From Bradyrhizobium diazoefficiens (GTDB taxonomy: Bacteria; Pseudomonadota; Alphaproteobacteria; Rhizobiales; Xanthobacteraceae), in NCBI RefSeq assembly GCF_016616885.1, contig NZ_CP067102.1, positions 3,314,501 to 3,378,500 on the forward strand: 64,000 nucleotides of DNA. The letters are read 5' to 3'. Under the pieces are notes generated by a model, which was given only the letters and a program-made list of their open reading frames with translations, was not told the origin of the DNA and made no database searches. The position numbers were made by a program, and so were the translations under genes. The number at the start of each line of letters is the position of its first letter. The stretch's first letter is position 1. This document shows positions 1-64,000 of this stretch, piece after piece.

Positions 1-220
1 TAACACGATAATCGATCAGATATGGATAAGGGTTGACCGGCAAGCGACGGACGTATGCGCGAGTGGTCTGACGTCCTGCATAAGGGCGATCCTCAAGCAG
101 CGCGATGAGCGCGACAATGCGGTCGCGGACGTGCGTGGCTCCCTGGGGCGAGCGCGCATTGATGTAGGTCAGAGCTTCGTCGATTTGGGCGAGCGCCCGT
201 TTCGTGTAACGGACCTTCAC
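1..220 (-). CDS. RelE/ParE-family toxin (partial, runs off the window edge)
   Basis: About 73 residues are visible. They begin VKVRYTKRALAQIDEAL and include a helix followed by LLEDRPYAGRQT and RRLPVNPYPYLIDYRV, the layout of ParE/RelE toxins (basic N-terminal helices, then a C-terminal beta sheet with an arginine before the YxxxY strand). The GTG start at 218-220 overlaps the antitoxin stop (GTGA), so the two genes are translationally coupled. The known role of the family is to poison gyrase (ParE) or cleave mRNA on ribosomes (RelE); which applies cannot be told here. The C-terminus lies outside the window. Confidence 0.8.
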   Translation of the reverse strand, partial: MKVRYTKRALAQIDEALTYINARSPQGATHVRDRIVALIALLEDRPYAGRQTTRAYVRRLPVNPYPYLIDYRV

Positions 221-444
221 AGCCCGTGCTTGGCCCACATGGCGCGGACTTCGTCGGCGCTGGCCAGCTCACCGCGAGCGATCTCAGCTTCGGCCTCGGC
301 GAGGTCGGCCTCTTCTGCCGCTGTCAGCTGGATCGGAGGCTGATCAACCCCGGCGAGTTCAAGCAGGGCTCGCGCCAGTTCGTCCTGCTCTGAATCGGGC
401 AAGCCGGAAACCTTGTTGAAGGCCTCTTCCAGAAGACGCGTCAT
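217..444 (-). CDS. Antitoxin of a ParE/RelE-type toxin-antitoxin pair
   Basis: This is a 75-residue acidic protein. It starts MTRLLEEAFNKVSGLPDSEQ and has a C-terminal half rich in Glu and Ala that ends SADEVRAMWAKHGL. Small antitoxins that wrap their toxin with an acidic C-terminal tail look like this. The ATG at 442-444 is chosen because GGAG lies six bases upstream; an in-frame start ten codons earlier lacks such a site. It is first in the operon, and the toxin start overlaps its stop by four bases. By analogy with known pairs it should neutralise the toxin and repress its own promoter, but no operator was identified. Confidence 0.75.
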   Translation of the reverse strand: MTRLLEEAFNKVSGLPDSEQDELARALLELAGVDQPPIQLTAAEEADLAEAEAEIARGELASADEVRAMWAKHGL

Positions 445-510
445 GGTCAACTCCGCTATGTGCAAGGATAGCACGGATGGTCCGAGACGTGGGAGTGGCT
501 ACCGCAAACA

Positions 511-537
511 AAAAGGCCCCGGAAAACCGGGGCCTTT
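511..537 (-). terminator. Rho-independent terminator of rpsD
   Basis: The hairpin has arms AAAGGCCCCGG and CCGGGGCCTTT around a short A-rich loop. Read on the minus strand it is followed by a T-rich run, directly after the rpsD stop. Confidence 0.85.
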
Positions 538-558
538 GAGTGTTGATCTGCCGAACTA

Positions 559-1176
559 TCAGCGCGAATAGAATTCGACGACCAGATGGGGCTCCATCTG
601 CACCGGGAACGGCACATCGGAGAGACCGGGGATGCGCACGTACTTGGCGGTCATCTTGCCGTGGTCGACTTCGAGATAGTCGGGGGTGTCGCGCTCGGGG
701 AGCTGGCTCGCTTCGAGAACGTGGGCGAGCTGCTTGGAGGCGTCCTTGACCTCGATCACGTCGCCGACCTTGATCTGGTAGCTCGAGATGTTGACCTTGC
801 GGCCGTTCACCTTGATGTGGCCGTGGTTGATGAACTGGCGGGCGGCGAAGATCGTCGAGACGAACTTGGCGCGGTACACGACCGCGTCGAGACGACGCTC
901 GAGCAGGCCGATCAGGTTCTCGCCGGTGTCACCCTTGAGGCGGCTCGCCTCGACATAGATGCCGTGGAACTGACGCTCGGAAATGTTGGCGTAGTAGCCC
1001 TTCAACTTCTGCTTGGCGCGCAGCTGCACGCCGAAGTCGGAGAGCTTGCCCTTGCGGCGCTGGCCGTGCTGGCCGGGACCGTATTCCCTGCGGTTGACGG
1101 GGCTCTTCGGGCGGCCCCAGATGTTCTGGCCCATACGGCGATCGAGTTTGTACTTCGCCTCACTGCGCTTAGTCAT
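559..1176 (-). CDS. rpsD: 30S ribosomal protein S4
   Basis: A 205-residue protein, the normal length for bacterial uS4. It begins [16 protein letters not shown] and shows the conserved [18 protein letters not shown] stretch, an S4 RNA-binding domain around residues 95-160 ([22 protein letters not shown]) and the terminal VVEFYSR. S4 binds 16S rRNA early in small-subunit assembly. The ATG at 1174-1176 is preferred over an in-frame start 22 codons earlier because GAAGAGGA precedes it and the mature N-terminus matches the family. The gene stands alone with its own terminator, as often in alphaproteobacteria. Confidence 0.98.
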
Positions 1177-1298
1177 CGCGTCCTCTTCAGGTACATGGTT
1201 TGAGGAAACGCGCCCTCCTGGGTGCCGGGCTACCCCCGGCACTGACAGGTCCGATCCCCAAAGCTTGAAGGGACAGGACCACGGGTCGCGAAACGCTT

Positions 1299-1320
1299 CG
1301 CGGGCCGAAATCGGCCCGCG
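1299..1320. other. Perfect hairpin in the rpsD leader region
   Basis: Two 10-base arms (CGCGGGCCGA and TCGGCCCGCG) are separated by two bases, about 120 bases upstream of the rpsD start. There is no T-run, so a terminator is unlikely. It could be a leader structure or a remnant of a dispersed repeat. Confidence 0.4.
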
Positions 1321-1370
1321 AGCAGGGGGCTTTTAGGGGAGTTTGGGGCTCGCTGTCAATTCATTAGCCG

Positions 1371-1451
1371 GTCATTCCGGGGCGATGCGCAAGCATCGAA
1401 CCCGGAATCTCGAGGTTCCGGGTTCGGCTCTGCGAGCCGCCCCGGAACGAC
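1371..1451. repeat. Dispersed palindromic repeat, 'cattccggggc' family, copy 1
   Basis: About 80 bases that start GTCATTCCGGGGCGATG and end GCCCCGGAACGAC. The outer ends are inverted repeats, and inside is a second palindrome around CTCGAG (AACCCGGAA / TTCCGGGTT). Further copies lie at 35631, 40963, 53098 and 58905. All five sit in or right at the edge of intergenic DNA. Confidence 0.9.
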
Positions 1452-1457
1452 GGTACT

Positions 1458-2225
1458 TCACGTCCCGACCGCCCGGATCGGTTTGGAGCCGGCCGCCCGC
1501 AATTCGGCAGCAATTTCAGTGTTCAGAACCTGTTCCAGCTGGGTCAGGACCCTGGCGATCGGGGCCGCGTCGGTGACCCGGTGGTCCCAGCGGATCACGA
1601 CATGGATGGTCTGGTCGGGCTCGACCACCCCATAGCTGACGATGAAGGGGCCGGGCGTAACAGGGTGGAGCTCGCCGCCGCCATAGGCGGCCACCGAGCT
1701 CACCGCGAAGCTGCCGAACCAGTTGCCGCGCTGGCGGCCGAAATTCAGCCCTACCGCCCAGGACAGCCGCCGCAGCGGCAGGGGCAGGCGGGTCGCCCGC
1801 ATGATCTTGCGGAACATTGGGACGTCATCGATCGGCGCGGTCTTGGCGCGCCGGATCTCGGCATCGAGCGCAGCCAGCGCCATGGCCTCCGGGGCCGCGA
1901 TTCGCTGTGGCATCACGCATTCCTCGCCGTCCTCGACCCGGGCGATGGCGATCAGCGCCACACTCTTCGGCAGCTCGTAGAGCGATGGCCAAGGCCATTT
2001 GGCATAGACGGTGCGCAGGACGGGCTCGTCCTGGGCGACCAGGGCGAAGGCCTTAACGAACATCGCGGCCCAGCCGGCCGGCGCCATCGCGCCCGCGCGG
2101 GCCTCCAGCAGGGGCCGGATATTGAGCGAACGGGACAGCGAGACGAACGGCACGTCCATCGACGCGCGCATGAGGTCGCAAATCAGGCGGCGCGGCAGCG
2201 AAATGGTCTTGGATTTCCCGCGCAT
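1458..2225 (-). CDS. E2-type (2-oxo acid dehydrogenase) acyltransferase-like protein
   Basis: 255 residues with no lipoyl or subunit-binding domain. The C-terminal third resembles the catalytic domain of E2 acyltransferases: GNWFGSFAVSSVAAYGG, GPFIVSYGVVEPDQTIHVV and then RWDHRVTDAAPIARVL (from about residue 212). The usual active-site motif is DHRVxDG. Here His215 and the Asp are kept but the Gly is Ala, and the oligomer-forming context is lost. It is therefore probably a stand-alone acyltransferase or a non-catalytic relative; the substrate is unknown. The gene appears monocistronic. Confidence 0.6.
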   Translation of the reverse strand: MRGKSKTISLPRRLICDLMRASMDVPFVSLSRSLNIRPLLEARAGAMAPAGWAAMFVKAFALVAQDEPVLRTVYAKWPWPSLYELPKSVALIAIARVEDGEECVMPQRIAAPEAMALAALDAEIRRAKTAPIDDVPMFRKIMRATRLPLPLRRLSWAVGLNFGRQRGNWFGSFAVSSVAAYGGGELHPVTPGPFIVSYGVVEPDQTIHVVIRWDHRVTDAAPIARVLTQLEQVLNTEIAAELRAAGSKPIRAVGT

Positions 2226-2482
2226 CGCTCTTTCGGTTCCCGCGGATTAAAATATGGGCAGCGAGCCGGTTCCCGCTCGCCGCCTGCTCTAGCACGAACC
2301 AACCGTTTTGGGGCCGGTCGGTTCGCCGCATCAGGGCGCCGGCGAAGCCAGCGGCTTGGTTTTGTCGATTTCGTAAATTACAAGCAATTTCAAAGACTTG
2401 TGTCTTTCACCTTGGAGCCATACACGCAGCCGGCCGGGATCTGATCGGAATCGCCCGCTTTCGGCAAGATGGCACGGCCTGT

Positions 2483-3256
2483 TCAACGCTTGATCCCGTC
2501 GAACGCCGCCATGATGCCGCGCTGGAACAGCGACCAGTCAAAGCCAAGCGCGATCGCGCGGTAGCCGCGATCGATCAGGGCGTTGGCCTGGCCTGCGGTG
2601 CGCGCCACGCCGCCGATCGGCACGCCGCTCTTGAGGATGCCGGCTTCCGCACGGGCGACCAGTTCGAGCAGCTCGGGATCGTCCATCTGTCCGCGCTTGT
2701 TGATGGAGGTGGCGAGATCGCCGGGGCCGATGACGGCGACGTCGATGCCGGGCGTCGCCATGATCTCGTCGATGCGGTTGACCGCATCGACATGCTCGAT
2801 GGTGATCATGCAGAGCATCTCGTCGTCGGCTGACGCCATGTAGTCCGGCATCGACTGGCCCCAGCGGAACGGCGCGTGGAACGGACCCCACAGACGATCG
2901 CCGCGCGGCGGATAGCGTACGCTGCGCACGGCCTTCTCGGCCTCGCTGCGGTTCGTGATCATCGGGAAATTGATGCCGAAGGCGCCGATGTCCATCGGCG
3001 CTTTCGCAAGCCACGGCTCGTTCGCCGCGATCCGCACCAGCGGCGTGCACGGCGTGCCCGTCGTCGCGGCGATCATCGCATGCGCTTCGGTCAATCCAAT
3101 CGGGCCGTGCTCAAGATCGACGATGATCCAGTCGAGCGAGCGCGCCATGATCTGCACCATCTGCACGCTCGGGATTGTTGCAATCGCGCCGAAGGCGGGG
3201 CGGCCTTCGCTCCACAATTGGCGGAGGCGATTGAGCGGCGTTGCGGGGACCGGCAT
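2483..3256 (-). CDS. HpcH/HpaI-family class II aldolase
   Basis: 257 residues with the TIM-barrel signature of metal-dependent pyruvate aldolases: WIIVDLEHGPIGL (about residues 43-55), LVRIAANEPW, a central IEHVDAVNRIDEI containing the metal-binding Glu, and VAVIGPGDLATSIN. Family members such as HpcH cleave 4-hydroxy-2-oxo acids to pyruvate or oxaloacetate plus an aldehyde. The substrate is not predictable from sequence. It lies just downstream of murI on the same strand but is separated by about 60 bases, so co-transcription is uncertain. Confidence 0.85.
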   Translation of the reverse strand: MPVPATPLNRLRQLWSEGRPAFGAIATIPSVQMVQIMARSLDWIIVDLEHGPIGLTEAHAMIAATTGTPCTPLVRIAANEPWLAKAPMDIGAFGINFPMITNRSEAEKAVRSVRYPPRGDRLWGPFHAPFRWGQSMPDYMASADDEMLCMITIEHVDAVNRIDEIMATPGIDVAVIGPGDLATSINKRGQMDDPELLELVARAEAGILKSGVPIGGVARTAGQANALIDRGYRAIALGFDWSLFQRGIMAAFDGIKR

Positions 3257-3317
3257 GGGATGACCTTGCGCGAGATGACGACGGCGAAGCCTAGCAGCGC
3301 GCCGTGTCTGCGAAAAG

Positions 3318-4115
3318 TCAGACCAGCGCGCGGCCGCCGAAGAACGGCGTCAGAGTCGCCCCGAGCCCATGTGCGCGGTTCGACGTAAAGATCATCTCGG
3401 CGCCGGATTGCACGATGTTGCCATTGAGCGGGCCGAGCAGATCCGAGACGCGGCGGGCGATGGCGGGCGCAGGATCGATCCAGTCGACCGGCCAGGGCGC
3501 CAGCTGCTCCAGCCGGCCGAGCAGCAGCGGATAATGCGTGCAGGCGAGCACCACCGTGTCGGTGCGCGACGTCGCATCCCCGGCATCGCCGACGAAGCAG
3601 GGGATGAGCTCGGCGAGAATGTCGCCGTCGCTGATCGGGTGGCCGCTGAGCTCGCGTTCCGCAAGCGAGGCAAGCTCGGGCGAGCCGACCAGCGTGACCT
3701 CGCAGCCCTGCGCGAAATCGCGGATCAGCGCCTTGGTGTATTCGCGCTTCACGGTGCCCTTGGTGCCGAGCACCGAGACGCGGCGGGTCTTCGACCGGGC
3801 GCAGGCCGGCTTGATCGCCGGCACCGTGCCGACGAAGGGCACGGAATAAGCGGCCCGCAGATGCGATAGGACCAGGGTGGAGGCGGTGTTGCAGGCGATG
3901 ACGACGAGGTCAGGATCATGGGTGCCGATCAGTTCCCCCATCAGCGGCACCACGCGGGCGATGATCTCGTTCTCGCCGTGATGGCCATAGGGGAAGAAGG
4001 CGTCGTCGGCGACATAGACGTAATGCGCATCCGGGCGCGCAGCCACGACCTCACGCAGCACGGTGAGGCCGCCAAGGCCGGAATCGAATACCAGGATCGT
4101 CGGGGAATTGGTCAC
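3318..4115 (-). CDS. murI: Glutamate racemase
   Basis: 265 residues with all the landmarks of MurI: FDSGLGGLTVL near the N-terminus (Asp11-Ser12), VIACNTAST with catalytic Cys75, and VVLACTHYPLLL with catalytic Cys192. The enzyme interconverts L- and D-glutamate in the cytoplasm, supplying D-Glu for peptidoglycan. Length and motif spacing are normal. Confidence 0.95.
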   Translation of the reverse strand: MTNSPTILVFDSGLGGLTVLREVVAARPDAHYVYVADDAFFPYGHHGENEIIARVVPLMGELIGTHDPDLVVIACNTASTLVLSHLRAAYSVPFVGTVPAIKPACARSKTRRVSVLGTKGTVKREYTKALIRDFAQGCEVTLVGSPELASLAERELSGHPISDGDILAELIPCFVGDAGDATSRTDTVVLACTHYPLLLGRLEQLAPWPVDWIDPAPAIARRVSDLLGPLNGNIVQSGAEMIFTSNRAHGLGATLTPFFGGRALV

Positions 4116-4285
4116 GGCGTTACCTTAAGGCGCCATGGTTACCATTCGGTTTTTGGGGCGGTTTTGCGGCGGGGCCGGCCGGCGCCCAGTTTGGAACGAT
4201 TCAATTTCACCTTTGCCGTATGTTCCCGCTATTTGCAGCCGTGCTGCGCTGCGGCCGGGACATCCGTAAATTTTCGGGAGCCGAC

Positions 4286-4837
4286 ATGATCAGAAACACG
4301 AGGACCGGCTGGGGGAGCGTTGCCCGGTGGCTTCACTGGGGCCTCGCGCTGGCGATCCTCGGCATGATCGGCTTCGGCTGGTGGATGAACCACATCCCGG
4401 CGCGCGCCGACAAGTTCTTCTACCGTTCGATCCACGCCGACATCGGCTACGTGATCCTGCTGCTCTCGGTGCTGCGGATCGTCTGGCGTGCGGTCAACCC
4501 GACCCCGGCGCTGCCGGCCGAGACCTCGCGTTGGCAGAAGATCGCGGCCCATGTCAGCCATGGCGCGCTCTATCTCGTCGTCATCCTGGTCGCCACGCTG
4601 GGCTGGGCGCATTCCGGCGCGCGCGCGACCAACTATTCGGACTTCTTCGGCCTGTTTCACGTGCCGCAGTTCACCTCTCCGGACAAGGCGGCGGCGGATG
4701 CCTTTGAGGATCGGCACATCTTCTTTGCCTATGTGCTGCTCGCGCTGATCGCGGTCCATGTGGTCGCAGCCCTCTGGCACCACTTCGTTCGCCGCGACCG
4801 CGTCGTGGCGCGGATGGTGACCGACGAGGCTGGGTAA
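4286..4837 (+). CDS. Cytochrome b561 family membrane protein
   Basis: 183 residues with four predicted transmembrane helices. Haem-ligand-type histidines fall at the expected places: RWLHWGLALAIL in helix 1, RSIHADIGYVIL in helix 2, HVSHGALYLVVIL in helix 3 and IAVHVVAALWHHFV in helix 4. Bacterial b561 proteins of this type pass electrons between quinols and periplasmic partners, sometimes superoxide. The ATG at 4286 has GGGAG five bases upstream and excludes a 22-residue non-membrane extension. It is divergent from murI. Confidence 0.9.
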   Translation: MIRNTRTGWGSVARWLHWGLALAILGMIGFGWWMNHIPARADKFFYRSIHADIGYVILLLSVLRIVWRAVNPTPALPAETSRWQKIAAHVSHGALYLVVILVATLGWAHSGARATNYSDFFGLFHVPQFTSPDKAAADAFEDRHIFFAYVLLALIAVHVVAALWHHFVRRDRVVARMVTDEAG

Positions 4838-4934
4838 AGGCACGAAAGCTGACGGTGATCGACGCTGTCTTCCCTGTGACAGAGTATGATGTGGCATCGC
4901 GGCTAATCCAATTTGACGTCGCAAGGAGACGCCC

Positions 4935-5576
4935 ATGCTCGCCGTCCATCACCTCGGCAAATCGCAATCCGAACGCATCGTCTGGCTCTGTGAGGAGCTG
5001 GAGATTCCCTATGAGCTGAAGCGCTATGCGCGCGATTCCGTCACCATGCTGGCGCCGCCCGACTATAAGGCGCTGCATCCGATCGGCGCGGCCCCCGTCA
5101 TCGTCGACGGCGATCTCGTGCTCGCCGAATCCGGCGCCATCGTCGACTACATCATGGCCAGATACGGCAAGGGTCGCCTGGTGCTCCGCGCCGAAGATCC
5201 CGGCTTCGCGCAATTCCTGTACTGGTTTCACTTCGCCAACGGCACGCTGCAAGCCGGCATGGGCCGGCTGATGATGCTGAACCGGCTCAAGCTCGCCGAG
5301 GACAATCCGATGCTGGCCGCGACCAGGGCGCGCGTCGACCGTGCCTTCGATCTCGTCGACGCCCGCGTGCGCGATGCGGAATATCTGGCCGGCAGCACCT
5401 TCACCACGGCCGACATCATGACGGGCTTCTCGCTCACCACGATGCGCTATTTCCAGCCCTACGATCTCGCGCGCTGCCCGAACGTGGTCAAATATCTCGG
5501 TCGCATCGGCGTACGTCCGGCCTATCGGCGCGCGATGGACAAGGGCGATCCCGGCATGGCGCTGCTGCTGAGCTGA
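4935..5576 (+). CDS. Glutathione S-transferase family protein
   Basis: 213 residues. The N-terminal thioredoxin-like domain contains HPIGAAPVIVDGDLVLAESG, the loop with the cis-Pro and the Glu-Ser pair that binds the gamma-glutamyl group of glutathione. The helical C-terminal domain carries AGSTFTTADIMTGF, the conserved N-capping box. AAGGAG lies upstream of the start. The enzyme would conjugate or reduce with glutathione in the cytosol; the substrate is unknown. It ends 12 bases from the converging LysR gene. Confidence 0.9.
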   Translation: MLAVHHLGKSQSERIVWLCEELEIPYELKRYARDSVTMLAPPDYKALHPIGAAPVIVDGDLVLAESGAIVDYIMARYGKGRLVLRAEDPGFAQFLYWFHFANGTLQAGMGRLMMLNRLKLAEDNPMLAATRARVDRAFDLVDARVRDAEYLAGSTFTTADIMTGFSLTTMRYFQPYDLARCPNVVKYLGRIGVRPAYRRAMDKGDPGMALLLS

Positions 5577-5588
5577 GCAGAGCCGCGA

Positions 5589-6494
5589 TCAGCGCGGCAT
5601 GTGTTTGGTTGCGCGCTCGATCAGGTCGTCCAGCCTCGAGATAAACTTTGCAAGGATCGGCGAGATATTGGCTTTGTGGTAGCCGACGACGAGGTCGATC
5701 GTCGGCGCCTTGCCCCTGAGCGGGCGGCTGACGACGGACCAGGGAAGAAAGTTCTTGATGTAGCCCGGTATCAGGGCGAAGCCGCGGGTAGAGGCGACCA
5801 TCGACACCGCCATGGCGAGGTTGTCGGCCTCGTGCGCCGCCGCGATCGACCGACCGCTGGCGCCGAGATAACGGTCAATGACCTTGCGAAGTGCAGGCGC
5901 GGTATCCGACACGTTGATGAAGGGTGTTCCCTCCAGCTTAACCAAGTCGATGCTGTCGAGCTTGGCCAGGCGGTGGTCGCTCGGCAGCACGGCAAGCAGC
6001 GCTTCCTCGACCACGGTCCTGTAGATGATGTCGCCAGCGCCGGTTTCGCGCCGCATGAAGGCGAGATCGAGATTGCCGCGCATGAGACCCTCGGCCAGCA
6101 TCGGCGAAAAGTCGCTCGTCACGCTCACGTCGATCGTCGGCAGCTCATTGCGTAGGACGCGCATCGCTTCGGGCAGCCAGTCGATCTCCTGGCCGGTAAG
6201 AAAGCCGAGCGCGAAGCGCGACTTTTCGGGGCGGCCGGCGCGACGCGCCGCTTCAATCGCCACGTCGGCTTGCGTCAGGGCGAGGCGTGCGTGATCCAGG
6301 AAAATCTTTCCCGCCGCCGTCAGCGCGACGCCATGCACGCTGCGCGAAAGCAGCGGCACGCCGACTTCGTATTCGAGATCGCGGATTTGCCGGCTGAGCG
6401 AGGGCTGCGCCGTGTGCAGCCGCTTCTCGGCGGCGACCGTGAGGCTGCCCTCTTCGGCGACCGCGATGAAATAGCGGAGATGACGTAGCTCCAT
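5589..6494 (-). CDS. LysR-family transcriptional regulator
   Basis: 301 residues. The N-terminal winged helix (MELRHLRYFIAVAEEGS, then AQPSLSRQIRDLE) and the two-lobed effector domain starting near residue 90 are typical. The gene is divergent from the two short-chain dehydrogenases at 6645 and 7439, with a 150-base gap. In this family that arrangement usually means the regulator controls the divergent operon. No convincing T-N11-A box was pinned down in the gap. Confidence 0.92.
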   Translation of the reverse strand: MELRHLRYFIAVAEEGSLTVAAEKRLHTAQPSLSRQIRDLEYEVGVPLLSRSVHGVALTAAGKIFLDHARLALTQADVAIEAARRAGRPEKSRFALGFLTGQEIDWLPEAMRVLRNELPTIDVSVTSDFSPMLAEGLMRGNLDLAFMRRETGAGDIIYRTVVEEALLAVLPSDHRLAKLDSIDLVKLEGTPFINVSDTAPALRKVIDRYLGASGRSIAAAHEADNLAMAVSMVASTRGFALIPGYIKNFLPWSVVSRPLRGKAPTIDLVVGYHKANISPILAKFISRLDDLIERATKHMPR

Positions 6495-6644
6495 GGTACA
6501 TGCCTCGCAGGTATGTCCCGCAGCTTACAAAGTCTTTTTCAGGATCGCCAGCCTGCACCAAATAGCACTTCGACGAGGGCCGCTGCTCCAAACCATACCT
6601 GATTGGCAGGGAGGGGAGGCAGCCGGCCGCGAAGGAGAGTGACC

Positions 6645-7391
6645 ATGGCCGATCTCAAGGGAAAGACTGCGCTCGTTACCGGTGCCTCACGCGGCATCGG
6701 CCGCGCCTCGGCGCTGGCGCTGGCTGAGCGCGGCTCGCAGATGCTGGTGCATTACGGGCAAAGCGCCAAGGAGGCGGAGGCTGTCGTCGCCGAAATCCGC
6801 AAAGCCGGCGGCCGTGCCGATGCCATCGGGGCTGATCTGAGCGCGCTGGAGGGGCCGCACCAGCTGGCCGCGCAGGTGAAGAACATCGTCGGCGACCGGC
6901 TCGACATTCTTGTGGCCAATGCCGGCGTCGGCAAGGCGGCTGCAATCGAAGAGACGACGGTTGCCGATTTCGACCGGCTGTTTGCCGTCAATGTCCGCGC
7001 GCCGTTCTTCCTGGTGCAGCAATTGCTGCCGATCCTGCATGAGGGCAGCAGTGTCGTGCTGGTCTCCTCGCTCGCGGCCCATGCGGTGGTCGGGACGCTG
7101 CCGGCCTATGCCGCCACCAAGGGCGCGATCGATACGCTGGTGAAGCACTTTGCTGCAGCGCTCGGCGCGCGCGGCGTGCGCGTCAACGCGGTGGCGCCCG
7201 GCGTGGTGGCGACGGAGATGTCGTCTTTCGCCAAGACCGATGCGGGGCGCGACTACACGCTCGCCATGCAGACGCTGAAGCGGATCGCCGAGCCCGACGA
7301 CATCGCCGGCGCCGTCGCCTTCCTCGCCTCTCCCGACGCGCGCTGGATCACTGGCGACACCATCCACGTCGACGGCGGCTCAAAACTCTGA
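6645..7391 (+). CDS. Short-chain dehydrogenase/reductase (SDR)
   Basis: 248 residues of the classical SDR type: the cofactor loop TGASRGIG, NANAG-type motif (LVANAGVG), catalytic Ser in LVSSLAAHA and the YAATK catalytic Tyr-Lys, ending with the WITGDTIHVDGGSKL signature. It should be an NAD(P)-dependent oxidoreductase; the substrate is unknown. The ATG at 6645 follows AAGGAGAG and removes a 14-residue arginine-rich extension. A second SDR starts 47 bases downstream, so the two are probably one operon controlled by the divergent LysR protein. Confidence 0.92.
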   Translation: MADLKGKTALVTGASRGIGRASALALAERGSQMLVHYGQSAKEAEAVVAEIRKAGGRADAIGADLSALEGPHQLAAQVKNIVGDRLDILVANAGVGKAAAIEETTVADFDRLFAVNVRAPFFLVQQLLPILHEGSSVVLVSSLAAHAVVGTLPAYAATKGAIDTLVKHFAAALGARGVRVNAVAPGVVATEMSSFAKTDAGRDYTLAMQTLKRIAEPDDIAGAVAFLASPDARWITGDTIHVDGGSKL

Positions 7392-7438
7392 GCCGGCCGC
7401 CGCCGTCCTTTCCCCCACCCCCATCAAGGAACTCTACC

Positions 7439-8182
7439 ATGTCAAAGAAGCTCGAAGGCAAAACGGCACTCGTCACCGGCGGCTCACGCGGCATAGGCGC
7501 CGCCATCGCCAAGCGGCTCGCCGCCGATGGCGCCAAAGTCGCCATCACGTACAGCAAGGGTGCGGACGCTGCTGCCGCCGTTGTCAAGGCGATCGATGGC
7601 GCGGGCGGCAGGGCGGTCGCGATCCAGGCGGATGCGACCGATCCCAAGGCCGTGCAGGCCGCGGTCGACAAGACCGTCAGCGCGCTCGGCAAGCTTGATG
7701 TGCTCGTGAACAATGCGGGCACGGCGATCCCCAAGACGTTCGGGGAGACCACGCTGGAGGAGCTGGACCAGGTGATCAACCTCAACATCCGCGGCGTGTT
7801 CATTGCGACGCAGGCCGCACTGAAGCAGATGAACGACAACGGCCGGATCATCTCGATCGGCTCCTGCGTCGGCGAGCGCATGATGACGCCCGGGCTGGTA
7901 CCTTACTCGGCGACCAAAGCTGCCATCCGGATGTTCACGCAGGGGCTGTCGCGTGAGGTCGGCGACCGCGGCATCACCGTCAACAACGTGCAGCCGGGGC
8001 CGATCGACACTGATCTGAACCCTGCCTCCGGCGACTGGGCGACCCCGCAGAAGGCGGCGACCGCGCTCAACCGCTACGGCAAGGTGGAGGAGGTGGCCGC
8101 ACTTGTCGCCTTCGTCGCCAGCCCCGAGGCGTCCTACATCACGGGCGCGAACCTCACGGTCGACGGCGGCACCAACGCCTGA
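7439..8182 (+). CDS. Short-chain dehydrogenase/reductase (SDR), second copy
   Basis: 247 residues, a paralogue of the upstream SDR. It has TGGSRGIG, LVNNAGTA, ISIGSCVGE and YSATK, and ends YITGANLTVDGGTNA. The presence of two different SDRs side by side suggests sequential or stereochemically opposed redox steps on related substrates, which is inference. AAGGAA precedes the start. Confidence 0.92.
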   Translation: MSKKLEGKTALVTGGSRGIGAAIAKRLAADGAKVAITYSKGADAAAAVVKAIDGAGGRAVAIQADATDPKAVQAAVDKTVSALGKLDVLVNNAGTAIPKTFGETTLEELDQVINLNIRGVFIATQAALKQMNDNGRIISIGSCVGERMMTPGLVPYSATKAAIRMFTQGLSREVGDRGITVNNVQPGPIDTDLNPASGDWATPQKAATALNRYGKVEEVAALVAFVASPEASYITGANLTVDGGTNA

Positions 8183-8234
8183 TCGCGGGAATAACTGGAA
8201 GCCGGGCGGCCGAAGCACAGCCGGTCGCCCGTGC

Positions 8235-9041
8235 TCACGCGATGCTGTTCGTGGTCGCCGATCGCGCTGCGGTGAGCTGATTCTGCAAGCGATCGATGTT
8301 TTGCAGCAGCCGCTGGCTGGTCAGCACCAGGAAATAATAGCCGAACTGCGGGTCCTGGAAGTAGATCTCGAGCAGGCGGTCATAGGTGATCGTCAGCACA
8401 TGGCCGTCTTCGATGCATTCGATCGTTCCGGTGCGCCGGTTGTCGGGCGTGAGGAAGCCGAGCTCTCCCATCAGCGCGCCGGGTTGAATCTCGACGTTGA
8501 TCTCCTTGACCAGGAACTTGCCGGTGACGGTAAGGAGCATCTCCTTGGCCGGGTCGCCCAGCTTGAACAGCGTATCGCCGCTGCGATATTTGCGCTCGGT
8601 CATGAACGGCTTGAGCCATTCGATCGACATGTCGCCTTCGGCCGCATGGCGCGCCTTCTTGACCAGCTTGAGCATCTGCCGCAGGCGCAAGGCGTTGATC
8701 GGAAGCAGCAGCAGATACAGCAGGAACGTCGAGACATTGGCCGAGAGCGCGCCGAAGATGGCGAAGAAGCCGCAACCGATCATGTTGGCGACGCGGAGCG
8801 GCACCATCGTCCGCATCAGCAGGGTGGCGACGAAGAAGCCGGCGCCGATCGCGGCGAACATGTTGGCCAGCGTGATGTTGTGGACGAAGATCTCCAGCAG
8901 CCGGCTGAAGATCGCGTCGTAGGTGACGTTGTTGGGATCGAGGCCCATCTGGACCAGAATCTTCGCGATCCTGAGGTTATCCGTCGCCGCATCCAGAATG
9001 CGGTCGAGGATCGAGGAAATGTCTGCACTGCCGGACGGCAT
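8235..9041 (-). CDS. Membrane cyclic-nucleotide-binding protein, Popeye-like layout
   Basis: 268 residues. After a short soluble start come about three hydrophobic helices (NITLANMFAAIGAGFFVATL; RVANMIGCGFFAIFGAL; STFLLYLLLLPINAL). A C-terminal beta-roll follows, from about residue 145: YRSGDTLFKLGDPAKEMLLTV, PGALMGELGFLTPDNRRTGT. The GELGFL...RRTGT segment is where cAMP/CRP domains bind the phosphate (GE...R). No DNA-binding domain follows. Three helices plus a cyclic-nucleotide domain is the layout of Popeye proteins. The ATG at 9039-9041 is preferred over an upstream frame opening because AGGGA precedes it and the N-terminal 81 residues are low quality. Confidence 0.8.
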   Translation of the reverse strand: MPSGSADISSILDRILDAATDNLRIAKILVQMGLDPNNVTYDAIFSRLLEIFVHNITLANMFAAIGAGFFVATLLMRTMVPLRVANMIGCGFFAIFGALSANVSTFLLYLLLLPINALRLRQMLKLVKKARHAAEGDMSIEWLKPFMTERKYRSGDTLFKLGDPAKEMLLTVTGKFLVKEINVEIQPGALMGELGFLTPDNRRTGTIECIEDGHVLTITYDRLLEIYFQDPQFGYYFLVLTSQRLLQNIDRLQNQLTAARSATTNSIA

Positions 9042-9299
9042 GGTACTATCCCTGCGTAAGGCTTTCAGTCCTGCTCGGTATTCGTATAGCCGAAATCGAA
9101 TGACGACCGCTTGAATGAAGCCTTCGGCCGCCATGCCGCAAGAGGCAAATTTTAGCCTGATCGGGCGTTTCGGCAATTGCCCGTTGGTTGCGCGTATGGC
9201 TGCGGCGCGCCCGTGATTCGGGGTCGCCGGGGTGCCGACCTGGACGTCGGGGACGGGACGTAGGCGCCCCGGCGAGGCGGACACGGGGCTACCTCCGCC

Positions 9300-10379
9300 T
9301 CAGGGCTTGGCGGTAGGCTGGATCACCTGCTGTTCGATCAAGTTGAGATGCCCTGGCAAGGACCCGGCACGCAGCAACATGGCGACGCTGTTGGCCTCCT
9401 CGAGCGTGAAATTCCCCGAGATCTGGCCCGAGCCGCCGGTGATGGGCTCGCGGATCACGGGGGCGGAGATCACCTTGTCGTCGAGCACGATGGCGAAGGG
9501 CTTGCCGACGTTCTCTTCGGTGACGTGGGCGAAGCGCCGCGTGCCGTGTCCGTTGAAGTGGAACATGGCGACCGGGACCTTGGTGCCGGCCGCAAAGCCG
9601 GGGGCCGCATAGCTGATATCCTCGCCATCGAGCGCGCTCTCCTTGGTGACCAGATAGGGCTTCTTGTCCTTGAAGCCGAGCAGGACTTCCGAGCCTTCGG
9701 GTGGCGTGCCGGATTGCGCCTGCTCCGGTGGTATCGAAAGATCCACCGGGCGGAAGCTGACCTTGACCTTCCGGGCGAAGATCGCGGTGATGCGCTCGGG
9801 GTCGGTCACGCCAGGCAGGAAGATGCGGATGCGGTCGGTCCCGTCGGGGACGACGCTGACAAGTGTGATGCCGGAATCCTTAAGGCGCTGCTCGATCATG
9901 GCGATGGAATCTTCGACGAGTTCATTTAGCCGTGCCGCGGCTGCGGCATTGGTCGGCGCGAGCCTGACCGCTCCGTCGCCACCGTCGGTCACGGCGAGCG
10001 CATGCGATGGCAATCCGTCCGCGGCTGAGGCGAGCTTGCGCGCGAGCTGGTCGCGGCCTTTGGCGTCCGCGATCGTTACATCGACGCCGCCGTCGCGGAT
10101 CGCAAGATTGGAAAAGGCGATATGCCCGTCGTGCAAATTCTTGTAGACGTCGTCGCGCAGATCCGTGACGACGCTCTCGCGCAGGCCAGAGCTGTCCACC
10201 TCGTAGATGATGCGTGACCCGCCCAGCTTTTCCATCTTGTCGCCGACGAAGGCCACGATCTTGGCGCGCATCTTGTCGAACTGGTCGTCGGCGAGTGCGG
10301 CGCGTGGCAGGGCGATCACAGCTGCCATGGCTAGTGCGACGATCAGCCGTGTGGCGCGGTCCCGCGGGAGCGTGGTCAT
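9300..10379 (-). CDS. Free-standing SecD periplasmic-domain (SecDF P1 head) protein
   Basis: 359 residues: an N-terminal signal sequence (LIVALAMAAVIALPRAALA), then only the periplasmic part of SecD. The C-terminal stretch GKPFAIVLDDKVISAPVI and GGSGQISGNFTLEEA with LLRAGSLP is the SecD hallmark. In true SecD this is followed at once by five transmembrane helices, but here the protein ends about 17 residues later. It therefore cannot form the SecDF proton channel and would be a secreted periplasmic protein. The start at 10379 follows GAGG. The role is unknown; binding unfolded exported proteins would be a guess. Confidence 0.8.
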   Translation of the reverse strand: MTTLPRDRATRLIVALAMAAVIALPRAALADDQFDKMRAKIVAFVGDKMEKLGGSRIIYEVDSSGLRESVVTDLRDDVYKNLHDGHIAFSNLAIRDGGVDVTIADAKGRDQLARKLASAADGLPSHALAVTDGGDGAVRLAPTNAAAAARLNELVEDSIAMIEQRLKDSGITLVSVVPDGTDRIRIFLPGVTDPERITAIFARKVKVSFRPVDLSIPPEQAQSGTPPEGSEVLLGFKDKKPYLVTKESALDGEDISYAAPGFAAGTKVPVAMFHFNGHGTRRFAHVTEENVGKPFAIVLDDKVISAPVIREPITGGSGQISGNFTLEEANSVAMLLRAGSLPGHLNLIEQQVIQPTAKP

Positions 10380-10629
10380 GATCACCTCAGGTCTTGCGGC
10401 AGGACGCTGGCAGGCGAATCCGACCCCATGTTCTTGGTCCCCGGATCGGGCGCGGAGGTTCAAAGCCCGCGCACCCGAGCGCTACGACCGTAGCCGTTAA
10501 GCCATGGACGAACGCCAAATCATCCATCATTCTGTCCGCGCTCGACCGGCCACCGGTCGAGGTCTCGCCGAACCAGAATGTCGAAAAGACAGGCGGCAAG
10601 GGAATGCATCTGAGGGAGGACGGAATTCC

Positions 10630-12537
10630 ATGGCGGGCATACACGCGCTCGATCGGCTCATCGGCAACGACTATCCGGAGCTCTTGACGGACGAGGAGGT
10701 CCGGGCCTTCGAGCAGGTCCCTTACGCGGACCGTGTCGCGGCCGAGAGCACCTATGATGCCATCAAGCTCGGGGCTGCGCGTAACCCCGACGGGGCGGCG
10801 ATCCAGTTTCTGCAAAATGCCGATCCGGCGGATACGCCGCTCGTGGTCACCTACCGCGACTTCATCGCGCGCGTGACTCAGGCGGCCAACATGTTTCACG
10901 CGCTGGGCGCGGAAAAGGGCGACGTCGTCTCCTTTATGTTGCCGCTGTTGCCCGATGCTTTCGTGACGCTGTTCGGTGCGGAGGCCGCCGGCATCGCCAA
11001 TCCCGTCAACCCGCTACTCGAGCCGCACCAGATCGCGGAAATCCTGGAAGCGGCGAACACGAAGATCCTGGTGGCGCTCGGGCCGATGCCGGGCATAGAT
11101 ATCTGGCAAAAGGTTGAGCAGATCCGCCCGCAGCTGAAACACCTCAAGGCGATCGTGCAGGTGGCCGGCGGCGGCGATCCCGCCAACGGAATCTTTGCGT
11201 TCAACGACCTGATCAAGCAGCAGCCGTCCGACCGGCTTGTTGGCGGGCGCAAGATTTTGGGCAGCGACATCGCCGCCTATTTCCACACCGGCGGCACCAC
11301 CGGCACGCCGAAGCTGGTGCGGCACACCCACACCAACCAAGTCTATCAGGCCTGGGCGCTCAATCTGCTGCTGAAAGCGAAGCCCGGCGCCAACATGCTG
11401 TTCGGCATGCCGCTGTTTCATGTCGGCGGATCGCTGACGCAGGTGCTGCTGACGCTGTCCGCAGGCGGATCGCTGGTCGTGCTGTCGCCGAGCGGCTGGC
11501 GCAATCCGAATGCGGTAAAGAACATCTGGGGCCTGGTCGAGCGCTTCAAGCCCGAGGCGCTGTCGAGCGTACCGACGGTGCTCGCCGCGACGCTCGCGGT
11601 GCCGCCCGGCAATGCCGACATCTCCAGCCTGAAATACGCAGCCGGCGGCGGCTCGGCGATTCCGGTCGCGGTCGGCTCGGCGATCCAGGAAAAACTCAAG
11701 CTGCCGGTGGTCGAGGTCTACGGCATGACCGAGACCTCGAGCGTGCACACGCTCGCTTATCCGTCACGGCCGATCCGACTCGGCTCGGTCGGTCTGCCCA
11801 TGCCTTACGCGCGTGTTCGTATTGTGCAACTCGATGCCGATGGGCGCCTCATCCGCGACTGCAAGCCGGACGAGATCGGCGTCGTCATCATGGCCGGGCC
11901 CGGCGTGTTCGGCGGCTATCTCAACGACGCCCACAACAGGGGCGCCTTCGTCGATGAGGTCTGGGTCAATTCCGGCGATCTTGGCCGGCTCGATGCCGAC
12001 GGCTATCTCTGGATCACCGGCCGCGCCAAGGACCTCGTGATCCGCGGCGGTCACAACATCGATCCGGCACCGATCGAAGAGATCATGTTCCACCATCCCG
12101 CCGTCGGATTTGCCGCGGTGGTCGGCCAGCCCGACGCTTATGCCGGCGAGCTGCCGGTGGGCTATGTGCAGTTGAAGCCCGGCGCGTCGGTCGAGCCCGG
12201 CGAGCTCGAGACGTGGGTGCGCGAGCGCACGCCGGAGCGCGCCGCCGTTCCGGTGCAGGTCATTCCGATCGACCCGATGCCAGTGACCGGCGTCGGCAAG
12301 GTGTTCAAGCCGCAACTGCGCTGGGATGCGGCGCAACGCGTGTTCACCAAGGTGCTGACGCCGCTCGTCGCGCGCGGCATCGATTGCAAGGTCAAGGTCG
12401 GCCCCCATGGCAGCCACGGCTCGATCGCAACCGTCACGCTTGCAGGCTTGTCTCCGGACCAGCGCGAAATCGTTGCCGGCGAGGTGCACACGCTGCTCGC
12501 GCCGTTCGTGATGCGGCACGAGGTGGTGCAGGCGTAA
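10630..12537 (+). CDS. Acyl-CoA synthetase (AMP-binding enzyme)
   Basis: 635 residues with the adenylating-enzyme motifs in order: YFHTGGTTGTPKLVRHTH (P-loop, about residue 215), VVEVYGMTETSS, VNSGDLGRLDADGYLWITGRAKDLVIRG split across the hinge, and a C-terminal VTGVGKVFKPQLR with the catalytic Lys. It activates a carboxylic acid to acyl-AMP and then acyl-CoA. An extra segment of about 60 residues follows the usual C-terminal domain. GGGAGGA sits upstream of the ATG at 10630. The acyl substrate is unknown. Confidence 0.92.
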   Translation: MAGIHALDRLIGNDYPELLTDEEVRAFEQVPYADRVAAESTYDAIKLGAARNPDGAAIQFLQNADPADTPLVVTYRDFIARVTQAANMFHALGAEKGDVVSFMLPLLPDAFVTLFGAEAAGIANPVNPLLEPHQIAEILEAANTKILVALGPMPGIDIWQKVEQIRPQLKHLKAIVQVAGGGDPANGIFAFNDLIKQQPSDRLVGGRKILGSDIAAYFHTGGTTGTPKLVRHTHTNQVYQAWALNLLLKAKPGANMLFGMPLFHVGGSLTQVLLTLSAGGSLVVLSPSGWRNPNAVKNIWGLVERFKPEALSSVPTVLAATLAVPPGNADISSLKYAAGGGSAIPVAVGSAIQEKLKLPVVEVYGMTETSSVHTLAYPSRPIRLGSVGLPMPYARVRIVQLDADGRLIRDCKPDEIGVVIMAGPGVFGGYLNDAHNRGAFVDEVWVNSGDLGRLDADGYLWITGRAKDLVIRGGHNIDPAPIEEIMFHHPAVGFAAVVGQPDAYAGELPVGYVQLKPGASVEPGELETWVRERTPERAAVPVQVIPIDPMPVTGVGKVFKPQLRWDAAQRVFTKVLTPLVARGIDCKVKVGPHGSHGSIATVTLAGLSPDQREIVAGEVHTLLAPFVMRHEVVQA

Positions 12538-12573
12538 AGCAACTCGCGATGGTTTCCGCTTAGCCGGACGTGT

Positions 12574-12597
12574 TGGGTTAAGCCTTCGGCCAACCCA
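12574..12597. terminator. Hairpin between converging genes
   Basis: TGGGTT and AACCCA arms enclose AAGCCTTCGGCC-type sequence between two genes that converge. There is no clear T-run, so it may be a bidirectional terminator or a small dispersed inverted repeat. Confidence 0.4.
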
Positions 12598-12610
12598 CCG
12601 AATGAAGCTC

Positions 12611-13783
12611 CTACCCCACCGGCATAGCCGTCTCGATCAGGCGCACCCAGAACGAGGCGCCATGGCCGAGGATGTTGTCGTTGAAGACATAGGCCGGGTG
12701 GTGGCACGCCGGGCTGTCGCCCATGCCGACCAGCACCATCGCGCCGGGGCGCGCCTCCAGCATGAATGAGAAATCCTCCGCACCCATCATCGGGATGATT
12801 TTGTCGTTGACGCGCTCGGCGCCGACGATGTCGCGGGCCACGTCGGCGGCGACGCCGGCTTCGCGCGCATGATTGAAGGTCACCGGATACATCCGCGTGT
12901 ATTTCGTTTCCGCCGAGCCGCCATAGGCGCAGGCGATGCTGTCGGCGACCTCGCCGATGCGGCGCTCGACGAGATCGCGCACATCAGGATCGAGCGTGCG
13001 CACGGTGCCGCTGAGCTCGGCGGTCTCGGGGATGATGTTGAAGGCGGTGCCGGCGTGGAATTGCGTAACCGAGATCACCGCAGATTTCAGCGGATCGACG
13101 TTGCGCGCTACGATCGATTGCAGCGCATTGACGATCTGTGCGCCGATCAGGACGCTGTCGATCGCCTGGTGCGGTGTGGCACCGGCATGGCCGCCCTTGC
13201 CGTGCACGGTGATGCGGATGTTGTCGGAAGAGGCGAGCAGCGGACCCGGCGTGGTCGCGAAATGGCCTTCGGCGAGGCCCGGCATGTTGTGCATGCCGTA
13301 GACCTGGTCGATGCTCCAACGTGTCATCAGGCCGTCCTCGACCATGGCCTTGCCACCGCCGCCGCCTTCCTCGGCGGGCTGGAAGATCACGACCGCGGTG
13401 CCGTCGAAATTGCGCGTCTCGACGAGGTACTTTGCGGCACCCAGCAGCATTGCGGTGTGGCCGTCATGGCCGCAGGCGTGCATCTTGCCCGGGATCTTCG
13501 AGGCGTAGGGCACATTGGCGGTTTCCACGATCGGCAGCGCGTCCATGTCGGCGCGCAGGCCGATTGTCCGGCCGGAGGCCGACTTGCGGCCGCGGATCAC
13601 GCCGACCACGCCGGTGCGGCCGATACCCGTCACCACCTCGTCGCAGCCGAACTCGCGAAGCTTGTCGGCGACGATGCCGGCAGTGCGATGGACTTCGTAG
13701 AGCAGCTCCGGGTTCTCGTGGAAGTCATGGCGCCAGGCGGCCATTTCGTCGGAAAGGGCGGCGATACGGTTGACGATGGGCAT
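12611..13783 (-). CDS. M20-family amidohydrolase (hippurate hydrolase-like)
   Basis: 390 residues of the M20D type. Metal ligands are visible in HACGHDGHTAMLLGAAK (Cys and His), FQPAEEGGGG (Glu pair) and VYGMHN, and the last His is in PACHHPAYVFND. A dimerisation domain starts around residue 185 (ITVHGKGGHAGATPHQAID). Family members remove acyl groups from amino acids (hippurate, IAA conjugates, N-acyl amino acids). It is cytoplasmic, with no signal peptide, and convergent with the acyl-CoA synthetase gene. Confidence 0.92.
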   Translation of the reverse strand: MPIVNRIAALSDEMAAWRHDFHENPELLYEVHRTAGIVADKLREFGCDEVVTGIGRTGVVGVIRGRKSASGRTIGLRADMDALPIVETANVPYASKIPGKMHACGHDGHTAMLLGAAKYLVETRNFDGTAVVIFQPAEEGGGGGKAMVEDGLMTRWSIDQVYGMHNMPGLAEGHFATTPGPLLASSDNIRITVHGKGGHAGATPHQAIDSVLIGAQIVNALQSIVARNVDPLKSAVISVTQFHAGTAFNIIPETAELSGTVRTLDPDVRDLVERRIGEVADSIACAYGGSAETKYTRMYPVTFNHAREAGVAADVARDIVGAERVNDKIIPMMGAEDFSFMLEARPGAMVLVGMGDSPACHHPAYVFNDNILGHGASFWVRLIETAMPVG

Positions 13784-14095
13784 GGGGTTGGGTCCGTTTC
13801 TTGTTCGTAGGGCGAGTCAGCGTAGCGTAGCCTGCCGCGATATCGGGGTGAAAGGCGGATCACACCGCGCTATCCGCTTGGGGGAGGCATAGGTCCCCTG
13901 AGAAATTAACTGTCAATCACGGATCATTGAATGACAGATATTGAAATCTGTCAGCGAGACGTGTATATCCGTTCCCGGGCGCTCCGATTGGGCGTCCCGT
14001 GGTTGTCCCTCCCGGGGGCCTGAGGTCCGAAACGAATGCGGATCGAGGGGCGTAGTTTGGGGATGGGGACTGCGGATGAATGGAGACTTACGACA
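13784..14095. other. Intergenic region, no gene recognised
   Basis: About 310 bases upstream of the M20 gene. It contains an AT-richer stretch around 13900-13975 that may hold promoters. I see no conserved coding frame, structural RNA or repeat in it. Confidence 0.5.
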
Positions 14096-14197
14096 ATGAC
14101 GACCGAAATCATCAATCTCACCGGGACGATTGGGCATTGGCTCAATTTACTGGTGGCGCGCCAGATCGCGGCGCAGGCTGCAAAACTGCCTCATTAA
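14096..14197 (+). CDS. Possible very small protein (33 residues)
   Basis: A short frame that reads MTTEIINLTGTIGHWLNLL, continues VARQIAAQAAKLPH and stops. It could form one amphipathic helix. GGAG lies ten bases upstream of the ATG. The composition resembles a real peptide more than random GC-rich DNA, but no homologue can be named. It is followed six bases later by a dispersed palindrome. Confidence 0.35.
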   Translation: MTTEIINLTGTIGHWLNLLVARQIAAQAAKLPH

Positions 14198-14202
14198 GAG
14201 TT

Positions 14203-14252
14203 GAGCATGATCTTGTTGGAAAACCGCTACACACTTTTCCGGATCATGCTCT
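14203..14252. repeat. Dispersed palindrome of the 'gagcatgatc' type
   Basis: Outer arms GAGCATGATC and GATCATGCTC enclose about 30 bases with GGAAAACCGC and CACTTTTCCG. I recall this palindrome as frequent in Bradyrhizobium genomes; only one copy was noticed in this window. Confidence 0.75.
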
Positions 14253-14343
14253 AGGCGAGAGCTTTCCGAACCGACCGGTATGGGCGCTTCGGTAAGCATC
14301 CATCGCCGGATAACTGGGCCCTGAATGGGAACATGGTGCTGGC

Positions 14344-14931
14344 ATGAACGAAGCCGTTGTCTTGACGCCGGAGCGGATCCTCGAAGTCACCGAGGACGTT
14401 TTGCGGCGCTACGGACTCGCCAAGGCCACCGTGGTCGACGTTGCCCGTGCGCTCGATGTGAGCCACGGCAGCGTCTATCGCCATTTCCCGAGCAAAGCTT
14501 CGCTGCGCGAGGCCGTCGCCAAACGCTGGCTCGACCGCATCGACGCTCCGCTGCTGGCCATCGCCGAGGAGCAGGGCCCTGCGCCCGCGCGGCTCGACCG
14601 CTGGCTGCGCACGCTGTTCGCGGCGAAGCGCTCGCGCGTGCTCGACGACCCCGAAATGTTCGAGACCTATCTGACGCTGGCACGCGAGGCCTGTGCGGCG
14701 GTCAAGTGTCACAAGGACACCATGATCGACCAGATCGCCGCGATCCTTGCCGACGGCGTGAAGCAAGGCGTGTTCGCTGTAGACGACGTCAAGACGACTG
14801 CACGCGCGCTGTTCGATGCGACCTGCCGCTTCCACCATCCGGCTCATGCCGACGAGTGGAAGGATGCCGAGCTGCCGGCGCGCGTCGATGCGACGCTCGC
14901 GTTGCTGCTGCGCGGGTTGAAAGCGGCCTGA
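14344..14931 (+). CDS. TetR-family transcriptional regulator
   Basis: 195 residues. The N-terminal helix-turn-helix reads ILEVTEDVLRRYGLAKATV, then VARALDVSHGSVYRHFPSK at about residues 34-52, the TetR recognition signature. The rest is a helical ligand-binding domain. There is no obvious divergent partner; the neighbours are a small hypothetical gene converging from the other strand and the upstream repeat. Target and ligand are unknown. Confidence 0.9.
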   Translation: MNEAVVLTPERILEVTEDVLRRYGLAKATVVDVARALDVSHGSVYRHFPSKASLREAVAKRWLDRIDAPLLAIAEEQGPAPARLDRWLRTLFAAKRSRVLDDPEMFETYLTLAREACAAVKCHKDTMIDQIAAILADGVKQGVFAVDDVKTTARALFDATCRFHHPAHADEWKDAELPARVDATLALLLRGLKAA

Positions 14932-14945
14932 TCGCTCCGCCTGAC

Positions 14946-15251
14946 TTACCCCCTTGCCTTGTGGAGAACTTCGCCCTCGCGCACCGGGGACGAGGCGTCT
15001 ATCTGCCTGCGCCGGTGAAATCCGCCGTTGGATGTCGGCACGACCGGCGGGCTCTGCGGGTAGGTGTTGATTGCGATTTCGACGGCGTCCTTTGACCGCT
15101 TGCGAAGGTGGTAGAATGTCAGCTCCTGATCGAGCATAGGGCAACGGAAGTGGACGACGGCTGTGTCCGGCAGGCGGCAAAGTTCGTCGATGAGTTCGCC
15201 TACGGTGATGATCGGGGGATGGTCGACTGCCTTATGATGGGCCTTACTCAT
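14946..15251 (-). CDS. Small hypothetical protein (101 residues)
   Basis: Begins MSKAHHKAVDHPPIITVGEL and continues with DELCRLPDTAVVHFRCPMLD, then YHLRKRSKDAVEIAIN. A compact alpha/beta fold is likely in the first 75 residues; the tail is basic and disordered. The ATG at 15249-15251 is chosen because GGAGGAG lies about nine bases upstream; an in-frame GTG six codons earlier overlaps that site. The family is not recognised. Confidence 0.65.
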   Translation of the reverse strand: MSKAHHKAVDHPPIITVGELIDELCRLPDTAVVHFRCPMLDQELTFYHLRKRSKDAVEIAINTYPQSPPVVPTSNGGFHRRRQIDASSPVREGEVLHKARG

Positions 15252-15361
15252 GGCGTTGTACTCCTCCACTTGGCTACTAACCGAAGCCGGATGGTGTCCG
15301 TTCCATTTCGCTCAGCAGATTGAAGAATCGTACGTTCGGCTGGATTCCGGCAGCCTCGCTG

Positions 15362-16012
15362 CTATATCTTGGTCAGCCCACAACTCGCTGCCAGCCGCAC
15401 GAGCTGCGCATCCGTGCGCGCGCCGGTCTTGGTCTTGATCAGATAGTGATAGTTCTGGACTGTCTTCACACTGAGATTGAGATGCGTTGCGATCTGTTCG
15501 GTCGTGGCGCCGCCGGCGAACTGGCGCAAAATCTCGATCTCGCGCTCGCCCAATTGATCCAGCGCTGAGCCTGTCGACAGGCTGTCCTCGGCCAGCACAT
15601 GCGCGATGTCGTCGCTCATGGCGCGCTCGCCGCGCGCGACGCTGCGGATGGCATTGACGACGGCGGAAGGCGCGCTGCTCTTGGTGACGAAGCCGGAAGC
15701 GCCGGCACTGAAGGCGGCTTTCACCAGCACGGCCTCGTTGTGCATGGTGAAGACGAGGATCCGCGCCCGCGGATTGCGCGCGCGGATATTGCGGATCGCC
15801 TCGAGGCCGCTGGCGCCGGGCATCGAGATGTCCATCACGATGACGTCGGGATCGTGTGTCTTGAAGGCGCCGTAGGCGTCCGCGGCGTTGTCGGCTTCCG
15901 CCACGACGTGGAGATCGCCCTGGCTCTCCAGCACGCGCCGGTAGCCTTGCCGCACGATCGGGTGGTCGTCGACCAGCAGCACCGAGATACCTGTTGCTGC
16001 GACCTCGTTCAT
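15362..16012 (-). CDS. NarL/LuxR-type response regulator of a MoxYX-like system
   Basis: 216 residues. Receiver domain at about 10-125: VLLVDDHPIVRQG, phosphoacceptor Asp61 in VIVMDISMPG, then LVFTMHNE and GFVTKSSAP. A LuxR-type DNA-binding helix-turn-helix follows (LGEREIEILRQFAGG, TTEQIATHLNLSVKTVQNY). The start at 16012 lies eight bases after the kinase stop, with GAGG upstream, so it is translated with the kinase. It should act as a transcription factor phosphorylated by that kinase. The divergent TolQ-like cassette is a plausible target, by position only. Confidence 0.92.
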   Translation of the reverse strand: MNEVAATGISVLLVDDHPIVRQGYRRVLESQGDLHVVAEADNAADAYGAFKTHDPDVIVMDISMPGASGLEAIRNIRARNPRARILVFTMHNEAVLVKAAFSAGASGFVTKSSAPSAVVNAIRSVARGERAMSDDIAHVLAEDSLSTGSALDQLGEREIEILRQFAGGATTEQIATHLNLSVKTVQNYHYLIKTKTGARTDAQLVRLAASCGLTKI

Positions 16013-16019
16013 GCCGGCC

Positions 16020-17390
16020 TCATGCGGCGAGCGGTATTGTTGCAGCGACGCTGAGGCCGCGGGTTGCGGGTAGGATCGTGAGCGAGCCGCCGGCGGCCGC
16101 CAGGCGCTCGCGGATGCCGGTGAGGCCGAAGCCGGTCGAGCGCGCCACGCGTGCCGCATCGCCGCCGCCGTCGTCCTCGACGCGGATCAGAAGCGCATCG
16201 TCGTCGCCCGCGCACCGCTCGACGTGCAACGAAATCTCGCGGGCCGCACCGTGGCGCAGCGCATTGGTCAGGCATTCCTGGGCGACGCGATAGGCGGTCG
16301 TGGCGGCTGGACCGCTGATGTCGGTGAGGTCGCCCTTGAGATCGAGCTGGATCGTCGGCTGTGTCGCGCTCTGCGAGCGCCAGCTGTCGACGAGGTTGAC
16401 GAGGCTGGCTTCCAGCCCGAATTCCTCGGGCAGGGGATTGCGCAGGCGCTTCAGCGCGTCGCGCAGCGAGGCCATCAGATGGTGCGTGGCCTGCGAGATC
16501 ATGCGCGCGTCCTGCGCGATGCCATGGTCCTTGCACTGCTGCGCGCTCGCCATCTCGATCGTGTTGGCGAACGCGAGGATGGCCGAGAGATTTTGCCCGA
16601 ACTCGTCATGCAGCTCGCGCGCGAGCGCGCGCCGCTCGTCGTCGCGAATCTCGATCAGGCGACGCGTCAGCGCCGCGCGCTGTTCGGTGGCCTCTTCCAG
16701 TCGGCTCCCAAGCGCATCGACGGCGTCGCCGATCATGGCAAGCTCCATCGAGCGGAAGCGCGGCAGTCTTGTACGATATTGGCCGCGCGCCATTCGTTGC
16801 AGGGCAAGCACAATGGTCCGCGCCGGTGCCAGCGTGTGCGCGATCGCGAGCGAGGCGAGCAGCGCGATCGCGGCCGCCATCAGCAGCGCGACGTCGATCA
16901 CGTTGAGAATGTACTCCCAGGCGAGCGAGATTGCGGCCGCTTCATCCGGGGTCGCTACCACCGTTCCGGCCGCCGCGGCGCGGGGGCTGACGGGCCGCAC
17001 CACCTCGGCGTGGCTGCCGAGGAAGGTCGGTACGATGGCCGCGAACCAGTGCGGCGGCGCCCTGCCGATCCCCTGGCTCTGGCCGCAGAGCGGCTTTTCG
17101 AATGCAGTCGCCGGCTGGAACTCGACGCACACACCGGGCGAGATCAGCTTCATCGTCTCCAGCGTCCGCCACTCCGGAACCGGCATGAGATGGTCGCGCA
17201 TTCTGCTGCTGCGCAGCAAGAGTTCGTGCCAGTACAGTCCCTGAAGCGCCTGCGCGACCCGCTGCGCGGAGGCCGCAGTCGCCCGGTCGACGCTGCGGTA
17301 GGCATCGAACGTGGCCCACACGGTCGCTGCGCCCAGGCACAGCGCAACGATGACAAGCAGACGGGCGACGAGCTGAAGCACCAGGCGCAT
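16020..17390 (-). CDS. Membrane histidine kinase, HisKA_3 type (MoxY-like)
   Basis: 456 residues. Transmembrane helix at about 8-28, a periplasmic domain to about 155 resembling the LapD/MoxY N-terminal domain, a second helix at about 162-188, a HAMP-like linker, then the NarX-type dimerisation helix ERRALARELHDEFGQNLSAI with His261. The C-terminal ATPase domain shows the N box (AQECLTNALRHGA) and G boxes (VEDDGGG, GFGLTGIRERL). It pairs with the response regulator immediately downstream. The gene is divergent, with a 197-base gap, from the TolQ-like cassette. Confidence 0.9.
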   Translation of the reverse strand: MRLVLQLVARLLVIVALCLGAATVWATFDAYRSVDRATAASAQRVAQALQGLYWHELLLRSSRMRDHLMPVPEWRTLETMKLISPGVCVEFQPATAFEKPLCGQSQGIGRAPPHWFAAIVPTFLGSHAEVVRPVSPRAAAAGTVVATPDEAAAISLAWEYILNVIDVALLMAAAIALLASLAIAHTLAPARTIVLALQRMARGQYRTRLPRFRSMELAMIGDAVDALGSRLEEATEQRAALTRRLIEIRDDERRALARELHDEFGQNLSAILAFANTIEMASAQQCKDHGIAQDARMISQATHHLMASLRDALKRLRNPLPEEFGLEASLVNLVDSWRSQSATQPTIQLDLKGDLTDISGPAATTAYRVAQECLTNALRHGAAREISLHVERCAGDDDALLIRVEDDGGGDAARVARSTGFGLTGIRERLAAAGGSLTILPATRGLSVAATIPLAA

Positions 17391-17587
17391 GCGATCACCC
17401 CAAAGTTTGGTAAGCTCAGCCTAACAACGCAGCCTGGCCTTGCCAATTGCGAGGTTTGGGCCGGATTGCAGCTCGGGCAAATTTCCCAAGCCGGATTGGG
17501 CATGGCTCTTTGGACCGGGCGCGGCGACTTTGATCTAATCGAGTGGAATCGTTGCAGGCCAATCCCTGCAGGTCAGGAGCAATGCGC

Positions 17588-18358
17588 ATGAGTTCGATGA
17601 CGATTGGACCGATTGCGAACACCGCGACCGACCCATCCGAGCGCAGCGCGCTCCTGTTCTGGATGATCTTCACGGGGCTATCGATCTTTGCCGTCGTGCT
17701 GCTGTGGCGGTTCGGCCTGATCCATCTGATGCTGACCTCGGATCGGACCTATATTTCGAGTGTGATCGCGGTGCTCTATATCCTGACCTGCGGTCACTGC
17801 TTCCTGCGCACACGGGCGATCGCCCGTGAGGGGGCGGCTGCACGGCGTTGCCGCGCGGTGCTGGCGGCGCCCGACGGCAGCAGGGTGCTCGATGCGAGCG
17901 CACCCGCGCTGCCGCGCGGGCTGGTGCGCGATCATATCGAGAGCCTTGTGACGAAGGCCGCGGCGCAGGGCTACCGGCCGGTCGACCAGACGCTCTTGCT
18001 GCGGACACTGGCCGACCGCCTGCGCGGCTCCAACGGGTTCGGTGCCTTCGTCTCCGATACGCTGATGAAGCTCGGGCTGCTCGGCACCATCATCGGCTTT
18101 ATCATCATGCTGGCGCCGATTGCGGGGCTGGATGCCGCCGACAAGGTCGCGATGAGGTCCTCGATGGGGCTGATGAGCGACGGCATGGCGGTTGCGATGT
18201 ACACGACGCTGGCGGGTCTCGTCGGTTCCATCCTGGTCCGCATCCAGTACTACATGCTCGATTCCGCGACCCAGCGGGTGTTCTCCGATGCCGTGGTCCT
18301 GACCGAGACCTATGTGACGCCGGTGCTGGAGCGCAAAGGCGCTGGAACGCCGTCATGA
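17588..18358 (+). CDS. MotA/TolQ/ExbB-type proton channel protein
   Basis: 256 residues with four hydrophobic segments: LLFWMIFTGLSIFAVVLL, ISSVIAVLYILTCGHCFL, and the pair LGLLGTIIGFIIMLAPI and MYTTLAGLVGSILVRIQYYML. The last two form the ExbB/TolQ core, with the family's GLLGTIIG and T-L-A-G-L motifs. Such proteins form the stator of proton-driven machines in the inner membrane. GGAG lies eight bases before the ATG at 17588. It overlaps the next gene by four bases. No ExbD/TolR or MotB gene is adjacent, which is unusual. Confidence 0.88.
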   Translation: MSSMTIGPIANTATDPSERSALLFWMIFTGLSIFAVVLLWRFGLIHLMLTSDRTYISSVIAVLYILTCGHCFLRTRAIAREGAAARRCRAVLAAPDGSRVLDASAPALPRGLVRDHIESLVTKAAAQGYRPVDQTLLLRTLADRLRGSNGFGAFVSDTLMKLGLLGTIIGFIIMLAPIAGLDAADKVAMRSSMGLMSDGMAVAMYTTLAGLVGSILVRIQYYMLDSATQRVFSDAVVLTETYVTPVLERKGAGTPS

Positions 18359-19026
18359 TGGATGATTTCGGTCTCTATCCGCGCGAGGAGCCGTTCGATC
18401 CCTTGGGCGTGATGCTGTTCAAGGCGCTCCAGGTGGTCGCCTTCCTGTTCTTCCTCGCGCTGCTCGCGGTCTCTCCCGACGCCAAGGAAGGCAAGATCGA
18501 CTCCAAGGCCGAGTTCATGATCACGCTGGACTGGCCCGACAACCATCCTGACGATCTCGACCTGTTCGTGCAGGATCCCGCCGGCAACATCGCCTGGTAT
18601 CGCCATCGCGAGGCCGGTTTCCTCACGCTCGATCGCGACGATCGCGGAGGCGCCAACGACTTCATCATGGTCAACGGCAAGAAGATCGCTTCACCCATCC
18701 GCGAGGAGATCGTGACGGTGCGCGGCATCGTCGCCGGCGAATACACCGTCAACGTCTCGCATTTCGTCGCCACGACCGGCGAGCCCGTGACGGCCAATGT
18801 GAAGGTGCAGAAACTCAATCCGACTGCGCAGGTGGTCTTCGACAACAAATTCACGCTCAACCATACTGGCGACGAGAAGACCGCGGTGCGGTTCCGGCTC
18901 GATACCGAAGGCAAGGTGGTCAATGTGGACCAGCGGCCGAAATCGCTGCTGGAAACCTTCCGCAGCACCTGGCGCAACGGCGCTGACGTCGATCCGAAGA
19001 CCGGTGTGAGGATCCGTCGTGATTAA
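18355..19026 (+). CDS. One-helix membrane protein with a DUF2135/YfaP-like periplasmic domain
   Basis: 223 residues. A short cytoplasmic N-terminus and one helix (VMLFKALQVVAFLFFLALLAV, about 19-39) lead to a periplasmic beta domain. It carries LDWPDNHPDDLDLFVQDPAG and FLTLDRDDRGGANDF, then VRGIVAGEYTVNVSHF. The pattern 'xDLDLxVxDPxG ... LdrDdrgG' is that of DUF2135-type beta-sandwiches. Topology matches ExbD/TolR (one helix, periplasmic domain), so it may replace them as partner of the channel protein. The start overlaps the upstream stop (ATGA), and its own end overlaps the next gene by eight bases. Confidence 0.75.
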   Translation: MMDDFGLYPREEPFDPLGVMLFKALQVVAFLFFLALLAVSPDAKEGKIDSKAEFMITLDWPDNHPDDLDLFVQDPAGNIAWYRHREAGFLTLDRDDRGGANDFIMVNGKKIASPIREEIVTVRGIVAGEYTVNVSHFVATTGEPVTANVKVQKLNPTAQVVFDNKFTLNHTGDEKTAVRFRLDTEGKVVNVDQRPKSLLETFRSTWRNGADVDPKTGVRIRRD

Positions 19027-19624
19027 TCTGCAGGCGGTCATCCTCACTTTGTCGGTCGCCTATGCCGTGATCGGCGCGCTGCTGCTGGTCGTGCTGGTCT
19101 ATGCACGGCTGCACTGGTCGCTGAAGGCGGTCGCGGTGGTGGTGACCAGCGCCTTCTATGTCGTCAGCTTCACGGAAATGCGCGGGCTGCTCGGCTGGGC
19201 CAGCAGCGACAGGCTGCCCACCGCGTTCAAGCTGCTCAAGGCGCGGATCGTCGAGCCGCATTCGCTGGAGGGCGATCCCGGCTCGATCTATCTGTGGGTC
19301 GAGGAACTCGACGAGGATCACCGTCCGAGCGGCATCCCGCGCGCCTTCCGCGTCCCCTACAACGACACTCTGGCCGACAAGACCCATGCAGCCGAGAACG
19401 AGATCGCGGCGGGCCACCCGCAAGGCGGACGCGCGGCGGACTTCGGCGGCGGCGAGGGCAGCCTGATCGACATGGTCCGGGAATATGTGACGCCCAAGGT
19501 CATCCTCGAGACCAGCGGCGGCGATTCCTCGACCGGGGAGTTCAATGCCCCGCCGGCCGGCGCGCAAGCAGCGGTCTTCACGCCGCTGCCGCCTCCCCGG
19601 ATGCCGCCCAAGGACGAGCAATAG
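19019..19624 (+). CDS. Hypothetical membrane protein of the TolQ-like cassette
   Basis: 201 residues starting with GTG inside the preceding gene. Two hydrophobic helices (LSVAYAVIGALLLVVLVYARL and LKAVAVVVTSAFYVVSFTE) are followed by a hydrophilic region with LLKARIVEPHS, IYLWVEELDEDHRP and IPRAFRVPYN, then a Gly/Pro-rich disordered tail ending PPRMPPKDEQ. The family is not recognised. Tight overlap with the two genes upstream argues for one complex in the inner membrane. A 117-base gap separates it from the next gene. Confidence 0.7.
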   Translation: MINLQAVILTLSVAYAVIGALLLVVLVYARLHWSLKAVAVVVTSAFYVVSFTEMRGLLGWASSDRLPTAFKLLKARIVEPHSLEGDPGSIYLWVEELDEDHRPSGIPRAFRVPYNDTLADKTHAAENEIAAGHPQGGRAADFGGGEGSLIDMVREYVTPKVILETSGGDSSTGEFNAPPAGAQAAVFTPLPPPRMPPKDEQ

Positions 19625-19741
19625 CCTCTTCACCATTGCGCCAGCGTGCCGCTGGTAAACCGCCCCGCGCTGGCGCATCTTGTTGACCTCCCTCAAATTG
19701 GCTTTATCGGCATCGATTAAGAATTTGAGGGTGGAGGGTGC

Positions 19742-20482
19742 GTGCTTCTCGCTGTCTTCTCGGATATCCACGGTAACCGGCAGGCGTTCGAGGCATGCCT
19801 GAAGGCGGCCCGCGCGAAAGGCGCGGAGCGGTTCGTCATGCTCGGCGATTTCGTCGGCTATGGTGCCGATCCGGAATGGGTCGTGGATACCGCGATGGAG
19901 CTGGTTGCCCAGGGCGCCGTCGCCGTCCGTGGCAATCACGATCAGGCGGTGAGCTCCTCGTTGGAGACCATGAACAATGAGGCCCAGATTGCGATCGAAT
20001 GGACGCGCGGACGGCTCGACGCCGCACAGCGCCGGTTTCTTGCCGAGCTGCCGATGCTCGTCGAGGACGGCGACCGTCTGTTCGTGCACTCGGAAGCCTC
20101 TCATCCCCAGCGCTGGCACTACATTCGCTCGACGGCGGATGCTGCCAAGAGCCTGATATCGACCCCCGCCCACGTGACCTTCTGCGGCCACATTCACCGT
20201 CCCGCGCTCTATTCGATGTCGGTAACGGCGAAGATGACAGGCCTCGTGCCCAAGACCGATGTGTCCGTGCCACTCCTGCGCGGGCGGCAATGGCTGGCCG
20301 TGCTCGGCGCGGTCGGCCAGCCGCGTGACGGTGATCCATCGGCGGCTTTCGTGCTGTTCGACACGATCTCATGCCAGATCACGTATTGCCGCGCGGCCTA
20401 TGACGTCGCGAGCGCGGCGAACCGGATTCGCGAGAACGGCCTGCCGCATCGACTCGCCGACCGGCTGTCGGAGGGGCGCTAG
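19742..20482 (+). CDS. Calcineurin-like metallophosphoesterase
   Basis: 246 residues of the YfcE/MPE type. Metal-site motifs in order: FSDIHGNRQAF, LGDFVGYGADP, RGNHDQAV, FVHSEASHP and FCGHIHRPA. The enzyme hydrolyses phosphomono- or diesters; its substrate may be a protein, nucleotide or small molecule. The GTG start at 19742 follows GGAGGG. It ends six bases before the Ser/Thr kinase gene, so phosphatase and kinase are made together, which suggests opposing activities on one target. Confidence 0.88.
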   Translation: MLLAVFSDIHGNRQAFEACLKAARAKGAERFVMLGDFVGYGADPEWVVDTAMELVAQGAVAVRGNHDQAVSSSLETMNNEAQIAIEWTRGRLDAAQRRFLAELPMLVEDGDRLFVHSEASHPQRWHYIRSTADAAKSLISTPAHVTFCGHIHRPALYSMSVTAKMTGLVPKTDVSVPLLRGRQWLAVLGAVGQPRDGDPSAAFVLFDTISCQITYCRAAYDVASAANRIRENGLPHRLADRLSEGR

Positions 20483-20488
20483 AGACCG

Positions 20489-21928
20489 ATGCCGAAACCC
20501 CTGGTCAAACCCGGCGCCGTGATCGACGGCTACACCATCGGCGAATGCGTGCATGCCGGCGGCATGGCGACGCTCTGGACCGTCACCCATGCCGGCATTG
20601 ACGCGCCGCTGCTGATGAAGATTCCGAGAGCGTCCGAGGGTGAGGACCCGGCGGCGATCGTCTCCTTCGAGATGGAGATGATGATCCTGCCCCGGCTGAC
20701 AGGACCCCATGTGCCCCACTGCTTCGGTACCGGCGATTTCGCGCATCAGGCCTACGCCGTGATCGAGCGCATTTCGGGGACAACCCTCTACAAGCGGCTG
20801 CCCGACCTGCCGCTGCCTTACGACGAAGTTCGGCTGATCGTCGCGAAGATCGCGACCGCGCTCGCCGATTTGCACCGGCAGAACGTGATCCATCACGACA
20901 TCAAGCCGAGCAGCATCATGTTCCGTGAGAGCGGTGATGCGGTGCTGATCGATTACGGCCTCTCGCACCACGATCATCTGCCAGATCTGTTGCAGGCGGA
21001 GTTTCGCCTGCCTTACGGCACCGCACCCTATATGGCGCCGGAACGGCTGCTTGGGGTCCGCGACGATCCGCGAAGCGATTTGTTTTCGCTCGGCGTGCTG
21101 CTGTATTTTTTCACCACCGGCGAACGTCCCTTCGGCGAGGGCGAGACGTTGCGCGCGATGCGGCGAAGGCTGTGGCGCGATCCGTATCCGCCGCGTGCGC
21201 TCCGCAGCGACTATCCGCCCTGGCTCCAGGAGGTGGTGCTGCGGTGCATCGAGATCGAGCCGGACTGGCGTTATCCGACCGCGGCCCAGCTCGCCTTTGA
21301 TCTGACCCATCCAGACCAGGTCAAGCTCACTGCGCGCGCGGAGCGGATGAAGCGCGATCCCCTCAGCGTCGCCTGGCGGCGCCGTTTCAACCCCGACGTC
21401 AAGCCACAGGGCGCGAGATCGGATCTTGCGACGCAAATCGCGCAGAGCCCGATCGTCACGGTCGCGCTCGACACGGCGGAAGGTGCGCCGGAACTGAACG
21501 AGTCGCTGCGGGTCACCACGGAACGCATCCTGGCGACGCTGCCGTCAGCGCGGCTCGCCTGCGTCAATGTGTTGAAGCTTAATCGCATCGCTATCGACAA
21601 GACGCTGGACGAGCAGGGCTCCAACAAGCACATCGACCGCCTCGTCGCGCTCCGGCATTGGGCGACGCCGTTGAAGCTGGACGAGAGCCGGCTGTCGGTT
21701 CATGTGCTGGAGGCCGTCGATCCCGCGGCTGCGTTGTTGGAGTTCGCCGAGGTCAACCAGGTCGACCATGTCATCATCGGCGCGCGGCAGGGCTCGTTCA
21801 GGCGCACGCTGCTCGGCAGCGTGTCGGCCAAGGTGGCTGCGGAGGCGGCCTGCACCGTCACTGTGGTGCGGCCGCCGCGGATGGCTGCGGATGCGGGAGA
21901 AGCCGACGCGGGCGAGGCGGCGGGATAA
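20489..21928 (+). CDS. Ser/Thr protein kinase fused to a universal stress protein domain
   Basis: 479 residues. Kinase domain at about 12-275: ATP Lys44 (LLMKIPR), catalytic loop HHDIKPSSIMF with Asp137 and Lys139, metal Asp155 in IDYGL, and APE in APYMAPERL. The usual Asn of the catalytic loop is Ser142, and the glycine loop is degenerate. From about residue 325 a USP domain follows, with the nucleotide-binding pattern VIIGARQGSFRRTLLGSVS. No transmembrane helix is seen. Joined with the phosphoesterase upstream, it probably signals stress or nucleotide status. The substrate is unknown; the TolQ-like cassette is nearby. Confidence 0.88.
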   Translation: MPKPLVKPGAVIDGYTIGECVHAGGMATLWTVTHAGIDAPLLMKIPRASEGEDPAAIVSFEMEMMILPRLTGPHVPHCFGTGDFAHQAYAVIERISGTTLYKRLPDLPLPYDEVRLIVAKIATALADLHRQNVIHHDIKPSSIMFRESGDAVLIDYGLSHHDHLPDLLQAEFRLPYGTAPYMAPERLLGVRDDPRSDLFSLGVLLYFFTTGERPFGEGETLRAMRRRLWRDPYPPRALRSDYPPWLQEVVLRCIEIEPDWRYPTAAQLAFDLTHPDQVKLTARAERMKRDPLSVAWRRRFNPDVKPQGARSDLATQIAQSPIVTVALDTAEGAPELNESLRVTTERILATLPSARLACVNVLKLNRIAIDKTLDEQGSNKHIDRLVALRHWATPLKLDESRLSVHVLEAVDPAAALLEFAEVNQVDHVIIGARQGSFRRTLLGSVSAKVAAEAACTVTVVRPPRMAADAGEADAGEAAG

Positions 21929-21957
21929 GCCGCGCGCGGGCGGCGTCGGGAAAGCGA

Positions 21958-22149
21958 TCACGCCGCGTGGGCGGTGTGGACCGAGCGCCTGCGGCGGATC
22001 CGCCAGGTGAAGTGTGGACCAGCCTCGCCGTGATCCGCGCTGCCGCCGAAGTGCTGAATGATCTCGCGGCAGGGTTCGCAGTTGAAGAGGTTACGCGACG
22101 CTGACGCTTTGGTCATCTCCTTCAGGCAGTTCGGGCAATGCGGTTTCAT
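21958..22149 (-). CDS. Small zinc-ribbon-like protein (63 residues)
   Basis: Begins MKPHCPNCLKEMTKASASRN and then LFNCEPCREIIQHFGG. Two CxxC pairs spaced by about 20 residues suggest one zinc site. The C-terminal half is basic (WRIRRRRSVHTAHAA). A TTG start nine codons earlier is possible and would overlap the stop of the small frame upstream. No function can be assigned. It converges with the kinase gene. Confidence 0.65.
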   Translation of the reverse strand: MKPHCPNCLKEMTKASASRNLFNCEPCREIIQHFGGSADHGEAGPHFTWRIRRRRSVHTAHAA

Positions 22150-22172
22150 AAGTCTTGGTCCGGAAAAAGATT

Positions 22173-22352
22173 TCAATGCCGGCGCGGTGACCGGAACGGG
22201 TGATCCAGGTCCGCGGTCTCGCCGCCTGGATCATCGTGCATCTCGCCCTCGGTGCGTTCGAGCCGACCGAAGAAGTAGTCGAGATTCGGATGCGGACGTC
22301 GCGGGATGCGGCACCTGCGTTTCGGCCGACGCTTCACGAGGGCGATCTGCAT
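22173..22352 (-). CDS. Possible small basic protein (59 residues), doubtful
   Basis: A frame beginning MQIALVKRRPKRRCRIPRRP and continuing NLDYFFGRLERTEGEMHDD starts four bases after the small membrane protein at 22357-22497 ends. Its stop touches a TTG that could start the zinc-ribbon gene. Position favours a small operon, but the opposite strand also holds an open frame with protein-like composition over the same bases, so this call is weak. Confidence 0.3.
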   Translation of the reverse strand: MQIALVKRRPKRRCRIPRRPHPNLDYFFGRLERTEGEMHDDPGGETADLDHPFRSPRRH

Positions 22353-22356
22353 GGCG

Positions 22357-22497
22357 TCAGGCCCGATAGCGGTCGCGACCGATGATGCGGGTCGAACGCG
22401 CCGGGGCCCTTACCGGTCCAGCCGAGGGGCCGAACACAACGAAGACACAAAAACCGATCGACAACGCTACGCCAGTCCAAACCAGGGTCGTCGTCAT
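22357..22497 (-). CDS. Small membrane protein (46 residues)
   Basis: Reads MTTTLVWTGVALSIGFCVFV then VFGPSAGPVRAPARSTR and ends GRDRYRA: one N-terminal transmembrane helix and a basic tail, so it is probably anchored in the inner membrane with the tail inside. AGGAG lies at a good distance before the ATG. The function is unknown; similar one-helix proteins often modulate larger membrane complexes. Confidence 0.6.
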   Translation of the reverse strand: MTTTLVWTGVALSIGFCVFVVFGPSAGPVRAPARSTRIIGRDRYRA

Positions 22498-22647
22498 GAT
22501 GTGCTCCTGTCAAATCAGGCAGGAATCACTAGCGGTGATTTGCACGAATCAGAGAAGCCCGGAGGAGTACGGATCGTGGTTGCAATTTTAGGCATTGCGT
22601 TTCGCAACGCCCGCAAGAACCGCAGATTTGCGCGCGCTTATGACGCT

Positions 22648-23349
22648 TCAGATCGCCTCGCCGCGGGCGCCCGCGGCCGCGTTGCGGATCGCCGCGATGT
22701 TGGTCTTGTACGCATCCTGCGTGCCGCCTTTGAACACGGAGGTGCCGGCGACAAAGGCATTGGCGCCGGCAGCGGCGAGCGCGCCCGCGACATCAGGGCC
22801 GACGCCGCCATCCACCTCGATGTCGATCGGCCGGCCCGCCGTCATCGCGCGGATGTCGCGGATTTTGCCGATCGCGGAGGGAATGAAAGCCTGGCCGCCG
22901 AAGCCTGGATTGACCGACATCACCAGCACGAGGTCGACCAGATCGAGCACGTATTCCAGCACGCTGATCGGCGTGCCCGGATTGAGCGAGACGCCGGCCT
23001 TCTTGCCGAGCGCGCGGATCGCCTGCAGCGAGCGGTGCAAATGCGGACCCGCCTCGGCATGCACGGTGATGTGGTCACAGCCGGCCTTGGCAAAGGCCTC
23101 GAGATAGGAATCACAGGGCGAGATCATCAGATGGGCGTCGAACACCTTCCTGGTGTGCGGCCGCATCGCCTTGATGACGTCGGGGCCGTAGGAGATGTTG
23201 GGAACGAAGTGGCCGTCCATCACGTCGAGATGGATCCAGTCGGCGCCCGCGGCGTCCACCGCGCGGACCTCTTCGCCGAGCTTCGAGAAATCCGAGGCCA
23301 GGATCGAGGGCGCGATTGCCAGGGGGCGGGGGGCGAAGGCTTGGGTCAT
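22648..23349 (-). CDS. rpe: Ribulose-phosphate 3-epimerase
   Basis: 233 residues. TIM-barrel landmarks are all present: [13 protein letters not shown] with the first catalytic region, [14 protein letters not shown] (metal His and Asp), [21 protein letters not shown] (catalytic Asp region nearby) and IEVDGGV at the phosphate site. It interconverts ribulose 5-phosphate and xylulose 5-phosphate for the pentose phosphate and Calvin cycles. The start at 23349 is chosen by alignment with the family's IAPSIL position; an upstream frame opening adds 24 atypical residues. Confidence 0.95.
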
Positions 23350-23602
23350 GGCGTGGTTTCCCGTGGCGGCCGAAAAGCGAATGGCCTCGCCTAACATGGG
23401 CCCCTCGGCCGGGCAATGCACGGAGGATGAGCTTCCTGTGGGCGGAAAATTCTGCCGCCGGCGGCATGAATTGCCGATGTTCCCCGATCCCAGAGAGTGC
23501 GGCCGATACGGATTTCATTGAGCTTTTTGCGCTGGCACGACGCTTGCTGACCTCACGGCCAGAACATTGACCGCGGCATGCCGCATCGGTTGGAGTTGTG
23601 CA

Positions 23603-24406
23603 ATGTTGTTTGCCCTTGGCGCCGTCTCGAGTGCGCTCGATGCCATTCAATCGCTGACGAACTCGAAATCCTCGTCGTCGACGCAGAAGACGGGATCGTC
23701 GCAAAACGCGACGACCAATCCGTTCGCGATCGACACCAGCAGCAACAGCACGAGCAGTGGCGCGACCTCCTCGGTCAATTCAGGCAACTGCGCACAGATA
23801 TCGCCGGAGACGATGAGCGCGCTGATCGCTGCGCAGAGCCAATCGTCGGACAGCACGAATGCGACGAGCAGCTCGACCTCGTCGAGCCAGGACGATGCGC
23901 TGAAAGATCTGTTCTCGCAGATCGACGCCAATGGCGACGGCCAGATCACCAAGTCGGAGTTCGAGAACGCGCTCGGCGCCGGCGGCACCAATCTGGCGCA
24001 GGCCGACGACGTGTTTTCCAAGCTTGACGGCAATTCCGACGGCAACGTCGGCCTCGACGAGATGTCGAAGGCGCTGAAGGGCAGCGGCCATCACGGCGGT
24101 CACCACCACGCGCAGGGGGCGAGCGGCTCGGGCGATGCGTCAGGCAGCGTCTCCGATTCCTCGTCGTCTTCCTCGAGCGGCGGCTCGACCTCGACCACGA
24201 CGACCGGCGCCGACGGCTCGACCACCACCACCGTGACCTATGCCGACGGCTTCAAGATGACGACGACGGTGCCGGGCGCATCGAGCTCTTCAAATGGATC
24301 GGGCGCCGGCAATTCGCCCTATGACTGGTTCGCGCAGATGATGCAGCGCCAGGGGCAAGTATCGTCCGCTACCGCGGCCTCTTCCTCGATGTCGATGAGC
24401 GTGTAA
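23603..24406 (+). CDS. Ser/Thr-rich EF-hand calcium-binding protein
   Basis: 267 residues. Begins MLFALGAVSSALDAIQSLTN, then a long Ser/Thr/Asn-rich region. Two EF-hand loops lie at about 108-119 (DANGDGQITKSE) and 140-151 (DGNSDGNVGLDE), both with full Dx[DN]xDG ligands. A His-rich patch (HHGGHHHAQ) and a Thr/Ser/Gly-rich tail follow, ending near PYDWFAQMMQRQ. There is no convincing cleavable signal peptide; the hydrophobic start is short. It could be exported by a non-Sec route, which is inference. GGAG lies before the ATG. Confidence 0.8.
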   Translation: MLFALGAVSSALDAIQSLTNSKSSSSTQKTGSSQNATTNPFAIDTSSNSTSSGATSSVNSGNCAQISPETMSALIAAQSQSSDSTNATSSSTSSSQDDALKDLFSQIDANGDGQITKSEFENALGAGGTNLAQADDVFSKLDGNSDGNVGLDEMSKALKGSGHHGGHHHAQGASGSGDASGSVSDSSSSSSSGGSTSTTTTGADGSTTTTVTYADGFKMTTTVPGASSSSNGSGAGNSPYDWFAQMMQRQGQVSSATAASSSMSMSV

Positions 24407-24421
24407 GCGCGTTCTGAAGCC

Positions 24422-25426
24422 CTAACCATACCGATCTTTCCACGCCGGTAGCGCGCCCGGGAACGGCAGCGCGGTCGCGCTGTAGATGCCGCGGGCGATC
24501 GCGCGCGCGACCACATTGGCGGCGACCATGCCGAGCTCGGTGAGGCCCACAACCGGATCGATCGGCTTTGCGCATGTCGCGGCGGCAAACAGCACGTCAC
24601 CATCGATCGGGGCGTGCACCGGATAGATCGCGCGCGCGAAGCCGGTATGCGCGATCATCGCCAGCCGCTTGGCCTGGGGCTTGGTCAGCACCGCGTCGGT
24701 GACGACGACGCCGATCGTGGTATTTTCGCGCTCGGTCGCGGCAGGGCCACCCTTGATGCGCATCCTGAGCATGTCGTCCGTGAACGCATCAGGCAGCCCG
24801 CGGCCACCGAACTCGCCATCGACCTCGAACGGCGCCGCCCAGAACCACGGTCCGTCGCCGACGGTGGCGCTGCCGACCGCATTGACGGCGATGAGCGCCG
24901 CGACTGTGATGCCACTGCTGGTGACGGCGGACGCCGAGCCTAGCCCGCCCTTGAATGTCGCTGTGGTGGCACCGCAGCCGGCGCCAACGCTGCCGAGCGC
25001 GAACTCCGTCCCGGCGGAGACGGCCGCGGTGTAGCCGAGATCGCGATAGGGCGCGAAGCGGCCCCACGCCTTGTCGCCGCCGTTGAGCAGATCGAACAGG
25101 ATCGCGCCCGGCACGATCGGGATCAGCGCCTCTCGCACGCGGAAGCCGCGGCCCTGCTCGGCGAGCCAGGCCTGGATGCCGCCGCCCGCCTCGATTCCGA
25201 AGGCGGAGCCGCCGGACAGCGCAATCGCGTCAACACGTTCGACCGTGCCGGCAGGATCCAGTAACGCCTCCTCTCGCGTTCCGGGACCGCCGCCGCGAAC
25301 GTCGATCGCCGCCACGGCCGGCTGGTCGAACACGACCGCCGTCGTGCCCGAGGCGAGTTTTGCATCATGGGCGTGGCCGACGCGGACGCCGGCGATATCG
25401 GTGAGGAGGTTTTTCAAGGACGGCAC
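24422..25426 (-). CDS. P1-family (DmpA-type) aminopeptidase
   Basis: 334 residues of the self-cleaving P1 peptidase family. Visible are VRVGHAHD near the N-terminus, VDAIALSGGSAFGIEAGGG, and the conserved SAVTSSGITVAALIAVNAVG in which a Ser after small residues is the processing site and nucleophile. Members such as DmpA cleave N-terminal D- or L-amino acids or beta-peptides, acting as an alpha/beta heterodimer after autoproteolysis. It ends 15 bases from the converging EF-hand gene. Confidence 0.88.
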   Translation of the reverse strand: MPSLKNLLTDIAGVRVGHAHDAKLASGTTAVVFDQPAVAAIDVRGGGPGTREEALLDPAGTVERVDAIALSGGSAFGIEAGGGIQAWLAEQGRGFRVREALIPIVPGAILFDLLNGGDKAWGRFAPYRDLGYTAAVSAGTEFALGSVGAGCGATTATFKGGLGSASAVTSSGITVAALIAVNAVGSATVGDGPWFWAAPFEVDGEFGGRGLPDAFTDDMLRMRIKGGPAATERENTTIGVVVTDAVLTKPQAKRLAMIAHTGFARAIYPVHAPIDGDVLFAAATCAKPIDPVVGLTELGMVAANVVARAIARGIYSATALPFPGALPAWKDRYG

Positions 25427-25468
25427 TCCGCTGCATCGCCTCAGCGATAGCGCAGGCGAGCGGCACGC

Positions 25469-28294
25469 TCAACTCGCCAGCGCCGTCCTGAGCATCTTGG
25501 CGAGCTCCGACTTGCGGTAGGGCTTTGCCAGCAGCAGCACGCCGGAATCGAGCCGGCCGTGATGGACGATGGCGTTTTCCGTATAGCCCGAGGTGAACAG
25601 CGTCTTCAGCTCGGGGCGCCGCCGCGCCGCCTCGTCGGCGAGCTGGCGGCCATTCATGTTGCCGGGCATGATGACGTCGGTGAAGAGCAGGTCGATGTCC
25701 TTGTCGGAATCGATGATGACGAGGGCTTCGGCCGCGTTGGCCGCTTCGAGCGCGGTATAGCCGAGGCTCTTGACCTGGGTCATGACATACTGCCGCACCA
25801 GCGCGTCGTCCTCGACGACGAGGATTCTCTCGTCGCCGCCGGCGATGGGCACATTCTGGAGCGCCTCGTACTCGGTCTCCTGCACGCCGGTGGAACGCGG
25901 CAGGTAGATCTTCACGCTCGTGCCGTGGCCTTCCTCGCTGTAGATCTTGATGTGGCCGCCGGATTGCTTGACGAAGCCGAACACCATGCTCAGGCCGAGG
26001 CCGGTGCCCTTGCCGACTTCCTTGGTGGTGAAGAAGGGATCGAATACCCGCTCGATCAGGTCCGCCGGAATGCCCGAGCCGGTGTCGCTCACCGCGATCA
26101 TCACGTAATTGCCGGCGACGACGTCGGGATTCATGCTGGCATAGCCGTCGTCGAGGAAGATGTTGCGGGTCTCCAGCACCAGCGTGCCGCCGTCGGGCAT
26201 CGCATCGCGCGCGTTCAGCGCGAGATTGAGGATCGCGGTGGAGAGCTGGCCCGGATCGACCAGAGCGGGCCAGGCATCCTCGGTGAGCTGCGGCAGGATG
26301 GAGATCTGCTCGCCGAGCGTCGGGTGCAGCAGCTTGGCCGCCTCGAGCGTCAGGGCATTGACGTCAATCTCGCGCGGCTGAAGCGGCTGCTTGCGCGCGA
26401 AGGCGAGCAGATGCTTGGTCAGTTGCGCACCGCGCTCGGCGGCATCGTCGATCAGCTTGGTGATGGCGGCGAGCTCGGGCCGGTCGGCGACCGCCTCCGC
26501 CAAAATACCGATCGTGCCGGTGATGACGGTGAGCACATTGTTGAAATCGTGGGCGACGCCGCCGGTCAGCTGGCCGATCGAATCCATCTTCTGTGCTTGC
26601 CGGAACTGCGCTTCGGCGGCCTGCTTCTCGGTGAGGTCGCGGCCGATGAAGAAATGGCGCTTCACCGGCTCGGACCAGGTCCCCATCCAGTTCAGTGAGA
26701 CCTCGTGACCGTCAAAATGGTAGTAGCGCGCCTCGAAGCTGCGCTTGGTCTGGCCGTGGCGCGCCGCGCGCATTTCGTTGCGCGTCTTCTCGAGGTCGTC
26801 GGGATGGATGAATTCGGTCGCGCTGTGCCCGATCATGTCGTCCGGGCTCAAGCCGAGAATGTCCTTCACGCTTGGGCTGACCTGGATGAAATTGCCAAAA
26901 CCGTCGGTGACCAGGATCAGGTCGCGCGAAGTTTCGAATATCCGTTCGCGTTCTTCGATCTCGCGACGCAGCTTCTCGCGCGATTGCTTTTCTTCGGTGA
27001 TGTCATGGGCGATCTTGGATGCGCCGATGATTTGCCCGCTGTCCGATCGCAGCGGCGAGACGTTCAGGACGACGTCGTGTCGACGGCCGTCCTTGCCAAT
27101 GCGAACCGTCTCGTGCTGGGCGATCGACTCGTTGTTGCTGATGCGGTTGAGAATGCCCCTGGCTTCGGCCCTCTGGTCTTCCGGCACCACGAGGTAGATC
27201 GACTGGCCGACGGCCTCGGCGGCAGAATAGCCGAACAGGTGCTCGGCAGCCTTGTTCCAGCCGGTGATGATGCCGTCGAGCGACTCGGTGATGATCGCAT
27301 CGTTGGAGGACTCGACGACGGCGCCATACAGCGCGAGACGTTTTGAGTAGAAGTCGCGATCCGAGGCCGACTGTTCGCGCAGCCGGCCGACGAGGCCCAC
27401 CGTGTGCGCCTGGAGGCGGACATTCTCGATCAAGAGCACGGCGAGCACGAAGCTCGCGGCGCAGAGGCCATAGAGACGGCCGACATAGAATCCCAGATCG
27501 TAGCGGGCCACGTTGACGACCGCCGACAGCGCGATGTCGAACAGCCAGGCGCACATCGTGACCATGAGCCAGACGTCGATCACCGTATGCGGCTTGCGGA
27601 ACCACAGCGTGATCAGCGCCGCAAAACTCAAGGACCAGACGAACGACACCACGCCGATCATGGTGTTGGTGTAGCGGCCGTCCCTGAGCAGGACCGGAAG
27701 CAGATCGTGCTGCGCCGTGACGATCCAGGCGATCGCGACCATCGCGACGATCACGCCGAGGACAGCGAGCACGATGGGACGCTCGGCCGGTCCGTCGATC
27801 CTGTTGCCGCCGTTGCCGTCCTTGAGCCAGCCATAGGCCAGCACGAACAGCGGGAATCCGCCGTGCCAGATCATGTAGAGCCAGACGGTGGTCTGTGTGC
27901 TGGCACCCAGCAGTCCGGTCGGTGCGAACAGTCCCGGGAAGGTGAGGGCGTGGGTCACCGCCGCTGCCGCCGTGAACAGATATCCGGTCGACAACAGCAG
28001 CAGCGCGCGGCTGCGCAGCACGGTGAATTGCGACAGCAGCAGAACTGCGGTGATGATGTCGCTGACGGCGAGCGCCGATTGGTAGCTGGCCACGAAGGCA
28101 GGCACCTGGACCAGCGGCTTGCCTGCGAAGGGGACAGCCAGCGCGAACAGGATCGCCGAGATGCCGATGATTGCCAATGCTGCAGTGCGATCGCTCTGCG
28201 CGGCCGGCAAGGTCGAAAGGAATGTGCTTCGGTCGTTCTTTGCGTGCACGTTGACCTCTCGCTGGGTCGGCATGGGTAGTCCACGTGACTTCAT
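25469..28294 (-). CDS. Hybrid sensor histidine kinase with membrane sensor, two PAS domains and receiver
   Basis: 941 residues. An N-terminal region to about 290 has around eight hydrophobic helices (MASE4-like). Two PAS domains follow, about 315-435 (NDAIITESLDGIITGWNKAA) and 440-555. The phosphoacceptor helix GQLTGGVAHDFNNVLTVITG has His582, and the ATPase domain has N box NLALNARDAMPDGG and G boxes SDTGSGIP and GTGLGLSM. A receiver at 822-941 has Asp873 in LLFTDVIMPG. The single-domain response regulator at 28513 is divergent and may be its partner. The signal is unknown. MASE4 is assigned by topology only. Confidence 0.9.
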   Translation of the reverse strand: MKSRGLPMPTQREVNVHAKNDRSTFLSTLPAAQSDRTAALAIIGISAILFALAVPFAGKPLVQVPAFVASYQSALAVSDIITAVLLLSQFTVLRSRALLLLSTGYLFTAAAAVTHALTFPGLFAPTGLLGASTQTTVWLYMIWHGGFPLFVLAYGWLKDGNGGNRIDGPAERPIVLAVLGVIVAMVAIAWIVTAQHDLLPVLLRDGRYTNTMIGVVSFVWSLSFAALITLWFRKPHTVIDVWLMVTMCAWLFDIALSAVVNVARYDLGFYVGRLYGLCAASFVLAVLLIENVRLQAHTVGLVGRLREQSASDRDFYSKRLALYGAVVESSNDAIITESLDGIITGWNKAAEHLFGYSAAEAVGQSIYLVVPEDQRAEARGILNRISNNESIAQHETVRIGKDGRRHDVVLNVSPLRSDSGQIIGASKIAHDITEEKQSREKLRREIEERERIFETSRDLILVTDGFGNFIQVSPSVKDILGLSPDDMIGHSATEFIHPDDLEKTRNEMRAARHGQTKRSFEARYYHFDGHEVSLNWMGTWSEPVKRHFFIGRDLTEKQAAEAQFRQAQKMDSIGQLTGGVAHDFNNVLTVITGTIGILAEAVADRPELAAITKLIDDAAERGAQLTKHLLAFARKQPLQPREIDVNALTLEAAKLLHPTLGEQISILPQLTEDAWPALVDPGQLSTAILNLALNARDAMPDGGTLVLETRNIFLDDGYASMNPDVVAGNYVMIAVSDTGSGIPADLIERVFDPFFTTKEVGKGTGLGLSMVFGFVKQSGGHIKIYSEEGHGTSVKIYLPRSTGVQETEYEALQNVPIAGGDERILVVEDDALVRQYVMTQVKSLGYTALEAANAAEALVIIDSDKDIDLLFTDVIMPGNMNGRQLADEAARRRPELKTLFTSGYTENAIVHHGRLDSGVLLLAKPYRKSELAKMLRTALAS

Positions 28295-28512
28295 TGGCCG
28301 GCTGCCTTGATCTCCATGGTAGCCCGCTCGGGGTGCGTGTCCCCGAAAGGACGCGCCCGCGACTCAACCGAGGGTTACAGCTTACTTAACCTGGACAGGT
28401 ACTTGGAGCAGGGAATTGGTAAGGTTGGCTTTACTTGACCGACCCATACTGCCTCGGCGCACGTTGCCGTTGAATTGAACCAATTCATGATACGAATCCG
28501 GGAGTTGTTCCC

Positions 28513-28899
28513 ATGCCCCGTGTCCTTATTGTCGACGACCAGAAGGACGTCCGCGCCATGGTCTCGATTGTCCTTCGGGTCAACCGCTATGACGTGGTTG
28601 AAGCGGAGAGCGGGGCGGCCGGCCTGAAGGCCTTCGGCGAGAACGTCTTCGACGCAGCGATTGTCGACATTTTTCTTACCGACACCAGCGGTATCGAGGT
28701 CATGGCCGCTATTCGCGAGCGGGTCCCCGGATTTCCGATCGTGGCGGTATCCGGCATGACGGCGCTGGACTTCGTCGGCGAGGCCCCCGGCCTTGACGGC
28801 GTGGTCTGCCTGCAAAAGCCGTTTCGGCCGAATGACCTGCTGCAAGCGCTCCGGAAGGCGCAAGGGGCTGCGGGCGGCGAATTGTCCGCAGCCGTTTGA
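28513..28899 (+). CDS. Single-domain response regulator
   Basis: 128 residues, only a receiver domain: VLIVDDQKDVRAM, phosphoacceptor Asp in AAIVDIFLTDTSG, IVAVSGM and the conserved Lys in LQKPFRPNDLL. No output domain is present. It probably relays phosphate within the system of the divergent hybrid kinase or acts by protein contact. GGGAG precedes the ATG. The 218-base gap between the two genes should hold both promoters. Confidence 0.9.
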   Translation: MPRVLIVDDQKDVRAMVSIVLRVNRYDVVEAESGAAGLKAFGENVFDAAIVDIFLTDTSGIEVMAAIRERVPGFPIVAVSGMTALDFVGEAPGLDGVVCLQKPFRPNDLLQALRKAQGAAGGELSAAV

Positions 28900-28917
28900 G
28901 CTGTATCGGAAAAGAAA

Positions 28918-28939
28918 ACGCCCCGGCGAACCGGGGCGT
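28918..28939 (-). terminator. Rho-independent terminator of the liv substrate-binding gene
   Basis: ACGCCCCGG and CCGGGGCGT arms around a CGAA loop. On the minus strand it is followed by TTTTCTTTTCC, just downstream of the gene ending at 28973. Confidence 0.85.
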
Positions 28940-28972
28940 CGGCAACTGACGGAAAGGTCAGGTTGGCTGTCC

Positions 28973-30091
28973 TTAGGCGCCCTTGGCGCCGATCTCGGCG
29001 TAGTTGCCCTTGGCATCCCACTTGTAGACGACATAGTCGATCTGCTTGATGTCGCCCTTGGCATCATACTCGATCGGGCCGAGCACGGTGTCCCACTTGC
29101 CGGCCTTGATCGTCTCCATGACCTTCTTGGCGTCCGTGGTCCCCGCCTTCTTCACCGCCTGCGACCAGACCTGCATCGCCGCGTAGGTGTAGAGGGTGTA
29201 ACCCTCCGGATCGATGCCCTTGGCCTTGAAGCGCTCGACGATCGCCTTGGCGCTCGGCTTGTTGCGCGGATCGGGTCCGAAGGTGAACAGCGTGCCTTCG
29301 CCGGCGGGGCCGGTGATGGAGGCGTATTCCTTGTCGGCGAGCGCGTCGCCCGACATCAGCACCGTCTTCAGGCCTTGGTCGCGCATCTGGCGCAGGATAA
29401 GGCCCGCTTCCTGATGGTAACCGCCGACGTAGACGAGGTCGATATTCTCTTTCTTCAGGCGCGAGACGATCGCGTTGAAGTCCTTGTCGCCCTTGTTGTA
29501 GGACTCATAGAGCTTCTCGGTGATGCCGGCCTTGTTGAGCGCCTTCTTGGTCTCGTCCGCGAGCCCCTTGCCGTAGGTGGTCTTGTCGTTGAGGATCGCG
29601 ATGTTCTTGCCCTTGTAGTTCTTCGCGATGAACTGGGCGGCAATCAGGCCCTGCTGGTCGTCGCGGCCGCAAACGCGCGCCACGTTCCACAGCTTGCGCT
29701 CGGTGAAGAGCGGGTTGGTGGATGCCGGCGTGATCTGGAGGACATTACCGTCGGCATAGGCCTCCGAGGCCGGAATCGACGACGAAGAGCAAAAATGGCC
29801 GGCGACGAACGGGATCTTGGCGCCGGCGATCTTTTCCGCCACCGAGCGCGCCTGCTTGGGATCGCAGGCATCGTCCTCTGCGTCGAGCGCGAGCTTCTTG
29901 CCGGCAACGCCGCCGGCGGCATTGATGTCGGCAACAGCCAGATCGGCGCCATTCTTCATCTGGCGGCCGAAGGCGGACTCGGTGCCGGTCATCGGGCCTG
30001 CGACTGCGATGGTGAGATCCTGCGCGAATGCCGCACTCGACAGCGCGATCGATGCGCCGAATGCGAGACCGATGAGCTTCAGTGACTTCAT
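28973..30091 (-). CDS. livJ: Branched-chain amino acid ABC transporter, periplasmic binding protein
   Basis: 372 residues. Sec signal peptide MKSLKLIGLAFGASIALSSA cleaved near AFAQD, then a type I periplasmic-binding fold: LTIAVAGPMTGTESAFG, ADLAVADINAAGGVAGKK, VAGHFCSSSSIPASE and the hinge VGGYHQEAGLILRQMRDQG. It captures Leu, Ile, Val or related ligands and delivers them to LivHM. The start at 30091 follows GAGG. It is last in the liv cluster, 153 bases downstream of livF with its own terminator, so it probably also has its own promoter. Confidence 0.92.
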   Translation of the reverse strand: MKSLKLIGLAFGASIALSSAAFAQDLTIAVAGPMTGTESAFGRQMKNGADLAVADINAAGGVAGKKLALDAEDDACDPKQARSVAEKIAGAKIPFVAGHFCSSSSIPASEAYADGNVLQITPASTNPLFTERKLWNVARVCGRDDQQGLIAAQFIAKNYKGKNIAILNDKTTYGKGLADETKKALNKAGITEKLYESYNKGDKDFNAIVSRLKKENIDLVYVGGYHQEAGLILRQMRDQGLKTVLMSGDALADKEYASITGPAGEGTLFTFGPDPRNKPSAKAIVERFKAKGIDPEGYTLYTYAAMQVWSQAVKKAGTTDAKKVMETIKAGKWDTVLGPIEYDAKGDIKQIDYVVYKWDAKGNYAEIGAKGA

Positions 30092-30244
30092 GAGATACCT
30101 CGTGGGTGGTCGCCTGTGGAAATTGCCGGGCATGCCCGGTCCAAACCGGCCGCATTCTTGAATGAATCCGCAGAGAAGTCACCGGCAAAATACGGGCAAT
30201 TGCAAAGATATCCCGCAACGTTCCGCCGTGGGCGGCCGCGGGTT

Positions 30245-30985
30245 TCAGACCTTCCGGCCGCCTTCGAGGTAAGCTGCGCGAATCTCGGGGCGTTGCAGCA
30301 ACTCGGCGCCGCTGCCGGCGAGCGTAATCAGCCCGTTGACCATGACATAGCCGCGGTGGGCGAGTTTGAGCGCGTGGTTGGCGTTCTGCTCGACGATCAG
30401 CACGGTCAGGCCGTCCTGCCGGTTCAGCGTGCGGATGGCGTCGAAAATCTGCCGCGCGATCAGGGGTGCCAGTCCGAGCGAGGGCTCGTCGAGCAACAGC
30501 AGGCGCGGTCGGCTCATCAGGGCGCGCCCGATCGCCAGCATCTGCTGTTCGCCGCCGGACAGGGTTCCGCCGCGTTGCGCCATGCGTTCCTTCAGCCGGG
30601 GAAACAGCGCGAATATGCGTTCGAGCGTGGTCTCCCGTTCCGCCTCGGTGCAGTCGGTGGCGTCGGCACCCATCTGAAGATTCTCGGCGACGCTCATCCG
30701 CGGGAAGATGCGGCGTCCCTCCGGCGATTGCGCGATGCGCAAATGGGCAATCGCGTGGGTGGGGATCGCGCTGATGTCCCTGCCCTCGTACAGGATCTGG
30801 CCGGCGCGGGCGCGCGGCTTGCCGAAGATCGTCATCATCAGCGTCGACTTGCCGGCGCCGTTGGCGCCGATCAGCGCGACGATCTCGCCGGAATTGATCT
30901 CGATGTCGACGCCCTTCAGGGCTTCGATCTTGCCATAGGCCGCGCGCAGGCCCCTGATCGCGAGGAGAGGGGATACCGCCGTCAC
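30245..30985 (-). CDS. livF: Branched-chain amino acid ABC transporter ATPase
   Basis: 246 residues with Walker A GANGAGKST, Q-loop and signature region TLSGGEQQMLAIGRAL, Walker B LLLLDEPSLGLAP and H-loop His following VLIVEQN. The GQILYEGRDISAIPTH and IAQSPEGRRIFPRM segments are typical of LivF. The GTG start (30983-30985) overlaps the livG stop in GTGA and has GGAGGG upstream. It powers uptake through LivHM together with LivG. Confidence 0.93.
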   Translation of the reverse strand: MTAVSPLLAIRGLRAAYGKIEALKGVDIEINSGEIVALIGANGAGKSTLMMTIFGKPRARAGQILYEGRDISAIPTHAIAHLRIAQSPEGRRIFPRMSVAENLQMGADATDCTEAERETTLERIFALFPRLKERMAQRGGTLSGGEQQMLAIGRALMSRPRLLLLDEPSLGLAPLIARQIFDAIRTLNRQDGLTVLIVEQNANHALKLAHRGYVMVNGLITLAGSGAELLQRPEIRAAYLEGGRKV

Positions 30986-31815
30986 GACCCGCCCTCCATG
31001 ACGGCCATGGCTTCCTCTTCGTCGGCGCCGAGATAGGCGGCGATCACCTTGGGATCGTCGCGGACCTCGCGCGGCGTTCCTTCCGCGATCTTCACGCCGT
31101 GGTCCATCACCACGATATGGTCGGAGATCTCCATCACCACCGACATATCGTGCTCGATCAGGAGGATCGAGGTGCCTTGTTCGTTGCGAATCGAGAGCAG
31201 CAGTTCGCTCAATGCGGCGCTCTCGCGCGCGTTGAGGCCGGCGGCGGGTTCGTCCAGACACAGCAGGGCGGGCTCGGTACACATCGCGCGCGCGATCTCG
31301 AGCCGGCGCTGGTCGCCATAAGCGAGGTTGCCGGCCGCGTCGTCGGCGCGGTCCAAGAGGCCGACCCGTCTCAGCCAGGCGGTGGCGAGATCGATCGCAC
31401 GCTTCTCGGCGGTGCGGTAGGAGGGTACGCCGATCAGGCCCAGGAAAGTGAGGCCGGAGGCGAGCATCAGCGCGTTGTGCTGCGCCACCATAAGGTTCTC
31501 CAGCGCCGTCATGCCGGGGAATAGGCGGATGTTCTGGAAGGTACGCGCGACCTTGGCCTGCTTGGCGATGCGGAAATCGTTCAGCCGTTCGAGCGCGATG
31601 GTCTTTCCGTCCTCGTGGCTGAGGCGGATGGTGCCGCCGGTCGGCCTGTAGAAGCCGGTGATGCAGTTGAACACGGTGGTCTTGCCGGCGCCGTTCGGCC
31701 CGATCAGCGCGGTGATGTTGCGCCGCGCCGCTGCGAAGGACAGCTCCTGGACGGCGACGATGCCGCCGAAACGCATGGTGAGCTGGTCGACACTCAGGAT
31801 CCGCTGGCCGCTCAT
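30982..31815 (-). CDS. livG: Branched-chain amino acid ABC transporter ATPase
   Basis: 277 residues with Walker A GPNGAGKTT, FQNIRLFPGMTALENLMVAQH (LivG-specific region), a signature motif in LAYGDQRRLEIARAM, Walker B LLCLDEPAAGLN and H-loop LIEHDMSVVM. A LivG-type insertion near residues 115-140 is present. It overlaps livM and livF by four bases each. The downstream stop is shared with the livF start. Confidence 0.93.
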   Translation of the reverse strand: MSGQRILSVDQLTMRFGGIVAVQELSFAAARRNITALIGPNGAGKTTVFNCITGFYRPTGGTIRLSHEDGKTIALERLNDFRIAKQAKVARTFQNIRLFPGMTALENLMVAQHNALMLASGLTFLGLIGVPSYRTAEKRAIDLATAWLRRVGLLDRADDAAGNLAYGDQRRLEIARAMCTEPALLCLDEPAAGLNARESAALSELLLSIRNEQGTSILLIEHDMSVVMEISDHIVVMDHGVKIAEGTPREVRDDPKVIAAYLGADEEEAMAVMEGGS

Positions 31816-33137
31816 CCGTGGCCTTCCTTGACGAGGTCGGAGGAGATCGCCTGCGCCTTGGTCAGATAGACCGTCGGCGCGCGATGGCCAATCAGGCCGC
31901 GCGGCCGCCAGATCATGATCAGCACCATGGCCCAGCCGAACACCAGCATGCGGTAGCCTTCCAGCCCGCGGAACAGCTCGAAGCCGCCGATCATGGCGAG
32001 AGCCGCAAGAGCCACGCCAAGCTGCGAGCCCATGCCACCGAGCACGACGATGGCGAGCACCAGCGCCGATTCCTGGAAGGTGAAGGATTCCGGGCTGATG
32101 AAGCCCTGGCGGGTCGCGAAGAACGCGCCGGCAAAGCCGCCGAACATCGCGCCGGTCGCAAATGCCGTGAGCTTGGTCGTCGTGGTGTTGATGCCGAGCG
32201 CACGGCAGGCGACCTCGTCCTCGCGGAGCGCCTCCCAGGCGCGGCCAATCGGCAGCCGGCGTAGCCGGATCGTCACCCAGTTGGTCAGCAGCGCCAGCGC
32301 CAAGATCAGGTAGAACAGGAAGACGATGCGGTGGGTCGGCGAGAACTCGATACCGAGCTTTGCGGCAAGCCCATCATCACTGTTGTCGAGCGGGATGCCG
32401 AACAGGGTCGGGCGCGGAATGCCGGAGACTCCGTTCGGCCCGCCGGTCAGGCTCTGCCAGTTGATGATGACGAGTCGGATGATTTCGCCGAAGGCAAGCG
32501 TGACGATCGCGAGATAGTCGCCGCGCAGCCGCAGCACGGGGAAGCCGAGCATCACGCCCCAGAGGGCGGCGAGGATGCCGGCGAGCGGCAGGCAGATCCA
32601 GAACGACCAGCCGAAATTGGTGGCGAGCAGCGCGTAGGAATAAGCGCCGACCGCGTAGAAAGCGACATAGCCGAGATCGAGCAGGCCCGCGAGCCCGACC
32701 ACGACGTTCAGGCCCCAGCCCAGCATCACATAGGTGAGCACGAGGATTGCGAGGTCGAGAATGTAGCGCTGGTCGTAGAAGATAACCGGCACCAGCAGCG
32801 TGAAGATGAGCAGCGCCGGCGCCACCAAACGGCCCGCGAACGCGAGGCCGCGCTGCACGGCCGGCGGCACCAGCTTCTCGGTCCCCACCGGCCCGAGCCA
32901 TTGCCGCAGCAATTCGATGAAGATGGAGCCGCCGAATACGATGGCGACGAGGGAGGCGAGCTCGCCGAAGCGCCCCCAATAAGTCAGTTGCCCAGTGGGA
33001 CCGGCCTCGGTGCGGATGCCGACCATCAGCGAGAACAGCACCAGCGCGACGAGAGCGTTGAAGAAAGCCTTTTTCAGGATGACGGAGATGCCCGCGGTGC
33101 GATTGGCTTTGGTGGTTTCGTGCGAGAGGACTGTCAC
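31812..33137 (-). CDS. livM: Branched-chain amino acid ABC transporter permease
   Basis: 441 residues, about ten helices. The N-terminal 110 residues hold extra helices common in LivM. The core shows ILTYVMLGWGLNVVVGLAGLLDLGYVAFYAVGA (split here over the helix) and an EAA-like loop at REDEVACRALGINTTTTKL that docks an ATPase. It forms the membrane channel with LivH. It starts ten bases after livH. Confidence 0.92.
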   Translation of the reverse strand: MTVLSHETTKANRTAGISVILKKAFFNALVALVLFSLMVGIRTEAGPTGQLTYWGRFGELASLVAIVFGGSIFIELLRQWLGPVGTEKLVPPAVQRGLAFAGRLVAPALLIFTLLVPVIFYDQRYILDLAILVLTYVMLGWGLNVVVGLAGLLDLGYVAFYAVGAYSYALLATNFGWSFWICLPLAGILAALWGVMLGFPVLRLRGDYLAIVTLAFGEIIRLVIINWQSLTGGPNGVSGIPRPTLFGIPLDNSDDGLAAKLGIEFSPTHRIVFLFYLILALALLTNWVTIRLRRLPIGRAWEALREDEVACRALGINTTTTKLTAFATGAMFGGFAGAFFATRQGFISPESFTFQESALVLAIVVLGGMGSQLGVALAALAMIGGFELFRGLEGYRMLVFGWAMVLIMIWRPRGLIGHRAPTVYLTKAQAISSDLVKEGHG

Positions 33138-33147
33138 GCGCGGCTCG

Positions 33148-34074
33148 TCAGACTTTTTCGACTTCGGGACGACCGAGCAGGCCGGTCGGCATGAAGATCA
33201 GAACGATGATCAGGATTGAGAACGCGGCGACGTCCTTGTACTCAACCGAGAAATAGGCCGACCACAGCGTCTCGATCAGGCCGATAGCGAGCCCGCCGAG
33301 CATCGCGCCGGGCAGCGAGCCGATGCCGCCGAGGACCGCGGCCGTAAAGGCCTTGATGCCGGCGACGAAGCCCATGTTGAAATCGACCTGGCCGTAATAG
33401 AGCAGGTACATCAGGCCCGCGACGGCGGCGAGCGCCGCGCCGATCACGAAGGTCATTGAGATGGTACGATCGACGTCGACGCCGAGCAGCGCCGCCATGG
33501 TCTGGTCCTGCTCGCAGGCGCGCATGTCGCGCCCGAGCCGCGTGCGCAGGACGAGCCAGTTGAAGATCAGCAGCAGCACGATCGTGGTGATGACGACCAC
33601 GATCTGGATGTTGGAGAGCTGGATCACGAAGCCGTCGGGGCTTTCATGCAGCGTGTAGCCGCCGGTGATGAGGGGCGGGATCGGCTTGACGCGCGCGCCC
33701 TGTGCCACCTGCGAGTAGTTGGTCAGCACGAAGGACATGCCGATCGCCGACAGCATCGGGGCAAGCCGGAAGGAGTGGCGCAGCGGCCGGTAGGCGATGC
33801 GCTCGATGCTCCAGCCATAGAGCGCAGTGATCGCCATCGCGACCAGCAGCACGATCAAGAGGATCACGGGCACCGTGGTCAGGCCGATCGAGACCAGGAT
33901 CAGGAAGGTGATCAGGGCGATGAAGCCGCCGATCATGAAGATGTCGCCATGGGCGAAGTTGATCATGCCGACGATGCCGTAGACCATCGTATAGCCGATC
34001 GCGATCAAGCCGTAGATCGAGCCGAGCACGAGACCGTTGATGAGCTGCTGGGCGAAATAGTCGAACTGGTCCAT
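33148..34074 (-). CDS. livH: Branched-chain amino acid ABC transporter permease
   Basis: 308 residues, about eight helices. The conserved NGLVLGSIYGLIAIGYTMVYG at the N-terminus, INFAHGDIFMIGGF and the ATPase-docking loop MRACEQDQTMAALLGVDVDRT identify LivH. It is first in the liv operon on this strand, so the promoter should lie in the 280-base gap up to 34357 shared with the small Gln-rich gene. Confidence 0.93.
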   Translation of the reverse strand: MDQFDYFAQQLINGLVLGSIYGLIAIGYTMVYGIVGMINFAHGDIFMIGGFIALITFLILVSIGLTTVPVILLIVLLVAMAITALYGWSIERIAYRPLRHSFRLAPMLSAIGMSFVLTNYSQVAQGARVKPIPPLITGGYTLHESPDGFVIQLSNIQIVVVITTIVLLLIFNWLVLRTRLGRDMRACEQDQTMAALLGVDVDRTISMTFVIGAALAAVAGLMYLLYYGQVDFNMGFVAGIKAFTAAVLGGIGSLPGAMLGGLAIGLIETLWSAYFSVEYKDVAAFSILIIVLIFMPTGLLGRPEVEKV

Positions 34075-34357
34075 GGGCTGCCGTTACCAAACCTGACGCG
34101 GCTCAAAGGGAGCTCTTCGAGAGAGTGATAAGTTTCTTCTCGGGCCCCGGCAGCCCTTGAGCGTTCTAACGGTTTTGTAACAGGAGGGAACTGGTGGCTG
34201 CAACTGGCCATGCCTTGGCATAAAGGCTTGTACAGAGATCATTTCGGCTATGGATTCATATCCCAATTCCCGCAACCGCGAGGAACCCGGTTCCGCACAG
34301 CAACCAAATCGGCTGCCGGTTGTTACCTCGGACCGCGTCCAACAAGGGAGTTTCCCC

Positions 34358-34534
34358 ATGCCGAAGCAGCAGAACCAGAATCCGGGCCAGCAAAACCAGA
34401 GCCCCGGCCAGCAGCGCCCAGGGCAGCAGCAGGGCGGCGGGCAAAAACCCGGACAGCAGCAGCAGAACGACCCGATGCGCCAGGGCGATAAGCCCGGCCA
34501 GCAGCAGGGTGGCCAGCACGGTCAGGACAAGTAG
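34358..34534 (+). CDS. Gln/Gly/Pro-rich low-complexity small protein
   Basis: 58 residues made almost only of Q, G, P, N and K, with repeats of the type 'PGQQ(Q)' (MPKQQNQNPGQQNQSPGQQ...). GGGAG lies seven bases before the ATG and a strong terminator follows 35 bases after the stop, so it is a transcription unit of its own. It is surely disordered. The repeat could slip in length between strains. No function is known. Confidence 0.75.
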   Translation: MPKQQNQNPGQQNQSPGQQRPGQQQGGGQKPGQQQQNDPMRQGDKPGQQQGGQHGQDK

Positions 34535-34568
34535 GGAGCCCGAGCACCAAGGGTTGTGAAGTGAGGCT

Positions 34569-34595
34569 GGCCCCGGCGAAAGGCGGGGCCTTTTT
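34569..34595 (+). terminator. Rho-independent terminator of the Gln-rich gene
   Basis: GGCCCCG and CGGGGCC arms around a GCGAAAGG loop, followed by TTTTT on the plus strand. Confidence 0.85.
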
Positions 34596-34727
34596 CATTG
34601 GATGAACCGGCCAGCCGGGCGATTAAGGTAAACAAATGGTTTAAATTGCCGCCACAGTCCGATGCGAGTTAGCTCCCGGCAAAGCCTTCCGTCGAAGGCG
34701 CGGGTAGCAGGCGAAGCGGGAAGCGGC

Positions 34728-35258
34728 ATGTTCAAGAATTGGCGGATCGGCTCGGTCAACGGCGCGCTGCTGGCGGCCTATTTCATTCCGGCCTGGACGA
34801 TGGTCGCCTTCGACATCATGATGGCGCCGGTGCACGGCCTCTATGAGCGGCCGAGCGTTGCGGTGGCGCTCTTCCTCAGCGATCAGCTTCAGATGTCTGG
34901 CATGAGCACCGTGCGCGCCGCCTGGCTGCTGGCGCTCGGGCGCGTGACCGTGGTGGCGTTCTTCGCGATCTATCTCGCGCTGCTTGCCATTCCGCGCACC
35001 CGCAAGAGCGGCGCGAGCGACGAGGCGCTCGGCATTGCGCTGGCCATCGGCAGCCTGATCTCGTTTGTGAGCATGGTGATGGCCTCGAAGGTCGGCGAGA
35101 TGGCCGCGCTTCGGCTGCACGCCACCGAGCTTCTGCTGCTGCTTGGTGCCGCGGTCGTGCTGGTGATCGAGCGGCCCGCGGCTGCGCCAAAGACCGTCGA
35201 CGTCGCGGACACCGCGCTGCTAGCTCTTGAGCAGGCCGAGTTCCTGCACAATCGCTGA
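34728..35258 (+). CDS. Hypothetical membrane protein
   Basis: 176 residues with about four hydrophobic segments (VNGALLAAYFIPAWTMVAF; VTVVAFFAIYLALLAI; GIALAIGSLISFVSMVMAS; ATELLLLLGAAVVLVI). The start at 34728 begins MFKNWRIGS, after GCGGGAA. Not recognised as a named family. Its last 39 bases overlap, tail to tail, the end of the converging pcaC gene. Confidence 0.75.
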   Translation: MFKNWRIGSVNGALLAAYFIPAWTMVAFDIMMAPVHGLYERPSVAVALFLSDQLQMSGMSTVRAAWLLALGRVTVVAFFAIYLALLAIPRTRKSGASDEALGIALAIGSLISFVSMVMASKVGEMAALRLHATELLLLLGAAVVLVIERPAAAPKTVDVADTALLALEQAEFLHNR

Positions 35259-35612
35259 GGCCTCCTTGACGGCGTGGTTCGCCGCCGGCACGCCGCAATA
35301 GATCGCCTGCTGCAGCAGGATTTCCTTGATGTCGTCGGGGGTGAAGCCGCCCTCGGCCAGTGCCGCGCGCACGTGCAGGCGGAATTCGTCCCATTGCCCG
35401 AGCGCGACCATGGTGCCGATCACCAGAACCCGCCGCGTACGCTCGTCGAAATGCGGCCGCGTCCAAATCTCGCCCCAGGCGTAGCGGGTGATCATGTCCT
35501 GGAAGTCAGTGTTGAAGGCGTTACGGTTGGCGATCGACTTGTCGACCCAGGCATTGCCCAGCACTTTCCGGCGCACGTTCATGCCGGCATCGCGGCGCTT
35601 CTGGTCGTCCAT
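35220..35612 (-). CDS. pcaC: 4-carboxymuconolactone decarboxylase
   Basis: 130 residues, the length of stand-alone PcaC. It has MNVRRKVLGNAWVDKSIANRN, then the carboxymuconolactone decarboxylase core TRPHFDERTRRVLVIGTMVA, HVRAALAEGGFTPDDIKEIL and a C-terminal QQAIYCGVPAANHA. It converts 4-carboxymuconolactone to 3-oxoadipate enol-lactone in the protocatechuate branch. GGAGG precedes the ATG. A dispersed repeat separates it from pcaD. Confidence 0.92.
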   Translation of the reverse strand: MDDQKRRDAGMNVRRKVLGNAWVDKSIANRNAFNTDFQDMITRYAWGEIWTRPHFDERTRRVLVIGTMVALGQWDEFRLHVRAALAEGGFTPDDIKEILLQQAIYCGVPAANHAVKEASAIVQELGLLKS

Positions 35613-35630
35613 GTTGTTTCCTCCGGATCA

Positions 35631-35710
35631 GTCATTCCGGGGCGATGCGAAGCATCGAACCCGGAATCTCGAGAGTCCGGGTTCGCCTCTTCGAGGCGCC
35701 CCGGAATGAC
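35631..35710. repeat. Dispersed palindromic repeat, 'cattccggggc' family, copy 2
   Basis: Same architecture as the copy at 1371: GTCATTCCGGGGCGATG at one end and CGCCCCGGAATGAC at the other, with the AACCCGGAA/TCCGGGTT inner palindrome. It lies between pcaC and pcaD, inside a likely operon. Confidence 0.9.
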
Positions 35711-35721
35711 GACGATAGCAA

Positions 35722-36504
35722 TCAGCGTTGCGTCAGGAATCCCACCACCGCGTCGGTGAACGCGTGCGGCTGCTCGACATTGGAAATGTGAGCGGCGTCA
35801 ATGATGGTCATGCTGGCGCCGGGAATGTTCGAGCGGATCAGTTCGCCCGCGGAGATCGGGGTTGCCTGGTCGTGGCGGCCGGCGATCACCAGCGTCGGGC
35901 TCTTGATGTCAGGCAGCAGCGCGCGTTGGTCGAGGGTCGACAGCGCCTCGCAGCAGGCGAGATAGCCCTCGACCGGGGTCGCGAGCAGCATCGCCTTCAT
36001 CCTGGCGGTGATGTCGGGCTCGCGCTCGCGGAAATCCTGGGTGAGCCAGCCGGCGATCACGGCATCCGCGACCGCAGCAATGCCGCCCTTCTTCACGGCG
36101 TCGATGCGCTCCAGCCATTTGGTCGGCTCGGCGTAATAGCAGGAGGTGTTGGCGAGGATGAGCTTGCCGAAGCGCTCCGGCGCGTTGGCGCCCAGCCATT
36201 GCCCGACCATGCCGCCCATCGACAGGCCGCACCAATGCACCTTCTCGATGTTGAGATCGTCGAGGATCGCGAGCACGTCGCGGCCGAAACGTTCCATCGT
36301 ATAGGGAGCGGGCGGCACGCCGGACTTGCCGTGGCCGCGGCGGTCGTAGCGGATGACGCGGAATACCTGCGTCAGGGCCTTTATCTGCGGCTCCCACATC
36401 TGCAAAGTGCAGCCGAGCGAGTTGGAGAGCATCAAGGTCGGTCCGCCGTCACGGCCCTCGACGGAGACGTTGATCAGGCAACCGTCGGCATCGATCATGG
36501 GCAT
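35722..36504 (-). CDS. pcaD: 3-oxoadipate enol-lactonase
   Basis: 260 residues of the alpha/beta-hydrolase fold. Nucleophile elbow WCGLSMGGMVGQWLG with the catalytic Ser at about residue 95, oxyanion region LSNSLGCTLQMWE, and RYDRRGHGKSG; the acid and His lie in IAGRHDQATP and DAAHISNVEQP. It hydrolyses 3-oxoadipate enol-lactone to 3-oxoadipate. GGAG lies upstream; the gene starts 15 bases after pcaB. Confidence 0.92.
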   Translation of the reverse strand: MPMIDADGCLINVSVEGRDGGPTLMLSNSLGCTLQMWEPQIKALTQVFRVIRYDRRGHGKSGVPPAPYTMERFGRDVLAILDDLNIEKVHWCGLSMGGMVGQWLGANAPERFGKLILANTSCYYAEPTKWLERIDAVKKGGIAAVADAVIAGWLTQDFREREPDITARMKAMLLATPVEGYLACCEALSTLDQRALLPDIKSPTLVIAGRHDQATPISAGELIRSNIPGASMTIIDAAHISNVEQPHAFTDAVVGFLTQR

Positions 36505-36519
36505 GCGGCGTCTCCGAAT

Positions 36520-37875
36520 CTATTCGCGGTCGAGGCTGTCGAGCAGCCGGTCAATCAAGGCCTGCGACGCCCCTTGATAGGCCATCGGCTCGAACAATGC
36601 CGTTATTTTCTCGGGCGTCAGATGCGCAGTGACCTGCGAATCGGCGGCGAGAATTTCGCGCAGATGTTTCTTCTCGGCAACCGCGCGCTTGCTTGCGGCC
36701 TCGATCAGATGATGGGCATCGCTCTTGCCGATCTTGTCGGCGAGCGCAAAGGTGACGGCTTCCGCCATGATCAGCCCGTGCGTCGCATCGAGATTGCTGC
36801 GCATGCGCGCGGCATCGACATCCAGCCCTTCGGCGATGTCCACGATGGCCACAAGCGCGCCCGAGGTGACCAGCATCAATTGCGGCAGCGTCGGCCATTC
36901 CGCATGCCAGGGCCCGGCGCTGCGCTCATGGTCCTGCACTTGGGCTGCAAAGATCGTCGCGGCGAGCTGTGGGGCCATGGTCGCGCAGCCAAGCGCACTT
37001 GCGGCCGCGACCGGGTTGCGCTTGTGCGGCATGGTCGAGGAGCCGCCGCGGCCTTCGCCTGCGGGCTCGAACGCTTCGCCGACGTCGGTCTGCATCATCA
37101 GCGAGACGTCACGCGCGATCTTGCCGCAGCTGCCGGCGAGAATCGCGAAGTGTGAGGCGGCCTCGGCGATGCGGTCGCGATGGGTATGCCAGGGCGCTTC
37201 GGGCAGCGGCAAGTTCAGCTCCTGCGCCAGCCGTTCGGCCACCGCGAGCCCGTTGTCGCCGAGGGCTGCGAGCGTGCCAGCGGCGCCGCCAAATTGTAGC
37301 GCAAGGCCCTCGCGGCGGAGCCGCCGCAGGCGGCAGTGGGCGCGGGCGAGGCTCGATGCGTATTCGGCGGCTTTCAGCCCGAACGGCATCGGCAGCGCGT
37401 GCTGAAGCCAGGTCCGAGCCACCATCGCGGTGTTGCGATGGGCGCGGGCAAGTGTCGCAAAGCCCTTGATGGCGCGGCTGAGATCGGCGTCCAGTGCATC
37501 GATTGCAGCGCGCAGGCCGAGCATGGTCGCGCTGTCGATGACGTCCTGGCTGGTCGCACCCCAATGCACATAGCGCGCAGCCTCGCTGTCGGCCTTGCCG
37601 ACATTGGCGGTCAGCGCCTTGACCAAGGGGATCGCGAGATTGCCCGACCGGGTCGCGGCCTCGGCCAGCGCAGCCGTGTCGAAGGTGTCAGCCCTGCAGG
37701 CGGCTTCGATCGGGCCCACTGCGGATGCAGGAATCACACCCGCGGCGGCCTCGGCCCGGGCCAGGGCTGCCTCGAAATCGAGCATGTTTTGCAGCGTGGA
37801 CCGGTCGTCGCAGACGGCGCGCATGGCTGCGCTCGACAGCATCGGCGCAAGCAGGGGGGAGAGGGCTGTGCTCAT
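36520..37875 (-). CDS. pcaB: 3-carboxy-cis,cis-muconate cycloisomerase
   Basis: 451 residues of the fumarase/aspartase superfamily: VHWGATSQDVIDSA, HRNTAMVARTWLQHALP with the family's H-x-x-T region, and the signature GGSSTMPHKRNPVAA (loop with catalytic Ser). It turns 3-carboxymuconate into 4-carboxymuconolactone. It is first of the pcaB-pcaD-pcaC set on this strand; pcaGH (ring cleavage) and pcaIJ are not in the window. The start faces the divergent coxG gene across 185 bases, which should hold both promoters. Confidence 0.93.
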   Translation of the reverse strand: MSTALSPLLAPMLSSAAMRAVCDDRSTLQNMLDFEAALARAEAAAGVIPASAVGPIEAACRADTFDTAALAEAATRSGNLAIPLVKALTANVGKADSEAARYVHWGATSQDVIDSATMLGLRAAIDALDADLSRAIKGFATLARAHRNTAMVARTWLQHALPMPFGLKAAEYASSLARAHCRLRRLRREGLALQFGGAAGTLAALGDNGLAVAERLAQELNLPLPEAPWHTHRDRIAEAASHFAILAGSCGKIARDVSLMMQTDVGEAFEPAGEGRGGSSTMPHKRNPVAAASALGCATMAPQLAATIFAAQVQDHERSAGPWHAEWPTLPQLMLVTSGALVAIVDIAEGLDVDAARMRSNLDATHGLIMAEAVTFALADKIGKSDAHHLIEAASKRAVAEKKHLREILAADSQVTAHLTPEKITALFEPMAYQGASQALIDRLLDSLDRE

Positions 37876-38060
37876 GTTGCGCCGGACCTAATCACCATGC
37901 TCCGGCTCTGCCAATTCCTGACCGACCGCACAAGACATTTTGCAGGTGCGAATATGCATTGCACGTGACCGGGGGCTGCCCTTTCCTTTGCGGCCTTCGT
38001 GCGTTACTTGAGCAATATTATTCTGATGCGATCCAAGTTCGATATCCCCGGAGGCGCCCC

Positions 38061-38507
38061 ATGGCCATGACGATGAACGGCGAAGTCCAGCTTGCGGCGC
38101 CGCGTGAGGCCGTGTGGGAAAAGCTCAACGAGCCCGCGGTGCTGAAGGCCTGCATCCCCGGCTGCGAGGAGTTGGAGAAGACCGACGACGGCGGTTTTCG
38201 CGCAACCGCGAAGATGAAGGTCGGCCCGGTCTCGGCGCGCTTCAAGGGCAAGGTGACGCTGAGCGATCTCGACCCGCCGAACGGTTACAAGATCTCGGGC
38301 GAGGGTGAGGGCGGGGTGGCCGGCTTCGCCAAGGGCGGCGCAGTGGTCAAGCTCGCCGAGAAGGATGGCGGCACGCTACTCTCTTATGAGGTCGAGGCGC
38401 AGATCGGCGGCAAGTTGGCGCAGCTCGGGCAGCGCCTGATCAACGGTACCGCCAAGAAGCTGGCCGACGAGTTTTTCGCGAATTTCGCCAAGGCGGTACA
38501 GGGCTGA
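38061..38507 (+). CDS. coxG: CoxG-like SRPBCC protein (CO dehydrogenase subunit G family)
   Basis: 148 residues. It starts MAMTMNGEVQLAAPREAVWE and shows LKACIPGCEELEKTDDGGF and MKVGPVSARFKGKVTL, the CoxG/SRPBCC hallmarks. The fold is a lipid- or substrate-binding helix-grip. In CODH clusters CoxG helps membrane recruitment or assembly of the molybdenum enzyme. The ATG at 38061 follows GGAGG. It is first in the CODH-type cluster; a 155-base gap with an AT-rich tract near 38605-38625 precedes coxS and may carry a second promoter. Confidence 0.9.
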   Translation: MAMTMNGEVQLAAPREAVWEKLNEPAVLKACIPGCEELEKTDDGGFRATAKMKVGPVSARFKGKVTLSDLDPPNGYKISGEGEGGVAGFAKGGAVVKLAEKDGGTLLSYEVEAQIGGKLAQLGQRLINGTAKKLADEFFANFAKAVQG

Positions 38508-38662
38508 ACGCCCAAATACCTTGAGCATAGTGCTTTTCGTCATGGCACCTTGCGCCCGGGGCAATATTGCCCCCGGCGATAATGGTCCATATGATGGGTT
38601 GGAATAATTATAAAAAAGAACCGCTTCGACGGGACCCGTCGGGGCGCTGATAGAGAGTGCTT

Positions 38663-39148
<486 letters not shown>

Positions 39149-39181
39149 CCCGCGCACGCATCCCGCGATCAGGACATTCAG

Positions 39182-39988
39182 ATGTACGAATTCAAATACC
39201 ATCGCCCCGGGACCGTGCGGCAGGCTGCCAACCTCCTGGTGAAGAACGAAGACGCCAAGGTGATCGCCGGCGGTCACACGCTGATTCCGGTCATGAAGCA
39301 GCGGCTCGCAAGCCCCCCGCATCTGGTCGACCTTTCCCATATCGAGGGGCTGAACACGATCGAGATGAAGGGCCGTTCGCTGGTGATTGGTGCCACCGCC
39401 AGGCATGCCGAGGTCGCGGCCTCTGGCATCGTCGGCGAAGCGATCCCGGCACTGGCTGATCTCGCGGGCCAGATCGGCGATCCCGCCGTGCGCCACAAGG
39501 GCACGATCGGCGGCTCGCTCGCCAACAATGATCCGACCGCGGATTACCCGGCCGCCGTGCTGGCGCTCGGCGCGACCATCGTCACCAACAAGCGGCGCCT
39601 CAAGGCCGAGGAGTATTTCCAGGGCCTGTTCTCGACCGCGCTGGAAGCCGACGAGATCATCACCAAGGTGATGTTCCCGCTGCCGAAGAAGGCTGCCTAT
39701 ATCAAGTTCCGCAACCAGGCCTCGCGCTATGCGCTGGTCGGCGTGTTCGTGGCACGGCGTCCCTCGGACGTGCGCGTCGCCGTTACCGGTGCCGGCTCGG
39801 ACGGCGTGTTCCGCGTCGAGGCCTTTGAGGAGGCGCTGAAGAAGCGGTTCTCGTCGAAGGTGCTTGATGGCATCGAGGTGCCGGCGGAGGGGCTGAACAG
39901 CGACATCCACGGCAGCGCCGAATACCGCGCACATCTCATCGGTGTGCTGACGCGGCGTGCCGTCGACGCCGCCAACGTCAAGGAGTGA
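39182..39988 (+). CDS. coxM: FAD-binding medium subunit of a CODH-type enzyme
   Basis: 268 residues. FAD motifs [14 protein letters not shown] (about 32-45) and [18 protein letters not shown] (about 111-128) are present, then the CO_deh_flav_C domain to the end. It accepts electrons from CoxS. The next gene is coxD, 63 bases downstream, and there is no coxL large subunit between them or anywhere in the window. Confidence 0.93.
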
Positions 39989-40051
39989 GTGGCCCTCACG
40001 CTTTGGCCCAATACCTGCCCCTTGTGAGGGCGTAGCGAGACTGGCTCTTTC

Positions 40052-40960
40052 ATGACTTCAGCGACCTTGCCGGCATCGGTCGATGCGATGCTCGAACTTT
40101 TGACCTCGCGCGGCTATCTCGCCGAACGGTCGCTGGCGACGGTGACGTATCTCTCGCTGCGCATGGGACGGCCGCTGTTTCTCGAAGGCGAGGCCGGTGT
40201 CGGCAAGACCGAGATCGCAAAGGTGCTGTCGGCGGCGCTGGGGCGGAAGCTGATCCGCCTGCAATGCTACGAAGGCCTCGACGTCTCCTCCGCTGTCTAT
40301 GAGTGGAACAGCGCCGCGCAGATGATTGCGATCCGGATGGCGGAAGCCGCCGGCGATACCGATCGTGAGCAGCTCTCGAGCGACATTTTTGCCGACCGCT
40401 ACATGATCAAGCGGCCGCTGCTCCAGGCGCTGGAGCCTGATGTGGCCGGTCCGCCGGTGCTGCTGATCGACGAGCTCGACCGCGCCGACGAGGCGTTCGA
40501 AGCCTATCTCCTGGAAATCCTCAGCGACTTCCAGGTGACGATCCCCGAATTCGGCACCGTGAAGGCGCCGCATCCGCCGATCGTCATCATTACCTCCAAC
40601 CGCACCCGCGAGATTCACGACGCGCTGAAGCGGCGCTGTCTCTATCACTGGGTCGACTATCCCGCCGCCGATCGCGAGCTCGCGATCGTCAAGTCGCGGG
40701 TGCCCGGCATCTCGGCAAAGCTGTCTCAGCAGGTCGTGCGCTTCGTGCAGGCGCTGCGCAACCAGGACTTCTACAAGTCACCTGGTGTCGCCGAGACCAT
40801 CGATTGGGCGACCGCGCTGTCGGAGCTCGACGCCCGCTCGCTGACCCCGGAAGTGGTCGGCGACACGCTGGGCGCGCTGCTCAAGTATCAAGACGACATC
40901 ACGCGGATGCAGGGCGACACCCTGCAGAAGGTGCTGAAGGAAGCGACGAGCGAGAATTGA
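40052..40960 (+). CDS. coxD: MoxR-family AAA+ ATPase (CoxD)
   Basis: 302 residues. Walker A GEAGVGKTE (about 49-57), Walker B LLIDELDRAD, sensor 1 IIITSNRTRE, and the MoxR feature RCYEGLDV-like LQCYEGLDVSSA. CoxD unfolds or matures the CODH active site (insertion of S and Cu in Oligotropha) and works with a VWA partner. The partner coxE follows. A dispersed repeat copy begins two bases after its stop. Confidence 0.92.
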   Translation: MTSATLPASVDAMLELLTSRGYLAERSLATVTYLSLRMGRPLFLEGEAGVGKTEIAKVLSAALGRKLIRLQCYEGLDVSSAVYEWNSAAQMIAIRMAEAAGDTDREQLSSDIFADRYMIKRPLLQALEPDVAGPPVLLIDELDRADEAFEAYLLEILSDFQVTIPEFGTVKAPHPPIVIITSNRTREIHDALKRRCLYHWVDYPAADRELAIVKSRVPGISAKLSQQVVRFVQALRNQDFYKSPGVAETIDWATALSELDARSLTPEVVGDTLGALLKYQDDITRMQGDTLQKVLKEATSEN

Positions 40961-40962
40961 TT

Positions 40963-41061
40963 GTCGTTCCGGGGCGATGCAAAGCATCGAACTATGGTGC
41001 GCAATTGCGCACCTGAGAACCTCGAGATTCCGGGTTCACGCTGCGCGTGCCTCGGAATAAC
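40963..41061. repeat. Dispersed repeat, 'cattccggggc' family, copy 3, variant with inner palindrome
   Basis: The outer arms GTCGTTCCGGGGCGATGC and GCCTCGGAATAAC match the family. The AACCCGGAAT arm is replaced by a longer segment containing the perfect 18-base palindrome GGTGCGCAATTGCGCACC at 40996-41013. It lies in the 118 bases between coxD and coxE. Confidence 0.85.
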
Positions 41062-41078
41062 GGTGCAGGTAGCAAACC

Positions 41079-42281
41079 ATGGCCATCAATCACCTGGCGC
41101 CTGAGCAGACCGAGCAATTCGCCGACAACATCGTCGGCTTTGCCCGTGCGCTGCGCGCGACCGGCATGCCGGTCGGCCCGGGTGCGGTGATCGATGCCAT
41201 GAACGCGCTGCAGGTGATCGACATCGGCAGCCGTGCCGACGTTTTCACCACGCTGGAGTCGATCTTCGTCATGCGCCATGAGCATGCGCTGATCTTCAAG
41301 CAGGCCTTCAACCTGTTCTTCCGCGCCTCGGAAGAGTGGAAGCACATGCTGGATTCGGTGCCGCTGCCGGATGGCGCCAAGAAGAAGCCGCCGGCCGCCT
41401 CGCGCCGGGTTCAGGAGGCGATGTCGCAGCCGCGCATGACCGAGACACCGCAGCACCAGGAGCAGGATCTGCGCCTGTCGGTCTCCGACAAGGAGATCCT
41501 TCAGAAGAAGGATTTTGCGCAGATGAGCGCGGCCGAGATCGCCGAGGCGCTTCGTGCCATCGAGATGATGCGGCTGCCGCAGGCGGAGCTGCGGACGCGC
41601 CGGCACCAGCCCGATCCGCGCGGCTTGCGGCTCGACATGCGCCGCACGTTGCGCGCGTCCTTGCGCACCGGCGGCGACATCATCGACATCCACCGCTTGG
41701 GGCGGATCGAGAAGCCGGCCCCGATCGTGGCGCTGCTCGATATCTCCGGCTCGATGAGCGAGTACACCCGCTTGTTCCTGCACTTCCTGCATGCCATCGG
41801 CGACGCACGCAAGCGCGTCTCGGTGTTCCTGTTCGGCACGCGACTCACCAATGTGACACGCGCGTTACGCCAGCGCGATCCGGACGAGGCGCTGGCAAGC
41901 TGCTCGGCCGCGGTCGAGGACTGGGCCGGCGGCACGCGGATTGCGACCTCGCTGCACAACTTCAACAAATTGTGGGCGCGGCGCGTGCTGAGCCAGGGCG
42001 CCATCGTGCTGCTGATTTCCGACGGGCTGGAGCGGGAGGCCGATTCCAAGCTGGCCTTCGAGATGGACCGGCTGCACCGGTCCTGCCGGCGGCTGATCTG
42101 GCTCAACCCGCTGTTGCGGTTCGGCGGCTTCGAAGCCAAGGCCCAGGGCATCAAAATGATGCTCCCGCACGTTGACGAATTCCGCCCGGTACATAATTTG
42201 AGTTCGATCCAGGAGCTGATCACTACGCTGTCCCGGCCGCTGCCGCCGCATCACCGCAGCCTGATCCGCCCCGCAGCCTGA
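41079..42281 (+). CDS. coxE: VWA-domain protein CoxE
   Basis: 400 residues. A helical N-terminal half (about 1-200) precedes a von Willebrand A domain with the complete metal-site motif DISGSMS (about residue 222) and later T and D positions (FLFGTRLTN, VLLISDGLERE). CoxE is the partner of CoxD in CODH maturation. coxE ends 11 bases before the XdhC-N gene. Confidence 0.92.
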   Translation: MAINHLAPEQTEQFADNIVGFARALRATGMPVGPGAVIDAMNALQVIDIGSRADVFTTLESIFVMRHEHALIFKQAFNLFFRASEEWKHMLDSVPLPDGAKKKPPAASRRVQEAMSQPRMTETPQHQEQDLRLSVSDKEILQKKDFAQMSAAEIAEALRAIEMMRLPQAELRTRRHQPDPRGLRLDMRRTLRASLRTGGDIIDIHRLGRIEKPAPIVALLDISGSMSEYTRLFLHFLHAIGDARKRVSVFLFGTRLTNVTRALRQRDPDEALASCSAAVEDWAGGTRIATSLHNFNKLWARRVLSQGAIVLLISDGLEREADSKLAFEMDRLHRSCRRLIWLNPLLRFGGFEAKAQGIKMMLPHVDEFRPVHNLSSIQELITTLSRPLPPHHRSLIRPAA

Positions 42282-42292
42282 GAGGCAAAGCC

Positions 42293-42616
42293 ATGCTCGA
42301 TCGCGACGAGGATATTCTGAAGGCGGCGGAGGACTGGCAAAAGGCCGGCCGTGGCGTCGCGCTGGCGACCGTTGTCGAGACCTGGGGCTCGGCCCCACGC
42401 CCGGCAGGCTCGAGCCTCGTCATCAATGACGAGGGCACGTTTCTCGGCTCGGTCTCCGGCGGCTGCGTCGAGGGCGCCGTGGTCACCGAGGCCATGGACG
42501 TGATCGAGAGCGGCAAGCCCAAAATGCTTGAGTTCGGCGTCGCCGACGAGACCGCCTGGAATGTCGGTCTGTCCTGCGGCGGTACCATCCGCGTCTTCGT
42601 CGAGAAGGTCGGCTAG
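42293..42616 (+). CDS. XdhC-family protein, N-terminal domain only
   Basis: 107 residues that match the XdhC/CoxI N-terminal domain: ATVVETWGSAPRPAGSSLVI, GSVSGGCVEGAVV and NVGLSCGGTIRVFVE. XdhC proteins bind the molybdenum cofactor and deliver it, often sulfurated, to the apo-enzyme. Normally this domain is fused to the Rossmann domain now encoded by the next gene; the break is clean (stop TAG, two bases, GTG). Confidence 0.9.
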   Translation: MLDRDEDILKAAEDWQKAGRGVALATVVETWGSAPRPAGSSLVINDEGTFLGSVSGGCVEGAVVTEAMDVIESGKPKMLEFGVADETAWNVGLSCGGTIRVFVEKVG

Positions 42617-42618
42617 CC

Positions 42619-43320
42619 GTGAAGCTCGCAATCCTGCACGAACTCAATGCCGAGCGCGCCGCGCGCCGGCCGGTGATTTTGGTGACCGACACCGAGAGCG
42701 GCGAGCAGCGCCTGGTGAAGTCAGCGGATTTTTCCAAGGATCCGCTCCGCGCCGAATTGGACAAGCAGCTTCGCATAGGCAAAAGCGCCAATGTCGAGGT
42801 CGGTGGCAAAAAGCTCTTCCTGAATGTCTACGCGCCGACCGCAAAGCTCGTCATCGTCGGTGCGGTCCATATCAGCCAAGCGCTGGCGCCGCTGGCGCGC
42901 TCGCTCGGTTACGACGTCACCGTCGTTGATCCCCGCACGGCGTTTGCAAGCCCCGAGCGCTTCCCCGATATTCCGCTGGTCGCCGAATGGCCCGACACGG
43001 CGCTGCCGCCGCTCAATGTCGATGCCTACACGGCCTTCGTCGCGGTGACGCACGATCCGAAGATCGACGATCCCGCGCTGCTGCACGCCTTCGAGCGCAA
43101 CTGCTTCTATATCGGCGCGCTCGGCTCGCGGAAGACGCATGCCAAGCGCGGCGACCGGCTGCGCGCGCAGGGCGCAAAGGACACTGACATCGCGCGCATC
43201 CACGCGCCCATTGGGCTTGCGATCGGCGCGGTCTCGCCGTCCGAGATTGCGGTATCGATCATGGCCGAGATCACCGCGGTGCTTCGGCTGCCGCCAAAAG
43301 AAAAAGAAGAAGCGGCATGA
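42619..43320 (+). CDS. XdhC-family protein, Rossmann (C-terminal) domain
   Basis: 233 residues, GTG start. It has a second short XdhC-N-like piece (residues 1-65, ARRPVILVTDTESGEQRLV) and then the XdhC_C Rossmann domain: LVIVGAVHISQALAPLARSLGYDVTVVDPR (split over strand and helix) and FYIGALGSRKTHAKR, HAPIGLAIGAVSPSEIAVSI. It should act with the 107-residue protein upstream. It overlaps the next gene by four bases. Confidence 0.9.
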   Translation: MKLAILHELNAERAARRPVILVTDTESGEQRLVKSADFSKDPLRAELDKQLRIGKSANVEVGGKKLFLNVYAPTAKLVIVGAVHISQALAPLARSLGYDVTVVDPRTAFASPERFPDIPLVAEWPDTALPPLNVDAYTAFVAVTHDPKIDDPALLHAFERNCFYIGALGSRKTHAKRGDRLRAQGAKDTDIARIHAPIGLAIGAVSPSEIAVSIMAEITAVLRLPPKEKEEAA

Positions 43321-44921
43321 AGTTCGGACCGGCGAGCCCCAAGGATGCGATCGGCGGGGTGACCGTCCACACGCTGCGCCAGGGTCCGCTGGTGCTGAAG
43401 AAAGGTACGACGATCGGGCCTGCCGAGGTCGATGCACTGACCCGCGCCGGCATCAAGGACGTCGTGGTGGTCCGAATGGAAGAGGGCGACGTCTCCGAGG
43501 ACGTCGCGGCTGCCAGCATCGCGCTCGCGATCGGCGGCGAGGGTATTCATGTCGAGCGCGCCTTCACCGGCCGCGCCAATCTGTTTGCTGCGCGTCCCGG
43601 CCTCCTGGTGATTGACCGCGCCGCGGTCGACCGCATCAACAATATCGATGAGGCCATCACCTTCGCCACGCTCGCCGCCTACAAGCCGGTGGTCGAAGGC
43701 GAGATGGTCGGCACCGTCAAGATCATTCCGTTCGGCGTTGAAGGAAATTTGCGCGATGCCGCGGTGAAGGCCGCCGGCAAGGACGCGCTGAAAATTGTGC
43801 CTTATGTCATCAAGCGCGTCGGCGTGGTCTCGACGCTGCTGCCGGGGCTCTCTTCGAAGGTGGTCGACAAGACCCTGCGCGTCACCGCCGAACGCCTCGC
43901 GCCGGCCGGCGCCAGCATCATCGCCGAGCGTCGCGTGCAGCATGACGAGCGCGCGCTCTCGGCTGCGATCAAGGAATTGCTCGCACTCGGCGCCGAGCTG
44001 GTGATCGTGTTCGGCGCGTCGGCGATCGCCGACCGCCGCGATGTGATCCCGGCCGCGGTCACCGAGATCGGCGGCGAGATCGAGCATTTCGGCATGCCGG
44101 TCGATCCCGGCAATCTGCTGCTGATCGCGCGCGCCGGCAGCGTGCCGGTGCTGGGTGCGCCGGGCTGTGCGCGCTCGCCGGTCGAGAACGGTTTTGACTG
44201 GGTACTGATGCGGCTGTTGGCTGGCATCAAGGTGACGCGCTCCGAGCTGATGGGCATGGGCGTCGGCGGCCTCCTGATGGAGATCGTGACGCGGCCGCAG
44301 CCGCGGGCAAAGCCGGAGATCGACGGCAACAGCAATATCGCGGCCATCGTGCTCGCGGCGGGCCGCTCGACCCGCATGGGCGGGCCGAACAAGCTCCTGG
44401 CCGAGCTCGACGGCAAGAAGCTGGTGCGGATCGCGACCGAACAGGCGCTGGCCTCCAGGGCATCCGAGGTGATCGTCGTCACCGGCCATCAGACCGAGCT
44501 GGTCGAGCAGGCGCTGCAAGGCCTGAAGGTGCGTTTCGCCAGGAATCCGGATTTCGCCGGCGGCATCGCGAGCTCGGTGAAGGCCGGCATCGCAGCCGTT
44601 TCTGAGGCTAGCGATGGAGCTGTGGTTTGTCTCGGGGACATGCCGCTGATCGATGCCGGTCTGATCGACCGCTTGATCGACGGCTTTGCGCCGGACCGCG
44701 GCAACCTCATTGTCGTGCCGGTAGCCGATGGCCGCCGGGGCAATCCCGTGCTGTGGTCGCGCCGCTTCTTTAAGGAGCTGATGACGCTCGACGGCGACAT
44801 CGGCGCGCGGCACCTGATCGCCAAGCACACGGAGGCGGTCGCCGAAGTGCCCGTTGACGGCGAGGGCGCCTTCCTCGACATCGACACTCCGCAGGCGCTG
44901 GAAGCGGCGAGACGCGGATGA
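43317..44921 (+). CDS. MoeA-like/MobA-like fusion for molybdenum cofactor synthesis
   Basis: 534 residues. Residues 1-335 resemble the molybdopterin-binding part of MoeA: VVVRMEEGDVSEDVAAASIA and VGTVKIIPFGV, then a MoaB/MogA-like stretch with IVFGASAIADRRDVIPAA and GMPVDPGNLLLIA. From about residue 342 a MobA/MocA nucleotidyltransferase follows: IVLAAGRSTRMGGPNKLLAEL and VCLGDMPLIDAGLID with GNPVLWSR. MocA attaches CMP to make the cytosine-dinucleotide cofactor used by CODH-type enzymes. This fits the cluster, since it both prepares and loads the cofactor. Confidence 0.88.
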   Translation: MKFGPASPKDAIGGVTVHTLRQGPLVLKKGTTIGPAEVDALTRAGIKDVVVVRMEEGDVSEDVAAASIALAIGGEGIHVERAFTGRANLFAARPGLLVIDRAAVDRINNIDEAITFATLAAYKPVVEGEMVGTVKIIPFGVEGNLRDAAVKAAGKDALKIVPYVIKRVGVVSTLLPGLSSKVVDKTLRVTAERLAPAGASIIAERRVQHDERALSAAIKELLALGAELVIVFGASAIADRRDVIPAAVTEIGGEIEHFGMPVDPGNLLLIARAGSVPVLGAPGCARSPVENGFDWVLMRLLAGIKVTRSELMGMGVGGLLMEIVTRPQPRAKPEIDGNSNIAAIVLAAGRSTRMGGPNKLLAELDGKKLVRIATEQALASRASEVIVVTGHQTELVEQALQGLKVRFARNPDFAGGIASSVKAGIAAVSEASDGAVVCLGDMPLIDAGLIDRLIDGFAPDRGNLIVVPVADGRRGNPVLWSRRFFKELMTLDGDIGARHLIAKHTEAVAEVPVDGEGAFLDIDTPQALEAARRG

Positions 44922-45090
44922 CGGTGTGCCGTAGGTGGGAAGGCGCGCAGCGCTGTGCCCACCATCTCTCTACGCTGCAACCCACCAATTGGCACCTCCC
45001 AATCCTCGCGATTTCAACTCCCCGTTCACCATCTGGAAACGACCGGCGCTTAGAGTCCTCTCCACCTGCCTTGGGGGGAGGGGCTTTTCC

Positions 45091-45480
45091 ATGGTTTCGA
45101 ACGTCGTCGCGCGCCGTTGCGCGATGTTTTTCTTTGCGCTGTCGGTGTGTGTCGCCGGCGCCCGTCATGTCACCGAAGCCCATGGGGCCGGCGCGTTTGC
45201 CGTCGGCAAGTGCGGCGCCTATGGCCAGGCCTATGATTATGGCGCCGAGCACGAGGCGCGTGCCGCTGCACAAAAGCAGTGCAAGGGCGACTGCACGACG
45301 GTGACGATGAAGCGCGCCTGTGCGGCGATGTCGGTCGATATGGCCAACCCCTGCGGCGCCTATGGCTATGCCGTGAAGCCGAAGATCTCGGCCACGCTCA
45401 ACGCTGCCACGCGTGAATGCTACAAATATGGCGGCAAGGAATGCGTGATCCGCGCCTGGGCCTGCGACGCCAAGGGCTAA
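45091..45480 (+). CDS. Secreted DUF4189-like protein
   Basis: 129 residues. N-terminal signal (CAMFFFALSVCVAGARHVTEA) and then a Cys-rich domain repeating the pattern 'CGAYGxAxDYGxxxxAxxxAxxxC' twice, ending CVIRAWACDAKG, typical of DUF4189. Six Cys in the mature part could form disulfides in the periplasm. GGGGGGAGGGG precedes the ATG at 45091; the in-frame sequence before it is not protein-like. Confidence 0.75.
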   Translation: MVSNVVARRCAMFFFALSVCVAGARHVTEAHGAGAFAVGKCGAYGQAYDYGAEHEARAAAQKQCKGDCTTVTMKRACAAMSVDMANPCGAYGYAVKPKISATLNAATRECYKYGGKECVIRAWACDAKG

Positions 45481-45506
45481 CCAACGGCTAGCGCAGCGAT
45501 GAACCG

Positions 45507-47330
45507 CTAGCGCAGCCATCCCGCGTTGGTTTGCAGCAGTTTTGCCGGTTGCTCCGGCGCGTCCACCGACCACGGCGCCTTGGCCCCAGCGAATTCGGAC
45601 CAGGCCTTGAGCAGACGCGCTTCGATGCCGACCATGGCATGGGCCTGCCAACCGGCGATGGCCGCCGCCGCCATGCCGCTGCCGGTCGAGCCCGCGTCGA
45701 CATCCGCAAGCAGTGACGTCGTCGTCGCCATGTCGTTGTAGACCCCAAGCTCCTGCTGGAGGTCGGCGAGCCTGCGCGAAAATCGCCTTGCGGATTTGCG
45801 CTGCCCGCAGAGCGGAAGCAGGAAGTCGGCGACGTAGCGCAGCTTCTTCGCGGCGAGACGGACACGATGCCGCTCCTCCGTCGGCAGCGACTTGAATCTG
45901 CGGCCACGCTTCAGCACCTTCGCATGCTGCGCCGACAGGATGTTGCGTGCGAAATTGATCGCCGGCTCCGCCAGTTGCGCCAGACCTTCGGGAGCCACCT
46001 CGCTTCGCCAGCCGCGCGCTTCGATCCAGGCGCCGAGCCCGATCACGAAATACTGACATCGCCGGTCGGCGAGGGCGAGGCGCGCCTTGTCGTAGCAGGT
46101 CGCGCGACGTTCGTCAGCGAGCTCACCCAGCGTGTCGAAGCCTGCGACCGACGGGCAGCCATCCGCGACGATCCGCAACGTCTCCTGTCGAAACACGTCC
46201 CAATCACGTGCGCCGGAGAGACTTCCGGCGAGCCACTTCGTCTCGGCGCGCATCAGGTCGAGCTTGTTCAACGACACCACCGACCGCATCAGGTCGAGTG
46301 CGGATCGCAGGCGCCGCAGCGCGACACGAAGCTGATGCATCCCCTCGGGATCGCGCCCGTCCTCGGCGGCGGGCAACGACTGCAGCAGATGCAAAAGACA
46401 GGAGCGCAGGATCTCGGAAAATGCTTCATCGAGCGATGTCGATGGATCGAGACGAAGCTTTGGCGGCTTCGGTGCCCGTGGCGGCGTATCGGCCGCCAGG
46501 TCAAAACCGCGTGCCGATTTGGTCCGGATCGAAGGTTTCACCGAACCATGCTCGGCGAGCCGCAGCGCCAACTCCCAGACGGCGGACGGGCTGCCGCTCT
46601 TGAGCTCCAGCTCGATCTCGCTGACCGGCAGCGAGCGATCGCCGGATGTGAGGAGTCCGTGATCGAAGGCGACCTCGATGGTACCGGACGGCAAGTTGAC
46701 GAGGCGCTGATGCCGGTGGATGTCGCTGCTGAAGACGGCTTCGACGGGGTGACGTTCGAGATCGGCGCGCAGCTTGTCTGAAACCAGCGGCATGGCCAGC
46801 GCGATGTCCGGCGTCGTCGACGGGACCGCTGCCTCCCACTCGCCGCGGCGCAGTGGATCGTTGCCGAATTCAGATTTTACCGTCTGCGTGAATCGCGCGC
46901 CGCTCTGGCGAACCCTGAAGCTGAAACCGTCGCGCCGAAGCGCGCGCTTGGGTGTGTCGTAATACACGGCCTTGAGACGCTTGCGCGTCCCCTTGTTGCG
47001 CGCATTGGCCGCGATGATCGGCGCATCGTTGAAATCCGCCAAGCGATCGGAAGCCACGATCAGCTTGAGTTCGATTTCGGCGGCGTGAGGCGCGGCATCG
47101 CGGGAAGGCGCGCTTTCCGGCGCACGAGCTTCATCAGCAGGGAGGTCAGCCAGAACAGACTCATTGTGCGAAGACGCGTTGTCAGGGAACGCGGAACCGG
47201 GCGCGTCATCAGCAGCGGGAACAACGAAACTGCTGGATTTCTTCCCGTCATCGGGGATCGAATGTCCGTTGGCCTTCGCAAGCCGTTGTACGGGGTCGAG
47301 GGCTCGCTTGATCGCGCCAGTTTCGGACAT
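45507..47330 (-). CDS. CYTH-CHAD domain protein
   Basis: 607 residues. A disordered N-terminal 80 residues precedes a CYTH domain beginning EIELKLIVASDRLADF (ExExK-type motif, about 85-90) and running to about 290, with an RAPKPPKLRLDP linker, then a CHAD domain to the C-terminus with repeated helices rich in conserved Lys, Arg and His (MHQLRVALRRLRSALDLMR; HRVRLAAKKLRYVADF). CYTH enzymes act on triphosphates and CHAD binds polyphosphate. The ATG at 47330 is preferred over an in-frame opening 39 codons upstream. Confidence 0.88.
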   Translation of the reverse strand: MSETGAIKRALDPVQRLAKANGHSIPDDGKKSSSFVVPAADDAPGSAFPDNASSHNESVLADLPADEARAPESAPSRDAAPHAAEIELKLIVASDRLADFNDAPIIAANARNKGTRKRLKAVYYDTPKRALRRDGFSFRVRQSGARFTQTVKSEFGNDPLRRGEWEAAVPSTTPDIALAMPLVSDKLRADLERHPVEAVFSSDIHRHQRLVNLPSGTIEVAFDHGLLTSGDRSLPVSEIELELKSGSPSAVWELALRLAEHGSVKPSIRTKSARGFDLAADTPPRAPKPPKLRLDPSTSLDEAFSEILRSCLLHLLQSLPAAEDGRDPEGMHQLRVALRRLRSALDLMRSVVSLNKLDLMRAETKWLAGSLSGARDWDVFRQETLRIVADGCPSVAGFDTLGELADERRATCYDKARLALADRRCQYFVIGLGAWIEARGWRSEVAPEGLAQLAEPAINFARNILSAQHAKVLKRGRRFKSLPTEERHRVRLAAKKLRYVADFLLPLCGQRKSARRFSRRLADLQQELGVYNDMATTTSLLADVDAGSTGSGMAAAAIAGWQAHAMVGIEARLLKAWSEFAGAKAPWSVDAPEQPAKLLQTNAGWLR

Positions 47331-47531
47331 GCTCAGTTTATGACAGTTCGGTGACAGACCGCCGACGTATACCCGACTTGACTCGCGAGGAGAAGCGCAG
47401 CCGGTCGCATCTCCATTGAAATTTCCGCGCTGTGATCGATGGGTCAATCCGGGTTACGTTCGTGTCCGCCGCTGGCGAGCGAGGAATTATCTTTTCTTTC
47501 CCGACGCTTGGATATGTGTTGGGGAGAATTC

Positions 47532-47942
47532 ATGCAGTTCGACACCAAGATTGCCGTTGTCATTCGCAACGATCTTCCGGCCTGGCAGAAGCTCAATGTC
47601 GCATCGTTCCTGACGAGCGGCGTCGCGGCCGCCTTTCCGGAATGCATCGGTGAAGCCTATGAAGACGCATCAGAAACGAAATATCTTGCGCTGATCGGAC
47701 AGCCGATCCTGATCTACGGTGCCGATGGTCCGGCCTTGTCGCGCGCACTCGATCGTGCGCTCACGCGCAACGTCACGCCGGCGGTCTATACCGAGGACAT
47801 GTTCAAGACCACGCATGATGCCGCGAATCGCGAAGCGGTGAAGGCGGTTTCGCGTACCGATCTCAATCTCGTCGGCATCGCGATGCGCGCCGAGCGCAAG
47901 GTGATCGACAAGATTGTTGACGGTTTGAAGTTCCATAGCTGA
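47532..47942 (+). CDS. DUF2000-family protein
   Basis: 136 residues. Reads MQFDTKIAVVIRNDLPAWQK, then NVASFLTSGVAA, KYLALIGQPILIYGAD and ALDRALTRNVTPAVYTEDMF, typical of DUF2000. GGGGAG precedes the ATG at 47532. Biochemical function unknown; the fold is a compact alpha/beta domain. It is divergent from the CYTH-CHAD gene across 200 bases. Confidence 0.85.
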   Translation: MQFDTKIAVVIRNDLPAWQKLNVASFLTSGVAAAFPECIGEAYEDASETKYLALIGQPILIYGADGPALSRALDRALTRNVTPAVYTEDMFKTTHDAANREAVKAVSRTDLNLVGIAMRAERKVIDKIVDGLKFHS

Positions 47943-47964
47943 AGGCAAGTGCTGGTTGTTTTCA

Positions 47965-48009
47965 CCTCTCCCGCTTGCGGGAGAGGTCGGCCCCGCAAGC
48001 GGGAGAGGG
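47965..48009. repeat. Small inverted repeat, 'cctctcccgc' type
   Basis: A perfect hairpin CCTCTCCCGC-TT-GCGGGAGAGG is followed by CCGCAAGCGGGAGAGGG, which can also pair with the first arm. It lies between converging genes, so it could also terminate transcription. Confidence 0.7.
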
Positions 48010-48037
48010 AGCGCACCTCGCGTGCGGCCTCAAACGC

Positions 48038-48451
48038 TCAGCCCGGCGGCATTGTCTCGAATTTGGTCAGGCTGGAATCGAGATGATCCCAGTCATATGC
48101 GCGCGCCGCGTAGGTGACCGCTTGCGGCTTGTAGCGGGCGGGCTCGTCGAGACTCGCGGCGCGGATGGTGAAAATGTCGGGCATCGCTGCGAAGGTCATG
48201 TAAACGGCCAGGCCGCATGTGGGGCAGAAGGCGCGCGTCTTCACGTTGCCGCTGTCGCCGACCATGTCCCACGTCTTGGCCTCGCCCGCCACGGTGACGC
48301 CGGCGCGCGCGAAGGTGGCGTAGGAGCCGTGGCCGCTGCCGCTTTCACGCTGGCAGTCCCGGCACTGGCAGTGGTTGGCGAACAGGGGCTCGCTCGTGAT
48401 CGAATAGCGGACCGCGCCGCAGGCGCAGCCGCCGGTATAGGGCTTATCCAT
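48038..48451 (-). CDS. GFA-family zinc protein (glutathione-dependent formaldehyde-activating type)
   Basis: 137 residues with the GFA zinc ligands: GGCACGAVRY, HCQCRDCQRESG and TRAFCPTCGLAVYM. Members often bind zinc and add glutathione-linked one-carbon units, but many have no tested function. GGAG lies eight bases before the ATG at 48451. It starts 12 bases after the SRPBCC gene and belongs to the ArsR-led operon. Confidence 0.88.
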   Translation of the reverse strand: MDKPYTGGCACGAVRYSITSEPLFANHCQCRDCQRESGSGHGSYATFARAGVTVAGEAKTWDMVGDSGNVKTRAFCPTCGLAVYMTFAAMPDIFTIRAASLDEPARYKPQAVTYAARAYDWDHLDSSLTKFETMPPG

Positions 48452-48463
48452 CGTGATCACTCC

Positions 48464-48940
48464 TTAACTGTCTTCGCCGCTGATCTCGTCGAGCTGCCGG
48501 ACGACCTTCTTCCAGCCGCCGCTCATCACGGTGAAGGCGCTCTCGTTCCTGGGCATGACGAAACCCGCGTGAACCAGCTGGATTCGTGTGCCGGCTTCGA
48601 CTGGGCTGAGGGACCACGTCACGACGGTGTCGAGCGGCGCGCCATACCCGGTATTGCGCTCATCGCCGCCCTTCCAGGCGTAGACGAGACGCCGGTTCGC
48701 GATGACCTCCAGAACCCGGCAATGGATGACGCCGTCCCAGTTGCCACCCGGCGTCGTCTGGAACGTGAAGGCTTTGCCTTCGATGGCCTCAAAACCGGTT
48801 GGCTTCATCAGCCAGCGCGCGATCAATTGCGCGCTGGTCAGTACCTTCCAGACCGTCTCGGGCGCATGAGGGACCACCTCGTCGATGACGATGTCCCGCA
48901 TCTTGTCTTGGGTCTCGGCTTTCAGCTCGGCTGCACTCAT
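48464..48940 (-). CDS. SRPBCC/AHSA1-family protein
   Basis: 158 residues. Helix-grip fold with RDIVIDEVVPHAPETVWKVL, RWLMKPTGFEAIEGKAFTF and the terminal helix SGGWKKVVRQLDEI. These proteins bind small hydrophobic ligands. Pairing of an ArsR regulator with an AHSA1 protein is common in bacteria, and the start overlaps the ArsR stop by four bases. Confidence 0.88.
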   Translation of the reverse strand: MSAAELKAETQDKMRDIVIDEVVPHAPETVWKVLTSAQLIARWLMKPTGFEAIEGKAFTFQTTPGGNWDGVIHCRVLEVIANRRLVYAWKGGDERNTGYGAPLDTVVTWSLSPVEAGTRIQLVHAGFVMPRNESAFTVMSGGWKKVVRQLDEISGEDS

Positions 48941-49272
48941 GGGTCGATCTCCTTCAAGAGGTCACGCAGGTTCTCGAAGCGCTCGCGCCAGAAGACACCG
49001 TAATGATCCATCCAGGTGACCAACGGCTCGAGGCCTTGCGGGGCGGCGCGGTAGTAGACGTTGCGGCCCTCGGCGCGCTCGGCGACGAGGCCGGCCTGCT
49101 TCAACGATTTCAAATGCTGCGAGATCGCACCCTGCGTCACGCCGCTGCCGCGCGTGAGCTCGGCGACGCTGATCTCCTTGCTATCGAAGACGCGCTCGTA
49201 CACCGCGCGGCGGGTCGGATCGGCGAGGGCGCGCATCACGGCGGTGACGGGATTAGGGGCGATTTCGATCAT
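48937..49272 (-). CDS. ArsR-family transcriptional repressor
   Basis: 111 residues with a winged helix-turn-helix: MRALADPTRRAVYERVF, then VAELTRGSGVTQGAISQHL (recognition helix) and GLVAERAEGRNVYYR at the wing. No Cys metal site is evident, so it is not a typical arsenic sensor but closer to the SdpR-type. The ATG at 49272 is used; a TTG three codons earlier would overlap the operator. The start lies eight bases from two matching palindromes, so autorepression is likely. Confidence 0.9.
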   Translation of the reverse strand: MIEIAPNPVTAVMRALADPTRRAVYERVFDSKEISVAELTRGSGVTQGAISQHLKSLKQAGLVAERAEGRNVYYRAAPQGLEPLVTWMDHYGVFWRERFENLRDLLKEIDP

Positions 49273-49280
49273 GTCGATCA

Positions 49281-49314
49281 ATTAGCAGGCGCTAATTCAT
49301 TAGTCAATACTAAT
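49281..49314. promoter_or_regulatory. Tandem operator of the ArsR operon
   Basis: Two 16-base palindromes of form ATTAG-N6-CTAAT, at 49281-49296 (spacer CAGGCG) and 49299-49314 (spacer TCAATA), stand 18 bases apart, roughly two helical turns. They lie immediately upstream of the ArsR start. Conserved arms with different spacers are what a dimeric repressor site looks like. Confidence 0.8.
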
Positions 49315-49351
49315 TCATCAGCATGTCCCGAGCTGGGGATATCGGTTGACT

Positions 49352-49371
49352 ATGACTGACTAGTCAGTCAT
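49352..49371. promoter_or_regulatory. Operator of the TetR exporter operon
   Basis: A perfect 20-base palindrome, ATGACTGACTAGTCAGTCAT, lies nine bases before the TetR start codon. This is the classic site and place for autorepression by a TetR dimer. Confidence 0.85.
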
Positions 49372-49380
49372 AAATAATCA

Positions 49381-50067
49381 ATGACAAAGAACCCCACCAA
49401 AGCGGCGGCGGCCAAAACACCAAAGCCCAAGCCGGACGCAGGCGGAGAAGCCACCGCACCGGCGTCGAACCGTGCGATGCGCGCGGCGGAGCGGCGCGAC
49501 GCGATCGTCGAGGCGGCGATGGAGGAATTCATCGCGCGCGGCTTTGCCGCGACGCGGCTCGACGACATTGCGAAGCGCGCGGGCGTCGCGAAGGGCACGA
49601 TCTATCTGCACTTCAAAGACAAGGAATCGATGTTCGAGGAGCTGGTGCGCACGGTGATTGTGCCTGTCGTGGCGAAGCTGAATGCGCTGCCGCCACCAAC
49701 CGGCTCGGTGCGCGATCTCGTCGAAGCCTTTGCCGGCAACTTCCTGAAAGAGGTCATCGGCACACGCCGCGGCGATCTCGTGCGCCTGATCGTTGCGGAA
49801 GGACCGCGCTTTCCGGCCGTCGCCGATTTCTACTACCGCGAGGTGGTTTCGCGCGGGATCGCCGGCATGCGCGCGCTGATCGAGCTCGGCATTGCCCGCG
49901 GCGAGATCCGCGAGAAGGACCTTGCGCGCTATCCGCAGATCCTGGTCGCGCCGGCGATGATCGCGGTGATCTGGCAAAGCCTGTTTGAGCGGCACGCGCC
50001 GCTGGACGCGCAGGACATGCTGCGCGTCCATCTCGATTTGATTTTTGGCGAACGGAGGACGACATGA
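49381..50067 (+). CDS. TetR/AcrR-family repressor of the exporter operon
   Basis: 228 residues. A Lys/Ala/Pro-rich N-terminal extension of about 32 residues precedes the helix-turn-helix (RRDAIVEAAMEEFIARGFAA, then DIAKRAGVAKGTIYLHFKDK). The rest is a helical ligand domain. No ribosome-binding site lies between the operator and this ATG, so translation may start leaderless or at Met33. The HlyD gene overlaps its end by four bases. It probably represses the whole efflux operon and is released by the exported compound. Confidence 0.9.
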   Translation: MTKNPTKAAAAKTPKPKPDAGGEATAPASNRAMRAAERRDAIVEAAMEEFIARGFAATRLDDIAKRAGVAKGTIYLHFKDKESMFEELVRTVIVPVVAKLNALPPPTGSVRDLVEAFAGNFLKEVIGTRRGDLVRLIVAEGPRFPAVADFYYREVVSRGIAGMRALIELGIARGEIREKDLARYPQILVAPAMIAVIWQSLFERHAPLDAQDMLRVHLDLIFGERRTT

Positions 50068-50981
50068 GGTCGTCGCGAACCATCTCTCACCTCATCCTGA
50101 GGAGCGCGGAACGCGCGTCTCGAAGGATGCAGGCCCGGCTGTGGCTTCTCGCCCTTCGAGACGCCGCTTCTCGGCTCCTCAGGGTGAGGGATAGACAGCA
50201 ATGTCTGCCGCGCCTCTGTTCGATCGCGGTTCTGGTCCTCACAACCGCGCTCGCCGGCTGCAATGAGAAGCGCGATCCCGGTTTCCAGGGCTGGGTCGAG
50301 GCCGACATGATCTATGTCAGCCCGGACGAGGCCGGCCGGGTGACGAAGCTGAACGTCCGCGAGGGCGACACGGTGAAGGTCGGCGATCACCTCTATTCGG
50401 TCGACGACGATCTCCAGCTTGCCGATCTCAACCAGACCAAGGCGACGCTGGCGAACGCGCAGCAGACCCATGATCGCGCGGAGTCGCTGAGAAAGACCGG
50501 CTCCGGTACGCAGGCGTCGCTCGATTCCGCCGTCTCGGACCTGCGGGTTGCGGAAGCGCGGGTGGTGACCTCGGAGACTCGACTGGCACGGCGCAAGGGC
50601 TTTGCGCCGGTTGCCGGCACCATCCAGCAGATTTACTTCCGGGAGGGCGAGATGGTGGCTGCGCAACGGCCGGTGCTCTCGATCATGCCGCCGGGCAACA
50701 TGAAGCTGCGCTTCTTCGTGCCGGAAACGGAGCTGCCGAAATTGTCGATTGGTGACGAGGTGCGGGTTGCCTGCGACAATTGCGCCGCCGATCTCACCGC
50801 AAAGATCTATTTCATCGCGACCTCGGCCGAATACACGCCGCCCGTGATCTACAGCCTCGAAGAGCGCAACAAGCTCGTCTATTTGATCCAGGCGCGGCCG
50901 TCGCGGCCCGACGCGCTTCGCGTGGGGCAACCGATCAACGTCTATCTCAATCCCAAAACTCCGGTAGCGGACAAGCGATGA
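50064..50981 (+). CDS. HlyD-type periplasmic adaptor lipoprotein, start uncertain
   Basis: 305 residues as read from the ATG at 50064, which has GGAGG five bases upstream and overlaps the TetR stop. Residues 10-42 are encoded by a dispersed repeat. A lipoprotein signal (CSIAVLVLTTALAGC) has its lipid Cys at 66, too far in for a normal signal. From the in-frame GTG at 50184 the Cys would be residue 26, an ideal length. After it come a lipoyl-like domain (WVEADMIYVSPDEAGRV, LNVREGDTVKVGDHLYSVD), a coiled-coil hairpin and beta-barrel (IYFREGEMVAAQRPV). It links the ABC exporter to the outer membrane. Confidence 0.85.
   Translation: MRSSRTISHLILRSAERASRRMQARLWLLALRDAASRLLRVRDRQQCLPRLCSIAVLVLTTALAGCNEKRDPGFQGWVEADMIYVSPDEAGRVTKLNVREGDTVKVGDHLYSVDDDLQLADLNQTKATLANAQQTHDRAESLRKTGSGTQASLDSAVSDLRVAEARVVTSETRLARRKGFAPVAGTIQQIYFREGEMVAAQRPVLSIMPPGNMKLRFFVPETELPKLSIGDEVRVACDNCAADLTAKIYFIATSAEYTPPVIYSLEERNKLVYLIQARPSRPDALRVGQPINVYLNPKTPVADKR
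50090..50189. repeat. Dispersed inverted repeat inside the HlyD coding region
   Basis: Arms CCTCATCCTGAGGAGC (50090-50105) and GCTCCTCAGGGTGAGG (50174-50189) differ at one position and enclose about 70 bases with an inner CTCGAAGG/CCTTCGAG pair. This type I recall as common in Bradyrhizobium intergenic DNA. Here it lies in an open reading frame without breaking it. Confidence 0.85.
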
Positions 50982-51913
50982 ACGCCGGCAACGATATCGC
51001 GATCGACGTCAAGGGGCTGACTAAATCGTTCGGCGGCCGCGAGGTCGTGCACGATCTGTCGATGCAGGTGAAGCGCGGCTCGATCTACGGCTTTCTCGGG
51101 CCGAACGGCTCCGGCAAGACCACGACCATCCGCATCCTCTGCGGCCTGCTCACGCCCGACAGCGGCGAGGGCACCTGCCTCGGCTACGACATCCTGAAGG
51201 ACGCCGACAAGATCAAGCGCCAGGTCGGCTACATGACCCAGCGATTCAGCCTGTACCAGGACCTGTCCGTGCGCGAGAATCTCGAATTCGTCGCGCGACT
51301 GTATGGCCTCGTCGACGCACGCGGTGCGGCACGCGACATGATCAAGCGGCTCGGCTTGTCGGGGCGCGAGGAGCAGCTTGCCGGCGAGCTCTCCGGTGGC
51401 TGGAAGCAGCGCCTGGCGCTCGGGGCCTGCACGCTGCCCAGTCCAAAACTGTTGCTGCTGGACGAGCCGACCGCCGGCGTCGATCCCAAGGCGCGGCGCG
51501 ATTTCTGGAACGAGATCCATGCGCTCGCCGCCGAAGGGCTCACCGTGCTGGTCTCGACCCATTACATGGACGAGGCCGAGCGCTGCCACGAGATCGCCTA
51601 CATCGCCTACGGCCATCTGCTGACGCATGGCACGGTGGAGGAGGTGATCGCGGGATCTGCGCTCACGACCTACACCGTAACAGGCGAGGATTTGAACGAC
51701 CTCACGGGCGCGCTCACCGGCAAGCCCGGTGTCGACATGGTGGCGCCGTTCGGCACCTCGCTGCACGTCTCCGGGCGCGACGTCGCCGCGCTCGAGGCCA
51801 GCATCGCGCCGTGGCGCGACAAGAGCGGTCTGCGCTGGCACAAATCGGCGCCCTCGCTGGAGGACGTGTTCATCGAGCTGATGGGCCGATCCAAGGACAA
51901 TTTTGAAGGATAG
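50978..51913 (+). CDS. ABC transporter ATPase of an ABC-2 exporter
   Basis: 311 residues. Walker A GPNGSGKTT, signature LSGGWKQRLALGA, Walker B LLLLDEPTAGVDP and H-loop STHYMDEAERC; the C-terminal 90 residues are the usual DUF4162-like extension. One ATPase domain only, so a homodimer is expected. The start overlaps the HlyD stop (ATGA). It drives the permease encoded next. Confidence 0.93.
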   Translation: MNAGNDIAIDVKGLTKSFGGREVVHDLSMQVKRGSIYGFLGPNGSGKTTTIRILCGLLTPDSGEGTCLGYDILKDADKIKRQVGYMTQRFSLYQDLSVRENLEFVARLYGLVDARGAARDMIKRLGLSGREEQLAGELSGGWKQRLALGACTLPSPKLLLLDEPTAGVDPKARRDFWNEIHALAAEGLTVLVSTHYMDEAERCHEIAYIAYGHLLTHGTVEEVIAGSALTTYTVTGEDLNDLTGALTGKPGVDMVAPFGTSLHVSGRDVAALEASIAPWRDKSGLRWHKSAPSLEDVFIELMGRSKDNFEG

Positions 51914-51918
51914 TTCCA

Positions 51919-53082
51919 ATGAGCGCCGTCGATCGTATCGCGCCAGCGCATGAAATCCGGGAGCGCTTCGGCTTCTGGAAGCGCTCCTATGCGATGCTGG
52001 TCAAGGAGTTCATCCAGCTCAGGCGCGACCGCGTCTCGTTCGCGATGATCGTGATGCTGCCGGTGATGCAGCTGTTGCTGTTCGGCTATGCCATCAACAC
52101 CACGCCGCACAATCTGCCGAGCGCCGTGCTGCTCCAGGAAGATTCCGACCTCGCCCGCTCGGTGTTGAAGGCGATGGAGAACACCGCCTATTTCCGCTTC
52201 ATCTACGAGGTGCACGACGTCGACGATTTCGACAACCTCTTGAAGTCCGGCAAGGTGCTGTTCGGCGTCGAGATCCCCCGCGGCTTCGAGCGCGCGGTGC
52301 GGCGCGGCGACAAGCCTGCGCTCTTGGTCGCGGCCGATGCTACCGATCCGGTCGCGGCGAGCGCCGCGCTCGGCTCGCTTGGTATGCTCGTGCAGACCGC
52401 GCTCGCGCACGATCTCTATATCGGCAATCCCCCCGAGATGCCGTTCGAGATCCGGGCGCATGCCCGCTACAATCCGGCCGCGAACTCTAGCCTCAACATC
52501 GTGCCCGGCCTGGTCGGCACCATTCTCACCATGACCATGCTGATCTTCACCGCGCTCTCGGTGACGCGCGAGGTCGAGCGCGGCACCATGGAGGCCCTGT
52601 TATCCATGCCGATCAAGCCGGTCGAGGTGATGTTCGGCAAGATCATCCCCTACGTGCTGGTCGGCTTCATCCAGGCCTTCCTCATCATCGGCATCGGCGT
52701 GCTGCTGTTCAGCGTGCCTCTGTTCGGCAACGTTCTCCTGCTGGCGCTGCTCTCGACGCTGTTCATCGCCACCAATCTGTCGATCGGCTACACGATCTCG
52801 ACGCTGGTGCAGAACCAGCTCCAGGCCATGCAGATGTCGATGATGTTCTTCCTGCCGAGCATCCTGCTGTCCGGCTTCATGTTCCCGTTCGCGGGCATGC
52901 CGGTCTGGGCGCAATATGTCGGCGAGTGCCTGCCGTTGACGCATTATCTGCGCATCGTCCGCGCCATCATGCTGAAGGGGGCGACCATGCAGAACCTGCG
53001 TTACGATACGCTGGCGCTGGCCGCCCTGATGCTGGTCGCCATGACCATCGCGGTGACGCGCTTCCGCCGCACGCTGGATTGA
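51919..53082 (+). CDS. ABC-2-type permease of the exporter
   Basis: 387 residues. One helix near the N-terminus (FAMIVMLPVMQLLLFGYAIN), a large periplasmic domain (about 60-190), then five helices including IVPGLVGTILTMTMLIFTAL and the conserved EVERGTMEALLSMPIKPVEVM loop that contacts the ATPase. The layout is YbhS/YbhR-like. Together with the ATPase and HlyD lipoprotein it should export a drug or other toxic compound under TetR control. It starts five bases after the ATPase gene. Confidence 0.92.
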   Translation: MSAVDRIAPAHEIRERFGFWKRSYAMLVKEFIQLRRDRVSFAMIVMLPVMQLLLFGYAINTTPHNLPSAVLLQEDSDLARSVLKAMENTAYFRFIYEVHDVDDFDNLLKSGKVLFGVEIPRGFERAVRRGDKPALLVAADATDPVAASAALGSLGMLVQTALAHDLYIGNPPEMPFEIRAHARYNPAANSSLNIVPGLVGTILTMTMLIFTALSVTREVERGTMEALLSMPIKPVEVMFGKIIPYVLVGFIQAFLIIGIGVLLFSVPLFGNVLLLALLSTLFIATNLSIGYTISTLVQNQLQAMQMSMMFFLPSILLSGFMFPFAGMPVWAQYVGECLPLTHYLRIVRAIMLKGATMQNLRYDTLALAALMLVAMTIAVTRFRRTLD

Positions 53083-53097
53083 GGCACAATAGCTGAC

Positions 53098-53176
53098 GTC
53101 ATTCCGGGGCACGCGAAGCGTGAACCCGGAATCTCGAGATTCCGGGTTCGATGCTGTCGCGTCGCCCCGGAACGAC
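53098..53176. repeat. Dispersed palindromic repeat, 'cattccggggc' family, copy 4
   Basis: GTCATTCCGGGGCACGCG at one end, CGCCCCGGAACGAC at the other, inner AACCCGGAA/TTCCGGGTT palindrome. It fills almost the whole 102-base gap between the permease and the cyclase. Confidence 0.9.
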
Positions 53177-53184
53177 CTGGGGGA

Positions 53185-54495
53185 ATGATGGTCAGCTTTG
53201 CGAATTGGAAGAGCCGTGGGCGCGCCGTTCTCTCGGAGGAGTTCGAGCGGGAGCTGACGCGCGAGGTGCTGCGCACCGAGCTGTTGCGGGTGAAGGCGCT
53301 GATCACCACGGGCTGCGTCATGATGGTCTTGCTCACGGCAACCTTCGTGATCGATCCCGCCATCGCGAACCGGATCTGGCGCGGGACGGAGGGCATGGTC
53401 CGCGAATACGCTCTCTTGACGGGCTTCCTGCTCTTCGAGGTCTGGGTCCACAGCCAGATCAAGCGCAACCTCAAGCTTGATCGCGACCTGCCGGTGATCA
53501 GGCGCTATATCGGCGCCTTCATCGAGACGTCGCTGCCGACGCTCATCCTGATCCTACAGATCCGCAGCATGGGCGCGAGCCAGGCGCTCGGCTTTGTGTT
53601 GCCCCTGGTCTATTTCATTTTCGTCATTCTTTCGACGCTGCGGCTCGATTTCTGGCTGTCCACCTTCACGGGATTTGTCGCCGCAGCCGAACTCCTGGCT
53701 GTCGCGCTGTACTACAATTCGGCCGGCGACGACGGCGAGCCGCTGATCTATTTTCACACCGTGCGCAGTCTGGTGATCCTGGTCTGCGGCGTGCTGGCGG
53801 GCTCCGTCGGCGCGCAGTTGCGGCGGCAATTTGCCGCGAGCATCGCGGCGGCCACGGCGCGCGACCGGGTGACCAATCTGTTCGGCCAGCACGTCTCGCC
53901 GCAGGTGGTCGAGCGACTGATGGCGGAGGGGACGAGCGCGGCGGGCGATCTTCGCCGCGTCGCCGTGATGTTCGTCGATTTCCGCGGCTTTACCGCAGGC
54001 GCACAGTCGCGCACGCCACAGGAGGTCGTCGACCGGCTCGACGGCGCCTTCGCGGTGCTGGTCGATATTCTCGACCGCCACGGCGGCATCGTGAACAAGT
54101 TTCTCGGTGACGGCTTTCTCGCTTTGTTCGGCGCGCCGCTGGAAGCCTCCGACGCCGCGCACCGATCGGTCGCCGCCGGCCGCGAAATGCTGACCGCGAT
54201 GGACCGCATCAACGCGCAGACGAGCTGGCCGCTCAGGATCGGTATCGGCATCCATTTCGGCGAGGTCGTCGCCGGCAATATCGGCTCCCCCCGGCGCAAG
54301 GAATACACCGTGATCGGCGACACCGTGAACTTCGCCTCGCGGCTGGAGGCGCTCAACAAGGAGTTCGGCTCGCAGCTCCTGATCTCCGCGTCCGTGCGGG
54401 AGGCGCTGGGCGAGGACGGCGAGGATGCGGTCGCGCTCGGCGAGGTCACGGTGCGCGGCTACGAACAGAAGGTCGCCGTGTTTCAATTGGGGTGA
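53185..54495 (+). CDS. Membrane adenylate/guanylate cyclase, class III
   Basis: 436 residues. About six hydrophobic helices up to residue 225 precede a class III cyclase domain: VAVMFVDFRGFTAGAQ (metal Asp), NKFLGDGFLALFG (second metal Asp), GIGIHFGEVVAGNIGSPRRK and YTVIGDTVNFASRLE with the Asp that reads the purine. The Lys before EYTVIGDTVN agrees with ATP as substrate, so cAMP is the likely product. Start: two adjacent ATGs at 53185 and 53188 follow GGGGGA. Confidence 0.9.
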   Translation: MMVSFANWKSRGRAVLSEEFERELTREVLRTELLRVKALITTGCVMMVLLTATFVIDPAIANRIWRGTEGMVREYALLTGFLLFEVWVHSQIKRNLKLDRDLPVIRRYIGAFIETSLPTLILILQIRSMGASQALGFVLPLVYFIFVILSTLRLDFWLSTFTGFVAAAELLAVALYYNSAGDDGEPLIYFHTVRSLVILVCGVLAGSVGAQLRRQFAASIAAATARDRVTNLFGQHVSPQVVERLMAEGTSAAGDLRRVAVMFVDFRGFTAGAQSRTPQEVVDRLDGAFAVLVDILDRHGGIVNKFLGDGFLALFGAPLEASDAAHRSVAAGREMLTAMDRINAQTSWPLRIGIGIHFGEVVAGNIGSPRRKEYTVIGDTVNFASRLEALNKEFGSQLLISASVREALGEDGEDAVALGEVTVRGYEQKVAVFQLG

Positions 54496-54610
54496 GGGAG
54501 CCGCTCGCGCTTCTTTGAAGACGCGCGCTGAAATATCTTTCTCTGCCTTCCGCTCTTGCACTCAGGACGTCGGAATTCTTCGTCGTCCATTTGCCACGCG
54601 GAGAAAATCC

Positions 54611-54811
54611 ATGACCCGATTGACCTTCGTCTCAGCCGCCCTGATCGCGGCGGCCGTCTATCAAACCGAGTCCGCGGCCGCACGCGGCGTTGCCCCTGCG
54701 CGGCGCGCCGCTGTTCAGACAACGGCGGATTGCGTCAGGGCTCCGGCCGTGGGTGCGTATGCCACTGCGCCCTACAAGGAGCCGCCTTGCATGCCGAAGA
54801 CGACCAACTGA
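54611..54811 (+). CDS. Small secreted hypothetical protein
   Basis: 66 residues. A signal-like N-terminus (MTRLTFVSAALIAAAVYQ, then ESAAARG) precedes a short mature part with two Cys (DCVRAPAVG ... EPPCMPKTTN). GGAGA precedes the ATG at 54611. No family recognised. Confidence 0.6.
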   Translation: MTRLTFVSAALIAAAVYQTESAAARGVAPARRAAVQTTADCVRAPAVGAYATAPYKEPPCMPKTTN

Positions 54812-54855
54812 CGATCGAGTCAGACGCGGTCGGGTTGGCCAAGGCAGTCAGCGCG

Positions 54856-54876
54856 ACCGCGCTCCGAAAGCGCGGT
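54856..54876. terminator. Hairpin after the small secreted gene
   Basis: ACCGCGCT and AGCGCGGT arms around a five-base loop. There is no T-run, so termination is only possible. Confidence 0.3.
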
Positions 54877-54908
54877 ATTCCAGTAGTGCTTGACTCTGTT
54901 TTCATCTA

Positions 54909-54922
54909 GTCATCTATATGAC
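54909..54922. promoter_or_regulatory. Possible GntR operator
   Basis: GTCAT-CTAT-ATGAC is a palindrome with perfect five-base arms ending three bases before the GntR start codon. A second half-site (CATATG) overlaps the start itself. Confidence 0.5.
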
Positions 54923-54925
54923 CAT

Positions 54926-55657
54926 ATGAATTCAGCCCCGCGCGATGACCGCCTGCCACGCTACCAGCGCCTGCGCGACGACCTCGCCGCGCGCATCAAC
55001 CGCAATGAATGGCGGCCGGGCGAGCCGATTCCGTCGGAGGCCGAGCTTGGCGCCCATTATGGTGTCGCCATCGGCACCGTGCGCAAGGCAATCGACCAGC
55101 TCGTCGCGGACGCCGTGCTGGAGCGGCAGCAGGGCCGCGGCACCTTCGTGCGGCGTGCACGCTTCAACTCCTCGCTGTTCCGCTTCTTCCGCTTCCAGTC
55201 CGAAAGCGGCGAGCGGCGCGTGCCGAAGAGCCGCATCATCCGGCGCAAGAGCGTGCCGGCGACATCCGCCGTGGCGTCGGCGTTGCGTATTCCCATTGGC
55301 GAGCCCGTGATCAGCCTGTCGCGCCTGCGGCTGATCGACGACGTGCCGCTGCTCGCCGAAGAGATCTGGCTCCAGCAATCGCGTTTCGCCGAGATCCTCG
55401 AGATCGACACGGCCGAGTTCGGCGACTTGCTCTATCCGCTCTACGAGGAGCGCTGCGGCGCGGTCGTGGTCTTCGCCGAGGAAATCCTGACGGTTGAGAT
55501 GGCGAACGAGATGCAAGCGCGCCTGTTGCGGCTCGAAGCTCACGCACCGCTGATCGTGATCGAGCGCCTCGCGCTCGATCTGGAGCGGCGGCCGATCGAA
55601 TGGCGCCGCTCGCGCGGGCCGGCGGATCGCTTCCGCTACCACGCCGAGATCCGGTGA
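54926..55657 (+). CDS. GntR-family regulator, HutC/UTRA type
   Basis: 243 residues. Winged helix at about 12-75: RYQRLRDDLAARINRNEW, then SEAELGAHYGVAIGTVRKAI and LERQQGRGTFVRR. The C-terminal UTRA ligand domain shows SLSRLRLIDDVPLLAEEIWL. The ATG at 54926 is used, next to the palindrome. It heads the MFS/amidohydrolase set at 55707-57866 and should control it, de-repressed by the substrate or a product. Confidence 0.9.
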   Translation: MNSAPRDDRLPRYQRLRDDLAARINRNEWRPGEPIPSEAELGAHYGVAIGTVRKAIDQLVADAVLERQQGRGTFVRRARFNSSLFRFFRFQSESGERRVPKSRIIRRKSVPATSAVASALRIPIGEPVISLSRLRLIDDVPLLAEEIWLQQSRFAEILEIDTAEFGDLLYPLYEERCGAVVVFAEEILTVEMANEMQARLLRLEAHAPLIVIERLALDLERRPIEWRRSRGPADRFRYHAEIR

Positions 55658-55706
55658 CGGCGACTTTCAACGACATCAAGCAATAAACGAGTACAGGGTA
55701 GGAAAC

Positions 55707-56951
55707 ATGTCGAACTGGTACAGTGAAAGCTCGCCGCTGGAGCGGCGCACGTTTTGGGCAAGCTTTGGCGGCTGGGCGCTGGATGCGCTCGATGTGCAGA
55801 TGTTCGGCCTTGCCATCCCCGCGCTGATCGCGGCCTTCGGCATCAGCAAGGCCGATGCCGGCCTGCTCGGTTCGGTCACGCTGTTCTTCGGCGCGTTCGG
55901 CGGCTGGCTCGGGGGCGCGCTCGGCGACCGTTTTGGTCGCGTCAGTGCGCTCCAGATCACGGTCGCGACCTTCGCGCTTGCGACGTTCGCTTCAGCATTT
56001 GCGATGAGCTACACCCAGCTCGTGGTGCTCAAGGCAATCCAGGGTCTCGGCTTCGGCGCCGAATGGGCCTGCGGCGCGGTGCTGATGGCCGAGATCATCC
56101 GTTCCGAGCATCGCGGCAAGGCGCTCGGCTCCGTGCAGAGCGCCTGGGCGATCGGCTGGGGCGCGGCCGTGCTGTTGTCCGCACTGGTTTTCACCTACGC
56201 GCCGGCAGACATCGCCTGGCGCATCCTGTTTGCGATCGGCTTGTTGCCGGCGCTCCTCATCATCTTCATCCGTCGTGGGCTGAAGGAGCCGCCGCGCGCC
56301 GTTGCAAGGGACGCTGAAACGCCGTTCCTCGCCACGCTCTCCGGCATTTTCCAGCACGACGTGCTGCGCTCAACCCTGGTCGGCGGCCTGTTCGGCATCG
56401 GCGCCCATGGTGGCTATGCCGCGCTGACGACATTCCTGCCGACTTACCTGCGCGAGGTGCGCCACCTGTCGGTGCTCGGCTCCAGCGGCTATCTCGCCGT
56501 CATCATCGCCGCATTCTTCTGCGGCTGTGTCGCGAGCGGGATCATCAGCGACCGCATCGGCCGCAGGGCCAATGTCGCGTTCTTCGCCAGCGCCTGCATT
56601 GCCACCGTGCTGGTCTACATTTTCGCGCCACTGACCAACGGAGAGATGCTGGTGCTCGGCTTTCCGCTCGGCTTCTTCTCGGCCGGTATTCCCGCCAGCA
56701 TGGCCGCGCTGTTCAGCGAGCTTTATCCGGCCGGCGTGCGCGGTACCGGTGTCGGCTTCTGCTACAATTTCGGCCGCATCGTCTCCGCCGCATTCCCGTT
56801 CCTGGTCGGCTTCCTCAGCGATCACATCGGGCTTGGGCCGGCGATCGGTATCGATGCTGCCTTTGCTTATGCATTGGTCCTGATCGCGGTGGTGCTGCTA
56901 CCCGAAACCCGCGGCAAGGTCTTCGAGCAGACCGCGGCCGCGCGCGTCTGA
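55707..56951 (+). CDS. Major facilitator transporter, aromatic acid:proton symporter-like
   Basis: 414 residues, twelve helices. MFS motifs: the loop after helix 2 GGALGDRFGRVSAL, the motif in the fourth helix region IQGLGFGAEWACGAVL, and the second-half copy IISDRIGRRANVAF. WALDALDVQMF in helix 1 carries the DxxD-type acidic pair of the AAHS/benzoate-type symporters. It should import an organic acid for the downstream amidohydrolase. 49 bases follow the GntR gene. Confidence 0.88.
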   Translation: MSNWYSESSPLERRTFWASFGGWALDALDVQMFGLAIPALIAAFGISKADAGLLGSVTLFFGAFGGWLGGALGDRFGRVSALQITVATFALATFASAFAMSYTQLVVLKAIQGLGFGAEWACGAVLMAEIIRSEHRGKALGSVQSAWAIGWGAAVLLSALVFTYAPADIAWRILFAIGLLPALLIIFIRRGLKEPPRAVARDAETPFLATLSGIFQHDVLRSTLVGGLFGIGAHGGYAALTTFLPTYLREVRHLSVLGSSGYLAVIIAAFFCGCVASGIISDRIGRRANVAFFASACIATVLVYIFAPLTNGEMLVLGFPLGFFSAGIPASMAALFSELYPAGVRGTGVGFCYNFGRIVSAAFPFLVGFLSDHIGLGPAIGIDAAFAYALVLIAVVLLPETRGKVFEQTAAARV

Positions 56952-56972
56952 CGGGAATGGGGAGGAACAACC

Positions 56973-57866
56973 ATGACATTTGCCCAGAGCGGTCTGACGC
57001 GCCGTCAATTCAGCGTGGGCCTGGTGTCCCTCGCGACGGCAACCGCAACCAGAGCCATGAGTGAGACGGCCTTGCCTGCTATCGACACCCACGCCCATGT
57101 CTTCCGTCGCGGATTGAAACTCGCGCCCGGCCGGCGCTACGCGCCGGATTACGATGCGCCACTGTCGCTCTATCTCGAGCAGCTCGACTACAACGGCATC
57201 ACCAACGGCGTGCTGGTGCAGCCGAGCTTCCTCGGCACCGACAATTCCTATCTGGTCGAGTGTCTGAAGCAGACCAGCGCTCGCCTGCGCGGCATCGCCG
57301 TCGTCGATCCCAATGTCTCCACAGAGGAGCTGCGCGAACTCGATCGCGCTGGCGTGATCGGCATTCGCCTCAATCTCGTTGGCCGGCTCTTGCCCGATCT
57401 CGCGGCGAGCGAATGGAGGGGATTGCTTGCGAACGTGAAGGCGATGGGCTGGCAGGTCGAGATCCAGCGCAACGCCTCCGATCTCGCTGCGCTCGCGCCG
57501 CAGCTGCTCGATCACGGCGTCACCGTCGTGCTCGATCATTACGCGCTGCCGGATCCAAAGCTCGGCGTCGCCGATCCCGGCTTCCAGTCGGTCCTGAAGC
57601 TCGGCGCGACGAAGAACGTCTGGGTCAAGATCTCCGCGCCGTACCGCAACGGTCCGGCCAGCGAGAGCTTTGCGAACGAGGCTTATCCGCTGCTTCGCAA
57701 TGCCTACGGCCTCGATCGCCTGTTATGGGGCAGCGACTGGCCGCACACGCAGTTCGAGGCAACGCAGAGTTATGCGAAGAACCGCGAATTCCTCGACACG
57801 CTGATCGTCAACAAGAGTGAGCGCGCACAGGTTCTGGCATCACCGCGACAGCTTTTTCGGTTCTGA
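56973..57866 (+). CDS. Tat-exported amidohydrolase (PDC lactonase-like)
   Basis: 297 residues. The N-terminus SGLTRRQFSVGLVSLATATA is a twin-arginine signal with cleavage expected near ATRAMSE. The mature protein is an amidohydrolase barrel: metal motif IDTHAHVF, GIRLNLVGRL, VVLDHYALPDP and the terminal WGSDWPHTQFE. This resembles 2-pyrone-4,6-dicarboxylate lactonases, which are usually cytosolic. If exported, it would hydrolyse a lactone in the periplasm before uptake by the MFS protein. It starts 21 bases after the transporter. Confidence 0.85.
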   Translation: MTFAQSGLTRRQFSVGLVSLATATATRAMSETALPAIDTHAHVFRRGLKLAPGRRYAPDYDAPLSLYLEQLDYNGITNGVLVQPSFLGTDNSYLVECLKQTSARLRGIAVVDPNVSTEELRELDRAGVIGIRLNLVGRLLPDLAASEWRGLLANVKAMGWQVEIQRNASDLAALAPQLLDHGVTVVLDHYALPDPKLGVADPGFQSVLKLGATKNVWVKISAPYRNGPASESFANEAYPLLRNAYGLDRLLWGSDWPHTQFEATQSYAKNREFLDTLIVNKSERAQVLASPRQLFRF

Positions 57867-57986
57867 TCCGTCATTCGTGATTGCTCCGATTGCTCCGAAT
57901 TTTGGGGCATGACGGGCGATGTCACCGGCTTGTAGAGTGCTGCGCGACGCGGCCGGTCGCGGCCGCCATATGCGTGAGGATTTTAC

Positions 57987-58901
57987 ATGCAGCGCCGCTA
58001 CATCACCGTTGACGTGTTCACTGACCGTGCCTTCGGCGGCAACCAGCTCGCCGTGGTGCTGGATGCCGGCGGGCTTTCGACGCGTGAGATGCAGGCGATC
58101 GCAACCGAGTTCAACTATTCCGAGACGACCTTCGTGCTGCCGCCGCGCGACAAGGCCAACGACGCCGAGGTGCGCATCTTTACGCCTGTGCTGGAGATTG
58201 CCTTTGCCGGCCATCCCAATGTCGGCACCGCCTTCGTGCTCGCTTCGCTCGCGAAGGAGCCGAAGCCGCGCCTGTTGTTCGAGGAGAAGGCCGGGCTCGT
58301 GCCGGTCGAGATCGTGAGAGAGCAGGGCCGGGTGATCAGGACCGAGCTCACTGCGCCGCAGCCGCTGGCGCGGCTGTCGCAGCTGCCGGCTGCCGAAGCC
58401 GCGAGCTGCATCTCGCTCAGTGCAGAGGACATCAAGACCGACAACCATGCGCCGCAAATCGTCACCGTCGGAAACGCGTTTCTGGTGATGGAGCTGCATT
58501 CGCGCGAGGCGCTGAAGCGGGCCCGGCCCGATGCTACGGCCTACGGCAAGGTCCTGCCGCGCGACGGCGCCCGCTCGGTGTGGTTCTATACGCGCGACGT
58601 GCCTGCGGCCGAATCGCCCTGCCAGCGGCAGGCGCGGATGTTCATGCGCGGCGCCAGCGGCCTCACCGAGGATCCCGCCACCGGCAGCGCGACGGTCGCG
58701 GCCGCCGCGCTGTTCGCCGATCTCGATCCCACGCGCGACGGCGAGTTGAAGCTCACGGTCGGCCAGGGTTTTGACATGGGCCGGCCCAGCATCCTCCAGA
58801 CCCGCGTGCGCAAGCAGGACGGCAAGATCGTCTCCGCCCATGTCGGCGGCAGCTGCGTGCAGATGATGGAGGGGACGTTCAAACTGGCGGGGGAGGGGTA
58901 A
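57987..58901 (+). CDS. PhzF-family isomerase/epimerase
   Basis: 304 residues of the two-lobed diaminopimelate-epimerase fold. Hallmarks are YITVDVFTDRAFGGNQLAVV, the catalytic Glu in NYSETTFVL, FAGHPNVGTAFVL and GLTEDPATGSATVAAAALF. PhzF of phenazine synthesis isomerises trans-2,3-dihydro-3-hydroxyanthranilate, but most homologues have other, unknown substrates and no phenazine genes are nearby. A dispersed repeat follows just after the stop. Confidence 0.9.
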   Translation: MQRRYITVDVFTDRAFGGNQLAVVLDAGGLSTREMQAIATEFNYSETTFVLPPRDKANDAEVRIFTPVLEIAFAGHPNVGTAFVLASLAKEPKPRLLFEEKAGLVPVEIVREQGRVIRTELTAPQPLARLSQLPAAEAASCISLSAEDIKTDNHAPQIVTVGNAFLVMELHSREALKRARPDATAYGKVLPRDGARSVWFYTRDVPAAESPCQRQARMFMRGASGLTEDPATGSATVAAAALFADLDPTRDGELKLTVGQGFDMGRPSILQTRVRKQDGKIVSAHVGGSCVQMMEGTFKLAGEG

Positions 58902-58904
58902 TTC

Positions 58905-58983
58905 GTCATTCCGGGGCGCGCGTAAGCGCGAACCCGGAATCTCGAGGTTCCGGGTTCAGCCCTGTGGGCTGCCCCGGAACGAC
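58905..58983. repeat. Dispersed palindromic repeat, 'cattccggggc' family, copy 5
   Basis: GTCATTCCGGGGCGCGCG to GCCCCGGAACGAC with the inner AACCCGGAA/TTCCGGGTT palindrome around CTCGAG. It fills the gap between converging genes at 58901 and 58986. Confidence 0.9.
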
Positions 58984-58985
58984 AA

Positions 58986-59447
58986 TCAAGTTTGCCGCCC
59001 GGCCAGATTCTTCACCGCGACGCCATCGCGCTCCTCGATGATCTCCGCGATCATCTGGCGATGGCAGTGAGTGTGATCGCGCTCGTAGCAGAGCAGGCAG
59101 ACCGGGCCGGCCTTCTCCACCAGTGCCGAGAGCTCGTCCATCTCCTCTCTGGCCTGCGGCGTCTTGAGGTGTTTTGAGTAGATCTTCTCCAGCACGTCAT
59201 ACTGGCCGCTACGCGCGGCGAGGCGGCCTTCCTTCGGCGTGCCCAGCGCTGCGAGATGGACATAGGCGATGCCGCGCTCGTCGAGGCCTGCGGCAAGCTG
59301 TTTCTTGGAAAAGCCCGGCCGCCGTGACGACGTCACCGCGCGCACATCGACCACGAGCTTGACGCCGGCCTGCTCCAGTTCGTCGAGCACGGCCTTTGGC
59401 GGCGTCTGCTCGTAGCCGATGGTGAAGAGCTTCTTCGCCCTCGCCAT
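58986..59447 (-). CDS. DUF488-family protein
   Basis: 153 residues. Typical segments are LFTIGYEQTPPKAVLDELEQ, VVDVRAVTSSRRPGFSKKQL and the C-terminal VCLLCYERDHTHCHRQMIAE with a Cys-His cluster that may bind metal. Function unknown in the literature I know. It lies nine bases after the DUF72 gene and is very probably co-transcribed. Confidence 0.9.
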   Translation of the reverse strand: MARAKKLFTIGYEQTPPKAVLDELEQAGVKLVVDVRAVTSSRRPGFSKKQLAAGLDERGIAYVHLAALGTPKEGRLAARSGQYDVLEKIYSKHLKTPQAREEMDELSALVEKAGPVCLLCYERDHTHCHRQMIAEIIEERDGVAVKNLAGRQT

Positions 59448-59456
59448 GAATGATCC

Positions 59457-60293
59457 TCAGCTCACCCGCGCGATCAGTTCCATGGCGCCGTGCGGTGCGC
59501 GCACCTTGCCCTCGTGGATGACGTAAGCGAACACGTCGCGCGGCTCCTTCTTCGGCTTCGCCTTGTCGACCTTCGGAAGGTCGTCGGGTTCACCGCCCGC
59601 GGCCCAGGCCTGGAAGCGTTCGGCCCAGGCATCGAGCTGCTTCGGCGGATAGCAGGTCTTGATCTCGTCATTGCCCTTCTGCAGACGGGCATAGACAAAG
59701 TCGCCGGCAACGTCGGCGATCGCCGGATATTTTCCGTGCTCCGCGAACACCACGGGCGTCTCGAATTCGCGGATCAGCGCGATGAAGTCGGGTGCGCAGA
59801 AGCTGTCATGCCGCACCTCCACCACGTGGCGCAGCGCGCGGCCGTCGAGCTTGCGCGGCAACAGCTCCAGAAACTTGCCGAAATCGGCGCCATCGAATTT
59901 TTTGGTCGGTGCAAATTGCCAGAGCACGGGGCCGAGATGGTCGCCGAGTTCCAGCACCCCGGAATCATAGAACCGCTTGATGGAATCGCCGGCCTCGGCC
60001 AGCACGCGGCGATTGGTGGCAAAGCGCGGCCCCTTCACCGAGAACACGAAACCATCAGGCACTTCGGCTGCCCATTTGCGAAAGCTCTCCGGCTTCTGCG
60101 ACCCGTAATAGGTGCCGTTGATCTCGATCGAGGTCAGCTTCGAGGCGGCATACGATAGCTCCTTCGCCTGCGTCAGCTTCTCCGGATAGAACACGCCGCG
60201 CCACGGCTCAAAGGTCCAGCCGCCGACGCCGATGAAGATGTTGCCGGATTTTCTTGTCGCGGTTTTTGCTTTGGCCACGGGGATCTCTCGCAT
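59457..60293 (-). CDS. DUF72-family protein
   Basis: 278 residues of the TIM-barrel DUF72 family: GVGGWTFEPWRGVFYPEKLT, LTSIEINGTYYGSQKPESF, FVFSVKGPRFATNRRVLA and HVVEVRHDSF, with VYARLQKGND near the end. Function unknown. The first ATG (60291-60293) is used, but the GTG five codons later, with GAGAG at proper distance, is as likely. DUF72 and DUF488 genes are paired here. Confidence 0.88.
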   Translation of the reverse strand: MREIPVAKAKTATRKSGNIFIGVGGWTFEPWRGVFYPEKLTQAKELSYAASKLTSIEINGTYYGSQKPESFRKWAAEVPDGFVFSVKGPRFATNRRVLAEAGDSIKRFYDSGVLELGDHLGPVLWQFAPTKKFDGADFGKFLELLPRKLDGRALRHVVEVRHDSFCAPDFIALIREFETPVVFAEHGKYPAIADVAGDFVYARLQKGNDEIKTCYPPKQLDAWAERFQAWAAGGEPDDLPKVDKAKPKKEPRDVFAYVIHEGKVRAPHGAMELIARVS

Positions 60294-60398
60294 CGACGGG
60301 AAGGGGAGGGCCGTATCCTATTCAAACCAGAAGTGATTGGCCAGTTGTCGTGTCCCGTCTAAGCTGACGAACAAATCTGCGCAAAAAAGGAGAACAAG

Positions 60399-60779
60399 AT
60401 GCGGATGCTGATGCTGGGAGCGGCGCTCGCGATGATGACATCTGCTGCCATGACGTTTGCTGCCAAGGCGGATGACGATGACGCCAAGGGCGCACAGAAG
60501 CTCGCCATGCAGGGCCGCGACGACTACTGGCATTGCCTGGCGCGGGAATATTCGCGCGACGGCAATCAGGGAAAGTCGGAACAGGATTTTGGCCGGTCGG
60601 TTGCGGGGGCCTGCCCGTCGGAGCGGCAATATTACCGGGTGGCGCTGCTCGACTATCTCACCTCCCAATATCCGAACATCGAATCCGGCGCCCATCTCGC
60701 GACCGCGAACAGGGCGGTGGAGGCGGCGCAGAAGGACATCGTGACCGCCTTCGTCAAGCACCGGCCGCCGCAGAAGTAG
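60399..60779 (+). CDS. Secreted hypothetical protein
   Basis: 126 residues. Signal peptide MRMLMLGAALAMMTSAAMTF cleaved near AKADDDD. The mature part is helical with two Cys (WHCLAREYSRDGNQ and AGACPSERQYYR) that may form a disulfide. AAGGAG lies upstream. No named family. Confidence 0.7.
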   Translation: MRMLMLGAALAMMTSAAMTFAAKADDDDAKGAQKLAMQGRDDYWHCLAREYSRDGNQGKSEQDFGRSVAGACPSERQYYRVALLDYLTSQYPNIESGAHLATANRAVEAAQKDIVTAFVKHRPPQK

Positions 60780-60783
60780 GGAA

Positions 60784-60865
60784 GTGGCGAATGGCGAATG
60801 GCCAATGGCGAATAGGGCAAGAAGACCCGCCTTCCTCATTCGCTACTCGCCATTCGCTACTCGCC
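60784..60865. repeat. Inverted repeat made of 'ggcgaatggc' units
   Basis: GTGGCGAATGGCGAATGGCC at one side and CATTCGCTACTCGCCATTCG at the other are built of the same short unit on opposite strands. It could fold into a long, partly paired hairpin and may serve as a terminator for the gene before. Confidence 0.75.
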
Positions 60866-60934
60866 CCCGGGGGCCTTCCGGCCGCGCGCTCATCCGTGGT
60901 ATGACTGGCCGCATCTGGAGCAGGGGCGGGTGGC

Positions 60935-61132
60935 ATGTCGTCTGAATCGGTAGGTGGCATTTGTGGCGCGATCGTTGCGGCGATCGTGCTTGCGGTCGCC
61001 GTCGTCTTCGGGCCGATCGGGCAGTACGGAAAACCCCCGAAGCCGGCCAAGGTCGAGCCGGCCCCCTCCGCCATGGCCCCTGCGGCGCCGGCGCCGCGGG
61101 GCCCGGTGATCCGGGAAGTCCCGAACCAATAG
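60935..61132 (+). CDS. Small membrane protein with Pro-rich tail
   Basis: 65 residues. MSSESVGGICGAIVAAIVLA with one helix to VFGPIG, then a Pro/Ala-rich tail (KPPKPAKVEPAP ... GPVIREVPNQ). The helix is near the N-terminus, so the tail is probably periplasmic or cytoplasmic depending on orientation. GGGGCGGG lies before the ATG. No family recognised. Confidence 0.6.
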   Translation: MSSESVGGICGAIVAAIVLAVAVVFGPIGQYGKPPKPAKVEPAPSAMAPAAPAPRGPVIREVPNQ

Positions 61133-61378
61133 CGGCCCGAAAAAGGCAGTTTCGCCCCTTGCGAAGCCGCTGTGTCGTCCCCATTTAGCTTGTAACGGCA
61201 ACGTTGAGTAACAATCTCCGTTGCTGGAACGACCTTGGAATAGCTTGGGCTTGCGCCGGATGTACGCGCGGTCCGCCATTCCGGGGTCGTCGGTATTTTA
61301 AGGCCCCTTTTGGGTCGTTCCCCACAGAAACAATCCCTAGCTTGGCATCGCAAGACGCTGCGGATATACGCTGCCGTC

Positions 61379-62506
61379 ATGAATGAAGCGATCAGACCGG
61401 GCGTCGACGGGCAGGCTCAAGAGGGGCCGGAACTGTCGGTCATCGTCCCGACCTTCAACGAGCGCGACAACGTCACGGTGCTCTACCGGCGGCTGGAGGC
61501 GACGCTTGTCAACGTCGCCTGGGAAGTCGTGTTCGTCGACGACAATTCGCCCGACGGCACCTCGGACGTGGTGCGGGCGCTGGCGCAGCAGGACAGCCGC
61601 GTGCGCTGCATCCGCCGCATCGGCCGCCGCGGCCTGTCGGGCGCCTGCATCGAGGGCATCCTGGCCTCCAGCGCGCCTTACGCAGCCGTGATCGACGCCG
61701 ACCTCCAGCATGACGAGACACAGCTGCCGAAGATGTTGCTGCTGCTCGCAAGCGACCAGGCCGACCTCGTCGTCGGCAGCCGCTACATCGAGGGCTACAA
61801 GAGCGAAGGTTTCAACAAGCAGCGCGCCGGCGCCAGTGCGCTCGCGACCGAGGTCGCGAGGAAGGTGCTCCAGGTCGCGATTGCCGATCCCATGAGCGGC
61901 TTCTTCATGGTTCGCCGCGACCGTTTCGAGCAATTGGCGCCGAAGCTTTCGGTGCACGGCTTCAAGATCCTGCTCGATCTCGTCGCAAGCGCGCAGGGCA
62001 ATTTGCGCGCGGTCGAAATTCCCTACACCTTCGGTGCCCGCCAGCATGGCGAGAGCAAGCTCGATTCCATGGTCGCGCTCGACTTCCTCGGCCTCGTGCT
62101 GGCGAAGCTGACCAACGATATCGTCTCGCTGCGCTTCATCCTGTTCGCGATGGTGGGCGGCATCGGGCTCGTGGTGCATCTCACCACGCTGTTCATCGGA
62201 CTTGAGTTGTTCAAGGCGCCGTTCGCGGAGGCGCAGGCCGCCGGCGCCATCGTCGCGATGACCAGCAACTTCGTCCTGAACAACTTCCTCACCTATCGCG
62301 ACCAGCGGCTGAAGGGCTTTGCGATCCTGCGCGGCCTGATCATGTTCTATATCGTCTGCAGCGTCGGCTTGCTCGCCAATGTCGGCGTCGCCTTCTCGGT
62401 CTACGACCAGGAGCCGATCTGGTGGCTGGCCGGCCTCGCCGGCGCGCTGATGGGCGTGGTGTGGAATTACGCGATGTCCGGACTGTTCGTCTGGCGCAAG
62501 AAATAG
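61379..62506 (+). CDS. Family 2 glycosyltransferase fused to a GtrA membrane domain
   Basis: 375 residues. Residues 15-235 are a DPM1/ArnC-like transferase: SVIVPTFNERDNV, VVFVDDNSPDG, the nucleotide-metal motif VIDADLQHDE and FMVRRDRFEQLA. From about 245 a GtrA-type domain with four helices follows (FILFAMVGGIGLVVHLTTLF ... NFVLNNFLTYRDQRL). It should move a sugar onto undecaprenyl phosphate and help flip it. The ArnT-like gene follows after 30 bases, giving donor synthesis and final transfer. Confidence 0.92.
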   Translation: MNEAIRPGVDGQAQEGPELSVIVPTFNERDNVTVLYRRLEATLVNVAWEVVFVDDNSPDGTSDVVRALAQQDSRVRCIRRIGRRGLSGACIEGILASSAPYAAVIDADLQHDETQLPKMLLLLASDQADLVVGSRYIEGYKSEGFNKQRAGASALATEVARKVLQVAIADPMSGFFMVRRDRFEQLAPKLSVHGFKILLDLVASAQGNLRAVEIPYTFGARQHGESKLDSMVALDFLGLVLAKLTNDIVSLRFILFAMVGGIGLVVHLTTLFIGLELFKAPFAEAQAAGAIVAMTSNFVLNNFLTYRDQRLKGFAILRGLIMFYIVCSVGLLANVGVAFSVYDQEPIWWLAGLAGALMGVVWNYAMSGLFVWRKK

Positions 62507-62536
62507 CGCGTCACGGACGCTTGCAAGGAAGCTTGT

Positions 62537-64000
62537 ATGGGCGGGGCTGACGCGCGGATTGTCCGCAATACGGCGCTGGTGGTCCTTGCGCTGGTCGCAT
62601 TGCGGCTGGTCGCGGCCGCCTTCACGCCGATCACCTTCGACGAAGCCTATTACTGGATGTGGTCGAAGAACCTGGCGGGAGGTTACTACGACCACCCGCC
62701 GATGGTGGCTTATGTCATCCGCGCCGGCACCATGATCGCCGGCGATACCGAGCTCGGCGTCCGTCTGGTCTCGATCCTGCTCGCGCTGCCGATGAGCTAT
62801 GCGATCTATCGTTCGGCCGCGATCCTGTTCGGCGGCGCCCGGGTGGCCGCGACCAGCGCCATCCTGCTCAACGCGACGATGATGGCCTCGGTCGGCACGC
62901 TGATCGTGACGCCGGATGCGCCGTTGCTGGTCGCCTCCAGCTTCGTGCTGTTCTTCCTCGCAAAAGTGCTGGAGACCGGTCGCGGCGTCTGGTGGCTTGC
63001 GGTCGGCGCCGCCGTCGGTGCGGCGCTGCTGTCGAAGTACACCGCGATGTTCTTTGGCGCAGCGATCCTGATCTGGCTCGCTTCGGTGCCGAAACTGCGG
63101 CGCTGGTTCCTGTCGCCCTGGCCCTCTCTCGGCGGCCTCGTTGCGCTCGCGCTGTTCTCGCCGGTGATCCTCTGGAATGCGGATCATCAATGGGTCTCGT
63201 TCGTCAAGCAGCTCGGGCGCGCCAGGATCGAGGATTTTCGCCCGGTCTTCATTGCCGAGCTGATCCCGACCCAGATCGCGTTTGCGACCCCGCTCGTCTT
63301 CATCCTCGGCGCGATGGGCCTGCATGCGCTGACCTGGCGGAGGGCGGGTGCACTGGCCTCGCGCGTGCTGATCGAGACGATGTTCTGGACCATCGTCGCC
63401 TATTTCGTCTGGCATTCGCTGCATGCCCGCGTCGAGGCCAACTGGTTTGCGCCGGTCTATCCGCCCTTCATCGTCGCCGCCGCGGCCGCAGCCAACCTCG
63501 TGCAGTGGAAGCCGCGTGCGCGACGCCTGGTGGATTTTTGCCTGCGCTGGGCTGCGCCAACCGGCATCGTGATGTTTGCCGCGCTGATCCTGCAGGCCAA
63601 TACGGGCTGGTTATCCGGCTATCGCCGCGATGCGACCGTGCGCAGTGTCGGCGTCGGCTGGCGCGAGCTCGCCGCCGGCATCGAAGCGGCGCGTGTCAGC
63701 AGCGGTGCGACCTGCGTGCTCACGCCGGATTACGGCACTACGGGGTGGCTTGCCTTCTATCTGCCACGCGGCAGCTGCGTGGTGCAGCAGAACCAGCGCA
63801 TCCGCTGGGTCAACATGCCCGAGCCCGATCCAAAGCTGCTCGCCGGCAAGCTGATCTATGTCGACGAGCTGCGTCCCGACGGTCATCCGTCCCTCAACGA
63901 GCTCTTCACGCAGGTGACGCGTGTCGCAGAGCTGCAGCGCAAGCGCGGGCCGCTGGTGGTCGAGACCTACGGCGTCGACCTGCTCGAGGGCGCCAAGGGC
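62537..64000 (+). CDS. ArnT/PMT-like membrane glycosyltransferase (partial, runs off the window edge)
   Basis: 488 codons are visible without a stop. The motif TFDEAYYWMWSKNLAGGYYD followed by HPPMVAYVI (about residues 32-60) is the catalytic periplasmic loop of the ArnT/RgtA (GT83/PMT) clan, with the Asp-Glu pair. Around ten helices follow, then a periplasmic C-terminal domain with GVGWRELAAGIEA and CVLTPDYGTTGWLAFYLP. These enzymes transfer a sugar from undecaprenyl phosphate to lipid A or another lipid in the periplasm. AAGGA lies before the ATG. Confidence 0.88.
   Translation, partial: MGGADARIVRNTALVVLALVALRLVAAAFTPITFDEAYYWMWSKNLAGGYYDHPPMVAYVIRAGTMIAGDTELGVRLVSILLALPMSYAIYRSAAILFGGARVAATSAILLNATMMASVGTLIVTPDAPLLVASSFVLFFLAKVLETGRGVWWLAVGAAVGAALLSKYTAMFFGAAILIWLASVPKLRRWFLSPWPSLGGLVALALFSPVILWNADHQWVSFVKQLGRARIEDFRPVFIAELIPTQIAFATPLVFILGAMGLHALTWRRAGALASRVLIETMFWTIVAYFVWHSLHARVEANWFAPVYPPFIVAAAAAANLVQWKPRARRLVDFCLRWAAPTGIVMFAALILQANTGWLSGYRRDATVRSVGVGWRELAAGIEAARVSSGATCVLTPDYGTTGWLAFYLPRGSCVVQQNQRIRWVNMPEPDPKLLAGKLIYVDELRPDGHPSLNELFTQVTRVAELQRKRGPLVVETYGVDLLEGAKG

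What the first reader, a model, noticed from the sequence alone, without database searches (positions are those of the whole stretch)
17588..21928. TolQ/ExbB-like cassette with a DUF2135-like partner next to a phosphatase and a kinase-USP fusion
Three overlapping genes encode a proton-channel-type protein, a one-helix protein with a 'DLDLxVxDPxG' periplasmic domain in the place where ExbD/TolR would be, and a second membrane protein. A metallophosphoesterase and a Ser/Thr kinase-USP fusion follow in the same direction. The channel with its unusual partner suggests a proton-driven periplasmic machine that is not Tol, Exb or Mot, possibly controlled by phosphorylation. The topology match is seen in the sequence. 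That the five genes form one system is inference; a 117-base gap separates the two groups.
Basis: partly seen in the sequence, partly recalled or inferred. Interest (0 to 1): 0.7.

Follow-up and report, generated by a model that had tools for sequence, protein, structure and literature searches.

The report
Three-gene TolQ-type motor, unusual partner
Three adjacent genes in this Bradyrhizobium-like genome encode an uncharacterised relative of the proton-driven motors that power bacterial envelopes; it carries an unusual periplasmic partner, its relatives often sit beside alcohol-oxidising quinoprotein genes, and in this lineage it lacks the acidic residue thought to drive such motors.

The parts
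17588..18358 (+). Gene A: MotA/TolQ/ExbB-type channel, 256 aa, four hydrophobic segments
   Evidence: PF01618 34.9 bits; hydropathy; compared across 74 taxa
18086..18088 (+). A Thr167 (GLLGT), place of the ExbB Thr148-type residue (equivalence read from the alignment by eye)
   Evidence: Thr in 70 of 74 taxa; 2 Lys, 1 Asn, 1 truncated row
18179..18181 (+). A Asp198 at the start of the last helix (MSDGMAVAMYTT); acid that goes with the Val/Lys state of B
   Evidence: Asp/Glu in 20 of 21 Val/Lys taxa, Glu in 8 of 50 Asp taxa, 0 of 3 Ala taxa
18206..18208 (+). A Thr207, place of the ExbB Thr181-type residue (equivalence read by eye)
   Evidence: Thr in 74 of 74 taxa
18352..19026 (+). Gene B: one-helix partner with periplasmic beta-sandwich, TerD-like in predicted fold (GTG 18352 or ATG 18355)
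   Evidence: model; fold; profiles
18409..18411 (+). B Val20 at the place of the ExbD/TolR helix aspartate
   Evidence: Asp in 50, Val in 21, Ala in 3 of 74 taxa; compared with this genome's own ExbD-like helix
18421..18423 (+). B Lys24, one helical turn on; Lys in every Val taxon
   Evidence: 21 of 21 Val taxa, 0 of 53 others
18553..18561 (+). B Asp68-Leu-Asp70: invariant acids of the beta-sandwich (candidate metal ligands, inferred)
   Evidence: D68 and D70 invariant in 53 of 53
18634..18642 (+). B Arg95-Asp96-Asp97: conserved acidic loop (candidate metal ligands, inferred; model confidence here only 67)
   Evidence: D96 invariant, R95 and D97 in at least 90% of 53; pLDDT
19019..19624 (+). 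Gene C: helix hairpin (2-28, 33-57), small alpha/beta domain and low-confidence tail, 201 aa
   Evidence: AlphaFold model, mean pLDDT 80; found with A and B
19742..20482 (+). Gene D: metallophosphoesterase; not part of the cassette outside Bradyrhizobium
   Evidence: PF12850 65 bits
20489..21928 (+). Gene E: Ser/Thr kinase-USP fusion; pairs with D, not part of the cassette outside Bradyrhizobium
   Evidence: Pkinase 95.5 bits, Usp 50.4 bits
16020..17390 (-). Divergent sensor histidine kinase; recurs near the cassette in the Val/Lys clade
   Evidence: within 6 kb of B in 9 of 16 Val/Lys named loci; best NCBIfam match UhpB, below cut-off
15362..16159 (-). LuxR-type response regulator next to that kinase

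Best explanation
A-B-C is a distinct branch of the 5:2 proton-motive-force motors (MotAB/TolQR/ExbBD/GldLM kind). A would form the pentameric channel; two B helices would sit in its pore and move the periplasmic TerD-like domains; C, a hairpin with a small domain, would be an associated subunit. Shown by computation here: the conserved unit, A's family, the partner's predicted fold, the channel threonines, the helix aspartate in most sampled lineages, and genome linkage of type-1 cassettes to PQQ-dependent alcohol dehydrogenases. Inferred: stoichiometry, rotation, metal binding, and the job, most likely serving the periplasmic quinoprotein dehydrogenase system (metal loading, assembly, or delivery of a component). 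In the window's clade the ion site was re-wired once: B Asp->Val and Asn->Lys, with Asp/Glu in A's last helix, so the protonatable acid probably moved from partner to channel, comparable to GldL Glu with GldM Arg. D-E is a separate module.
Against: No complex was modelled and no experiment exists. Foldseek alone gave no significant match for B (best E 0.02), profile comparison with TerD failed, and the acidic loop 91-110 is modelled at pLDDT 66-67 only. The re-wiring is one event on the tree, so it is not statistically independent covariation; acid at the A site needs 8 changes on that tree and Asp there 3; Glu stands there in 8 of 50 Asp taxa, and one Val/Lys taxon (L096) has Gly. PQQ adjacency is rare in the window's own clade (2 of 16); all 36 genomes of the genus searched have PQQ enzymes whether or not they have B, so the genus gives no test; the window genome's copies lie about 0.5 Mb or more away. 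The second branch (FRD type) shows no PQQ association (5 of 19, p = 0.37).
Confidence: 0.6

Rival explanations
1. In the Bradyrhizobium clade the channel is no longer energised: with the helix aspartate gone, A-B-C is a fixed scaffold or sensor, and the Lys/Asp pair only packs the helices.
For: Loss of a residue described as essential in ExbD (PMC12905483, passages); a second lineage (L062, L157, L187) also lacks it, with Ala.
Against: Both channel threonines, the Lys and mostly the acid are kept through a deep, diverse clade, and B is 83-95% identical in 28 of the 30 congeners that have it, which argues for a working site.
Confidence: 0.3
2. Five-gene phosphorylation-controlled machine: the kinase-USP and phosphoesterase regulate A-B-C.
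For: Same strand, D next after C in 18 of 31 genomes; E and B co-occur within the genus (30 of 31 against 2 of 5).
Against: Not seen beside A-B-C outside Bradyrhizobium; D-E without B in G045, G054, G023, G025; B without D-E in G037, G057; 1.7-9.8 kb apart in 9 of 31 genomes and on another contig in 4. D's closest NCBIfam profile is YfcE-type phosphodiesterase, below cut-off, not a protein phosphatase.
Confidence: 0.07
3. A dedicated ExbBD-like energiser for outer-membrane uptake of a metal or cofactor (for example lanthanide or PQQ) for quinoproteins, with C acting for TonB.
For: PQQ linkage. C has a tail of about 50 residues modelled with low confidence that could be a linker. Papers on lanthanide uptake that mention TonB were seen as listings; that the uptake runs through TonB systems is recalled.
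Against: C has a two-helix hairpin, and no TonB-like fold was found for it. Neighbours were not searched for TonB receptors, so this is weak.
Confidence: 0.15
4. A Zorya-like phage-defence motor.
For: Weak ZorA profile matches to A (E 6e-7 and worse).
Against: The best PADLOC match is 26.5 bits over 80 residues, NCBIfam ZorA matches are far below cut-off, B and C match no PADLOC model at E 1, and the set is in 30 of 35 congeners, unlike patchy defence islands.
Confidence: 0.03

Closest known systems
TolQR / ExbBD motors
   Same: Channel family PF01618; two channel threonines; one-helix partner with Asp at the same helix place in most sampled relatives
   Different: Partner domain is TerD-like in fold, not ExbD; a hairpin third gene instead of TonB/TolA; four-segment channel; Val in place of the Asp in the window's clade
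GldLM (type IX secretion / gliding motor)
   Same: Acid in the channel protein and a basic residue in the central helix, as in the Val/Lys clade
   Different: No resemblance of partner domains was seen; whether the acids sit at equivalent places was not tested
TPH-vWA partners of TolQ-like pentamers (PMC12204202, section 8 read)
   Same: A TolQ-like gene without ExbD/TolR, and a non-ExbD partner whose pore helix carries Asp
   Different: There the partner is a vWA fold in heterologous pairs; here one TerD-like partner plus a hairpin gene, with PQQ linkage
TerD family (PF02342)
   Different: No profile similarity; TerD is a free cytoplasmic protein (recalled)
DUF2135 (PF09906, YfaP-type)
   Same: Weak profile link in both directions
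   Different: All B proteins tested stay below the family cut-off's range of certainty and have a pore-type helix
PQQ-dependent alcohol dehydrogenase systems (TIGR03075, TIGR03863, TIGR03866)
   Same: Frequent neighbours and co-occurrence of type-1 cassettes
   Different: A-B-C was not seen named as part of such a system in the listings

Membership tests
MotA/TolQ/ExbB channel family | PF01618 domain over cut-off | tested here: met
   34.9 bits against 22.9
MotA/TolQ/ExbB channel family | Two channel-lining threonines | tested here: met
   Thr167 and Thr207 in the window; 70 and 74 of 74 taxa; equivalence to ExbB Thr148/Thr181 read by eye
TolQR/ExbBD | Partner with ExbD/TolR domain (PF02472) | tested here: not met
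   not among the 14 families matched by 53 B proteins at E 0.1
TolQR/ExbBD | Aspartate in the partner's pore helix | tested here: not met
   Val20 in the window; Asp in 50 of 74 relatives
5:2 PMF motors | Pentamer of A around a dimer of B; ion-driven motion | not testable with these tools
   no complex prediction or experiment available
GldLM-like charge arrangement | Basic residue in the central helix and essential acid in the channel protein | tested here: inconclusive
   residues present; position equivalence and need not tested
TerD | PF02342 match or profile similarity | tested here: not met
   no Pfam match among 53 B proteins; hhalign probability below 1%
TerD | TerD fold | tested here: met
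TerD | Calcium binding | not tested
   conserved acids only
DUF2135 | PF09906 over cut-off | tested here: not met
   9 of 53 at E up to 0.1, best 0.0016; the window's B not among its own table's matches
Zorya | ZorA over curated cut-off with ZorB partner | tested here: not met
   ZorA NCBIfam 16.6 of 500 bits; no PADLOC match for B
TPH-vWA motors | vWA-fold partner | tested here: inconclusive

The most novel reading that the evidence does not exclude
An undescribed kind of envelope motor: a four-helix channel with a TerD-fold, possibly calcium- or lanthanide-binding rotor that services PQQ-dependent dehydrogenases, and which in one clade swapped its proton site from an aspartate in the rotor to an acid in the channel paired with a rotor lysine, a natural charge inversion inside one orthologous family.
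Probability: 0.3. Interest if true: 0.88.

Novelty: new variant of a known kind. Interest (0 to 1): 0.66.

Why it matters
If A-B-C is a motor, it extends the 5:2 family to a TerD-like partner and to periplasmic quinoprotein metabolism, a carbon-oxidation route of many marine and soil bacteria. The Asp-to-Val/Lys switch within one orthologous family is a natural experiment on how these motors use the proton gradient: most members sampled carry the textbook aspartate, one clade does not, and point mutants in a laboratory strain would test the mechanism directly.

Tried and rejected

Rows dropped or assigned: five solitary-B loci (L127, L134, L143, L150, L152) and four weak-hit loci (L089-L092) before clustering; seven of 74 taxa, near-duplicates and one truncated, before the tree; four weak B hits (G187, G253, G282, G337) counted as cassette-free. 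All 21 type-1 genomes were seen in sequence; of the 19 called FRD type, 8 were seen (L068-L075) and 11 were put there by score alone. The 80 named loci include the five solitary-B loci (2 of 5 positive), and only 52 of 80 hold 4.5 kb on both sides; PQQ-like neighbours there are phmmer matches to single representatives (E 1e-15 for the dehydrogenase, 1e-8 for the ABC-system genes, beta-propeller proteins included).
Full report
What is there. The window lies at C1:3314501-3378500 of an 8.09 Mb genome. The named database relatives of B in the best 120 are from Bradyrhizobium, so I call it Bradyrhizobium-like. A carries PF01618. B and C match no family over a cut-off. D is a calcineurin-like phosphoesterase, closest to YfcE-type profiles below cut-off; E is a Ser/Thr kinase with a C-terminal USP domain.

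Is it one unit? B was searched in 60 relatives, the window genome included: 33 have it, namely the window genome, 30 of 35 congeners, and G037 and G057 of other families. With profiles, strong B matches appear in 40 of 288 evenly drawn class genomes besides the window's (counted), in 18 of 299 phylum genomes at E 0.001, four of them weak, and in 29 of 249 order genomes, the window's genome counted in the last two. In 174 loci collapsed to 58 clusters at 75% B identity, the order is A-B-C on one strand in 54, A-C-B in one, and one gene is missing in three; two of those three (L140, L180) end at a contig edge. Five solitary-B loci and four weak-hit loci were left out before that count.

D and E are a different module. 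D is in 35 and E in 34 of the same 60. G045 and G054 carry D and E next to each other without B; G037 and G057 carry B without them; G023 and G025 have D-E without B. Of 31 B-bearing genomes of the genus, D comes next after C in 18, at 1.7-9.8 kb from B in 9, and is on another contig in 4. Among the 80 named loci D and E appear only in the five Bradyrhizobium ones, also at a looser threshold.

The ion site. In most relatives sampled B's helix reads D-P/A-F-T-D-LLFN-ALLGF, which lines up with this genome's own ExbD-like helix TPMVD-VMLV; passages of a review call that Asp, with ExbB Thr148 and Thr181, essential (PMC12905483). Over 74 taxa the Asp is present in 50, Val in 21 and Ala in 3; all 21 Val taxa, and none of the other 53, have Lys four residues on; A has Asp or Glu nine residues before the last-helix Thr in 20 of the 21, against 8 of 50 Asp taxa (Glu only) and 0 of 3 Ala taxa; the Thr pair is kept (70 and 74 of 74). 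On a quick tree of 67 taxa built without these columns, Val is one side of a branch (SH-aLRT 99) with Bradyrhizobium, Tardiphaga, Hyphomicrobium, Beijerinckiaceae and others; Ala is a second change; acid at the A site needs 8 changes and Asp there 3. The tree does not give direction; that Asp is the older state is inferred from its spread and from ExbD. So this is one event held for a long time, not repeated covariation. It resembles GldLM, where GldL E49 is essential (PMC8986121, passages) and the central GldM arginine meets a GldL glutamate (PMC12239597, passages).

Genomic clue to function. Recurrent neighbours of A-B-C are PQQ-dependent alcohol dehydrogenases and their ABC-system genes; representatives score over cut-off for TIGR03075, TIGR03863 and TIGR03866. 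Of 80 named loci, 51 have one within 6 kb: 47 of 62 of the Asp/Asn type, 2 of 2 of the Ala type and 2 of 16 of the Val/Lys type; a histidine kinase like the window's stands near 9 of the 16. The set is a best-80 list with close kin in it; by B cluster, the counts are listed. In whole genomes, 19 of 21 class genomes with type-1 cassettes have such an enzyme, against 51 of 248 without a strong cassette (p = 1.4e-10); the divergent FRD type shows none of this (5 of 19, p = 0.37; 11 of the 19 put there by score alone). Kinship is not corrected for; 11 of 12 type-1 families have at least one positive genome. In 8 of 21 an enzyme gene is within 5 kb of B (read). In the genus the test is empty, because all 36 genomes searched have the enzymes.

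Mechanism. I think A-B-C most likely forms a 5:2-type motor whose B dimer moves periplasmic TerD-like domains, with C alongside, and that it serves quinoprotein alcohol oxidation, for example by metal loading or assembly; in the window's clade the protonatable acid has probably moved to the channel. The unit, residues, predicted fold and linkage are computed here; the complex, the movement and the job are inferred. The most serious rival is that the window's clade holds a non-energised derivative.

Known or new. TolQ-like pentamers with a non-ExbD partner whose pore helix carries Asp have been described with vWA domains (PMC12204202, section 8 read). I found no description of this cassette: DUF2135 with ExbB gave 0 papers; TerD with ExbB gave 5, seen as listing only, apparently unrelated; combinations of PQQ, ExbB, TolQ, MotA, lanthanide and quinoprotein gave 3, 0, 11 and 9 papers (listings only, except PMC10848612, whose ExbB passages concern ordinary exbB/exbD). 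PMC12505986 (passages) and PMC12204202 (no occurrence of PQQ) survey the superfamily without it in what I saw. Subscription papers and preprints were not searched. I rate it a new variant of a known kind.

Noticed in passing
L127, L134, L143, L150, L152: Solitary B paralogs without A or C in the stretch held; L150 and L152 lie among PQQ-ABC-like genes.
   Followed up: partly
L084-L086: In these three genomes of another class (L085's B has named hits in Hydrogenophaga) the channel's first pore threonine is Lys (GLLGKVIG) while B keeps its Asp: another change of charge at the same site.
   Followed up: no
L062, L157, L187: A second, separate change of the B helix aspartate (to Ala), with a Lys seven residues on.
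   Followed up: partly
window 19742-21928: D-E (phosphoesterase plus kinase-USP) is a two-gene module of its own, adjacent in G045 and G054 without B. The E match holds stop codons in G007, G016, G019, G020 and G023 (some may be natural ends) and is split over frames in G031.
   Followed up: partly
window 15362-17390: A divergent histidine kinase and LuxR-type regulator recur near the cassette in Hyphomicrobium (L148), Tardiphaga (L176), L163 and L178.
   Followed up: partly
G037 (L038, L039): One genome carries both a type-1 and an FRD-type cassette.
   Followed up: no
L089-L092: B-like domains in long open frames of about 1000 aa or more (one is DUF2135 over cut-off), with no channel gene recognised in the held stretch.
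   Followed up: partly
L119 and L118: A contig labelled Phycisphaeraceae (L119) gives the same cassette match scores as a Bauldia contig with the same sample prefix (L118); probably a binning error rather than a planctomycete cassette.
   Followed up: no
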